Of a stretch of DNA of 40,311 bases, positions 1 to 40,311 are shown piece after piece. Source of the DNA: Bacteroidota bacterium (GTDB taxonomy: Bacteria > Bacteroidota > Bacteroidia > Chitinophagales > Chitinophagaceae); contig JAKQJH010000014.1 of assembly GCA_029561255.1 (NCBI GenBank), positions 1 through 40,311 of the forward strand, written 5' to 3'. How positions within the stretch are numbered: position 1 is the first letter of the stretch; every line of letters begins with the position of its first letter. A program made the position numbers and the translations under genes. The notes beneath the pieces were generated by a model, which was not told the origin of the DNA, did not search any database, and saw nothing but the letters and a program-made list of their open reading frames with translations.

Positions 1-87
1 TGAGTCAAACGATTGTGCCATTTTACCGGCAAATCCATATTGACCCGATAAAATCATGAAATTGCAGGAACCTAAAAATTGTTTGCT

Positions 88-1536
88 ATGAGTAACAGCC
101 GCAGAAATTTTTTACAGAAAATAGCGATTGGTACCGGTGCCCTGGCAGCCGGCATTCCTTCCCTGGCCCGGGTAACCGGCGCATCGGATGAACAAATGGA
201 ACGTTCTGAAGGATGGGAGAAAAAAGGACAACGTTTTAATATGTGCGGTTACGCAGCGCCAAAACTGGATGTGGTACGTATTGGCGTGGTCGGACTGGGG
301 ATGCGGGGTTCTGATGCGGTAGAAAGATTAAGCTATATCGATGGCGTGGAAATCACCGCGCTCTGTGATAAATATTCTGACCGGGTGACGGCCGCCCAGA
401 AGACATTGGAAAAAACGGGCCGTCCGAAAGCAAAAGAATACAGTGGGGAAGAAGGCTACAAAGCCCTTTGCGAAAGCAATGAGGTGGACCTTGTTTACAC
501 GCCCACCCCCTGGCATCTGCATACACCGGTTGCCTTATATGCCATGCGCCATGGTAAACATGCCGCTACTGAAGTTCCTGCCGGTAAAACCATGGATGAA
601 TTATGGGACCTCGTGGAAACCTCAGAAAAAACAAAGCAGCATTGTATGATGCTGGAAAACTGTTGTTACGATTTCTTTGAACTGCTCACCCTGAATATGG
701 CCCGCCAGGGAATGCTCGGTGAACTCGTACATGCGGAAGGCGCCTACATCCATGACCTGAGTAAGGACTGGAACTTTAATAAAAAGGCCTATGCCGATAT
801 GTGGCGGTTGAAAGAAAATATCGGCCACAACGGAAATCTTTATCCCACCCATGGTTTGGGACCGATAGCCCAATGTATGGATATCAACCGGGGCGACCGC
901 TTCGATCACCTGGTCAGTATGAGTACCAATGATTTTACGATGAATAATATGGCCAAGGAACTGGCGGCCAAAGATGATTTCTTCAAAGAGTATGTGGATC
1001 GGCCCTACCGTGGCAATATGAATACAACACTCATCCGCACGTTTAAGGGCAAGACGATCATGGTACAACATGATGTATCTACACTCCGGCCCTATTCCCG
1101 GATCCACCTGGTGAGTGGTACAAAAGGAGCTGCCCAAAAATGGCCCGGACCACAACGCATCGCGATGGGACATAGCTGGATGAAACCGGAGGATCAGAAA
1201 AAGCTGGAAGAAAAATATGCCCTGCCGATTGTTAAACATATCGGGGAGATTGCGAAAGAGGTAGGCGGACATGGCGGCATGGACTTTATTATGGACTGGC
1301 GGCTGATCGATTGCCTGCGTAATGGATTACCGTTGGATCAGGATGTATATGATGGAGCCGCCTGGAGTTGCCTGATGCCGCTGAGTGAGCGATCAGTGAA
1401 TAAAAAATCAAGGACGATCGATATACCCGATTTTACCCGGGGTGCCTGGCAGACCAATAAACCCGTTGACCTCACCCTCAATGGTGGTGGCACAACCGGT
1501 GTACGGAAACAAAAGCCATCCTTGCAAATGAAATAG
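88..1536 (+). CDS. Tat-exported GH109-like Gfo/Idh/MocA glycosidase/oxidoreductase
   Basis: The protein is about 482 residues when started at the ATG at 88; a TTG at 79 adds only three residues. The N-terminus has a twin-arginine signal (SNSRRNFLQK, followed by a short hydrophobic segment), so export in folded form with cofactor bound is expected. A Rossmann NAD(P) motif GVVGLGMRG lies near residues 66-74. The usual EKP cofactor motif is replaced by TEVPAGKT (161-168). The segment GHNGNLYPTHGLGP (about 246-259) is typical of glycoside hydrolase family 109, the NAD-dependent alpha-N-acetylgalactosaminidases, as is the overall length. Known GH109 enzymes oxidise the sugar transiently at C3 and eliminate the aglycone. 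Substrate is not evident here because there is no SusCD pair or other glycan gene next to it. It stands alone, followed by a strong terminator. A plain sugar dehydrogenase is the alternative. Confidence 0.85.
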   Translation: MSNSRRNFLQKIAIGTGALAAGIPSLARVTGASDEQMERSEGWEKKGQRFNMCGYAAPKLDVVRIGVVGLGMRGSDAVERLSYIDGVEITALCDKYSDRVTAAQKTLEKTGRPKAKEYSGEEGYKALCESNEVDLVYTPTPWHLHTPVALYAMRHGKHAATEVPAGKTMDELWDLVETSEKTKQHCMMLENCCYDFFELLTLNMARQGMLGELVHAEGAYIHDLSKDWNFNKKAYADMWRLKENIGHNGNLYPTHGLGPIAQCMDINRGDRFDHLVSMSTNDFTMNNMAKELAAKDDFFKEYVDRPYRGNMNTTLIRTFKGKTIMVQHDVSTLRPYSRIHLVSGTKGAAQKWPGPQRIAMGHSWMKPEDQKKLEEKYALPIVKHIGEIAKEVGGHGGMDFIMDWRLIDCLRNGLPLDQDVYDGAAWSCLMPLSERSVNKKSRTIDIPDFTRGAWQTNKPVDLTLNGGGTTGVRKQKPSLQMK

Positions 1537-1561
1537 TTTCAATCCGAACTGAATTTTCTGC

Positions 1562-1600
1562 TATGCCTGCTTTGTTAAACAAAGCAGGCATATTGCTTTT
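1562..1600 (+). terminator. Rho-independent terminator after the GH109-like gene
   Basis: A 13-bp perfect stem (1562-1574 with 1580-1592) closes on a 5-nt TTAAA loop and is followed by a T-rich stretch. It lies 26 nt after the stop codon at 1536. Confidence 0.8.
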
Positions 1601-1621
1601 AAACCTGTAATTTTATAGTTG
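1592..1621 (+). promoter_or_regulatory. Candidate Bacteroidota promoter for the desaturase
   Basis: ATTG at 1592-1595 and TATAGTTG at 1614-1621 are 18 nt apart. They approximate the TTTG-N19-TAnnTTTG consensus with one mismatch in each box. The desaturase ATG is about 40 nt downstream. The -33 box overlaps the foot of the upstream terminator. Confidence 0.4.
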
Positions 1622-1662
1622 CGTACGTGTATTAACTGCTTATTGACTGAACTAATAATTTC

Positions 1663-2700
1663 ATGAAGGCACTGACAGTAATAACAGACCCCGTCTACAA
1701 AGAACCCGCCGGTTTTACGGCTTACGAAAAATTCTGGCTAAAGTACATCCAAGATAAAAGAGACCTGCCCTTTATTCACCTGCTTACCTCGATTCATATC
1801 CTGGTGATACCGGTTGCCATTTTATTATATACCCCCGTGCTGGAAGGCTGGTACTGGTGGCTGGCTTATATACCCTATTTCTATGTTTCCCAGATGTATT
1901 TTAAAGGCCGTTTCGGGTTGATGCTGCATTGCATTTGTCATCGCAAACTGTTTAAGAAAAATTACACCTGGTTGTTTCACTATATCATCTGGATCGTCTG
2001 CCCGTTTTTTGGCCATACCCCTGAAACCTACTTCGCCCATCACATGGGCATGCATCACGTGGAAAACAATATGGAAGATGATGCCAGCAGTACGTTGCGC
2101 TATCAGCGGGACAGCCTGTCTGGCTTCCTGGCATATGTGGGCCGTTTCCTGGTACTCGGGTTTTCCGACACATTTATGTATTTCTTCAGCCGCAAGCGCA
2201 AAAAATTTTACATGCGGCTGACCGCCGGTGAAATGTCGTTCTACCTCTTTTGTATTGCTATGTGCTTTGTGAACCTGAAAGCAACGCTCTTCATCTTCAT
2301 CATTCCCTTTGTATTTGCCCGGGTGGTTATGATGCTTGGCAACTGGACCCAGCATGCCTTTGTGAACCTGGAAGACCTGGAGGATAATACCATCAACTGT
2401 ATCAACACAAAATACAACCAGATGTGCTGGAACGATGGCTACCATGCCATTCACCATATACGTCCGGCCATGCATTATACTGAAATCCCCGGTGAATTCT
2501 TAAAGACAAAAGACGAACTGGCCCGTAAAAAAATCCTGGTCTTCGACGGCATCCATTACCTCCACATCTTCATCTGGCTTATGACTAAACGATACGACAA
2601 ACTGGCCCATAACCTGGTGAACGTAAACAATATGTTCAGTTCGGAGGAAGAAGCGATCAGGGTGATGAGAGAGCGCACTAAGAAAGTTAAAAGTTCGTAG
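1663..2700 (+). CDS. Membrane fatty-acid desaturase family protein
   Basis: A 345-residue integral membrane protein of the FA_desaturase type. The histidine clusters expected to bind the di-iron centre are visible: H89-CIC-H93, H126 H127 MGM H131 H132, an isolated WTQH231, and H261-AI-H264 H265. Hydrophobic segments lie near 42-80, 104-116 and 190-225. Such enzymes insert a double bond into an acyl chain, or hydroxylate a lipid, in the cytoplasmic membrane using an electron donor; the acyl substrate cannot be told from sequence. It is monocistronic with its own candidate promoter. The last codons (KKVKSS and stop) fall in a repeat tract that continues past the stop, so the C-terminal tail is probably repeat-derived and not functional. 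Confidence 0.85.
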   Translation: MKALTVITDPVYKEPAGFTAYEKFWLKYIQDKRDLPFIHLLTSIHILVIPVAILLYTPVLEGWYWWLAYIPYFYVSQMYFKGRFGLMLHCICHRKLFKKNYTWLFHYIIWIVCPFFGHTPETYFAHHMGMHHVENNMEDDASSTLRYQRDSLSGFLAYVGRFLVLGFSDTFMYFFSRKRKKFYMRLTAGEMSFYLFCIAMCFVNLKATLFIFIIPFVFARVVMMLGNWTQHAFVNLEDLEDNTINCINTKYNQMCWNDGYHAIHHIRPAMHYTEIPGEFLKTKDELARKKILVFDGIHYLHIFIWLMTKRYDKLAHNLVNVNNMFSSEEEAIRVMRERTKKVKSS

Positions 2701-2716
2701 TTAGTAGATAGTAGTC
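2691..2716 (+). repeat. AGTTCGTAGTT-type tandem tract, left arm
   Basis: An imperfect tandem tract of AGTTCGTAG/TTAGTAG units overlaps the desaturase stop codon. It is the approximate inverted counterpart of 2983-3015. Confidence 0.55.
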
Positions 2717-3012
2717 TTGCTTTTTCTGGAACGTGGATAACCGTCAGATAAGAATAAAAAGCAGATACAGACAAAAATTCAATGAAATAAACTAAAAAGG
2801 AGAAATAGCAGATGATGCCATTTCTCCTTTTTAGTACGAGATACGAAGTACAAAGTATGACTGAAATGTTTGAACTAATATTTTTTAACAAGCGCCTTTG
2901 ACTGCTGACTGCCTCCTGCCGACTGAAGCCTGCCTCTTTCTTTTCACCTCTTTCAACTAAAATCCAAGGTCTTCTGAAATGAGACTACGAACTACCGACT
3001 ACGAACTACGAA
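2701..3012. other. Intergenic region between convergent genes
   Basis: About 310 bp lie between the convergent desaturase and BNR genes. The region holds the end of the left repeat arm, a strong hairpin (2792-2834), a GACTGC/GACTGCC-like degenerate tandem tract (about 2898-2935) and the right repeat arm. No coding sequence was seen. Confidence 0.7.
2792..2834. terminator. Bidirectional terminator hairpin
   Basis: A perfect 15-bp stem (2792-2806 with 2820-2834) has an A-rich left arm and a T-rich right arm around a 13-nt loop. Runs of A on one side and T on the other suit termination of both converging transcripts. Confidence 0.75.
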
Positions 3013-3015
3013 CTA
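2983..3015. repeat. GACTACGAACTAC tandem tract, right arm
   Basis: Three to four copies of an ACTACGA unit (period 7-9 bp). On the minus strand the tract supplies the TAG stop codon of the BNR gene at 3013-3015. It is inverted relative to 2691-2716. Confidence 0.6.
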
Positions 3016-6000
3016 GTCTACTTCTCTCTTCGGCGCCACCACCGGCAGTCTGACTTCATGAATCAGCAGGTTCAGTTTTTTCAGTTCCTCATCTAGCACA
3101 TACTTCAGTTGCTGGAGTTGTATATCGGTTTGTGCGGCCAGGTCAGCAAAAGCTTCTTTGGCCTGTTTTGAAGGAGCGGTATTACCGGCAGCGGCAGCAT
3201 TGTATACACCGGCGATTTTGTCATCCAGACGGATCGGGTAATTCAGTACATCCTGTCCGCTTTTCGCTTTCGTCTGATGCAGGGCTTCCTCAATAGCGGT
3301 CAGTTGCTTGTTGATCGTATCCATCTGTTGTTTCAATTCGCGGGGAATGGCTTTGCCAACACGGCCACTGATATCGGACAGTTGCTGACGGATATCTTTG
3401 ATATTCTTCATTCCTTTCATTACCGCTGTGAATTTATCACGAATGGCTAACAGAAAATTCACCTGTTCTTCATACTCTGCATTGGTGGTGGAATAATTAG
3501 GATCACCGAGAATGGTAAACTTCACATCGGCTGAATCGGTACCGGAACGGAAGCGGGCGGTATATTCACCGGGTGCTGCTTTGGGACCACGTACAAACCC
3601 ATTCCACAGAATCAGGCCTTCCATGCGATCTGCTTCGGGGTGATTCATATCCCATATAAACTGGTTCATTCCTTTTTTCAAGTCGATCTTATTCTCTTTT
3701 GAGGTGGTGGAATAGGTCTTAATCAGCTTATTACTTTTATCCAGCAGGGCCACAGAAAGCTTAGTGGAATCCGTTATATTTTTGAGATAATAATTGATCA
3801 CGACGCCGGAAGCCGGATTCATTCCTGCATTTTGAATATCGCCTCCGCCTCCCCGGCGACCACGACCACCACCGGGTGTTCGATAGGCCGGATTAACGTC
3901 AAATACATGCAGGCTTTTATTCAAAATTTCTTCCTTGGCCTGTTGCACCACCGAGAGGTCGTCCATAATCCAGAGACTCCGCCCCTGGGTAGCCACGATC
4001 AGGTCATTATTTTTGATCAGCAGGTCCGTGATGGGTGTAACCGGCAGGTTATGCTGGAAAGAACGCCAGTTGGCGCCGCCATCATAGGAAATATACATGC
4101 CGAATTCTGTTCCGGCATATAACAAACCCGGACGTTTTTTATCGGCTCGTATCGCACGGGTAAAATGTAAAGCAGGGATGCCATTGCTGATAGCCTTCCA
4201 TGTTTTGCCATAATCTTCCGTCATATACAGATAAGGTCTGAAATCATCCGATTTATAGCGCGTACCGGCAAAGTATGCGGTACCCTTTTTAAACGGATCG
4301 GCATCAATGCAATTCCACATCATCATCGGCGGGCAGTCTTTCGGGGTGACATTCTCCCAGTTTTTACCTCCATCCTTACTTACATGAATCAGCCCATCAT
4401 CACTGCCGGTCCATAAAAGATCCTTCTCTAATGGCGACTCAGCCGCTGTGAAAATCGTACAATAATATTCCACTGAAGTATTGTCCTGTGTTACAGGTCC
4501 GCCACTGGACGCCTGTTTGGTTTTGTCATTGGTAGTGAGATCGGGAGACAACTGTTCCCAGCTGCGTCCTTCATTCTCTGTAACAAATAAATGATTCCCT
4601 GCTGCATACAATCGCTTCGGATTATGCGGAGAGAAGAAGATCGGGTAGTTCCATTGGAAACGGTACTTCGCGGCCACCGCACCGGCGCCCATATTGTCCA
4701 CGGGCCATACATTGATCATGCGACTCTCGCCGGTCCGGTGATCAAGCCGTTGCAACATGCCCATATAGTTTCCTCCATAAGTAATATCCGGGTTCGTCGG
4801 ATCAGCCACTACATAACCACTTTCACTACCGGCTGCTGTCTCCATATCGGTAGCCATAATCCCTGCCCCAAACGTACGGCTACGGATACGGAAAGCACTG
4901 TTGTCCTGTTGTCCGCCTAATACGCGATACGGAAATGCATTATCCGTGCTCAACCGGTATACCTGGGAAGTAGGCTGATTCAGATACGTACTCCAGTTAT
5001 TGCCGCCATCAAACGATACCTGTGCACCGCCATCATCGGCCACAATCATCCGGTTCCCATCTTCGGGATCGATCCAGAGATCATGATGATCACCATGGGG
5101 TGTATTTAAACTTTTAAATGTCTTGCCGCCATCCACACTGAACATAAACTCCACATTGGGACAGTAGACTTTGTTTTCATTCTTCGGATCTACAAATACC
5201 TTGGTATAATACCAGGCTCGCTGACGGATATTATTATCATTGGATTGAAGGGTCCAGGTTTCCCCGGCATCGGTACTCATGAAGAGACCGCCCTTTTCAT
5301 TTTCTATCAATGCATAAATTTTATCGGTATTACTGGGTGCTACGGCCACCCCTACAATGCCCCAGGTGTTTTTAGGTAATCCTTTCATTGCGGATATATT
5401 GGTCCAGGTTTCACCGCCATCGGTACTTTTCCATAGACCGCTGCCCTCACCACCACTCTCTAATGAATAGGGAGTGCGGATCAGTCGCCAGGTACCCGCA
5501 TAAAATACGGAAGGATTGCCGGGTTCCATGACCAGGTCGCTGCAGCCGGTCTGGTTATTGACGTATAAGGTTTTTTTCCAGGTCTTACCTCCATCGGTGG
5601 TTTTGAAAATGCCGCGCTCTTCATTCGGTCCGAACAGGTGTCCCATCACTGCCACCCACACAATATCCGGGTTACGTGGATGTATAACGATGCGGATAAT
5701 ATGACGCCCGTCTTTGAGGCCGATATTATTCCAGGTACGCCCGCCATCCTCACTGCGCCACATGCCGCCAAGTCCTTCGCTTACATTTCCGCGCATGGTA
5801 TTCTCACCTTCACCCACATAGAGGATCGATTCATCGGAAGGCGCTACCGCTACCGCACCAATGGAGCTGCCAAAGTATTTGTCGGAAATGTTTTTCCAGT
5901 TGCTCCCTGCATCCGCCGTTTTCCAGACACCACCACCAGTTCCTCCAAAGAAGAAATTTGTTCTGTTTTTATAACTACCCGCCACCGCGCCGCTTCGCCC

Positions 6001-6150
6001 ACCGCGGAAGGGACCGATCAGCCGGTATTGGCTGCCTTTGATCAGTTGTTCTTCATGATTGACTACCGCTACTGGGGTAGCTGTTTTTTTCTTCTGGGCG
6101 ATCGCCACGGAAAAAGATAGAAGGGAAAAGGCCAATATCCAATTTTTCAT
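3013..6150 (-). CDS. Secreted sortilin/VPS10-like Asp-box propeller protein (first of a pair)
   Basis: A 1045-residue protein with a signal peptide ending at about residue 19 (MKNWILAFSLLSFSVAIAQ). Roughly the first 720 residues carry about ten Asp-box/BNR motifs (S/T-x-D-x-G-x-T-W), for example SEDGGRTW, TTDGGKTW, STDGGETW, STDAGETW and TEDYGKTW, which fold as large beta-propellers of the sortilin type. A glycine-rich linker (GGGRGRRGGGGD) leads to a beta-sandwich-like region and an alpha-helical C-terminus. It is annotated in many genomes as glycosyl hydrolase or sialidase-like, but Asp-boxes are structural and no sialidase arginine triad is apparent. Export to periplasm or cell surface is expected; the ligand is unknown. 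It is paralogous to the gene at 6622-9696. The pair may be cotranscribed, but a terminator lies between them. Confidence 0.85.
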   Translation of the reverse strand: MKNWILAFSLLSFSVAIAQKKKTATPVAVVNHEEQLIKGSQYRLIGPFRGGRSGAVAGSYKNRTNFFFGGTGGGVWKTADAGSNWKNISDKYFGSSIGAVAVAPSDESILYVGEGENTMRGNVSEGLGGMWRSEDGGRTWNNIGLKDGRHIIRIVIHPRNPDIVWVAVMGHLFGPNEERGIFKTTDGGKTWKKTLYVNNQTGCSDLVMEPGNPSVFYAGTWRLIRTPYSLESGGEGSGLWKSTDGGETWTNISAMKGLPKNTWGIVGVAVAPSNTDKIYALIENEKGGLFMSTDAGETWTLQSNDNNIRQRAWYYTKVFVDPKNENKVYCPNVEFMFSVDGGKTFKSLNTPHGDHHDLWIDPEDGNRMIVADDGGAQVSFDGGNNWSTYLNQPTSQVYRLSTDNAFPYRVLGGQQDNSAFRIRSRTFGAGIMATDMETAAGSESGYVVADPTNPDITYGGNYMGMLQRLDHRTGESRMINVWPVDNMGAGAVAAKYRFQWNYPIFFSPHNPKRLYAAGNHLFVTENEGRSWEQLSPDLTTNDKTKQASSGGPVTQDNTSVEYYCTIFTAAESPLEKDLLWTGSDDGLIHVSKDGGKNWENVTPKDCPPMMMWNCIDADPFKKGTAYFAGTRYKSDDFRPYLYMTEDYGKTWKAISNGIPALHFTRAIRADKKRPGLLYAGTEFGMYISYDGGANWRSFQHNLPVTPITDLLIKNNDLIVATQGRSLWIMDDLSVVQQAKEEILNKSLHVFDVNPAYRTPGGGRGRRGGGGDIQNAGMNPASGVVINYYLKNITDSTKLSVALLDKSNKLIKTYSTTSKENKIDLKKGMNQFIWDMNHPEADRMEGLILWNGFVRGPKAAPGEYTARFRSGTDSADVKFTILGDPNYSTTNAEYEEQVNFLLAIRDKFTAVMKGMKNIKDIRQQLSDISGRVGKAIPRELKQQMDTINKQLTAIEEALHQTKAKSGQDVLNYPIRLDDKIAGVYNAAAAGNTAPSKQAKEAFADLAAQTDIQLQQLKYVLDEELKKLNLLIHEVRLPVVAPKREVD

Positions 6151-6220
6151 AAACAGTGATTGAACATGAAATTTACGCTAAAAAGGCCAAGAATGTTTTT
6201 TGCCTGCGGCAAAAATTAGG

Positions 6221-6571
6221 TGGCCACGAAATGACACGAAGCAACACGAAGGCCCCCTAAATCCCCCGAAGGGGGACTTTAGACTCCGCTAGTTCGTAAA
6301 AACTTTATTAAATGGTTTGCGTATTGTATCCCGAAAAGACAAAAAGAATTTTCAGTATTTCGGAGAGCCTTAAAAATCTTTGCGGGAACTTTTTACGCCT
6401 GTATATAAGAAATGATTGTACAAACTATTAGCATCCCCGAAGTCCCCCTTCGGGGGATTTAGGGGGCCAATCCGTGTATATCCGTGCTACCTGCCTGCCG
6501 GCAAAGGCAGGTCCGTGGCTTGTATTTTGTATTCTGTATTCTTCGTGCCTTTTCGTGTCATTTCGTGGCCA
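6221..6571. repeat. Outer inverted repeat (CACGAAATGACACGAA type)
   Basis: Positions 6221-6240 are the exact reverse complement of 6552-6571 (20 nt). Similarity continues for about ten more bases, with CACGAAG shared on both sides. The core reads TGGCCACGAAATGACACGAA. Confidence 0.8.
6251..6468. repeat. Inner inverted repeat with 29-nt palindromic arms
   Basis: Positions 6251-6279 and 6440-6468 are perfect reverse complements of 29 nt and are 160 bp apart. Each arm is itself a small hairpin (CCCCC-GAA-GGGGG). The arms belong to the same family as those inside the adenine deaminase gene (11159-11261) and a solo arm in the last kinase gene (39919-39945). Confidence 0.85.
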
Positions 6572-6600
6572 AAAAAAAAGAGGCTGCCAACGGCAGCCTC
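6571..6600 (-). terminator. Terminator of the second BNR gene
   Basis: A 9-bp GC-rich stem (6580-6588 with 6592-6600) has a 3-nt loop. On the minus strand it is followed by a run of nine T. It lies 21 nt past the stop codon at 6622. Confidence 0.85.
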
Positions 6601-6621
6601 CTGATATTTTTGTTGCAAAAT

Positions 6622-9600
6622 TTAAAAGCCTTTCTTCTCGGGCTTTGGTCCAATCAGGCCTTCTTTTCTGAGGCCGGCTTTCACCGCTTCATCATATTTT
6701 TTTATAACCACTTTCGCCGCTTCTTCTTTCTTTTTCACTTCCGACTGCAAGGTTACCGTGCGTTGTAACTGCAGATTGGAAGGGGCCGCTTCCTGGCCCG
6801 TTACACCGGCATATACTTCGGTGATATCCTCTCTCAGTTTTTTCTCATCCGCAAATACTGAATTTTTTTTGGTGGCCAGTAATTCAGTTCTGAGTTTTTC
6901 CAGTTCTTCATTATACGCCACCATGGAACGCTTCAGGGTGGAGTCCGTCACTTTTGTCAGATTATCTTTAACCAGTTTCTGCCGGTCATTGATGGAATCC
7001 ACCACCGTGGCCAATCGCTCATGCAACTGATAGAGATCCATCGCCGCTTTATTTTGCTTCTTGCGATCTTCCAGGGTAAAATTTTTATCCAGCGGATCAT
7101 GGACCAGTTTTACTTTGCTGGTATAAACTGAATCTGCTACTTTCAGTTTGATCGTATACTCACCGGGCAATACCATCGGTGCAAGAAAACCGGCAAAATC
7201 AATCTTGGCACCACCACTCGCGATCTTCGGCGGTTTCATACTCAGGTTCCACATCACCATATTCACCCCCTTCCTTTTGCTGCCGGGTATGGATTGCACC
7301 AGTTTACCTGCGGCATCAAAAATCTCCACTTTCACTTCGCCACTGTTCACCCTGTCTTTCAGGTAATACTTGATCGGCGGAATGGAAGGCGGATTACCAG
7401 CCACCCAACCACCGGTGCTCGGAAAACCACCATCGCCGAATTGACCCATTGTCAGTGTGATCGGTGCATTGGGGAATAAGACCACATCTTTCTCCGCCGT
7501 TTCTTTTTTCAGGTTACGGATGGGCGAAATATCATCGACGATCAGTATCCCGCGGCCGTGGGTGGCAATGATCAGGTCATGGGTACGGGGATGGATCTTT
7601 ATATCTCTTACCAGTGCATATTCAGGAATTTTATTCTTCATGCGGAACCAGTTTTGCCCGCCATCCAGCGTTCCAAATAATCCCATTTCGGTGCCGAGGA
7701 ATAATAAATCCTTGTTGATCAGATCCTGGCGGATGATATGGGCAAAGCCGGTAAACTCCGGACTGCTGATCAGTTTCCAGGTACGGCCCATATCGGCAGA
7801 ATAACCGAGCCAGGTTTTATGATCCCCGTACATGTGGTTATCAAAAGTGGCATACACCACTTTTTTATCAAAGCGGGAAGGTTCTATACTGCTGATCCAT
7901 GTTTGTGCGGGTATGCCGGCATTTTTATAATTGGCAGCAACATTGGTCCAGGTCTTACCAGCATCCGTTGTGTATTGCAAATTGCCATCATCTGTACCGG
8001 CCCATATCAGTTTTTCATCCAGGGGAGATTCAGCCATGGTGAAAATGGTACAATGGTTTTCGGCCGATGTATTATCGGCACTCAGACCACCACTCTCTTC
8101 TTGTTCCTGCTTCTTCTTGTCATTCGTAGTCAGGTCAGGTGAAATCCGGGCCCAGTTTCTGCCCTGGTCGACCGACTTGTACAGATACTGACTGGCCATA
8201 TAGAGATTTTTCTTATTGGCAGCGCCGAATACGATTGGTGTATTCCAGTTCCAGCGCAGTTTTTCCTCTCCGGGTGCCTGTTGTGGTTTTATATTCACCG
8301 CCTTGGTATTAACCAGGTTGATGCGGTTGATATTGCCGCCCTGAGATTCGGCATAAGCAGTATAAATATCATTGGGATCAGGTTGTACCCAGAAACCATC
8401 GCCACCATTGATGGGTTTCCACAAACCATTGCTTACGCCGCCGGCTGCGGCGGAGGGTCCCACCCAACTGCCATTGTCCTGCAGTCCGCCATAAATATTA
8501 TACGGCTTGCGGTCATCCACTGAAGCATGGTAAAACTGACCCACGGGCAGGGATTGTACAAAATTCCAGGTGGCGCCGCGGTCCAGGCTGATATATACCC
8601 CGCCATCGGTACCTAAATAGATCTGATTGGTATTATTGGGATTGATCCAAAGCGCATGATGGTCACTGTGGACCCATCCGCCTTCATTACTCGCATCGGC
8701 AAAAGAGTATCCACCATCACTGGAATAGGAAAATGAAAGGGCCGGGCGATAGACCCGTTTGGGATCCTTTGGGTCGATTACAATGGTAGAAAAGTAAAAC
8801 GGACGGGACACCACATTGAATGTGGCGCTTTGCTTTTTCCAATTCTCTCCTCCATCCGCTGAAATAAATAAACCTGTTTCCTTAGATTCCACAATGGCCA
8901 CCAGGTTTTGAGAAGCACTGGATGCCACGGCAAACGCAATCCGGCCAAAGGGTTTGGCCGGCAAACCGTTTTTCAATTCCTTCCAGGTCTTGCCTCCATC
9001 GGTACTCTTCCACATCCCGCTGCCATTTCCACCCGAATTGAAGGCATAAGGTTTGCGGCGGAATTCCCAGGTCGAAGCATAGACGGTATCCGGATGTTCG
9101 GGATCCACAGCCACGTCGGCACAACCGGCTTCTTCACTGATAAATAATATTTTTTCAAAGGTCTTACCCCCGTCGGTGGATTTGTACAACCCTCTTTCCT
9201 TGCTGCTATGCCAGAGCGGACCTGGTGCCGCCACGTAAATGGTATTGGTCTCGCGGGGATTGATTACGACTTTGGCGATATGTTCGGTTTTCTCCAGGCC
9301 CAGTTTGGTCCAGTTGTCTCCGCCATCGGTTGATTTATACAAACCATCCCCGATCGAAACAGAGTTCCGCATATTACTTTCTCCGGTACCTGCAAAGATC
9401 ACTTTTGGATTATTCGGATCAATGGCCAGGGCTCCGATGCTCTGGCAATAGCGGTCAAAAATGGGTTTAAAGGAAGCACCGGCATTGGTGGTTTTCCAGA
9501 TACCGCCGCCAGCGGTACCAATATAAATAGTCTTGCCATCCTGGGCCACCCCTTCAATAGCGGTGATCCGCCCGCTCATAGTACCCGGACCGAGCCAGCG

Positions 9601-9696
9601 GGCTTCCATCATACCAAACGTGCTGCTGTTGATGGGTGTCTGGGTAAACCCTGTTGCAGCAATAAGCAGGGCTAAAGCAGTTGTTAAAATCCGCAT
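6622..9696 (-). CDS. Secreted sortilin/VPS10-like Asp-box propeller protein (second of a pair)
   Basis: A 1024-residue protein with a signal peptide (cleavage near ATGFTQ, residue 19). It has the same architecture as its neighbour: repeated Asp-box motifs (TTNAGASF, STDGGDNW, STDGGKTF, STDGGKTW, SADGGENW, TTDAGKTW, SADMGRTW, TLDGGQNW) over about 700 residues, then a beta-sandwich-like stretch with PGEYTIKLKV and a coiled, lysine-rich C-terminus. Matching blocks such as GGGIWKTTNAG and GTGESNMR line up with GGGVWKTADAG and GEGENTMR in the other protein, so the two are old tandem duplicates. It is probably periplasmic or surface-located. Catalytic activity is unproven; a protein- or glycan-binding or processing role is equally possible. 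The start ATG directly precedes a hydrophobic signal. Confidence 0.85.
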   Translation of the reverse strand: MRILTTALALLIAATGFTQTPINSSTFGMMEARWLGPGTMSGRITAIEGVAQDGKTIYIGTAGGGIWKTTNAGASFKPIFDRYCQSIGALAIDPNNPKVIFAGTGESNMRNSVSIGDGLYKSTDGGDNWTKLGLEKTEHIAKVVINPRETNTIYVAAPGPLWHSSKERGLYKSTDGGKTFEKILFISEEAGCADVAVDPEHPDTVYASTWEFRRKPYAFNSGGNGSGMWKSTDGGKTWKELKNGLPAKPFGRIAFAVASSASQNLVAIVESKETGLFISADGGENWKKQSATFNVVSRPFYFSTIVIDPKDPKRVYRPALSFSYSSDGGYSFADASNEGGWVHSDHHALWINPNNTNQIYLGTDGGVYISLDRGATWNFVQSLPVGQFYHASVDDRKPYNIYGGLQDNGSWVGPSAAAGGVSNGLWKPINGGDGFWVQPDPNDIYTAYAESQGGNINRINLVNTKAVNIKPQQAPGEEKLRWNWNTPIVFGAANKKNLYMASQYLYKSVDQGRNWARISPDLTTNDKKKQEQEESGGLSADNTSAENHCTIFTMAESPLDEKLIWAGTDDGNLQYTTDAGKTWTNVAANYKNAGIPAQTWISSIEPSRFDKKVVYATFDNHMYGDHKTWLGYSADMGRTWKLISSPEFTGFAHIIRQDLINKDLLFLGTEMGLFGTLDGGQNWFRMKNKIPEYALVRDIKIHPRTHDLIIATHGRGILIVDDISPIRNLKKETAEKDVVLFPNAPITLTMGQFGDGGFPSTGGWVAGNPPSIPPIKYYLKDRVNSGEVKVEIFDAAGKLVQSIPGSKRKGVNMVMWNLSMKPPKIASGGAKIDFAGFLAPMVLPGEYTIKLKVADSVYTSKVKLVHDPLDKNFTLEDRKKQNKAAMDLYQLHERLATVVDSINDRQKLVKDNLTKVTDSTLKRSMVAYNEELEKLRTELLATKKNSVFADEKKLREDITEVYAGVTGQEAAPSNLQLQRTVTLQSEVKKKEEAAKVVIKKYDEAVKAGLRKEGLIGPKPEKKGF

Positions 9697-9722
9697 AGGT
9701 AGTTATTAATGGATAATAAAAG

Positions 9723-9748
9723 AAACCCCGATACAGGGATCGGGGTTT
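9723..9748 (-). terminator. Terminator after the LolA-like gene
   Basis: A 10-bp stem (9723-9732 with 9739-9748, core CCCCGAT/ATCGGGG) and 6-nt loop. On the minus strand it is followed by CTTTTATTAT. It separates the gene ending at 9770 from the BNR gene starting at 9696. Confidence 0.75.
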
Positions 9749-9769
9749 TGTAAAAATACGGGTCAAAAA

Positions 9770-10465
9770 TTATTTTTTGAAGAAAGACTCTTCCACCGGA
9801 CCATTCACGGTGATCTTGGTCATATTCATTTCACCGAAAGGCAGGGTCATGGACTTGGCCATTACGATTCCTTCTGGTAGTTTTTCATAATTGCTGTAGC
9901 TGGTGGTTACTTCCACTTCCTGGCCATTGGCCTTCTGTGTGGATTTGCTCTGAACAATATAAAAACTCTTGGGATCGATAAAAAGGGTGGAAACGGATCC
10001 TCCTTTTTTAGTCACTTTAAGTTTAAAGCACTCGGTGCCTTCCACATCTTCCTTACCAATCAACTCCACTTTATGTCCTTTAGTGGCGTAATCGAGCAGT
10101 TCACCCTGGGCATCCAGGTTATCCTGTGCTTCTGCCAGTTCTTCTGCTGTTTTAGCTTCAGGTTCTGTCTGACCCTGGAAAGGCATAAAATCCCATCCTT
10201 CGGTTGGGGTTACGATTTCATAACCGGTCATACCCATGACTGAAATATCCTGGCGCATACCCTTACCATGGAGTACTGTCACCACTACATTTACTTCAGC
10301 GCCCTGCACCTGCAGGACCCCTTCCATTTTCATGGAGTTAACTTTTTTCCAGTTTTCGGCGCCACCGATGGCGTCAATATGTTTTGCAATAACCTCGTCT
10401 GCAGTCTGTGCTTTTACAGTAAAAGCCGAAGCCAGAACGAGTAAGGAAAGGAGAATACGTTTCAT
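9770..10465 (-). CDS. LolA-like periplasmic outer-membrane lipoprotein-sorting family protein
   Basis: A 231-residue protein with a clear signal peptide (MKRILLSLLVLASAFTVKAQ). The mature part begins TADEVIAKHIDAIGGAENWK, a start typical of Bacteroidota proteins annotated as outer membrane lipoprotein-sorting proteins with a LolA/LolB-like half-barrel. Features such as GYEIVTPTEGWDFMPF and LFIDPKSFYIVQSKST fit the fold. LolA proteins carry lipoproteins across the periplasm, but this paralogous group has no demonstrated cargo. It is divergent from adenine deaminase (97 bp shared upstream region) and closed by its own terminator, so it is probably a single-gene unit. Confidence 0.75.
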   Translation of the reverse strand: MKRILLSLLVLASAFTVKAQTADEVIAKHIDAIGGAENWKKVNSMKMEGVLQVQGAEVNVVVTVLHGKGMRQDISVMGMTGYEIVTPTEGWDFMPFQGQTEPEAKTAEELAEAQDNLDAQGELLDYATKGHKVELIGKEDVEGTECFKLKVTKKGGSVSTLFIDPKSFYIVQSKSTQKANGQEVEVTTSYSNYEKLPEGIVMAKSMTLPFGEMNMTKITVNGPVEESFFKK

Positions 10466-10562
10466 GATGAATGGTTGATTTTATTTTTATAAATCTGGTG
10501 ACAAATCTAGCCCTTTCGGGGGCACAAAACACTAAATTTAGGTGTACTAACAATTTTAAAGG

Positions 10563-12308
10563 ATGAATGGTTCATTTTCTGTCGCAGGCGTACTGGTGGA
10601 TGTACATCAGCAGACGCAATATCCTGCCGAACTGGTTGTATCAGCAGGCAAAATTCAGGCCATAAGGCCTTTTACCCCACAATCTGGTCAGTCCCTGCCT
10701 TTTATCCTGCCCGGGTTTATCGACAGTCATGTCCATATAGAAAGCTCCATGTTGGTACCTGCAGAGTTTGCCCGACTGGCTGTGGTGCACGGTACGGTGG
10801 CCACGGTAAGCGACCCGCATGAGATCGCCAATGTCTGCGGCCTTGACGGTGTGGAGTTTATGATCGAAAACGGAAAGACCGTTCCTTTCAAATTCAACTT
10901 CGGGGCCCCCAGTTGTGTGCCGGCCACCATTTTTGAAACCGCCGGGGCCGCCCTGGATGCAGCGCAGGTAGAGGAACTGTTGAAAAGACCTGAGATCAGA
11001 TACCTCAGCGAGATGATGAATTTTCCGGGTGTGCTTCACGGTGACCCTGAAGTAATAAAGAAAATCACCGCCGCCCTTCGGCTAGGCAAGCCCGTTGATG
11101 GTCATGCACCGGGGTTGAGAGGGGAAGTGGCGGGGAAGTATATAAGACCGGAGTGGCTGGCCCCCCAACCCCCCAAAGGGGGGCTTTCAGAGTCGTCAAA
11201 GTCTGAAAAAATTTTTCATGTTTCGGAGGACCAAAGCCCCCCTTCGGGGGGTTGGGGGGCCATCTCCACCGATCATGAGTGCTTCACCGCTGCCGAAGCC
11301 CTCGACAAACTCCGCTACGGCATGAAGATCATTATCCGGGAAGGATCGGCGGCGAAAAATTTTGATGCATTGATTGATTTACTACACGACTGGCCGGAAC
11401 AGATGATGTTCTGCAGCGATGACAAACACCCGGATAGCCTGGTACTCGGACATATTAACCAGTTATGTGCCCGGGCTGTAGCACGTGGTGTGGATTTGTA
11501 TAAAGTATTAAAGGCTGCTTGTGTGAATCCGGTGGAGCACTACAAGTTAGATGTGGGGTTATTGCGGCTAGGGGATTTTGCGGATTTTATCCTGGTAAAA
11601 GATCTGAAGGACTTCGAAGTACTGACTACTTATATTAATGGTGAAGTGGTAGCTGAAAATCAAAAGTCAAAAGTAAAAAGTAAACAGGGGGGAGTACTAA
11701 ACAGGTTCAGTTGCAGTCCTAAGACCGAAGAAGAATTTAAAGTGAGCTATGTCGGTGGAAAAACTATTCCCGTTATTGAGGCCCTGGATGGACAACTGAT
11801 CACCAACAGACTGGACCTCGTACCTAAACTGGCAAATGGAGAAATAATAAGTGATGCTGAAAATGATGTATTGAAGATCGTGGTGGTGAACCGGTACCAG
11901 GAAGCACCGGTGGCTAAAGCCTTTATCAAAGGATTCGGATTGAAACAGGGTGCCCTTGCCTCTTCCGTTGCACATGACAGTCATAATATCGTGGCCGTGG
12001 GAGTGGATGATGAAAGTCTTTGCCGGGCCGTGAACCTCGTGATTGCCGAACAGGGTGGTCTCAGTGCCGTAGGCCATGGCCAGGAACTGGTACTCGGTCT
12101 GCCCGTAGCCGGACTCATGAGCAATGGCGATGGTTACAAAATAGCTGATGCGTATACAAAGCTGGACCAATTCACCAAAAAAGAACTAGGATCTACCCTC
12201 GCCTCACCCTTTATGACCCTTTCCTTTATGGCTTTGCTCGTGATCCCGCATTTAAAGCTGAGTGATAAGGGGTTGTTTGACGGGGATGGGTTCAGGTTTG
12301 TGGAATAA
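10563..12308 (+). CDS. ade: Adenine deaminase with an in-frame repeat insertion
   Basis: A 581-residue amidohydrolase that deaminates adenine to hypoxanthine in purine salvage; cytosolic. Diagnostic motifs are [14 protein letters not shown] (50-63), [13 protein letters not shown] (81-93), VDGHAPGL (178-185), ISTDHEC (234-240), CSDDKHPDS and [14 protein letters not shown], which together form the metal-binding and catalytic set of the family. Between GKYI and ISTDHE, where relatives have only about three residues, there are 39 residues ([13 protein letters not shown]...SPPSGGWGA) encoded by a palindromic repeat element at 11159-11261. The frame is intact on both sides and the catalytic motifs are unchanged, so the product may be active. 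A second low-complexity tract (KSKVKSK, near 11660-11686) lies in the linker before the C-terminal domain. Confidence 0.93.
11159..11261 (+). repeat. Palindromic element inserted in frame in ade
   Basis: A 103-nt element with 29-nt inverted arms, 11159-11187 and 11233-11261, that differ at a single position. Each arm has its own CCCCCC/GGGGGG hairpin. It encodes about 34 residues with no stop codon. The arm matches the family at 6251-6468, and the interior shares TTTCGGAG with that locus. Confidence 0.88.
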
Positions 12309-12345
12309 TTGATCGTCATTCGTTTAGTTGCATAAGAAAAAATCA

Positions 12346-14250
12346 ATGAACAGACCAATTTTCATTTTATTGATACTCCTCTTAATCCTCAGACATGACA
12401 GCCTGGGAAACTACTTTACAATTACAACTGACAAGTCCTCCTACAAACATACAGACTCACTCAGATATTCGGTTTTCACACAGCTAACTGCCTGCCATTT
12501 TGCGGAGCCAACTGCTTATGTTTATATTCATACTGCAGATCAGACCATAGTCAGCAGGCAGATTTTACAACTTAACCAGGAACACACTTCTATAGTATTT
12601 CCTTTAACTGGCTTAGACAGCGGCCTTTATTTCATCAGTGTTTTTGGTTATGCACCTGGCAATAACTCCAAACTGAACGGGAATACGGTCTGTATAGCCG
12701 TTGACCTGCCCGATGCCATTTCGCAGCAACTTGCTGACCGGATTATCGAGATTATTCCGGAATGCGGCAAAGCTTTAATAAATTTTACTAACCGGATGAT
12801 TGTTACGCTCAAATCATTGGGCGGGAATCCGGTCAGTGATAAAATCTCTTTTAGGAACCGGCATCAGCAATTAATTGCCGTTTGCCAGACAAATAGTTTT
12901 GGCTGGGGCTCGGTGGACCTTCCAATAGTATCAGATGACAGCATTTGGTTAACCGACACAAAAAAGAATCTTCTTTCCGTAATTCAGGTAAACAATAACC
13001 GGATATTCAGCAATAACGGTTTTTCACTTCACATACCAGAATACAGTGATACGATGATCATCCAGGTAAGAAAAGGGGATGCGGCTTCAGGGCATAGAGT
13101 CTACCTGGAAGTATATGACAAAGAACATGCCCTTGCAGAAAAGCCTGTCTTGTTCCTCAATGACACCTCAATTGTCAATATCCTTTTACCTCCGGTAAAT
13201 TTTAGTAACAAATTGCTGAAAGTCCTGCTTAAAAACGAAAAGGCACAAATCATTGCTGAACGCTATGTATTCAGTAAAAACAAGGATCATCAAGAGGCAA
13301 CCGGATTATTTTGTGAAGCCATAACTGCTTCAACTCCTTTCTACCTCGAAACCGAAAGTCCTGCTATAAATGACGGCTTGATCGCTTTTAAACCGGAATA
13401 CCTGGATTCAATAATCAAACTGGCGGAAGAAGGATTCCGGCTTGCATTCAGCAATCCGGATCATGTAAGCACCAAAATTGACTACTATATATATAATAAC
13501 CAGAACGAAATCATACAGGCCGGCAGTTCAATAGCCGACAGCTCCGGGCTCACTCAGATCAGTGGTTGCAATTTCGACGGCCCCGGGTACATTAAATTTT
13601 ATATCAACAAAAATGAAGTCACCGGGTTTAAGGAAGTATTACAAGGACTAACCCCGGCAGAAATGGAAAAGTTATATGATCAATTCAGCCAGATCAACAA
13701 AACATACATACGGCCTACCATTATTCCTGCGGCCGTACAGCCAGCAGCTTCGCCTGATTTTAAAACGTTGGAAAATATTAACCTGAATGTAATTATCAAA
13801 GACCGATTTTTCGAATTGGAGAAAAAGTATATTAACAATGGCATATTCAGGGACCATAACTCAATCCAGGTCAATGTGGAAGACGACCGGCTTGCTTTAA
13901 ACTACTCCCTCACTGATTACCTGGTAAGAAAAATACCCGGACTCTTTATCTATAAGGAGGAACTAAGATACCGGGGAGGTTATGTAGAAGTTTATATTGA
14001 CGAAATGTTTATTCCCGACCCTTTGCTGAATAGTGTAATACAGATAAACGATATTGGCTATATCAAATTTTTCAGAAACCCGATCAGCAGTGGTCTGCAG
14101 TCAACGGGAACTGGAAGTGCCACAAATGGCAACAGTTATGCAGCCGGTATACAAGGCAGCCTGGCAATTTATACTAAGAAAAATAATGACAATGAAAACA
14201 AGCCATTGTTTAAAATAGGTGTTTTGGTGGAAGGATATGTAAAACAGTAA
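12346..14250 (+). CDS. Secreted MG2/plug-domain-like protein of unknown function
   Basis: A 634-residue protein. The ATG at 12346 is preferred over a TTG at 12328 because it begins a signal peptide (MNRPIFILLILLLIL). The N-terminal part has macroglobulin-like (MG2) features, for example TDKSSYKHTDSLRYSV and LTGLDSGLYFISVFGYA. The C-terminal 110 residues resemble a TonB-receptor plug: RGGYVEVYIDEMFIPDP, INDIGYIKFFRNP, then a Gly/Ser-rich loop and IQGSLAIYTKKN. There is no beta-barrel and no N-terminal STN domain. Bacteroidota encode many such MG2-plug proteins, whose role (surface assembly or partner of a TonB system) is not established. It starts 37 nt after ade, but a functional link is not apparent. 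Confidence 0.6.
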   Translation: MNRPIFILLILLLILRHDSLGNYFTITTDKSSYKHTDSLRYSVFTQLTACHFAEPTAYVYIHTADQTIVSRQILQLNQEHTSIVFPLTGLDSGLYFISVFGYAPGNNSKLNGNTVCIAVDLPDAISQQLADRIIEIIPECGKALINFTNRMIVTLKSLGGNPVSDKISFRNRHQQLIAVCQTNSFGWGSVDLPIVSDDSIWLTDTKKNLLSVIQVNNNRIFSNNGFSLHIPEYSDTMIIQVRKGDAASGHRVYLEVYDKEHALAEKPVLFLNDTSIVNILLPPVNFSNKLLKVLLKNEKAQIIAERYVFSKNKDHQEATGLFCEAITASTPFYLETESPAINDGLIAFKPEYLDSIIKLAEEGFRLAFSNPDHVSTKIDYYIYNNQNEIIQAGSSIADSSGLTQISGCNFDGPGYIKFYINKNEVTGFKEVLQGLTPAEMEKLYDQFSQINKTYIRPTIIPAAVQPAASPDFKTLENINLNVIIKDRFFELEKKYINNGIFRDHNSIQVNVEDDRLALNYSLTDYLVRKIPGLFIYKEELRYRGGYVEVYIDEMFIPDPLLNSVIQINDIGYIKFFRNPISSGLQSTGTGSATNGNSYAAGIQGSLAIYTKKNNDNENKPLFKIGVLVEGYVKQ

Positions 14251-14269
14251 GTACCAATGATCATTATTT

Positions 14270-14352
14270 TTATCCAATACGGGCAATGCAATCGAGGTCT
14301 ATTTCGATTCTAACACGGTCAGAAAAGAATATCGACCTATACATAATAGGTA
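14270..14352 (-). pseudogene. Possible 3' remnant of a RidA-family gene
   Basis: On the minus strand a short open stretch, broken by an in-frame stop just upstream, encodes LVPIMYRSIFF...RVRIEIDLDCIARIG and a stop. The end resembles the C-terminal VEIE-x-IA strand of RidA-type (L-PSP) enamine deaminases, and the MYRSIFFSD part resembles the preceding helix. The rest of a RidA gene is missing. It may be chance similarity. Confidence 0.25.
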
Positions 14353-14383
14353 CAAGGTTTTAGACAAAGCGGCTGTTTACTAT

Positions 14384-14406
14384 CGACTAACGACTATTGA
14401 CTACTG
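14384..14406. repeat. CGACTA-type degenerate tandem tract
   Basis: Three imperfect copies of CGACTAA/CGACTAT/TGACTACTG between two convergent genes. It is similar in style to the tracts at 2983-3015 and near 20385-20405. Confidence 0.5.
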
Positions 14407-14409
14407 TTA

Positions 14410-16023
14410 TTACGTATTCGACAATAACACCGCATCCAGGTCTTCCCCAGGTTGTGCAATAATTTTCTGTTCGACCGCATCCCATTCAATTCTTCTTCCC
14501 AATTTATACGCCAGCCCTCCCATATGCGCCGAAATAGCTTCTTCAAACCCTTCTTTGATGGAACAACTGGGGGTGCCTCCATTCCGGATACAACTCAGCC
14601 ATTCCCTTAAATGAAGAAAGGTGGAATCAACCCGTTTGCCATCCCGGTAGGTCCACAACAATCCTTTATTGGCAAAATATTTTGCCGTGGCTGAGGTAAC
14701 CGCATCGGTTCCGTTTACTGCCGGGTCATACTGATAAATCGGAACGCCCGCTTCAATACGCTGCTCTTTAATCAATTCAGCATATTTTGTTGATCTTGGA
14801 TCAGCATAGACGGTAATCCGGTTTCCCAGATCCATACTGCCATCGTGCCCCATCAGCACGGTACCCCTGTCAAACTGATTCCCTAAAGTGGCACTGTATA
14901 CGAAGGTCATTCCTTTTTCTTTTCCGGCTACCTGGCTTCCGCCCGTACTGAAATCCGGGAACTCCATATTTACATGCATTACATCCGGTACGTTTCGCCC
15001 GTCGCGGTGAGTATAGATACCGCCTGAAGCAGTAACCGTTTTCGGAATTCCCATTTTCAGAATACAGTTAATCCGGTCATAATCGTGTGTCATTAAATCC
15101 CCTGACAATCCAGAACCATAAGCCCACCATTTACGCCAACGGAAAAAATGCTCGAGATTAAAAGGTTCACGGGGTGCATTCCCAAGGAACAAATCCCAGT
15201 CAATGGTTTTGGGACTGGCCGACTCAGCTATATCATATTGCCAGGCACCATTATCATCATTCCGGTTTGTATTAGTTTGAACCAGGGACACATGGCCGAG
15301 AATATTCTTGCTGATCACATCCTGGGCTGTCAGGAAACTCTGTGTTTGCCGGTGCTGGTGCCCTACGGCAAAAACGGTTTTGGGGTTTTTCAAAACCGTA
15401 TCCCGTAAAAGGTAGGTCTCGGCGATATTATGGGTCATTGGCTTTTCAACATATACATGTATCCCCGCATTCAGCGCCTCGATTGAAATCGGCGCGTGCC
15501 AATGGTCCGGGGTGGCGATAATAACCGCATCCACTTCCCCGCTATTGATCAGTTCAGTATGCGTACGAAAGCGTTTGATCTTATTATCCCCGCTGTTAAA
15601 TGATTTCAACGCGTTTTCGGCACGCTGGTCAAATACATCACAGATAGCAGCCAGTTTTACATTCAGGTTTTCCTGTGCTTTGAAATCGGTAAGCCTTGTA
15701 TCTTTTGGATTTTTCGCGAGGTTGTCACTCATATCTTTCAGCCATCCTGTCGAAGCAAAACCTAATGCACGGCAAAGCTGTTCGCCCCGAATACCAAACC
15801 CTATGATGCCAATCCGGAGTGGCTTGCCACTCATAGGACCTGAAGCGGGGGGAGGCGATGCTTTTATATTCAACGTTTCCAGCAGAAACTGCTTTTCCCG
15901 TATTGCAGAACCAGCCAGGCTGGCCCCAGAATACCAAACAGCACCTACGAATGGAATGCCGCCAAGGGCTTTTAAAATATCCCTCCGGTTCCATCTTTTA
16001 AAATTATTAGTATCGTTTGCCAT
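14410..16023 (-). CDS. Tat-exported Gfo/Idh/MocA oxidoreductase with ApbE-type flavinylation motif
   Basis: A 537-residue protein. The N-terminus has a Tat-like signal (WNRRDILKAL followed by GGIPFVGAVWYSGASLAG). The NAD(P) fold shows IGIIGFGIRG (71-80), ATPDHWHAPIS (170-180) and EKPMTH (193-198), all typical of the family, which oxidises or reduces sugars and polyols. Residues 440-446 read DAVTSAT. This matches the Asp-x-x-Ser/Thr-Gly/Ser-Ala-Thr sequence in which ApbE attaches FMN to the last threonine (T446, codon at 14686-14688). It sits in a loop ahead of KGLLWTYRDGKR. Cotranscribed upstream genes are doxX (5-nt gap) and apbE, so I infer a covalent-flavin, membrane-linked exported dehydrogenase. 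No FMN_bind domain is present; without the flavin it would be an ordinary exported sugar oxidoreductase. Confidence 0.85.
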   Translation of the reverse strand: MANDTNNFKRWNRRDILKALGGIPFVGAVWYSGASLAGSAIREKQFLLETLNIKASPPPASGPMSGKPLRIGIIGFGIRGEQLCRALGFASTGWLKDMSDNLAKNPKDTRLTDFKAQENLNVKLAAICDVFDQRAENALKSFNSGDNKIKRFRTHTELINSGEVDAVIIATPDHWHAPISIEALNAGIHVYVEKPMTHNIAETYLLRDTVLKNPKTVFAVGHQHRQTQSFLTAQDVISKNILGHVSLVQTNTNRNDDNGAWQYDIAESASPKTIDWDLFLGNAPREPFNLEHFFRWRKWWAYGSGLSGDLMTHDYDRINCILKMGIPKTVTASGGIYTHRDGRNVPDVMHVNMEFPDFSTGGSQVAGKEKGMTFVYSATLGNQFDRGTVLMGHDGSMDLGNRITVYADPRSTKYAELIKEQRIEAGVPIYQYDPAVNGTDAVTSATAKYFANKGLLWTYRDGKRVDSTFLHLREWLSCIRNGGTPSCSIKEGFEEAISAHMGGLAYKLGRRIEWDAVEQKIIAQPGEDLDAVLLSNT

Positions 16024-16028
16024 GTTGA

Positions 16029-16514
16029 TTAGTTTATTGTGGTGTTTGCCTTTTTACGTGCAAATAAATTTTCGAGGCCAAAAATGGTAGTGAGGGGGAA
16101 CAGGTAGATGACAAAAAGTGCTGCCATCTCAATCAGGTTTTTGTTCACTACCCAATAACTTCCTTCCGCAGGGCCTTGCGGCAATCCGGGAAAAGGAGGA
16201 TGTGCCAGGTAATACATCAGTAACAACAACATTCCCGCAATACAACCCCAGCGCACTTTTATCCCTATGAGCAGGCTGATACCCACAGCTACCAGGCCGA
16301 TAATATTCAGGTAGTCAATAGCCGAAATCATGGAATCACCGGCGAGCCAGGCAAAAAAGGGTTTTAAAATGGAGGCACTTAGTAAATAGCCCTTCGAAGT
16401 CCAGGATGGATTATAGGCCTTTATTATCCCTTCATACAGGAAATGCCAGCCAATTAAAATCCGGAGCAGTACCAGAGCGTAACCCTGTACAGCTGTTAAT
16501 TTCGGTGTGTTCAT
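16029..16514 (-). CDS. DoxX-family membrane protein
   Basis: A 161-residue protein with four predicted membrane helices (about 11-27, 62-82, 88-106 and 128-146). The start LLRILIGWHFLYEGIIKAYNPSW is typical of DoxX/DoxD proteins, a family named for the small subunit of thiosulfate:quinone oxidoreductase and often linked to quinone-dependent redox steps. A loop between helices 3 and 4 (AHPPFPGLPQGPAEGSYWVVNKN) faces out of the membrane. It lies 5 nt upstream of the Gfo/Idh/MocA gene and 100 nt downstream of apbE, all in one direction. The likely role is membrane anchor or electron acceptor for the exported oxidoreductase (inference). Confidence 0.8.
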   Translation of the reverse strand: MNTPKLTAVQGYALVLLRILIGWHFLYEGIIKAYNPSWTSKGYLLSASILKPFFAWLAGDSMISAIDYLNIIGLVAVGISLLIGIKVRWGCIAGMLLLLMYYLAHPPFPGLPQGPAEGSYWVVNKNLIEMAALFVIYLFPLTTIFGLENLFARKKANTTIN

Positions 16515-16614
16515 ACTGATTGAGTTTTATATTAATATTCCAACCTGATCGGATTGCCATTTTTCTCTTTTCCTTTAAATTCGCTGAACTGCTCAGCCTC
16601 CCCCTCATTATATG

Positions 16615-17625
16615 TTAATGCGATATGTCCACATTCGCTTCAAACTCCTTTGACATGTACGTTTTCGAAATGCCCTTTTCATCATAAATAAATAATACTT
16701 CGAGGCCCAGGTTTTTATTCTCGGCTAAAAACTGCCTGGCTTTATCCAAGCCCATCACCATAAAGGCCGTGGCATAAGCATCCGCGGTCATGCAGTCGCT
16801 GGCAATAACGGTTGCGCTGAGCAAATTATTCATGGCCGGGTATCCGGTAAACGGATTAATAATATGGGCATATTTCTTTCCGTTTTCGATATAAAATTTT
16901 TTATAGTTTCCGGAAGTGGCCAATGACTTATCTTTTATCCTGACCCGCAAATTATTTAATGATGCCCCGTCTGCATTGTTTTCTTCGGGCTGCTCTATTC
17001 CAACGATCCAGTCACTGTCGTCCCCCTTCTTCCCTTTAGCCCTTAATTCCCCTCCCACTTCCACCAGGTAGTGGCGTATTCCTTTACTTTCCAGAAAGGA
17101 AGACAATACATCCACCGTATATCCCTGGGCGATGGCATTAAAATCAAGCATGACCTGGGGCAGCTCTTTCACCAGTTTTCTATCGGCTAACCGTACCTTT
17201 TTATACCCGATATACCGGAGCAGGCTATCAATTAATGGTTGCGTTATTTTTTCTTTTTTGGTAAACCCGAAACCATAGGCATTAATAACAGGTGCCACAG
17301 TTACATCAAACAGGCCTTTTGTTTTTTCCGAAACCTCCATGGATTTAGCAAATACATCTGAAAAGTATTCATCCGCCAGAACAGCGGTATCATTTCTGTT
17401 CATCTTCGAAATAACCGAACCGGGTTGATAAGTGGAAAGAGACAAATCGATCTTTTTAAAAATAGAATCAATTGCTTCCCTGTAATTGGATTGCTGGCCC
17501 GCCAGGTAGGTTATATGATAAGTGGTCCCCTGGGCGGCTCCGGAAATCTGAATGGTATTCAACAGCTCGCTTTTGCAGCCTGCAAGGAGAAAAATGGCAA
17601 CCGTTGAAAAGATTATACGTTTCAT
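16615..17625 (-). CDS. apbE: FAD:protein FMN transferase, lipoprotein
   Basis: A 336-residue protein when started at the ATG at 17625, which gives a lipoprotein signal (MKRIIFSTVAIFLLAGC, acylated Cys17). The frame is open further upstream, but that extension would bury the signal. Family motifs are complete: AQGTTYHITY (31-40), STYQPGSVISKMNR (64-77), FDVTVAPVINAYGFG (106-120), DFNAIAQGYTVD (161-172), VEVGGELR, SLATSGNYKKFY, HIINPFTGYP (254-263) and the Mg-binding MTADAYATAFMVMG (279-292, with D282 and T286). It transfers FMN from FAD to Ser/Thr of extracytoplasmic proteins. No Nqr, Rnf or FMN_bind gene is in the window; the only visible candidate target is the DAVTSAT sequence of the protein encoded two genes downstream. 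Confidence 0.92.
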   Translation of the reverse strand: MKRIIFSTVAIFLLAGCKSELLNTIQISGAAQGTTYHITYLAGQQSNYREAIDSIFKKIDLSLSTYQPGSVISKMNRNDTAVLADEYFSDVFAKSMEVSEKTKGLFDVTVAPVINAYGFGFTKKEKITQPLIDSLLRYIGYKKVRLADRKLVKELPQVMLDFNAIAQGYTVDVLSSFLESKGIRHYLVEVGGELRAKGKKGDDSDWIVGIEQPEENNADGASLNNLRVRIKDKSLATSGNYKKFYIENGKKYAHIINPFTGYPAMNNLLSATVIASDCMTADAYATAFMVMGLDKARQFLAENKNLGLEVLFIYDEKGISKTYMSKEFEANVDISH

Positions 17626-18099
17626 TATCGTCCACATTCGTTGTAGTATTTGCGGAAAAATGACCACTCTGATTCCAACAGGTATTCTGGAATTCAAACG
17701 ACAGTAGAACTATCTTTAAAAGTAGAACTATCCTCAAAGAAATGGATAGGTAAGTTTTGAAATACCCTAACGTGATTGCCTAACCACTTCCGGTAAATTC
17801 CAGGATCCGGTGATACTAAAACCTGGCGGAACAAAAGTAGGGTGTGGATATGATACTGCAAAGGATTTCAGCCCGGGCGGGGAATGAGAATAGTATCCGG
17901 CAGTCAAACAGCACGCTTTTGGAGCCCGCAGGCAGGCCCCGGCGCCCCTGCCCGATATTGGTGCAGAACCCCCAAAAAACAGGTATTCCCGTGGAAACAA
18001 CGTTTCTCAGTGAAAATATCTATTTTCAGCTACAGATAACTAAACCACGAAGGTCAATCTATTACGAATCCTCTTAGAAATTTTAACCCTTATTTCCAT
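17626..18099. other. Divergent intergenic region with a GC-rich block
   Basis: A 474-bp region between the divergent apbE and serine-hydrolase genes. It contains a 12-nt direct repeat (17703-17732) and a markedly GC-rich block (about 17865-17975) between AT-rich flanks. Open frames on both strands (17767-18000 minus, 17844-18077 plus) cover the block but look compositionally driven, are rich in Arg, Pro, Gly and Cys, and match no family I know. Both promoters must lie here; none matches the consensus well. Confidence 0.5.
17703..17732. promoter_or_regulatory. Direct repeat, possible operator upstream of apbE
   Basis: AGTAGAACTATC occurs at 17703-17714 and again at 17721-17732, an 18-bp period close to two helical turns, 78-107 nt upstream of the apbE start. 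It is a candidate dimer-binding site; the regulator is unknown. Confidence 0.35.
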
Positions 18100-19506
18100 A
18101 TGAATAGAAAATACATTTTCCTGGCATTCTCCGTGCTGTTCCTGTTTGCCTGCCGGTCAACTAATGAAGCCGGAAATTTAAATCAGCAGATGGACGAATA
18201 TCTTAAAGGGCAGGCTGATTACTTCCGTTTTAATGGGAATGTACTGGTTGCTGAAAAAGGGAAGGTGATTTTCCAAAAATCGTACGGTTATGCTGATTTT
18301 GACAGCAAGCGATTGCTGAATGACTCCTCAGTATTTGAACTGGCTTCTATTAGTAAACAATTTACGGCGACAGCTATTTTATTACTGAAAGACAAGAATA
18401 AACTTAAACTAACGGATTCACTGAAGCAATACTTTCCGGAGCTCCCGTACAATGGCATTACATTATATCATATGCTGACACACACATCCGGGCTTCCGGA
18501 TTACGAAGCGTCGATGAATAGTAAATGGGACAGGCGTAAAATTGCCTTTAATCCGGACATGATTGCTTTCCTGGCAAAGGAAAAACCACCGCTGGTGTTT
18601 GCGCCAGGCTCCCGTTGGGAATACAGCAATACTGCCTATGCACTGCTGGCTTCCATCGTTGAAAAAATTTCCGGCCAGTCATTTTCAACATACCTGGCAA
18701 AAAATATATTCCAGCCATTAGGTATGTCCCATTCCCGGATCTATAATACCCGGCGTTCCCTAAAAGATACAATTCCCAACTATGCTTACGGGTATTTGTA
18801 TAATGACAGTTTAAATAAACATGAAATGCCGGATAGTATACCGGATTTAAAATTTGTCATTTACCTGGATGGCATTCAGGGAGATGGTGTTGTCAATTCC
18901 ACTACAGCCGATTTATTCACCTGGGACAGGGCAATCAAAAATCATTCCCTCCTGCTTGAAGCAACGCAGAATGAAATGCTGAAAGAACAGGCATTGGCTG
19001 ATACAGTAAATAAGGTCTACTACGGCTATGGTGTTTTTGTTGAAAAAACTGAGGCGGGAAAGATGATTTCACATTCCGGAGGATGGCCGGGTTATACCAC
19101 CTTTCTTGCAAGAAATGTCGATAAAGACCAGACCTTTATCCTACTGTCCAACAATTCCTCTAATTCTCCGGCATTAACCAAGGCATTACAACAACTGGCA
19201 AATGGCCAATCGGTGTATATACCTTATAAACATACCGAAATAGTGTTGGACTCCACCCAACTACAAAAATTTACCGGTAAGTACAAAACAACAACCGAAT
19301 TCAGAATTGAACGAACCGGGAACAAGATCTACCGTGTTTTCCCAAATGGTCAGAAAACAGAAATCAAACCGGAATCCCCCAACAAATTTTTTTATGCCGA
19401 CGGAACCGACAGGCAGATTCAATTTGAAATGAATGAAAAACAACAGGTGGTAAAAGGCTGGCTGATTAGTTATGGGGTAAAAACTGAGTTACAAAAATTG
19501 CAATAG
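18100..19506 (+). CDS. Lipoprotein serine hydrolase, beta-lactamase/DD-peptidase fold
   Basis: A 468-residue protein with a lipoprotein signal (YIFLAFSVLFLFAC, Cys18). It has the class C beta-lactamase/DD-peptidase triad: S83-I-S-K86 in ELASISKQFT, Y175-S-N177 in WEYSNTAYALL, and HSGGWPGY in place of KTG. The HTSGLPDYE box is also present. After the catalytic domain, about 100 residues form a lipocalin-like C-terminal domain (LQKFTGKYKTTTEFRIERTGNKIYRVFP) common in the Bacteroidota members. The probable location is the periplasmic face of a membrane, acting on D-amino-acid peptides or esters. True beta-lactamase activity cannot be concluded from this fold. It forms a single-gene unit. Confidence 0.85.
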   Translation: MNRKYIFLAFSVLFLFACRSTNEAGNLNQQMDEYLKGQADYFRFNGNVLVAEKGKVIFQKSYGYADFDSKRLLNDSSVFELASISKQFTATAILLLKDKNKLKLTDSLKQYFPELPYNGITLYHMLTHTSGLPDYEASMNSKWDRRKIAFNPDMIAFLAKEKPPLVFAPGSRWEYSNTAYALLASIVEKISGQSFSTYLAKNIFQPLGMSHSRIYNTRRSLKDTIPNYAYGYLYNDSLNKHEMPDSIPDLKFVIYLDGIQGDGVVNSTTADLFTWDRAIKNHSLLLEATQNEMLKEQALADTVNKVYYGYGVFVEKTEAGKMISHSGGWPGYTTFLARNVDKDQTFILLSNNSSNSPALTKALQQLANGQSVYIPYKHTEIVLDSTQLQKFTGKYKTTTEFRIERTGNKIYRVFPNGQKTEIKPESPNKFFYADGTDRQIQFEMNEKQQVVKGWLISYGVKTELQKLQ

Positions 19507-19596
19507 AATTTTAAGGCTAAAAAGAAAGCTGATTTTTCAGAACACATTCTTCTCAGGACATATAAGTCTTACAAAAAAGATTTCAATTTAATCGCG

Positions 19597-20310
19597 ATGA
19601 AAATAATAACATGGAACTGTAACATGGCTTTTAGAAAAAAAGCTTTCCATGTATTAGAAATAAATCCGGACATACTAATTGTACCGGAATGCGAGAACCC
19701 GGGAAAACTGATATTCCCTAAGAACACAAAACAACCAAATTCTATATTCTGGGCCGGAACCAATCCGCATAAAGGAATTGGCATCTTTGCCTACAATAAT
19801 TTTAGTTTGAAAGTTGATAAAAGCTATAAAGAAGACATAAAATATTTTATTCCATTGAAAGTAACAGCTCCTGGAATAGAATTTAATCTTCTGGCCATTT
19901 GGGCTAATAATCCAAAAGATCCTGATGGCCGTTATGTAGAACAGGTTTGGAAAGGGATACAACACTATAAGAAACTTATTAAGAGAAGCAATACCATTCT
20001 TGCAGGAGATTTTAACAGCAACAAAATATGGGATGCCGATCATCGAAAATGGAGTCATTCGTCTGTTGTTAACGAGCTGGGTAAATATGGAATTAGCAGC
20101 GCATACCATCATCATTTCAATGAATATCACGGTATGGAAAAAGGGAATACTTTATATATGTATCGCCATATTAATAAGCCTTACCACATTGACTACTGTT
20201 TTCTTTCGGAAGATTATATAAAAAAAATTAAATCAGTAGAAATCGGAGAGTTTGATAAATGGATAAAACACAGCGACCATTTGCCATTAATTGTGGATAT
20301 TAACAACTAA
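19597..20310 (+). CDS. Endonuclease/exonuclease/phosphatase (EEP) family protein
   Basis: A 237-residue cytosolic protein with the complete EEP metal-enzyme signature: KIITWNCNM (2-10), PDILIVPECE (24-33, the metal-binding Glu), ILAGDFNS (about 134-141), HIDYCFLS and KHSDHLPLIVD (the catalytic Asp-His pair at the C-terminus). The family hydrolyses phosphodiesters (nucleases) or phosphomonoesters. Substrate is not deducible, and there is no DNA-repair or restriction partner nearby. Base composition is clearly more AT-rich than the neighbours, with many AAA, ATA and TTA codons, which suggests acquisition by transfer. It is an isolated gene with no visible terminator. Confidence 0.8.
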   Translation: MKIITWNCNMAFRKKAFHVLEINPDILIVPECENPGKLIFPKNTKQPNSIFWAGTNPHKGIGIFAYNNFSLKVDKSYKEDIKYFIPLKVTAPGIEFNLLAIWANNPKDPDGRYVEQVWKGIQHYKKLIKRSNTILAGDFNSNKIWDADHRKWSHSSVVNELGKYGISSAYHHHFNEYHGMEKGNTLYMYRHINKPYHIDYCFLSEDYIKKIKSVEIGEFDKWIKHSDHLPLIVDINN

Positions 20311-20435
20311 ATAATCGAATTCCAATAATTGAGGAAGAGCTATATAATGTGTATATGTTCCCAATCTCTGACAATCCGACTGCTTACTATTGACTATCGA
20401 CCTGCCTTTGCCTGCTGGCTATTGATTTTCCTCTC

Positions 20436-20470
20436 TCACTCATCTTCCATCTCCAGTAATAAATTCACCA
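20436..20470 (-). pseudogene. Duplicated 3' end of the GH63-like glucosidase gene
   Basis: On the minus strand this segment encodes VVNLLLEMEDE and a stop, against VVNLLLEIEDD and a stop at the true 3' end of the next gene (20514-20552). The nucleotide match is about 25 of 31. It lies 78 bp beyond the real stop, with a palindromic repeat between. It looks like a leftover from a paralogue or a partial duplication. Confidence 0.5.
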
Positions 20471-20472
20471 CT

Positions 20473-20498
20473 CCTCCTTCGCTAAAAGCTTCGGAGGG
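20473..20498. repeat. CTCCTTCGCT...AGCTTCGGAGG palindromic repeat
   Basis: An imperfect palindrome (8 of 11 paired positions) between the two copies of the glucosidase 3' end. It sits in a convergent gene gap. Confidence 0.45.
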
Positions 20499-20513
20499 CA
20501 AGCACTACTAAAA

Positions 20514-23129
20514 TTAATCATCTTCTATTTCAAGCAATAGATTCACAACAAGGGCTGTCCATCCTGTCTGATGCGATGCCCCCAATCCCTTGCCATTATC
20601 ACCATGGAAAAACTCGTAAAAGAGATGATGTTCCCGGAAATAATTTTCCGACCATTGTGTGTGTTGCTGATCATGGTACTGGAAGGCCCCATCTCTGTCC
20701 TTATTGCGTTCAAATAGTTTTAACAACCGCTTCGTAAGTTCATTGGCGATTTGTTTCAGGTTGAGTTTCTTTCCCGAACCGGCCGGAAATTCATGGGTAT
20801 AGCTGTCGCCGTAGTAGTCGTAGTATTTGCGGAGTGAGTGAATGATCAGGTAATTCAGCGGCAGCCAGATTGGGCCACGCCAGTTGGAATTGCCGCCAAA
20901 CATAGAACTGGAACTTTCACCGGGTTCGTACCGGATACTGTATTCATTGCCCTGGTAACTGAAGGTATACGGTGTTTCATGTATTTTAGATAAGGAACGG
21001 ATACCATAATCGGATAAGAACTCCGCTTCATCGAGCAGCCGGTTGAGCAGGTGCTCCATCCGGTCGCCGATCATAATGGCAAACAGATAATTACCATCGG
21101 CATTCTTCTTATTGATATCGGAAATGATACGGGTGAGATCGGGCCGCGTGAGCCGGATCACTTCCAGCCGGGTATTGAATTGTTTGAGCTGTTCAAACAG
21201 CCCCCCGTGCATCACTTCCACCGCCAGCATGGGAATGATACCCACCAGCGAACGGATCCGCAGGCGTTCACTGCTGCCGTTCTCAAACTGGATGGCATCA
21301 TAATAAAAAGCATCCTTATCATCCCAGAGTGAAATATCTTTCTTCCCGATATGGTGCATGGCCCAGCCGATATTCAGGAAGTGCCGGAAGAACTTGGCGG
21401 CGGATTCCTCGTAGGCCTTATTATGCTCTGCCAGTTCGAGCGACATCCGCAGCATATTGATCGAATACATGGCCATCCAGCTCGTGGCATCGGCCTGCTG
21501 CAGTTTCTTGATCCCCGGCGGCATATGGTTACGATCAAACACGCCAATATTATCCAGTCCCAGGAAACCTCCTTCGAAGATATCGGTGCCATTGGCATCC
21601 TTCTGGTTCACCCACCAGGTAAAATTCATCAGCAGTTTCTGAAAAGCACGTTCCAGGAAATCCCAGTCGGGTTTACCCGTTTTCTTTTTATCCGCTTCAA
21701 ACACATACCATACGCCCCAGGCATGTACTGGCGGATTCACATCACTGAAATTCCACTCATAAGCAGGGATCTGTCCATTGGGATGCATGTAGTATTCACG
21801 CAGCACCACGAGTAACTGCTGCTTGGCAAAATCAGGATCCACATGCACAAACGTAGCCGCATGAAAGGCAAGGTCCCAGGCGGCAAACCAGGGATACTCC
21901 CATTTGTCCGGCATGGAAATAATATTCCGGCAGGTCAGGTGCTGCCAGTCTTTATTGCGTTTGAAGTTGCGGGCCGGTGGGGTTTCATCGGGCTCCCCAT
22001 TGAGCCATTTATAAACATCGAGATAATAAAACTGTTTGGTCCAGAGCAAGCCGCCGGCCGCACTGCGGAGTAAAGCCTTGTGAGCCGGGGATAATTTTTT
22101 TGGTGTCAGTTTCTCGTAATAATGATCGGTCTCCGTCTGCCGTTCTTCAAAGATCAGGTCAAAATCCACCCAGGGATCTTCCAGTTGTTTTTTGCTCAGA
22201 CGAAAATGAAAACTGCTGGATTCGCCAGGCAATATTTTTTCTTTCAGCCATACAGCTGCTTTGGTCCCTTTCTTTTCAAGGTTGACCGTTGTGGCTTTAT
22301 CTACCACATAATTATTGATCCCGTCTTTAACAAAAAGGGTATCATTCGGACGATGATACATCCGTTGATTATTCGTCTCGTTATCACAGAAAAGTTGTTC
22401 GCCACCCTGATGATAGAAATAAAATTGCCCATTCCGCTCCGAACTGGTTTGCAGACAATGGTCATTCAGTGAACTGATCTCCGGTTTATCGAAACGGGGA
22501 TTATGCCGCCAGAAATTCCGGAACCAGAGTTGGGGCAAAACATGAATGGCCGCGGCTTCCGGACCCCGGTTGTACACCGTGATCTTCATCAGCACATCAT
22601 TCACATCGCCTTTTGCGTATTCAATATAACAATCAAAATACCGGTCCTCGTTGAATATCCCGGTATCAAGCAGTTCATATTCCGGACTCAGCCGGTCCCG
22701 CTTATTCTCTTTTACCAGTTCCAGGTAAGGAAAAGCGGCTTGCGGGTATTTATATAAAAAACGGCAATAGGAATGGGTGGGAGAAGAATCCAGCTGGAAA
22801 TAAAGTTCTTTTACATCCTCACCATGATTGCCTTCATTGTTTGTCAGACCAAAAAGCCGTTCTTTTATAATGCTGTCCTTCCCGTTCCAGAAAGCAGGAG
22901 CCAGGCAGAGAATCTGGTCAGCGTCACAAAACCCTGCAATGCCCTCTTCACCCCAGCGGTAGGTATAGCTGCGGGCCAGGTCGTGGTTGATATAGGTCCA
23001 GGCTTGTCCGTCCGGACTATAATCCTCCCGGACAGTGCCCCATTGACGGTCGGAGAGATAGGGACCCCATTTTTTCCAGTTCCTGTTATTCGTTGATTCA
23101 GAAAGCCGTTCGTTTTCAGCATTCACCAT
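20514..23129 (-). CDS. GH63-like glucosidase (MGH1-type (alpha/alpha)6 barrel)
   Basis: A large 871-residue protein without a signal peptide, so cytosolic. The N-terminal half is a beta-sandwich (WGPYLSDRQWGTVREDYSPDG at the start, then LYFQLDSSPTHSY and LPQLWFRNFWRH). The C-terminal half is an (alpha/alpha)6 toroid with PWFAAWDLAFHAATF, NFSDVNPPVHAW, FFEGG-type loops and RGPIWLPLNYLIIHSLR. This layout and length match the bacterial and fungal proteins annotated as glucosidase or mannosyl-oligosaccharide glucosidase-like (GH63/MGH1 superfamily). The substrate is probably a small alpha-glucoside or glucosylglycerate-type solute, but this is not proven. The start ATG at 23129 follows an AT-rich leader. 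The last residues (VVNLLLEIEDD) are partly duplicated downstream. Confidence 0.8.
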   Translation of the reverse strand: MVNAENERLSESTNNRNWKKWGPYLSDRQWGTVREDYSPDGQAWTYINHDLARSYTYRWGEEGIAGFCDADQILCLAPAFWNGKDSIIKERLFGLTNNEGNHGEDVKELYFQLDSSPTHSYCRFLYKYPQAAFPYLELVKENKRDRLSPEYELLDTGIFNEDRYFDCYIEYAKGDVNDVLMKITVYNRGPEAAAIHVLPQLWFRNFWRHNPRFDKPEISSLNDHCLQTSSERNGQFYFYHQGGEQLFCDNETNNQRMYHRPNDTLFVKDGINNYVVDKATTVNLEKKGTKAAVWLKEKILPGESSSFHFRLSKKQLEDPWVDFDLIFEERQTETDHYYEKLTPKKLSPAHKALLRSAAGGLLWTKQFYYLDVYKWLNGEPDETPPARNFKRNKDWQHLTCRNIISMPDKWEYPWFAAWDLAFHAATFVHVDPDFAKQQLLVVLREYYMHPNGQIPAYEWNFSDVNPPVHAWGVWYVFEADKKKTGKPDWDFLERAFQKLLMNFTWWVNQKDANGTDIFEGGFLGLDNIGVFDRNHMPPGIKKLQQADATSWMAMYSINMLRMSLELAEHNKAYEESAAKFFRHFLNIGWAMHHIGKKDISLWDDKDAFYYDAIQFENGSSERLRIRSLVGIIPMLAVEVMHGGLFEQLKQFNTRLEVIRLTRPDLTRIISDINKKNADGNYLFAIMIGDRMEHLLNRLLDEAEFLSDYGIRSLSKIHETPYTFSYQGNEYSIRYEPGESSSSMFGGNSNWRGPIWLPLNYLIIHSLRKYYDYYGDSYTHEFPAGSGKKLNLKQIANELTKRLLKLFERNKDRDGAFQYHDQQHTQWSENYFREHHLFYEFFHGDNGKGLGASHQTGWTALVVNLLLEIEDD

Positions 23130-23281
23130 AGTGTACTCTTAAAATATTGCCCCGATCCTTGGTTTTTGTCACATATTATTAATTGCAATATAAATTAAAA
23201 TCGGGCATATTCTACCTTCTGACAGGAGCATCTCTTTTGAATTGCGAAAAAAAGGGAGCACCAACAACCTATATAATGAAT

Positions 23282-23713
23282 TTACTTCGCCATCGCATAA
23301 GGCAGGGTATTGGTTATACCCCCGGTGGAATAGATCCAGGTTCCGGACATACTGGTGTTAGCACTGTTTGTAATCCCTTTCAGTTTAAAAGTGGAAGTCG
23401 CACTACTGCAATTGATATAAATGCTGTCTGTGCCGGCAACCTGGATATACGTGCCTTCAAATTTGCTAACATTGACATTGGCTGTATCATTCATTGATCC
23501 GCCGGAGAAGCTTACAAAATACCGGGCAGTGCCGTTGGACCGGAGCAGGGCTCCATGTTCCCATACATTACTATTGATGACCCCTTTCCAGAATGGGGTG
23601 GCGGAATTATTATTACCGCCGGAATTATCCTTACCACAACTGGTCAGCGAAAGACCTGCTGCTAAAACGGTTAATAACAAAAAAGCAAAGGGTTGAAAAA
23701 ATGATTTACACAT
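23282..23713 (-). CDS. Small lipoprotein of unknown function
   Basis: A 143-residue protein with a lipoprotein signal (FLLLTVLAAGLSLTSC, Cys26) followed by a Gly/Asn/Ser linker. The mature part is predicted all-beta (ARYFVSFSGGSMNDTANVNVSKFEGTYIQV, SATSTFKLKGI, MSGTWIY). This pattern is seen in many Bacteroidota surface or periplasmic lipoproteins. No family was recognised. It is separated from the glucosidase by 150 bp, so probably independent. Confidence 0.65.
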   Translation of the reverse strand: MCKSFFQPFAFLLLTVLAAGLSLTSCGKDNSGGNNNSATPFWKGVINSNVWEHGALLRSNGTARYFVSFSGGSMNDTANVNVSKFEGTYIQVAGTDSIYINCSSATSTFKLKGITNSANTSMSGTWIYSTGGITNTLPYAMAK

Positions 23714-24093
23714 AATTGATGATTTTTATCAAAACTAGCCCGGCAGCATTGTGTAGGAAATACATAAAATGTAGTAGTCATCCCCCTTTAACAGTGACTC
23801 CCTGTCCAAAAAATACCAAGAAAGTGGTATAGGGTTGTATGTCTGGCCGGTTTACCTTTACCCTGTAATCTTAATCCCCTCCCATCCTGCTACCCTTCCC
23901 GTATCAAATATGTTCGTCATGCGCGGAATAATAATTCCGTGTAAAATACCTGACCCTGCCGGCCGGTTACTGTCAGCAGGTACACGTACCCGATAAATAT
24001 ACCCTAAGATACAGCCCGGAGCGACTGCCTATCCTGCCCTCCATCCTGATCAATCATAACAGTAACCATTGAAGCAGTTGTTCCGGGTTTATT

Positions 24094-24126
24094 TCAGGTG
24101 TCAGGTGTCGGGTGTCAGATGTCAGG
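24094..24126. repeat. TCAGGTG 7-bp tandem repeat, left arm
   Basis: Four and a half imperfect copies of a 7-mer (TCAGGTG, TCAGGTG, TCGGGTG, TCAGATG, TCAGG). Positions 24107-24125 are the exact reverse complement of 25953-25971. Confidence 0.8.
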
Positions 24127-24227
24127 AGGCATCTCCGAAGTCTGAGCGAAACTCATCTTGACAATTATTTAACACCCTCCCGAAATACCTCCCATGCATT
24201 TAGTCCGTTCATAAACAGTGCAAGTAT

Positions 24228-24235
24228 TATATTTG
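24228..24235 (+). promoter_or_regulatory. Candidate -7 box of the barrel-protein gene
   Basis: TATATTTG is an exact match to the Bacteroidota TAnnTTTG -7 box and lies 24 nt before the ATG at 24259. The -33 region (around 24205-24210) is a poor match. Confidence 0.45.
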
Positions 24236-24258
24236 ACTACATTGAAAAAAAACTGTTT

Positions 24259-25164
24259 ATGCGAAAATTTATTTTCTTCTCGGGCTTTCTTCTCTTTTTG
24301 TCTTTCTATCAAACGGCTAATGCGCAAGGGTGCAGCGATGCCGGATTCTGCAGTATGAGTTCATTTAAACCCCAGTCAAACGCAGGCGTTAAGTACCAGG
24401 ACCGGTTGCGGATTGGTTTTTCGGCTGGCAAAGCAGATAATGATATATTCATAACCGGACAGTACCTCGAATTGAATAAATCAATCAGTGATCAGTTTTC
24501 TGTAGATACCCGTATTACCTCCCTGTCACAGTCCGGCACTCCGGCAAGCACTTTTGGCTTTTCAGATATTTATATTAATGGCAATTATAAAACCGGAAAG
24601 GTCGGCCTGACACTCGGTGCTAAAATACCGCTGAACCCGGCAGATCGTACTAAAAATAATCTCCCGTTACCGATGGATTATCAATCGAGCCTGGGGACGT
24701 TTGACCTGCTTGCCGGGATTGGCTTTACGATAAAGAAATTACAGTTTAACACCGCTCTTCAACAACCGCTGACCCAGAACAAGAACAGGTTTATGGCTAC
24801 TGATTATCCAAACGGTTCTCCGTTTCAGCAGTTTCAGTCCACCAGTCGCTTTAAACGCAAGGGAGATGTATTGCTCCGATTATCTTATCCGCTGAACCTG
24901 GGATCAAAACTCACATTTACCCCGGGTGTTTTATCCATTTATCATCTTGGCACTGATACTTACCGCGATAATATGGGCATTCAAAAAGAGATCATTGGCT
25001 CGGATGGATTGACCCTGAATAGTAATCTGTTTTTTGACTATGCCATCAATAACCGGCAAGGATTACAATTAAGTTTCGGGGCTCCATTCCTGGTAAGAGA
25101 TACGCGACCGGATGGTCTTACGCGGAAATTCGTAGCTGGATTGGAATACAGCATCCGGTTTTGA
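24259..25164 (+). CDS. Outer-membrane beta-barrel protein with N-terminal Cys motif
   Basis: A 301-residue protein started at the ATG at 24259, directly in front of a signal peptide (MRKFIFFSGFLLFLSFYQTANAQ). The mature N-terminus is QGCSDAGFCSMSSFKP, with two cysteines six residues apart (possible metal or disulfide site). The rest alternates polar and hydrophobic residues in strand-sized blocks (LRIGFSAG, VGLTLGAKIPL, KLQFNTALQQPL, VLLRLSYPLNLGSKLTFTPGV) and ends in an aromatic C-terminal strand LEYSIRF, as expected of an outer-membrane barrel of about 12 strands. No named family was recognised; a porin or efflux-associated barrel is possible. The next gene starts 24 nt on and is probably cotranscribed. 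Confidence 0.7.
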   Translation: MRKFIFFSGFLLFLSFYQTANAQGCSDAGFCSMSSFKPQSNAGVKYQDRLRIGFSAGKADNDIFITGQYLELNKSISDQFSVDTRITSLSQSGTPASTFGFSDIYINGNYKTGKVGLTLGAKIPLNPADRTKNNLPLPMDYQSSLGTFDLLAGIGFTIKKLQFNTALQQPLTQNKNRFMATDYPNGSPFQQFQSTSRFKRKGDVLLRLSYPLNLGSKLTFTPGVLSIYHLGTDTYRDNMGIQKEIIGSDGLTLNSNLFFDYAINNRQGLQLSFGAPFLVRDTRPDGLTRKFVAGLEYSIRF

Positions 25165-25188
25165 TTCTGTTTATCTTTGCGCTGTCGG

Positions 25189-25572
25189 ATGAAAAAACTT
25201 CTCAACAGCCTCCTGTTACTTAGTTCCTTTTTCGGCTACCTGGAATGGCCGCCGGATAATCATGGATTTATTTTCCAACTGGAAGCAGAAATACTTCAGA
25301 TCGCAAAAACCAATGCCAGCTCCGTGGCACATCCTTTTATCCTATTGCCTTTTATCGGGCAGGTGCTGTTACTGGTCAGCCTGTTTCAAACACCACCAAA
25401 ACGCTGGCTCACTTTGACCGGACTGCTTTGTACCGGACTGCTGATGCTTTTACTTTTTTTGATTGGGTTGCTTACCGCGCATGTCGGGATCGTGGCTTCC
25501 ACACTTCCCTATTTACTGATTTCCTTTTTTGTGGTTCGAATTAATTTTCAGAAAAAAGGGAGGTTGTCGTAA
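25189..25572 (+). CDS. Small four-helix membrane protein
   Basis: A 127-residue protein from the ATG at 25189; a TTG at 25177 would add four residues and weaken the signal. Hydrophobic segments lie near 4-16, 48-64, 73-95 and 98-117. The first is followed by GYLEWPPDNHGFIFQLEAEIL, a polar loop. No family was recognised. It follows the barrel gene by 24 nt, so the two probably form a two-gene operon bracketed by inverted repeats. Confidence 0.6.
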   Translation: MKKLLNSLLLLSSFFGYLEWPPDNHGFIFQLEAEILQIAKTNASSVAHPFILLPFIGQVLLLVSLFQTPPKRWLTLTGLLCTGLLMLLLFLIGLLTAHVGIVASTLPYLLISFFVVRINFQKKGRLS

Positions 25573-25749
25573 AATAAACCGACTACTGGTTTTTAAGTAT
25601 ACGCGTTCACAAGTAATTCTCCTGGTAAAGATATCATTGAGGTTAAATTGAAAACTTTGCATCAATTTAACCAAATGACAGGATTCAAGATTCCTCGCTT
25701 TGCTTCGGAATCAACATTCGATGGGAAAAGAATCCTCTTATCCCTCCTT

Positions 25750-25769
25750 CCCTTCGGCAAACTCAGGGT
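25750..25769. repeat. CCCTTCGGCAAGCTCAGGGT-family repeat
   Basis: Matches 19 of 20 positions of the core at 29813-29832. The same core occurs in the coding strand of the propeller kinase gene (36485-36504). Confidence 0.7.
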
Positions 25770-25945
25770 AAACTTCGGGATGACAAGGTTTCTTTTAAAT
25801 TTTCCCATTAAAATTGAACAATGCTTCAAACGGAATGACAAGGACTCTGTCGTGTAACAACTACAATAATTGTGCTTTTCACTTATGCAACTATGCATCG
25901 CTCCGCCCGGGATAAAAAGGCAAACTCCGAAGAAAGTCCTGGCAA

Positions 25946-25971
25946 CTGACATCTGACATCTGACACCCGAC
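25946..25971. repeat. CTGACAT 7-bp tandem repeat, right arm
   Basis: Three and a half copies of CTGACAT/CTGACAC. Positions 25953-25971 are the exact reverse complement of 24107-24125, so this is the inverted partner of the left arm. Confidence 0.8.
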
Positions 25972-26077
25972 TTTCACATTTCCTTAGTAACCAATTCAAC
26001 CAATCCTGCATCTAATAAATAAGTACAGCCAGTGCGGTTGGAATGTGAGTAACGGGGCTGGCCCAAAAACCAGTGAT

Positions 26078-26374
26078 ATGAAACAGCACCTCCACATTTC
26101 CGCCGCCTTCGACCAGCCTGAGCTGGTGCAGAACCTCGTAGAACGTCTCGCCTACCGCCGTTATGATGCCGGTTATGATAAAGAGATCATGCCGCCTGGC
26201 TGCAAGGCCCTGGAAACCTCTTCCACCGAAGCCTTTGTAAGTGGCACCATGGGGATTGAAAGCCTCAATAAACAGGAACACTATAATATGCCGTTTATTA
26301 CCTGTTTTATGTTTACCTGCATCAAGGGTAAGGAGGAGCCTTATCAGTTGATTTGGAGCAGCTCTCTAAACTAA
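26078..26374 (+). CDS. Hypothetical small protein
   Basis: A 98-residue protein from the ATG at 26078 (a GTG at 26045 would add 11 residues). It starts MKQHLHISAAFDQPELVQN and has a hydrophobic, Cys-containing stretch near the C-terminus (MPFITCFMFTCIKG). Amino-acid composition is protein-like and a strong terminator follows at 26422-26458, which supports a real transcript. The overlapping minus-strand frame (26012-26281) is less convincing. No family was recognised. Confidence 0.45.
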   Translation: MKQHLHISAAFDQPELVQNLVERLAYRRYDAGYDKEIMPPGCKALETSSTEAFVSGTMGIESLNKQEHYNMPFITCFMFTCIKGKEEPYQLIWSSSLN

Positions 26375-26377
26375 GAT

Positions 26378-26527
26378 CCAAGATGCCAAGACACCAAGAT
26401 GCCAAATAAGCATCAAGAAGTAAAATCCAAACCCTTCTAAGGAGGCTTTGGATTTTTTCTTTATTGGTCCTTTTTTGGGTTTTGTTGTTTGGTTCTTCTT
26501 TGGCATCTTGGTGTCTTGGCATCTTGG
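26378..26527. repeat. Inverted repeat with 29-nt arms (CCAAGATGCCAAGACACC type)
   Basis: Positions 26378-26406 and 26499-26527 are perfect reverse complements of 29 nt and are 92 bp apart. Each arm is internally repetitive (CCAAGATGCCAAGACACCAA). They enclose a terminator hairpin. Confidence 0.88.
26422..26458 (+). terminator. Terminator inside the 29-nt inverted repeat
   Basis: A 10-bp stem (26422-26431 with 26447-26456, AAAATCCAAA/TTTGGATTTT) has an inner CCTT/AAGG pairing and a run of six T at 26453-26458. It follows the small gene ending at 26374. Confidence 0.75.
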
Positions 26528-26593
26528 TTCTTTGTCTTTCACCCCAGGTTTCCCGCCATTCACCGATAATACCCCCTCTCCAGCCCATTCCCG

Positions 26594-26625
26594 CTTGCTC
26601 CGAAGGGTCTCAGACCTTAGTTTTG
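26594..26625 (+). promoter_or_regulatory. Candidate promoter of the LiaF-like gene
   Basis: CTTG at 26594-26597 and TAGTTTTG at 26618-26625 are 20 nt apart. The -7 box matches TAnnTTTG exactly. The ATG follows at 26641, implying a very short leader. Confidence 0.4.
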
Positions 26626-26640
26626 GTTAAAATTGATTGT

Positions 26641-27504
26641 ATGGACCGCGAACAAAGACGAGAAGAAAGACGACAGCGCCGGGAGGAATACCGGATGCGC
26701 TGGGAAGAACAACGTCAGCAATATATGGATAATGCCCCCCGGCATGGGCATGTCTGGACCGGCCTCTTTATAGTCCTTATCGGCGTGGCTGCCTTGCTCC
26801 ATGCCAGTTTTGACGACCTGCCCGCCTGGATTTTCAGCTGGCAGATGTTCCTGATCGCCCTGGGCCTCTTTCTCGGTCTCAAGCACGGGTTCCGGGGAGC
26901 CGCCTGGATCATTATGATCGCCATCGGCAGCTTTTTTATGTTACAGGAGTTTTACCCCGAGCTCGCCATTCGCCGCTATTTCTGGCCTCTACTACTGATA
27001 GCCGGCGGTGCTTTTATCATTATCCGGCCCCGTCGTAAATCCTGGGAACAGTGTATGCGAAAAGAAAACAAAGCGAATACAAGTAACACTGCAGATACGG
27101 CAACAAATATTGGCGCCACGGGTAGTACCGATAATTTTATGGGATCCGGTGAAACCTGGAGCAAGGATGACTTTGTCGATTCAACCTCCATCTTCGGCGG
27201 AGATAAAAAGATCCTTCTCTCCAAAGATTTTAAAGGAGGAGATATTGTAAACATCTTCGGCGGCACAGAACTAAACCTCACCCAGGCCGATATCAACGGA
27301 AAAGTAACCATCGAAATCACCACCATTTTCGGAGGCACCAAACTGATCATCCCCGCTAACTGGGAAGTAAAATCAGAAGCGGTAACCATCTTCGGCGGAC
27401 TGGAGGACAAACGGAGTGCGAGCGTGATGAACAGTAACGGCGATAAGGTGTTACTGCTGAAAGGGACGGTGATATTTGGGGGCATCGAAATTAAGAGCTT
27501 CTAG
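26641..27504 (+). CDS. LiaF/LiaI-like membrane protein (DUF5668 plus YvqF-type C-terminal domain)
   Basis: A 287-residue protein from the ATG at 26641; the in-frame extension to 26464 runs through the inverted repeat and is rejected. A charged N-terminus (DREQRREERRQRREEYRMRWEEQ) precedes four membrane helices (about 38-130, WTGLFIVLIGVAALLHA to LLLIAGGAFIIIRP). After a polar linker comes a beta-helical C-terminal domain with four similar turns (STSIFGGDKK, NIFGGTELNL, TIFGGTKLII, TVIFGGIEIKSF), the cell-wall-active antibiotics response domain seen in LiaF/YvqF. LiaF proteins hold a cognate histidine kinase inactive until envelope stress. Here a LytS-type kinase and LytTR regulator follow after a 119-nt gap and one small gene, which fits an envelope-sensing module. 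Confidence 0.8.
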   Translation: MDREQRREERRQRREEYRMRWEEQRQQYMDNAPRHGHVWTGLFIVLIGVAALLHASFDDLPAWIFSWQMFLIALGLFLGLKHGFRGAAWIIMIAIGSFFMLQEFYPELAIRRYFWPLLLIAGGAFIIIRPRRKSWEQCMRKENKANTSNTADTATNIGATGSTDNFMGSGETWSKDDFVDSTSIFGGDKKILLSKDFKGGDIVNIFGGTELNLTQADINGKVTIEITTIFGGTKLIIPANWEVKSEAVTIFGGLEDKRSASVMNSNGDKVLLLKGTVIFGGIEIKSF

Positions 27505-27514
27505 ATAGTAGGCC

Positions 27515-27608
27515 TGTATGATGTTGGTCATAAGACCAACATCATACACAGACCAACATCGTAACCATAAACCATAAACCTTGATTATTGGTCAGAAGAC
27601 CAACAATC
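27515..27608 (+). promoter_or_regulatory. Two GGTC-N4-GACC hairpins and AGACCAACATC direct repeats
   Basis: Hairpin 1 is a perfect 15-bp stem (27515-27529 with 27534-27548, loop ATAA). Hairpin 2 (27583-27608, loop AGAA) has an 11-bp stem with one mismatch and the same TTGGTC/GACCAA core. GACCAACATC also repeats at 27534-27543 and 27551-27560, 17 bp apart, and CCATAAA is tandem at about 27565-27578. The region precedes the DUF4288-kinase-regulator operon. Neither hairpin is followed by a T run. Confidence 0.55.
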
Positions 27609-27623
27609 CTCAACCAACCTACT

Positions 27624-27983
27624 ATGAACTGGTACTTAACCAAAATGGTCTTCCGCATTATCTGTGGCGATGGCAACCATACTGCCCAGTTTGATGAACA
27701 ACTGCGACTGGTGACAGCCGGCAGCAAAGAAGAAGCCTTTCATAAGGCACAGCTGATGGGGATGCATGAGGAAGAAATGTTCTTCAACCAGCAATTGCAA
27801 CTGGTACAGTGGCAGTTTATCAGTGTCAGTGAACTTTACCAGCTCAATGAACTGATCGATGGCGCTGAAGTGTATAGCCGGATTGAGGAAAAGGAAAACC
27901 CGGAAAGCTATATGCATATTATACAGCAGAAAGCGGAACAAATACGTTTTGGCAATACGCTCGAAATCCTGAACCTCGCATAA
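27624..27983 (+). CDS. DUF4288-family protein
   Basis: A 119-residue cytosolic protein from the ATG at 27624 (MNWYLTKMVFRIICGDG); an upstream ATG at 27588 lies in the hairpin region. The pattern MNWYLTKMVFRI-x(8)-FDEQLRLVTAGSKEEAFHKAQ-LGxxEEEMF with QWQFISVSELYQL is that of DUF4288, a small alpha-beta family of unknown function common in Bacteroidota. One nucleotide separates its stop from the kinase start, so it is translationally coupled to the two-component pair. A modulator of that pair is a reasonable guess. Confidence 0.75.
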   Translation: MNWYLTKMVFRIICGDGNHTAQFDEQLRLVTAGSKEEAFHKAQLMGMHEEEMFFNQQLQLVQWQFISVSELYQLNELIDGAEVYSRIEEKENPESYMHIIQQKAEQIRFGNTLEILNLA

Positions 27984-27984
27984 A

Positions 27985-29022
27985 ATGGCGCAATCCCCTT
28001 TGTCATTAATACGGTTCAGGATCATCTTCATCGCTTCATGGGTGATCATACTAGCAGACCATGTCATGCTCCTGCATTTCTTTGGCCAGCCCTGGGAAGC
28101 TGCTGCGGTGGATGCGGTATTGAGTAATACCCTTTTATTACTGGCCTGTCTGCTGGTGATGATCGTGCTGCGCTATTATCTGCCCAGGGGACAACAATAT
28201 ATCAATGTATTCGCCCTCTGCCTGCTGCTCACCATTGCCTGGCTCTTATTAAGCAAATGGTTGCTGGGACTCCTGCTCGGGCAGTATGAAGGATACAAAT
28301 TACTTCTTCACAATTCACTTTCGATCCGATTCAGCCTCGCTTTCCTGCTCCTTGGTTTTATTACCATGGTGAGTATACTCTGGTACAGTCAGCTGGAACA
28401 GAAAGAACAGGAAGAACGGAAAAAAGATGCGGAAAAACTGGCACGCGAAGCCGAACTTTTTAAACTGCGTCAGCAACTGCAACCGCATTTCTTGTTCAAC
28501 AGCCTGAACTCCATCAATGCCCTGATCGGCAGCCGTCCGCAGGAAGCCCGGAAAATGGTGCAACAACTATCCGACTTTTTAAGAGGCACCATTAAAAAAG
28601 ATGAAGCCCAATGGGTGATCCTCAAGGAAGAACTGGAATACCTGCAGTTATATCTTGATATAGAGAAAGTGCGCTTTGGCAACCGGCTCGCCACCGCAAT
28701 TGATATTGAGGAAATCACCCATAACCTGAAACTACCGGCCTTGTTGCTTCAACCGATTGTGGAGAATGCCATCAAATTCGGGCTCTATGATACCATTGGT
28801 GAAACGGTCATTGAAATCAGTGCCGCGAAAGAAGAAAACCACCTGGTCATTAAAGTAAAGAATCCGTTTGATCCGGAAACCAGTTCGCCTAAGCAGGGAA
28901 CAGGATTCGGACTCAACTCTGTTCAACGGCGCTTATACCTCCTCTTTGCCCGGAATGACCTGGTTACCACGGAGGCCAAAGACAATATTTTTATTACAAT
29001 TGTGCGGATTCCGCAAGCTTAA
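27985..29022 (+). CDS. LytS/YehU-type sensor histidine kinase
   Basis: A 345-residue protein with four membrane helices (about 8-30, 46-64, 72-95 and 110-133) and only short outside loops, then a coiled linker rich in Glu and Lys (about 136-160). The His_kinase domain carries QLQPHFLFNSLNSINALI (phospho-acceptor His in QPHFLFN), LKEELEYLQLYLDIEKVRF, LQPIVENAIKFG (N box) and GTGFGLNSVQRRL (G box). These features define the LytS/AlgZ-like kinases that pair with LytTR regulators; the next gene is such a regulator, 11 nt away. The stimulus may be sensed within the membrane, possibly through the LiaF-like protein encoded upstream (inference). Confidence 0.9.
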   Translation: MAQSPLSLIRFRIIFIASWVIILADHVMLLHFFGQPWEAAAVDAVLSNTLLLLACLLVMIVLRYYLPRGQQYINVFALCLLLTIAWLLLSKWLLGLLLGQYEGYKLLLHNSLSIRFSLAFLLLGFITMVSILWYSQLEQKEQEERKKDAEKLAREAELFKLRQQLQPHFLFNSLNSINALIGSRPQEARKMVQQLSDFLRGTIKKDEAQWVILKEELEYLQLYLDIEKVRFGNRLATAIDIEEITHNLKLPALLLQPIVENAIKFGLYDTIGETVIEISAAKEENHLVIKVKNPFDPETSSPKQGTGFGLNSVQRRLYLLFARNDLVTTEAKDNIFITIVRIPQA

Positions 29023-29033
29023 ATAAATCGAAT

Positions 29034-29780
29034 ATGAGTAAAGTAATTATCATCGACGATGAACCCCTGGCAAGAAGTGTGGTACGTGAATACCTGCAAC
29101 AGCACCCCGGACTGGAAGTGGTTGCCGAATGTGGCGATGGATTTGAAGGCGTAAAAGCCATTCAGCAACATCAGCCCGACCTGATCTTACTGGATATCCA
29201 GATGCCCAAAATCACCGGCTTTGAAATGCTGGAATTGCTGGATCAGCCACCCGCCGTGATCTTTGCCACGGCCTTTGATGAATTTGCCATCAAGGCTTTT
29301 GAAGCGCATGCGATCGATTATTTACTAAAACCCTTTAACCAGGAACGTTTTGATAAAGCCATTGGCAAATGGGCGGAACAGCAAGCGGCCATTCCTGCTC
29401 CGGAAAAAAACACCCAGGAACTCCTGGAAGCGGCTTCCCTTTCCCCCTCACAACGCCAGCGGATTGTGGTGCGTAATGGCAGTAAGATTAAGATTATTTC
29501 CGTGAATGATGTCTGGTACCTGGAAGCGGCGGATGACTATGTGAAGATCCATACTACCGAAGGTTATTTCCTGAAGAATAAGACCATGGCTCATTTTGAG
29601 CAGTCACTCGATCCGGCCATTTTTGTCCGCTCCCACCGGTCCTATATTGTAAATGTGCAGCAGATTACCCGGATTGATCCTTATGAAAAAGACAACCATG
29701 TCGCAGTGCTGCGTTCCGGCGCTAAAGTGCCGGTGAGCCGTTCGGGTTATGCGAAGCTGAAGGAGGTACTGGGTTTATAA
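29034..29780 (+). CDS. LytTR-family response regulator
   Basis: A 248-residue protein. The receiver domain (1-120) has the acidic pocket IDDE (7-10), phospho-acceptor D54 in ILLDIQMP, and the conserved lysine in YLLKPF. The C-terminal LytTR DNA-binding domain (about 140-245) shows IVVRNGSKIKIISVNDVWYLEA, DDYVKIHTTEGYFL, FVRSHRSYIVNVQQI and KVPVSRSGYAKLKE. It is the expected partner of the upstream LytS-type kinase. Paired direct repeats around 27534-27560 are candidates for its own binding site, unproven. The gene ends just before a palindromic repeat separating it from the convergent operon. Confidence 0.92.
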   Translation: MSKVIIIDDEPLARSVVREYLQQHPGLEVVAECGDGFEGVKAIQQHQPDLILLDIQMPKITGFEMLELLDQPPAVIFATAFDEFAIKAFEAHAIDYLLKPFNQERFDKAIGKWAEQQAAIPAPEKNTQELLEAASLSPSQRQRIVVRNGSKIKIISVNDVWYLEAADDYVKIHTTEGYFLKNKTMAHFEQSLDPAIFVRSHRSYIVNVQQITRIDPYEKDNHVAVLRSGAKVPVSRSGYAKLKEVLGL

Positions 29781-29810
29781 TGAAATTTGATTTTGGGGCT
29801 CTTCTTACAA

Positions 29811-29874
29811 CACCCTTCGGCAAGCTCAGGGTGACAACGAGTGCACCTTGTCACCCTGAGTGTATCGAAGGGTG
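29811..29874. repeat. Inverted CACCCTTCGGCAAGCTCAGG-type repeat between convergent genes
   Basis: The arms at 29811-29835 and 29850-29874 pair over 25 positions with four mismatches and a 14-nt loop. The core CCCTTCGGCAAGCTCAGGGT recurs at 25750-25769 and 36485-36504. Its position and stem suggest it also serves as a transcription barrier between the two operons. Confidence 0.8.
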
Positions 29875-29900
29875 ACGCATAAGAATCCAATTTTCAATGA

Positions 29901-31361
29901 TTAATGCGAATGCCGTCTCTTAATCAATCCCCCCGAAGCTTCCTTGATCGTATTCGCAAATACAAAAGCCTTGGGATCCACTTCGCTGACGAGGTTTTTG
30001 AGTTTGCGTAATTCAAGGCGGGTAATGACGGTGAAAATAATATCACATTCCGCACTCACTTCAAATTTACCCGGCAGAAAACCACGTTCTCCTTTATAGA
30101 CCGTAATGGCACGACCCAGTTTATTCACGAGCTGATACTTGATGGCTTCACTGTTACCGGAGACAATCGTAACACCGGTATAGGCCTGCAGACCTTCCAC
30201 CACATAATCAATACAACGGGTGGCGGTGAAATACGTAAGAATAGAATACAAAGCTGTTTCAATACCAAAGCGGAAGCCGGCAATGGTGAAGATGACGATA
30301 TTGATCCCCAGGATAATCTCCGTGATCGTAAAGGAAGTTCGCTTCAATGTATAGACCGCCAGTACTTCAATGCCATCCAGTGCGGAACCTGTCCGCATAA
30401 TCAGACCAATTCCAATTCCCAGGAAAGCACCGCCGAAGATACAGATCAGTAGTTTATCGGCTGTCAATGCATACATAGGAATCAACATGAGGCAAATGCC
30501 CAAGAGGATTACGGCCATGAGTGTTCGTAAAGCGAAACGCTGTCCGATGGAATAATAACTGACGATGATCAGTGGAAGATTGAATAACAAAATCACCAGT
30601 CCGAGATTGAAATCATAAATCTCATGGACCAGCAGGGAGATTCCCGTGATCCCGCCATCAAAAAAGTGATTGGGCACCAGGAATAATTTCAAGGCAATGG
30701 CCGCAATCATCACCCCCGCAAAGGCCAGCATACTGTCCAGTACCAGCTGCCGCGGACTGCTTTCATGATGTGCCTGTATGCTGGATTCGAGCCGGGCATT
30801 GATCTTTCTCAGGTTATCCGCCTTCTTTTCATCCAGCATTTTTTTGGCACTTTCCGTAAAGTACTGGTGGGCCGTGAGAAATTCAGTCTGCATCAGTAAC
30901 CACTCCGAAGCGGTTTTTTGTTTACCAGACTGTTTAAGCTCTTCCAGCAATTTGGCAGAAGTCTGATCATATTCATCTGTACCAAAATAAAAAAGATCCG
31001 CATCCGCCATGATCCGGCCAAGATGATCCACCGGTGCCTGGGGAATACGGGTGGCCATAATGATCCGGCAAACCCTGGCGATCTGTTCGGGGCTGTATCC
31101 GAAACGGGGCAGGTGTTCTTCTGCAATACGACAGGATAATTCCTCATGCCCATCCGACTGATGAAGAAAACCGGCATCGTGAAACAGAGCGGCCGTTTTG
31201 ATGAGGATCAGATCCTCTCCCTCCACCAGCTCAGCTTTAGCCAGTGTAATGGCTGAATTCAGCACCGACCGGGTATGCGCAGCCGTATGATAGGTCACCC
31301 AGGAAGGAAGCTCATGCTGAAGCTTGGGTAGCAGGAAATTATAGGCGTTTTCGTATTGCAT
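29901..31361 (-). CDS. HD-domain hydrolase fused to YitT-family membrane protein
   Basis: A 486-residue fusion. Residues 1-190 form an HD-superfamily metal-dependent phosphohydrolase: H25 and H29 (TYHTAAHTRSV), H61-D62 (ALFHDAGF), and D120/D122 in MADADLFYF. After a helical linker come five or six membrane helices (about 208-375: DSMLAFAGVMIAAIALKLFL, FFDGGITGISLL, GLVILLFNLPLII, LLICIFGGAFLGIGIGLIMRTG) typical of YitT/DUF161. The C-terminal DUF2179 domain is at 395-475 (TGVTIVSGNSEAIKYQLV, GRAITVYKGERGF, DIIFTVITRLELRKL). HD enzymes often cleave nucleotides or cyclic nucleotides. It is the last gene of an operon whose preceding gene (25-nt gap) is a receiver-adenylate cyclase, so turnover of that signal is plausible but not shown. 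Confidence 0.85.
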   Translation of the reverse strand: MQYENAYNFLLPKLQHELPSWVTYHTAAHTRSVLNSAITLAKAELVEGEDLILIKTAALFHDAGFLHQSDGHEELSCRIAEEHLPRFGYSPEQIARVCRIIMATRIPQAPVDHLGRIMADADLFYFGTDEYDQTSAKLLEELKQSGKQKTASEWLLMQTEFLTAHQYFTESAKKMLDEKKADNLRKINARLESSIQAHHESSPRQLVLDSMLAFAGVMIAAIALKLFLVPNHFFDGGITGISLLVHEIYDFNLGLVILLFNLPLIIVSYYSIGQRFALRTLMAVILLGICLMLIPMYALTADKLLICIFGGAFLGIGIGLIMRTGSALDGIEVLAVYTLKRTSFTITEIILGINIVIFTIAGFRFGIETALYSILTYFTATRCIDYVVEGLQAYTGVTIVSGNSEAIKYQLVNKLGRAITVYKGERGFLPGKFEVSAECDIIFTVITRLELRKLKNLVSEVDPKAFVFANTIKEASGGLIKRRHSH

Positions 31362-31386
31362 GTTCTTACAAGTTAAAATAAATATT

Positions 31387-32427
31387 CTAATCCACTACTT
31401 CATAGGTGTTTACCGGCTGCGATTTGTTTTTCAAGTGCATCTCCCCCACTGAGTTGCAATTAAATGAGTCTTTTACTTTCTGGTAGGAGGACTCGCTGAT
31501 CAGAATCTGGCCTGGTGCCGCGGAAGACTGGAGTCGCTGAGCGGTATTCACCACATCCCCGATCACCGTATAATCCAGCCGGCGCAGGGTTGCCGAACCA
31601 ATATTCCCGGAGATCATTTCACCGGAATTGATACCGGTTGACACTTTGGGCGTATAACTTTTCAGTTCCTGCACAACCGGAAGATTGGCAATTTTTGTCC
31701 GGACCGCCAGTGCCGCATCGATGGCCCTGTCCAGGTGGTAATCACCCCGGAACACCGCCATCACCGCATCACCCATAAACTTATCAATATAACCACCCTG
31801 TGCAATGATTTCTTTGACCATCACATCAAAATAACTGTTGAGGAGTTGCACCACTTTATCGGGTGTCTCATTCTCGCTGATAGAGGTAAAGCCACAGATA
31901 TCAAAAAAAGCAATCGTGGCTTCCACCGTTTCGTTAGCCGCCAAAGAAGATTCAAACTCACGTCCGCCCATAAAGTTCAGCACCGTTTCATCCACATACA
32001 TTCTCAAAATATTGTTCTCCTTGATGGCTTTCATGGTTTCCCGCAACTGCGTGACATGTTTAATGGTCTTCTCCATCGTCAGTTCGAGGTCCTCGAAATT
32101 GACTGGCTTGGTAATAAAATCAAAAGCTCCCCGGTTCATTGCGGTACGGATATTATCCATATCGCCGTAAGCGGAAACGATCACTGATTTCAACAAGCCA
32201 TTTTGTTCACCCAGTTTGGTGAGCAGGGTTAGTCCGTCCATTTCAGGCATATTGATATCGCTGAGCACCACATCCACATCGTGGTGTTGGGTCAGCTGTT
32301 CCAGCGCATGCACCCCGTTTGCCGCAAATACAAACTGATACAGGTTCTCCCGGATCTTCTGCCGGAACTTCTGCCGGATCAGTACTTCCAGGTCTGCTTC
32401 GTCGTCTACTACAAGTATTTTAGCCAT
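31387..32427 (-). CDS. Response regulator with class III adenylate cyclase output
   Basis: A 346-residue cytosolic protein. Residues 1-125 are a receiver: DDE pocket (8-10), phospho-acceptor D57 in VVLSDINMPEMDG, S85, and K107 in ITKPVNF. After a helical linker, residues 165-346 are a class III nucleotide cyclase with every expected residue: metal-binding D176 (FFDICGFTS) and D220 (KFMGDAVMAVF), substrate-specifying K216 and D285 (LDYTVIGD), and transition-state N294 and R298 (VNTAQRL). The Lys/Asp pair predicts ATP, hence cAMP, as the substrate. Its start overlaps the receiver-only gene stop by one base (TGATG), so the two are coupled. Phosphorylation by the kinases encoded upstream should control the cyclase. 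Confidence 0.92.
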   Translation of the reverse strand: MAKILVVDDEADLEVLIRQKFRQKIRENLYQFVFAANGVHALEQLTQHHDVDVVLSDINMPEMDGLTLLTKLGEQNGLLKSVIVSAYGDMDNIRTAMNRGAFDFITKPVNFEDLELTMEKTIKHVTQLRETMKAIKENNILRMYVDETVLNFMGGREFESSLAANETVEATIAFFDICGFTSISENETPDKVVQLLNSYFDVMVKEIIAQGGYIDKFMGDAVMAVFRGDYHLDRAIDAALAVRTKIANLPVVQELKSYTPKVSTGINSGEMISGNIGSATLRRLDYTVIGDVVNTAQRLQSSAAPGQILISESSYQKVKDSFNCNSVGEMHLKNKSQPVNTYEVVD

Positions 32428-32804
32428 CAGATCAGTGTTTTTAATTTTTCTTTTAATTCGGTAAAGTCAACCGGTTTGGTCAGGAAATCATCCGCCCCTA
32501 ATTGTTTGGCGGTGTTGAAGTTTTCCGCGTCCCCGTAAGCAGTAATCATCATTACCACGGGCGGAGGTTTAAAGTACTTGGATTTGATCTGCCCCAGCAG
32601 TTCAAGTCCACTCATTCCCGGCATATTGATGTCGGAGAGTATCAGCACGGCTTCCTGTTCATGCTCATTCAGGTATTTCAGTGCCTGTTCGCCGGAAAAA
32701 GCAAAATCAAAATGCATTTCACCGTTTTTAATTTCACGGCGGAATCGCTGTTCAAATAAGGTCTGAACATCTGTTTCGTCGTCTACAACTAAGATTTTCA
32801 TCAT
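32427..32804 (-). CDS. Receiver-only response regulator
   Basis: A 125-residue stand-alone receiver. The start is MMKILVVDDE at 32804 (or the second Met at 32801); the longer open frame to 32906 overlaps the kinase gene and is not needed. It has the DDE pocket, phospho-acceptor D58 (LILSDINMPGMSG), T/S in MMITAYGDA, and K in FLTKPVDF. There is no output domain. It sits between kinase 1 (stop 4 nt upstream) and the receiver-cyclase, and its sequence resembles the cyclase's receiver (DINMPxMxGLxLL, AYGDxxN). A phosphate sink, relay or competitor for the same kinases is likely. Confidence 0.9.
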   Translation of the reverse strand: MMKILVVDDETDVQTLFEQRFRREIKNGEMHFDFAFSGEQALKYLNEHEQEAVLILSDINMPGMSGLELLGQIKSKYFKPPPVVMMITAYGDAENFNTAKQLGADDFLTKPVDFTELKEKLKTLI

Positions 32805-32808
32805 TGGT

Positions 32809-34119
32809 TCAATGTTTAAATGGTATTGTAATTCTGAATTCAGCATATTCTCCTTCTTGGGTATCCACCTGCAATTGCCCGCCATGCCCTTTAGTAATGA
32901 TTTCATAACTCATACTGAGCCCCAGCCCTGTTCCTTCACCGGTGGGTTTGGTGGTAAAAAATGGCTGGAAAATTTTATCCAGTACTTTTTGCGGCACCCC
33001 GTTTCCATTGTCCCGTACCCTTATTTCAATGGCATTTCCCAGGTTTTTAGTAGCCACTTCGATCATCGGTTCATACCCTTCGCCAACCTGTTTACGTTTC
33101 TGGGCTACGGAATAAAACGAGTTGGTGATCAGGTTCAGTAATACCCGTCCAATATCCTGTGGCGCTACCTGTATATCGGGCAATCCTTCTTCAAAATGGG
33201 TTTCTGTTTTTGAATTGAACGAATGATCCTTGGCCCTGAAGCCATGATAACTCAGGCGCAGGCATTCATCGGCCAGGTTATTGATATCGGTTAGTTCTTT
33301 CTGCCCGCTGCTGTTCCGGCTGTGCTGCAACATACCTTTTACAATCGAGTCGGCTCTTTTGCCATGAAAGGATATCTTCTCATTATTTTGTTTGATATCC
33401 TCAGCCAGCTGCACCGCTTCCGTCGTATTCCCTTTGCTGAATTCCTCCTTCATTTCATCGATCAGCTCGGTATTTACTTCGGAAAAATTGTTGACGAAGT
33501 TCAACGGATTCTGGATTTCATGAGCGATACCGGCAGTGAGTTCACCCAGCGAAGCCATTTTCTCCGATTGGATTAACTGGGCCTGGGTGGATTTCAGTAT
33601 TTCAATGGTCTTATTCAATTCCTTTGTCCGTTGAAATACCTGCTGTTCCAGTTCGATATTACGCTTACTGGTCTCCGCATTGGTCATATAATTCTGCCCG
33701 GCCAGCCGATAATCAGGCATGGATCCATGCACATGAACTATCAGCCAATGGTCACCTGTTTTCTTCAGTACTACCGAATTCCTCAGCATCTCCTTGTCAA
33801 TTCTTCCGTCGAAATTCATCTCCCACTCCACTTCGGTTTCCACAATGGCAAAATCACCAGCCAACGTGATTCGTTTCCAGAGTATCGTCATTTCAAATTT
33901 GTCCGGATACTGCTGAACTCCTTTTTTATTAATGGCTATATATTCTTCCCTGTTGGCCGCTTTTTCATTCAGGGCAGAGCCAATAAACGTGATGGATTCA
34001 GCACAAAATGAAAACCGTTTCTCCACATCCCTGTCACCCAATGCCTTCCAGAAAGCATCATGTACCAGCAATACCTGCTTTTCTGTTTCATTCGCCTCTA
34101 TGTTACTATTGTCCTTCAT
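32809..34119 (-). CDS. Cytosolic histidine kinase with NTF2/SnoaL-like sensor domain
   Basis: A 436-residue protein with no signal peptide or membrane helix. Residues 10-135 form an NTF2/SnoaL-like cone: VLLVHDAFWKALGDRDVEKRFSF, ITFIGSALNEKAANREEY, WKRITLAGDFAIVETEVEWE and NSVVLKKTGDHWLIVHVHGS. A coiled coil (150-185) leads to the kinase core: acceptor H200 in AGIAHEIQNPLNFVNNFSE, N box NLITNSFYSV, G boxes DNGNGVP and GTGLGLSMS. NTF2-like domains usually bind small hydrophobic ligands, so a soluble ligand is a possible input. The kinase core is like those of the three upstream kinases but the most diverged. It lies 40 nt after kinase 2 and 4 nt before the receiver gene. Confidence 0.88.
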   Translation of the reverse strand: MKDNSNIEANETEKQVLLVHDAFWKALGDRDVEKRFSFCAESITFIGSALNEKAANREEYIAINKKGVQQYPDKFEMTILWKRITLAGDFAIVETEVEWEMNFDGRIDKEMLRNSVVLKKTGDHWLIVHVHGSMPDYRLAGQNYMTNAETSKRNIELEQQVFQRTKELNKTIEILKSTQAQLIQSEKMASLGELTAGIAHEIQNPLNFVNNFSEVNTELIDEMKEEFSKGNTTEAVQLAEDIKQNNEKISFHGKRADSIVKGMLQHSRNSSGQKELTDINNLADECLRLSYHGFRAKDHSFNSKTETHFEEGLPDIQVAPQDIGRVLLNLITNSFYSVAQKRKQVGEGYEPMIEVATKNLGNAIEIRVRDNGNGVPQKVLDKIFQPFFTTKPTGEGTGLGLSMSYEIITKGHGGQLQVDTQEGEYAEFRITIPFKH

Positions 34120-34159
34120 GATTAAATGTCTTTGCAGTCAAAACTTACCCTGTTACCTT

Positions 34160-36211
34160 CTACGCCTGTAAAGAAAAGAAAAACTCCGATCCTTCTCCCT
34201 CTTTTGTGGCTACCCTTATCTCCCCCCCATGCGCTTTCACAATATCATAACTCAGGCTTAACCCCAGCCCCGTGCCCTGCCCGGTGGGTTTGGTGGTGAA
34301 GAAAGGCTGAAATATTTTTTCTGAAATAGGCGAAGGAATCCCAATCCCATTGTCGCTGACTTTTACTTCAACTTTTGACCCCATTCTCTTTGTACTGATT
34401 TCTACAACTGGTTCATATCCCTCCAATCCCTGTTTCGCTTTTTCGTTCACCGCATAGAAAGCATTCGTCAGCAGGTTCAGCAGCACTCTTCCAATATCCT
34501 GCGGTATGACACTGATGTTTCCAACTGATTCATCAAAATTGGTTTTCATCGTGGCATTAAAGGAATGATCCTTTGCCCTTAATCCATGATAAGCCAACCG
34601 CAGATATTCGTCCGCTAATTCATTGATATCCGTCGGTTCCTTTGTCCCGCTGCTGCTCCGGCTATGCTGCAACATGCCCTTCACAATTGCATCCGCCCTT
34701 TTGCCATGGTGCAGGATCTTTTCCAGGTTTCCCTGTATATCTCCGGAAATCGCCTTCACTTCCGCTGTATTCCCCTTGTTAACTTCGTCAACCAGTTCAC
34801 TGATCAACTCACTGCTTACTTCAGAAAAATTATTCACGAAATTCAACGGGTTTTGTATTTCATGAGCAATACCGGCCGTCAGTTCACCTAAACTAGCCAT
34901 TTTCTCCGATTGAATCAGCTGCGATTGGGTGGATTTCAGCTCCACCAGCGCGGCATCCGCTTTTTCCCGCTGCAGGTCCGTTTCCTCTTTTTGTCGCTGG
35001 AGCTGCTCATAAGCCCGTTGCTTTTGCCGATTGTTCCGGTAAATCAGTCCGATAATTATGAGGGCCACCGCGATACCGGCCAGTAACAGGTAGAGCCTTC
35101 TTTTGTTTCCGGCAGCGATCCTTTCCTTTTCTTCGTTCTGTAACCTGACTTGTTCATCCAGGGTCAATCGTTGAAAAGCAGCCAGCCGTTTCAGTTTTTC
35201 CCCCGTTACACTATCCTTCACGGTGAGCGCCAGTTGCAGGTATTTATTGGAACTATCCACTTTTCCTTTCATTATATAGGCAGTGGCCAGGTGCTGATAG
35301 GCTTTACCCAGGTTTACCTCGCTGGCCACGAATGACGTAACGGCACCCAGCGATTTTATCGCCGGCAGGTTGATGGACGCATAGTACAGTACCGAATCCG
35401 CCTGCTTCCTTTCCATATAATAGGTAATCAGTTTCTCATAAGTCCCCGCCACCACGGTGAAATTACCCGTTGCCTTGCCACTTTGCAGCGATTGATGATA
35501 ATAAAACAAGGCCATGGAATCGCTTCCATTTTTCCGGTAAATATCCCCCATGACCGACCATATATAGGCCAGGTATTTGGTTACTCCTCCCTGTTTACCA
35601 TAGCGCTCACCTTCCCGGGCATAGATCAGGGCGGAATCCGGTTGATTCAATGAAAGATAATTAGTGGCCAGCACCATGTCGCCCACGGTAATCCGGAAAT
35701 CATTCCCGGCTTCCAGTCCGATGCGTCGGCCTTCTTTAAAGTAATACAGGCTTTCCGTGCTTCCGGTCTGCAATTTCAGGTGACCATACATGTGATTCAA
35801 CATGGATAGCGAAATCAGCCGGTTCTTACCCGGACCAGGGAAAGGAGTCAGTTCCCAGGTATTGGCCTCTTTGCTGTCCGTGGCGATCTGAATAGCTTCC
35901 GTCAGGTTCGTCAATGCTTCACTGAAACGGCCCAGGTAGATTTGCTGATAGGCCACTTGCCCTTGTGTATACGCTTCTTCTAGGCGACGCTTGTATTTTT
36001 TCGCCAGTTCATACCGGAACGAGGCATAATGCAATGCTGAATCGCGGTTGGTTTCCTCGTAAAAAGTATAAATGGCTCTGGATACTTTAAACTTTACTAA
36101 ATCCGCTGTAGCTTGCTGAAAAGCATACCGCAGGCTGTCAGGCAACAGGGGCTGGGCGGTTAATGTACTTGAGCACCCAATCAATAATATTATAATAACG
36201 AAACGTTTCAT
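34160..36211 (-). CDS. TPR-sensor histidine kinase
   Basis: A 683-residue protein. The N-terminal hydrophobic segment (MKRFVIIILLIGCSSTLTAQ) is a signal peptide; the LIGC sequence could also be a lipobox. Residues 25-340 are TPR-like helical pairs (for example YTQGQVAYQQIYLGRFSEALTN, VMGDIYRKNGSDSMALFYY, NLGKAYQHLATAYIMKGKVDS), lying in the periplasm. One membrane helix (372-392, RLYLLLAGIAVALIIIGLIY) and a coiled coil (395-430) join the core with acceptor H450 in AGIAHEIQNPLNF, N box NLLTNAFYAVNEK and G boxes DNGIGIP and GTGLGLSLS. It lacks a receiver or output domain. Its start is immediately adjacent to the preceding gene's stop (0-nt gap). Confidence 0.9.
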   Translation of the reverse strand: MKRFVIIILLIGCSSTLTAQPLLPDSLRYAFQQATADLVKFKVSRAIYTFYEETNRDSALHYASFRYELAKKYKRRLEEAYTQGQVAYQQIYLGRFSEALTNLTEAIQIATDSKEANTWELTPFPGPGKNRLISLSMLNHMYGHLKLQTGSTESLYYFKEGRRIGLEAGNDFRITVGDMVLATNYLSLNQPDSALIYAREGERYGKQGGVTKYLAYIWSVMGDIYRKNGSDSMALFYYHQSLQSGKATGNFTVVAGTYEKLITYYMERKQADSVLYYASINLPAIKSLGAVTSFVASEVNLGKAYQHLATAYIMKGKVDSSNKYLQLALTVKDSVTGEKLKRLAAFQRLTLDEQVRLQNEEKERIAAGNKRRLYLLLAGIAVALIIIGLIYRNNRQKQRAYEQLQRQKEETDLQREKADAALVELKSTQSQLIQSEKMASLGELTAGIAHEIQNPLNFVNNFSEVSSELISELVDEVNKGNTAEVKAISGDIQGNLEKILHHGKRADAIVKGMLQHSRSSSGTKEPTDINELADEYLRLAYHGLRAKDHSFNATMKTNFDESVGNISVIPQDIGRVLLNLLTNAFYAVNEKAKQGLEGYEPVVEISTKRMGSKVEVKVSDNGIGIPSPISEKIFQPFFTTKPTGQGTGLGLSLSYDIVKAHGGEIRVATKEGEGSEFFFSLQA

Positions 36212-39200
36212 TTACGATAATGAATCAGGTAATTGAATAATGAAGGTGGTTCCTTCCCCTTCTTTTGTTTCCAGTTTTATCTCCCCGCCATGTGCCTTGA
36301 CAATATCATAACTTAATGACAAACCGAGCCCGGTACCCTGCCCGGCGGGCTTGGTGGTAAAAAACGGTTGAAATATCTTATCCAGCACTTTCTGTGGAAT
36401 GCCATTCCCATTATCGGACACTTTAATTTCCACTTTACCATCGAGCTTCCGTGTCCTGACTGAAACCGTTGGATCATAACTATTACCCTGATCCTGCCGA
36501 AGGGCTTTCTTTTCATTTACTACATAAAAAGCATTGGTGATCAAATTCAAAATCACCCTTCCAATATCCTGCGGCACAATCTGAATACTTCCGATGCTTG
36601 AATCATAATCCGTATGCATCGTCGCATTAAAGGACTTATCCTTGGCCCTTAACCCATGGTAAGCCAGCCGCAAATATTCATCCGCCAGTGCATTGATATC
36701 CGTAGGTTCTTTCTGGTTACTGCTGCTGCGGCTGTGCTGCAGCATGCCTTTTACAATGGCATCGGCCCTTTTACCATGGTGCACGATCTTCTCTGAATTT
36801 TCCCTGATATCGGTCGCAATAGACTTTACTTCAGCGGTATTCCCCTTGTCCACCTCTTCCATTAATTCACTTATTAACTCTGTGTTGACTTCTGAAAAAT
36901 TATTCACAAAGTTCAACGGGTTTTGTATTTCATGGGCAATGCCGGCGGTAAGTTCCCCCAGGCTGGCCATTTTCTCCGACTGAATAAGCTGCGCCTGTGT
37001 GGACTTCAATTGCGTATAGGCTTTTTCAATTTCCCTGGCCTGTGCCAGTTCTTTTTGCTGGGTTCTTTCCCTTTCCCGCTTTACGATATAACTTTTCTGG
37101 TATTTGTAGATGAGGAATCCGGCAAGGATCACTAACAACCCATAGAAAGTATAAGCCCACCAGGATTTCCACCAGGGCGGGGCAATGCTAATGGCGATGC
37201 TTTTCTCCGCCACAGAGCCATCAATATTGATCGCTTTGACATACAAGGTGTATTTACCAGCGGGGAGATTAAAATATGTGACCTTTGGCTCAGTGCCGAT
37301 ATCCCGCCACTCAATATCATAATTCTCCAGTTTGCAGAGGTATTTTATATCGCCCCCGTTTTTATAATCAATGGCCCCGAATTCCAATGAAAAAGTATTT
37401 TGGCTGTAATTCAGCCGGACCTCATTGGTTTTCCAGATTGGCTGCTTTAACGGGCTTCCCGGTCCGGCCACCACCTCTTCACTCCCGATCTTAAAACTGG
37501 TGAAATTTATAATAGGTGCTGTTCTCTCATCCAGCAGTTCATTGGGCTTAAAGCTGTAAAAGCCTTTTGCTCCGCCGAGGAACAAGCGGCCATCGTTTAC
37601 CCTGATGTTCTTCATCCATACAGCTGTACCGGATTGAACCCCCTGGGCTGTACCGTACACTTTCACCTCATCCCGTCCCCTGCTGATCCGGAGGATATTA
37701 CTAATGGTGCTCACCCATAAGTTTCCTTTTTCATCTTCCACGAGGCCACAAATGCCATCTATTCCCTCCGGGAAAATCTGGGAGGTAAATTTTTTGAAAC
37801 GGTCCGTTTGCTGGTCAAAAAAATACAGGCCAGCATTACAGGCTACCCATAACACTCCATCCAGATCGGAACATCCCATGGCCAGTGAACCACTGCCTAT
37901 TTTGTAGCGTTTAAACTTACCAGACTGACTGTCCAGCACGAACATATCTTCGTCGTTCCCTACCCATATCCGGTTACTCTTATCCTGTATGATACAGTTT
38001 ATATGTCCCTTGCCAATACTCAGACTATCGGCTGGATCATAGATATAATTGGTGCATTTGCCGGTTTTGGTATCCATACGGGACAACCCGTTATGCGTAC
38101 CGACCCATAGAAAATGCTGCCGGTCAATAAACAGGACATGCGAGGAATCATTCACCAGGCTGGCCGGATTGTTTTTATCGTGCCGGATATGAGTAAATTG
38201 TTCTGTCCTGATATTGAATTTTTCTAAACCGGTATTATGAGTGGCGATCCAGATATTTCCTTCCTCATCCCCTTTTAAATCGAACACCGAAAAATCAGAA
38301 AGACTGTTTGCGTCCCGGGGATCATGCCTGAATACTTTTTGCTGATTATTCAACAAATTTCTCCTGATCATTCCGCTGTCAGTCAATATCCAGATATTCT
38401 TTTTCTCTTCTTCAAAATAAAATGAGCCCGCAGGAAAGTTCAGATAAGTAAAAGGAATAAACGTGGAGGTAAAGTCAACTGTATAAATGCTACCCTCGCT
38501 GGCAATCCAGAGTAAACCGTCTTTTGCTGAGAAAGCCCTGAAAGTGGAACTGTCCTTAAATCCATCCAGGGTATCTTTCAGGAACAGGTTCGACTTATCA
38601 TTTCTGACACGTCCGAAATGCGTGGTCTTTTGCTGCACCGGATCGAATTTATTGAGCCCGGCAGACTTGGAACCGGTCCATAATCCTCCCTTTATATCTT
38701 CGACAACAAAACTGACGTAATCAAACTGACTCCCGCTATTGGGTGGACGGCTCAACCCCACCGGATGGGATGGATCATAATATCCATACCGGGTAAACTT
38801 TCCGGTTGCCCGATCCAGAGACTGTAACCCATTTCCTTTGGTACCAACCCAAAGTACTTTTTTACTGTCTTCAAAAACACAAAAAACGTTATTATCAGAC
38901 AGGCTGTTTGGATTGCCTGCATCATGCTTATAATGTAGGAATTTGCCGGAGGACTTATCAAATCGGGATAGCCCACCAGTCCCGTCCGGTTTACCGGTAA
39001 ATGGATCTCCCCAGCCGACCCATAAAAAACCGTTACTGTCTTCAATAATGGTATTGACTATCGGAATCTCTTCTGAATTGGGGACATAATTGACAAGCCC
39101 GTCAATTGGGTAATGCGTAAACTTTCCGGTAGCCGGATTAAACTTGTCAAGGGTCCGGCTGGAACCGATCCAGATGATTCCAGAACGATCGGTCATTATG

Positions 39201-39610
39201 GCAAAAACAGTATCACTTCCCAGACTGGAAGGATCGGTTGGGTCATGCCGGAAATGCGTGAATTTTTTTGTTTCAGGATCAAGGCGATCCACACCAAAAC
39301 CTATGGTTCCTACCCAAATAAAACCAGATGAATCCACGGAAACAGCAACTGCCAGGTTGTTCACCAGGGAATTGGGATTATCATTGTTATGCGTAAAGCC
39401 GGTTAGCTTTTTCCCGTCATACCGTTGCAATCCCTTCAATACGGAAGTAAACCAGACAAATCCTTTCTGATCTTGAGTAATGGAAAACACCGGTCCAAAG
39501 CCATTTTTTTCCACGTCCAGCACTTTGTTAAACCGGGGTTGCTGTGAAAAAACATACCCGGGAAACAACATGAGCTGTACAATGATAAGTAGCCCTTTAA
39601 CTTTTTTCAT
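36212..39610 (-). CDS. Two-component propeller / Y_Y_Y sensor histidine kinase
   Basis: An 1132-residue protein. The signal peptide is at 1-22. Some 14 Reg_prop repeats of the DxxGxxWxGT-G type (for example DSSGFIWVGTIGFGVDRLDP, DSNGFLWVGWG, DRQHFLWVGTHNGLSRMD) form two propellers up to about residue 690. The Y_Y_Y domain follows (NTFSLEFGAIDY to GKYTLYVKAIN), then a membrane helix (WWAYTFYGLLVILAGFLIY), a coiled coil and a kinase core with acceptor H893 (AGIAHEIQNPLNF), N box NLITNAFYVVNEK and G boxes DNGNGIP and GTGLGLSLS. Unlike the classical Bacteroides hybrid systems it has no receiver and no AraC domain; it must signal to separate regulators. The loop after the N box (KALRQDQGNSYDP) is encoded by a dispersed repeat. 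It is 7 nt from kinase 4. Confidence 0.92.
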   Translation of the reverse strand: MKKVKGLLIIVQLMLFPGYVFSQQPRFNKVLDVEKNGFGPVFSITQDQKGFVWFTSVLKGLQRYDGKKLTGFTHNNDNPNSLVNNLAVAVSVDSSGFIWVGTIGFGVDRLDPETKKFTHFRHDPTDPSSLGSDTVFAIMTDRSGIIWIGSSRTLDKFNPATGKFTHYPIDGLVNYVPNSEEIPIVNTIIEDSNGFLWVGWGDPFTGKPDGTGGLSRFDKSSGKFLHYKHDAGNPNSLSDNNVFCVFEDSKKVLWVGTKGNGLQSLDRATGKFTRYGYYDPSHPVGLSRPPNSGSQFDYVSFVVEDIKGGLWTGSKSAGLNKFDPVQQKTTHFGRVRNDKSNLFLKDTLDGFKDSSTFRAFSAKDGLLWIASEGSIYTVDFTSTFIPFTYLNFPAGSFYFEEEKKNIWILTDSGMIRRNLLNNQQKVFRHDPRDANSLSDFSVFDLKGDEEGNIWIATHNTGLEKFNIRTEQFTHIRHDKNNPASLVNDSSHVLFIDRQHFLWVGTHNGLSRMDTKTGKCTNYIYDPADSLSIGKGHINCIIQDKSNRIWVGNDEDMFVLDSQSGKFKRYKIGSGSLAMGCSDLDGVLWVACNAGLYFFDQQTDRFKKFTSQIFPEGIDGICGLVEDEKGNLWVSTISNILRISRGRDEVKVYGTAQGVQSGTAVWMKNIRVNDGRLFLGGAKGFYSFKPNELLDERTAPIINFTSFKIGSEEVVAGPGSPLKQPIWKTNEVRLNYSQNTFSLEFGAIDYKNGGDIKYLCKLENYDIEWRDIGTEPKVTYFNLPAGKYTLYVKAINIDGSVAEKSIAISIAPPWWKSWWAYTFYGLLVILAGFLIYKYQKSYIVKRERERTQQKELAQAREIEKAYTQLKSTQAQLIQSEKMASLGELTAGIAHEIQNPLNFVNNFSEVNTELISELMEEVDKGNTAEVKSIATDIRENSEKIVHHGKRADAIVKGMLQHSRSSSNQKEPTDINALADEYLRLAYHGLRAKDKSFNATMHTDYDSSIGSIQIVPQDIGRVILNLITNAFYVVNEKKALRQDQGNSYDPTVSVRTRKLDGKVEIKVSDNGNGIPQKVLDKIFQPFFTTKPAGQGTGLGLSLSYDIVKAHGGEIKLETKEGEGTTFIIQLPDSLS
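36485..36504 (-). repeat. CCCTTCGGC...CAGGGT repeat inside the propeller kinase gene
   Basis: On the coding strand CCCTTCGGCAGGATCAGGGT matches 18 of 20 positions of the intergenic core at 29813-29832. It encodes ALRQDQG in the loop between the N box and the next strand of the ATPase domain. Confidence 0.7.
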
Positions 39611-39617
39611 TTACGTT

Positions 39618-40311
39618 TTATATTACAGGTAAATAAATAGTGAATGTTGTACCGGTATCAGCCACTGAGTCGCCACCTGCTGTCCTGGTGTCCACTTTCA
39701 ACTCCCCTCCATGCGCTTTCACAATATCATAACTCAGACTCAAGCCCAACCCTGTTCCCTGCCCGGTCGGCTTGGTGGTGAAGAAAGGCTGAAATATTTT
39801 GTCCCTGATTTCGGCAGGAATACCAGGTCCATTATCCCTCACTGAAATAACTACTTTATCCCCTTCCCTTTTTGTACTTACCCAGACTGTTGGAACATGA
39901 CTATAATCGGGGTCTGAGAACCCCCCTTTGGGGGGCAGGGGGGCCGCATAGAAAGCATTGCTGATCAGATTGAGGATCACCCGGCCGATATCCTGCGGTA
40001 CAATGTTGACATTGCCAATTGCCGGGTCAAAATCCGTTTTCATGGTGGCATTAAAGGAATTGTCCTTGGCCCGGAGTCCATGATAGGCCAGCCGCAGGTA
40101 CTCATCGGCCAAAGCATTGATATCCGTAGGCTCCTTTTTCCCGCTGCCACTGCTGGAATGTTGCAACATGCCTTTTACGATGGCATCGGCTCGTTTGCCG
40201 TGGTGTTTTATTTTTTCAGAGTTGTCTTTTATGTCCCCTGCAATCAATTTCACTTCAGCTGTATTCCCCTTGTCAACCTCGTCAACCAATTCACTTATCA
40301 ACTCACTATTT
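39618..40311 (-). CDS. Histidine kinase, partial (C-terminal core only)
   Basis: The 5' part lies beyond the right edge. The frame is open to the last bases (NSELISELVDEVDKGN...), so the apparent TTG start at 40301 is only the edge of the window. The visible 231 residues contain the second half of the dimerisation region (HHGKRADAIVKGMLQHS), IVPQDIGRVILNLISNAFYAA (N box), DNGPGIP, PFFTTKPTGQGTGLGLSLSYDIVKAHGGE and a C-terminal strand. They are very close to the matching part of kinases 2 and 3. The sensor domain is unknown. After the N box the usual VNEK... loop is replaced by APLPPKGGFSDPDYSH, encoded by a palindromic repeat arm at 39919-39945. Confidence 0.9.
   Translation of the reverse strand, partial: NSELISELVDEVDKGNTAEVKLIAGDIKDNSEKIKHHGKRADAIVKGMLQHSSSGSGKKEPTDINALADEYLRLAYHGLRAKDNSFNATMKTDFDPAIGNVNIVPQDIGRVILNLISNAFYAAPLPPKGGFSDPDYSHVPTVWVSTKREGDKVVISVRDNGPGIPAEIRDKIFQPFFTTKPTGQGTGLGLSLSYDIVKAHGGELKVDTRTAGGDSVADTGTTFTIYLPVI
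39919..39945 (-). repeat. Solo palindromic arm in frame in kinase 4
   Basis: A single arm of the family found at 6251-6468 and 11159-11261, with a CCCCCC/GGGGGG hairpin core. On the coding strand it encodes APLPPKGG, almost the APQPPKGG of the ade element. Confidence 0.8.

Follow-up and report, generated by a model that had tools for sequence, protein, structure and literature searches.

The window, as the whole analyzed stretch of 40,311 nucleotides is called here, comes from a Bacteroidota genome (G000) whose assembly is 76% complete. The locus under consideration lies on its minus strand and comprises three genes together with several features of the last one:

16615..17625, minus strand: apbE, FAD:protein FMN transferase, with an ATG start, MKRIIFSTVAIFLLAGC and a lipoprotein-type signal (Pfam ApbE, E 9e-84)
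16029..16514, minus strand: DoxX-like membrane protein of 161 aa (Pfam DoxX, E 7.5e-4)
14410..16023, minus strand: Gfo/Idh/MocA oxidoreductase of 537 aa with a Tat-type N-terminus (GFO_IDH_MocA, E 2e-16)
14686..14706, minus strand: DAVTSAT, residues 440-446, predicted ApbE flavinylation site with FMN on T446 (translation and aligned rows)
14611..14796, minus strand: segment of the C-terminal domain holding the motif, residues ~410-471 (alignment with paralogues of ~30% identity)
15085..15099, minus strand: DLMTH, residues 309-313, Asp-x-x-x-His pair, in which Asp and His align with the same pair of 8tdf

The distance from apbE to the DoxX-like gene is 100 b, and only 5 b separate the latter from the Gfo/Idh/MocA gene (gfo). 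The lipoprotein-type signal of ApbE was read by eye from the sequence, and this ApbE is the sole one found in the assembly. Coordinates and Pfam matches agree with the original prediction, which grouped apbE and a gene for a DoxX-like protein with that of an exported Gfo/Idh/MocA oxidoreductase, and translation of 14706-14686 on the minus strand confirms DAVTSAT at residues 440-446.

The oxidoreductase was predicted to have an intact NAD-type fold and a Tat signal, and both are borne out. The Rossmann NAD-binding domain PF01408 scores 60.9 bits against a cut-off of 24 and is matched by all 42 members of A1, while the C-terminal alpha/beta domain is recognized over cut-off by PF19051, PF22725 and PF02894. 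The signatures include NRRD from residue 12, within the N-terminus NRRDILKALGG (judged Tat-type by eye), the glycine motif GFGIRG from residue 75, EKP from 193 and DLMTH from 309. K194 of EKP (193-195) and H313 are invariant across 91 aligned subfamily rows; the catalytic roles of K194 and of the Asp-x-x-x-His pair are presumed here by analogy with inositol dehydrogenase. The FMN_bind domain PF04205 is absent from the Pfam matches of the protein up to E 1, and the score for the BT_2158 glycoside 3-dehydrogenase model NF058561 (138.4 bits) stays below its cut-off of 750 bits.

The motif itself is the main subject of the comparison. Of the 91 rows, which range from 37 to 100% identity, 87 fit the ApbE consensus D-x-x-[ST]-[GS]-A-[ST] at the aligned position, as do 10 of 13 distinct members of 37-46% identity; the paralogues of ~30% identity lack it there. 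The row count omits L087, L102, L104 and L126, which end before the motif, and the paralogues L003-L030; it includes L120, L121 and L125, which were specified individually lest they score under the threshold, and the presumed duplicate genomes L105/L063, L106/L095, L107/L058, L108/L076, L110/L080 and L112/L122. Lack of the motif in close homologues with the same neighbors would have refuted the original prediction; these 87 rows keep it. The variants mostly remain within the consensus (TSAT, SSAT, TGAT, SGAT, TSAS). Ranked for variability among 451 positions, the five residues preceding the motif stand at 307-445, D440 at 42, A445 at 38 and T446 at 95. By mean entropy in 75 close members, the 7-mer ranks 93 of 445 windows, a modest place, as conservation is high along the entire protein.

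The chance of such a motif can be described in two ways. First, the composition of the Gfo/Idh/MocA protein leads to an expectation of 0.0066 motifs. Second, 591 neighboring ORFs of the fetched loci contain 7 matches in 174,408 aa, which is 0.022 per 537 aa. A single motif is thus a mild surprise, and it is the conservation in the aligned rows that excludes a chance motif. A general Gfo/Idh/MocA feature was also considered and rejected, since none of the 28 loci L003-L030 has the motif in an open frame (27 of 28 aligned; the open frames of L013 and L019 are incomplete). In flanks reaching at most about 1.5 kb, DoxX was found beside none of these 28 loci. The motif-bearing segment is 62 residues long compared to a median of 47 in 26 paralogues, about 15 more, in a region where the alignment is loose. 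Burial of T446 would have counted against the original prediction; the AlphaFold model gives residues 439-442 a pLDDT <50 and starts a helix at about residue 445, which suggests, short of showing it, that the site is exposed.

The proposed match to the ApbE consensus stands as far as the pattern itself is concerned, but the serine at position 5, usual in this subfamily, is unusual against the published glycine. According to a review, position 5 is Gly, its change to Ala gives about half the flavinylation, and one test protein was little affected when the motif Asp was swapped; another paper describes this Asp as essential. Similar sites occur in established target families of related genomes, such as DATTSAT (NqrB/RnfD-type), DSYTSAS (DUF3570-type) and DAITGAT (FMN_bind). 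A relaxed pattern matched 12/20 FMN_bind, 4/6 NqrB-type and 3/5 DUF2271/DUF3570 stretches that were fetched. Among the sites found there, position 5 is Gly in 12/12 FMN_bind and 3/4 NqrB-type sites, and Ser in 2/3 DUF3570-type sites.

An ApbE was detected in 77 of the 78 genomes whose motif is intact and in 2 of 4 with a departed one (p 0.005 in a test that ignores shared ancestry). Equal conservation of the motif in genomes lacking ApbE would have spoken against the original prediction, and these counts show no such equality. The 82 genomes with a visible site were tallied by hand, leaving out duplicates, L038, G701, G602, G595 and G601 (in the last four the site is not visible). Two departed sites, L109 (DAVASAT) and L002 (DAVTTAT), belong to genomes with ApbE, and two, L101 (DAITSPT) and L125 (QTITSAS), to genomes without detected ApbE, while L074 retains the motif in a 1.8 Mb assembly where no ApbE was found. 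In each of the three ApbE-less genomes the assembly is incomplete or small (G589, 1.8 Mb; G569, 2.4 Mb; G681, 84% complete). G569 retains NqrB- and FMN_bind-type genes, so its ApbE may simply be missing from the assembly; this and the conflicting accounts of the motif Asp weaken the reading of a co-loss of motif and ApbE. ApbE is common in these clades in any case, yet the 77 of 78 compare with 260/395 genomes in a sample of the phylum.

Comparative support for a flavinylated dehydrogenase is strong, short of proof; what is established at the sequence level is a conserved motif, a constant DoxX neighbor, the link to apbE, the NAD-site and catalytic signatures and the Tat-type N-terminus. In addition, G000 has this single ApbE and no matches to FMN_bind PF04205, NqrB/RnfD PF03116, DUF2271 PF10029 or DUF3570 PF12094. 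Covalent FMN on the Gfo/Idh/MocA protein is likely. As an ApbE substrate, the protein would fold with NAD(H) in the cytoplasm and then undergo Tat export, after which the lipoprotein ApbE would put FMN on T446. In the periplasm, K194, D309 and H313 would oxidize a hydroxyl of a glycoside or polyol, with the NADH staying in the site. The tethered FMN would accept the hydride and hand the electrons to DoxX, which would pass them on to the menaquinone pool. We infer this route from NADH through FMN and DoxX to quinone, its direction and the substrate class. The complete reading is considered probable: a periplasmic dehydrogenase of glycosides or polyols that holds NAD, relays electrons through an FMN attached by ApbE and feeds the quinone pool via its DoxX partner. 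A further version has about even chances: a two-gene respiratory entry, in which a single-chain exported dehydrogenase with nicotinamide and FMN docks on DoxX as a minimal quinone reductase, oxidizes periplasmic sugars straight into the quinone pool and, in genomes without NQR, keeps an ApbE of its own in cis.

The score for DoxX (PF07681) is 20.5 bits, under the cut-off of 23.6, and the protein is therefore named DoxX-like; to our knowledge, the function of such proteins is unsettled. The Gfo/Idh/MocA protein could be flavinylated, but with FMN serving another periplasmic acceptor, or with quinol electrons reducing a keto-sugar, and with DoxX acting in assembly, docking or transport. This is rather unlikely, although the direction and the partner are read from the neighborhood alone, and the best fold match of DoxX by probability is TMEM35A/NACHO, an assembly factor by its entry name. 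It scores better than vitamin-K-dependent carboxylase, whose match to the predicted structure (helical, pLDDT 87.5) is weak (E 3, probability 0.5) and points to quinone. Against the alternative, the first helix of DoxX holds invariant R18, H24, E28 and K32 (W38 and E129 are also invariant), and of the 83 loci examined in which 600 b or more upstream are visible, 82 have DoxX next to gfo. In seven loci DoxX was scored downstream; by coordinates, six are artefacts of long open frames and only L002 is real.

It is also conceivable, but quite unlikely, that DAVTSAT is a helix-capping loop of the subfamily which fits the consensus by accident, and that the real target of the window ApbE is missing because the assembly is incomplete. 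In favor of this, the Gfo/Idh/MocA protein is conserved throughout, the modeled helix starts at the motif, and other flavinylation targets may be absent from the 76% complete assembly of G000. An accidental fit is opposed by the consensus directly following variable residues, by the window apbE lying just upstream of doxX-gfo on the same strand, and by the linked ApbEs, which all come from genomes without detected FMN_bind and branch at two separate points of the tree among ApbEs linked to NQR. The gene apbE adjoins doxX-gfo in 6/8 genomes without detected FMN_bind and in 0/58 informative loci from genomes with it. The 62 'informative' loci of the linkage count include some counted only because apbE was seen; with L002 added, the test gives p 8e-6, shared ancestry ignored, and G571 and G593 were found afterwards. 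The FMN_bind search left out G654, G671, G673, G681, G691, G701, G704 and G711. The predicted apbE-doxX-gfo operon thus holds here but not as a general rule: the arrangement is seen in 6 genomes, doxX-gfo is the conserved unit and apbE usually lies elsewhere. Another conserved operon member naming the substrate was sought and rejected: gfo occurs in 75 loci and doxX in 68, while the next cluster reaches 12. That the tethered FMN replaced NAD as the working cofactor, leaving the Rossmann site vestigial, is highly improbable: a covalent flavin near a hydroxyl-oxidizing site could by inference take the hydride directly, but across the subfamily the glycine motif, the EKP lysine and the Asp-x-x-x-His pair vary little or not at all.

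If the flavinylated-dehydrogenase reading is true, the protein would represent a new ApbE substrate class; we know of no earlier ApbE substrate on a nicotinamide-dehydrogenase fold. It would point to a way of re-oxidizing NADH that is trapped in an exported enzyme, and would assign DoxX-like proteins a part in passing electrons to quinone that can be tested. The data suggest an electron route from extracytoplasmic sugars to respiration via a tethered flavin, undescribed as far as found. The main survey of flavinylation saw the share of genomes having ApbE yet lacking any known substrate drop no further than 4% (670), and states that rarer substrates are still to be identified (PMC8238504). G000 resembles such an orphan-apbE case within its incomplete assembly, and the window protein is a concrete candidate substrate.

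Among known ApbE substrates, DUF2271 and DUF3570 were discovered via apbE genes in FMN_bind-less genomes; they are other domain families, not annotated as dehydrogenases, unlike the window protein (PMC8238504). Flavodoxin_4 and FMN_red are redox folds with the ApbE motif in an insertion or extension, encoded near apbE and shown to be substrates by co-expression; they already bound flavin non-covalently, whereas the fold of the window protein binds nicotinamide (PMC11334425). FMN_bind, NqrC and NqrB/RnfD share the same kind of ApbE-dependent motif, and their linked ApbEs are nearest to the gfo-linked ones, but the window protein has no FMN_bind domain. No flavinylated Gfo/Idh/MocA protein appeared in the literature search listings.

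On the dehydrogenase side, the best PDB match in both sequence and fold is the glucoside 3-dehydrogenase AL3 (8tdf/8tdh, described here after the PDB titles), with a Foldseek E of 2.7e-21 to 8tdf and about 20% identity over the structural alignment. The EKP and Asp-x-x-x-His signatures are common to the AL3/BT_2158 family and the window protein, and the significant sequence alignment to AL3 ends before the motif segment. We know of no DoxX partner or flavin in that family. The glucose-fructose and aldose-aldose oxidoreductases have the same Gfo/Idh/MocA fold (match 1h6d). The enzyme of Zymomonas is exported with a tightly bound nicotinamide, and oxidoreductases of this type re-oxidize it with a second sugar; the window protein would differ from them by the proposed covalent FMN and membrane partner.

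The predicted substrate of ApbE, the FAD:protein FMN transferase that modifies the last Thr or Ser of D-x-x-[ST]-[GS]-A-[ST], is encoded in a three-gene operon with the order apbE, DoxX-like, Gfo/Idh/MocA and intergenic gaps of 100 and 5 bases.

17625-16615, minus strand: apbE (open reading frame, Pfam)
16514-16029, minus strand: DoxX-like gene, doxX (open reading frame)
16023-14410, minus strand: Gfo/Idh/MocA oxidoreductase gene, gfo (open reading frame)
14706-14686, minus strand: DAVTSAT, residues 440-446 of the Gfo/Idh/MocA protein (translation)

The coordinates and the DAVTSAT motif of the original prediction are thus correct. ApbE matches its Pfam family nearly end to end and carries a lipoprotein-type signal at its N-terminus. 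The Gfo/Idh/MocA protein begins with a twin-arginine stretch and retains the glycine motif, EKP and the Asp-x-x-x-His pair, the last aligned with the equivalent pair of glucoside-3-dehydrogenase AL3. On the opposite strand, the operon is adjoined by a 640-aa open reading frame (12328-14250, plus strand) with no Pfam match up to E 0.001. Farther away, an imperfect palindrome (11130-11290, plus strand; 58-nt arms, 79% complementary, 45 nt apart) lies within an adenine-deaminase-like frame named by eye (10563-12308), is translated there as APQPPKGG...SPPSGGWGA, and appears to be a palindromic element accommodated without breaking the reading frame of a coding gene.

A motif of this kind can arise by chance, with an expected count in this Gfo/Idh/MocA protein of 0.0066 by composition and 0.022 at the rate of 591 neighbouring open reading frames. 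The main weight of the sequence evidence against chance is the conservation among homologues. These were collected by a genome contig scan (74 loci), from a sample of the phylum (395 genomes, of which 9, including that of the window, matched strongly) and with a profile run against a more distant order (164 genomes, 9 of them with matches). In the alignment, some rows of which are near-copies, the motif is kept at the same site in 87/91 subfamily rows, as well as in 10 of 13 distinct members of only 37-46% identity. Most variants remain inside the consensus (TSAT, SSAT, TGAT, SGAT, TSAS), and four members depart from it (DAVASAT, DAVTTAT, DAITSPT, QTITSAS). D440, A445 and T446, the last being the predicted site, rank 42, 38 and 95 in conservation, whereas the five preceding residues belong to the more variable part of the sequence (ranks 307-445 of 451). 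Among close relatives, the conservation of the 7-mer is unexceptional (rank 93 of 445).

The occurrence of ApbE itself was compared across genomes. It was found in 50/51 and 36/40 genomes with a homologue (two genome sets), the background in the phylum sample being 260/395. When each genome is counted once and only those with a visible motif site are considered, ApbE is present in 77/78 genomes with an intact motif versus 2/4 with a departed one (p 0.005, a value that ignores shared ancestry); the three genomes lacking it are small or incomplete assemblies.

The location of apbE is the strongest argument for the Gfo/Idh/MocA protein as a putative ApbE substrate. FMN_bind was detected in 47/51 and 28/32 genomes. 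Six of the eight genomes without it have apbE beside doxX-gfo (the window's genome G000, G530, G566, G571, G593 and G595), and such linkage occurs in 0/58 informative loci of genomes with FMN_bind. As for the other two, G074 has an off-consensus motif, and its ApbEs are encoded on other contigs, next to DUF3570 and DUF2271 genes; in G602 the gfo contig ends early, and the search for ApbE gave no match. A tree of 37 ApbEs places those linked to gfo at two separate points among those linked to NQR (a label assigned by nearness of ApbE and FMN_bind matches), one comprising five related loci with apbE upstream, the other a single locus (L094) with apbE downstream. Such a pattern, together with the linkage, would be predicted for a dehydrogenase that relies on the NQR ApbE in trans and has retained its own cis copy where NQR is absent. 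The window's ApbE is the sole copy detected in its genome, where searches for FMN_bind, NqrB/RnfD, DUF2271 and DUF3570 gave no match; the assembly is 76% complete, so such genes may be missing from it.

The pairing with DoxX is nearly constant. Of 83 examined loci whose visible upstream flank spans 600 bases or more, 82 have DoxX next to gfo, L126 having none; it lies downstream once (L002) and upstream in the other paired loci, and no other neighbour approaches its frequency across loci. R18, H24, E28, K32, W38 and E129 of the DoxX-like protein are invariant in 90 rows. All fold matches of its model are weak, none with E <0.001: TMEM35A (probability 0.96, E 0.6) and vitamin-K-dependent carboxylase (probability 0.5, E 3), the latter resemblance of the model being compatible with a quinone partner, but no proof of one. 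Genomes G671 (L158) and G704 (L157) each hold two motif-bearing gfo copies (L120/L127 and L119/L128), all four with an adjoining DoxX gene, which suggests that the two genes duplicate or spread together. One pair, with gfo 72% identical to that of the window, comes from a locus recorded as Rickettsiales (L056), possibly a mislabelled or mixed assembly; the other contig-scan loci carry, in our reading, labels of Bacteroidota-type groups.

Position 5 of the subfamily motif is mostly Ser, in contrast to the Gly of the consensus D-x-x-[S/T]-G-A-[S/T] in the relevant part of a review (PMC12052999). Among the sites found for known target families in related genomes, Gly occupies this position in 12/12 FMN_bind sites and 3/4 NqrB-type sites, the fourth being DATTSAT, while 2/3 DUF3570-type sites have Ser (DSYTSAS, DHYTSAS). 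DUF3570 of another organism was flavinylated experimentally, according to a section of PMC8238504 in which the motif is printed as [S/T]GA[S/T]. On this survey and the published DUF3570 case, Ser at position 5 is attested yet uncommon among predicted ApbE target sites, and flavinylation may be less efficient with it.

In the proposed mechanism, the Gfo/Idh/MocA protein would be exported by Tat with NAD bound and FMN would be attached to T446. A glycoside or polyol would then be oxidised, a substrate class suggested because the nearest structures include glucoside and glucuronide 3-dehydrogenases (~20% identity or less). The hydride would pass from NADH to FMN and the electrons via DoxX to menaquinone. 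Covalent FMN on T446 is very probable from the sequence evidence; for the route from NADH through FMN and DoxX to the quinone, the chances are about even. Among the matches listed (titles and abstracts of open-licence literature), no report links Gfo/Idh/MocA proteins or DoxX to either ApbE or flavinylation. Open-licence full texts gave nothing on DoxX together with apbE, a search for MocA with covalently bound FMN gave only one unrelated open-licence review, and the main text of PMC8238504 contains no instance of 'gfo', 'idh' or 'sugar'.

A second candidate for a new ApbE substrate, judged from sequence, is a peroxidase-family protein encoded downstream of doxX-gfo in four homologue loci.

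L058, 6913-9192, plus strand: peroxidase-family protein gene
L060, 6899-9181, plus strand: peroxidase-family protein gene
L043, 7308-9599, plus strand: peroxidase-family protein gene
L051, 6965-9238, plus strand: peroxidase-family protein gene

These catalase-peroxidase-like proteins of ~760 aa (Pfam peroxidase E 1e-70 for L058) carry DAYTGAT, DAYSGAT, DGYSGAT or DGMSGAT in an N-terminal extension past an apparent signal peptide, with flanks varying among the four. The motif is missing from the first 75 residues of a 69% identical copy (L037), and nothing on catalase-peroxidase with flavinylation was found in open-licence literature.

The original interpretation of a flavinylated Gfo/Idh/MocA dehydrogenase is supported to the limit of sequence evidence, and the protein would represent a new ApbE substrate class on a nicotinamide-dehydrogenase fold. 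The motif is absent from all 28 loci of ~30% identical paralogues (L003-L030, two incomplete), and none of these has a DoxX gene within the flanks examined. The C-terminal-domain segment bearing the motif is ~15 residues longer than in paralogues of this identity (62 vs median 47 residues). In the AlphaFold model (pLDDT 79.7, pTM 0.82), the motif start is uncertain and a helix runs from about residue 445; the site is likely exposed, judging by the model. In the Flavodoxin_4 and FMN_red substrates of ApbE, as described in part of PMC11334425, the site is likewise located in an insertion or extension.
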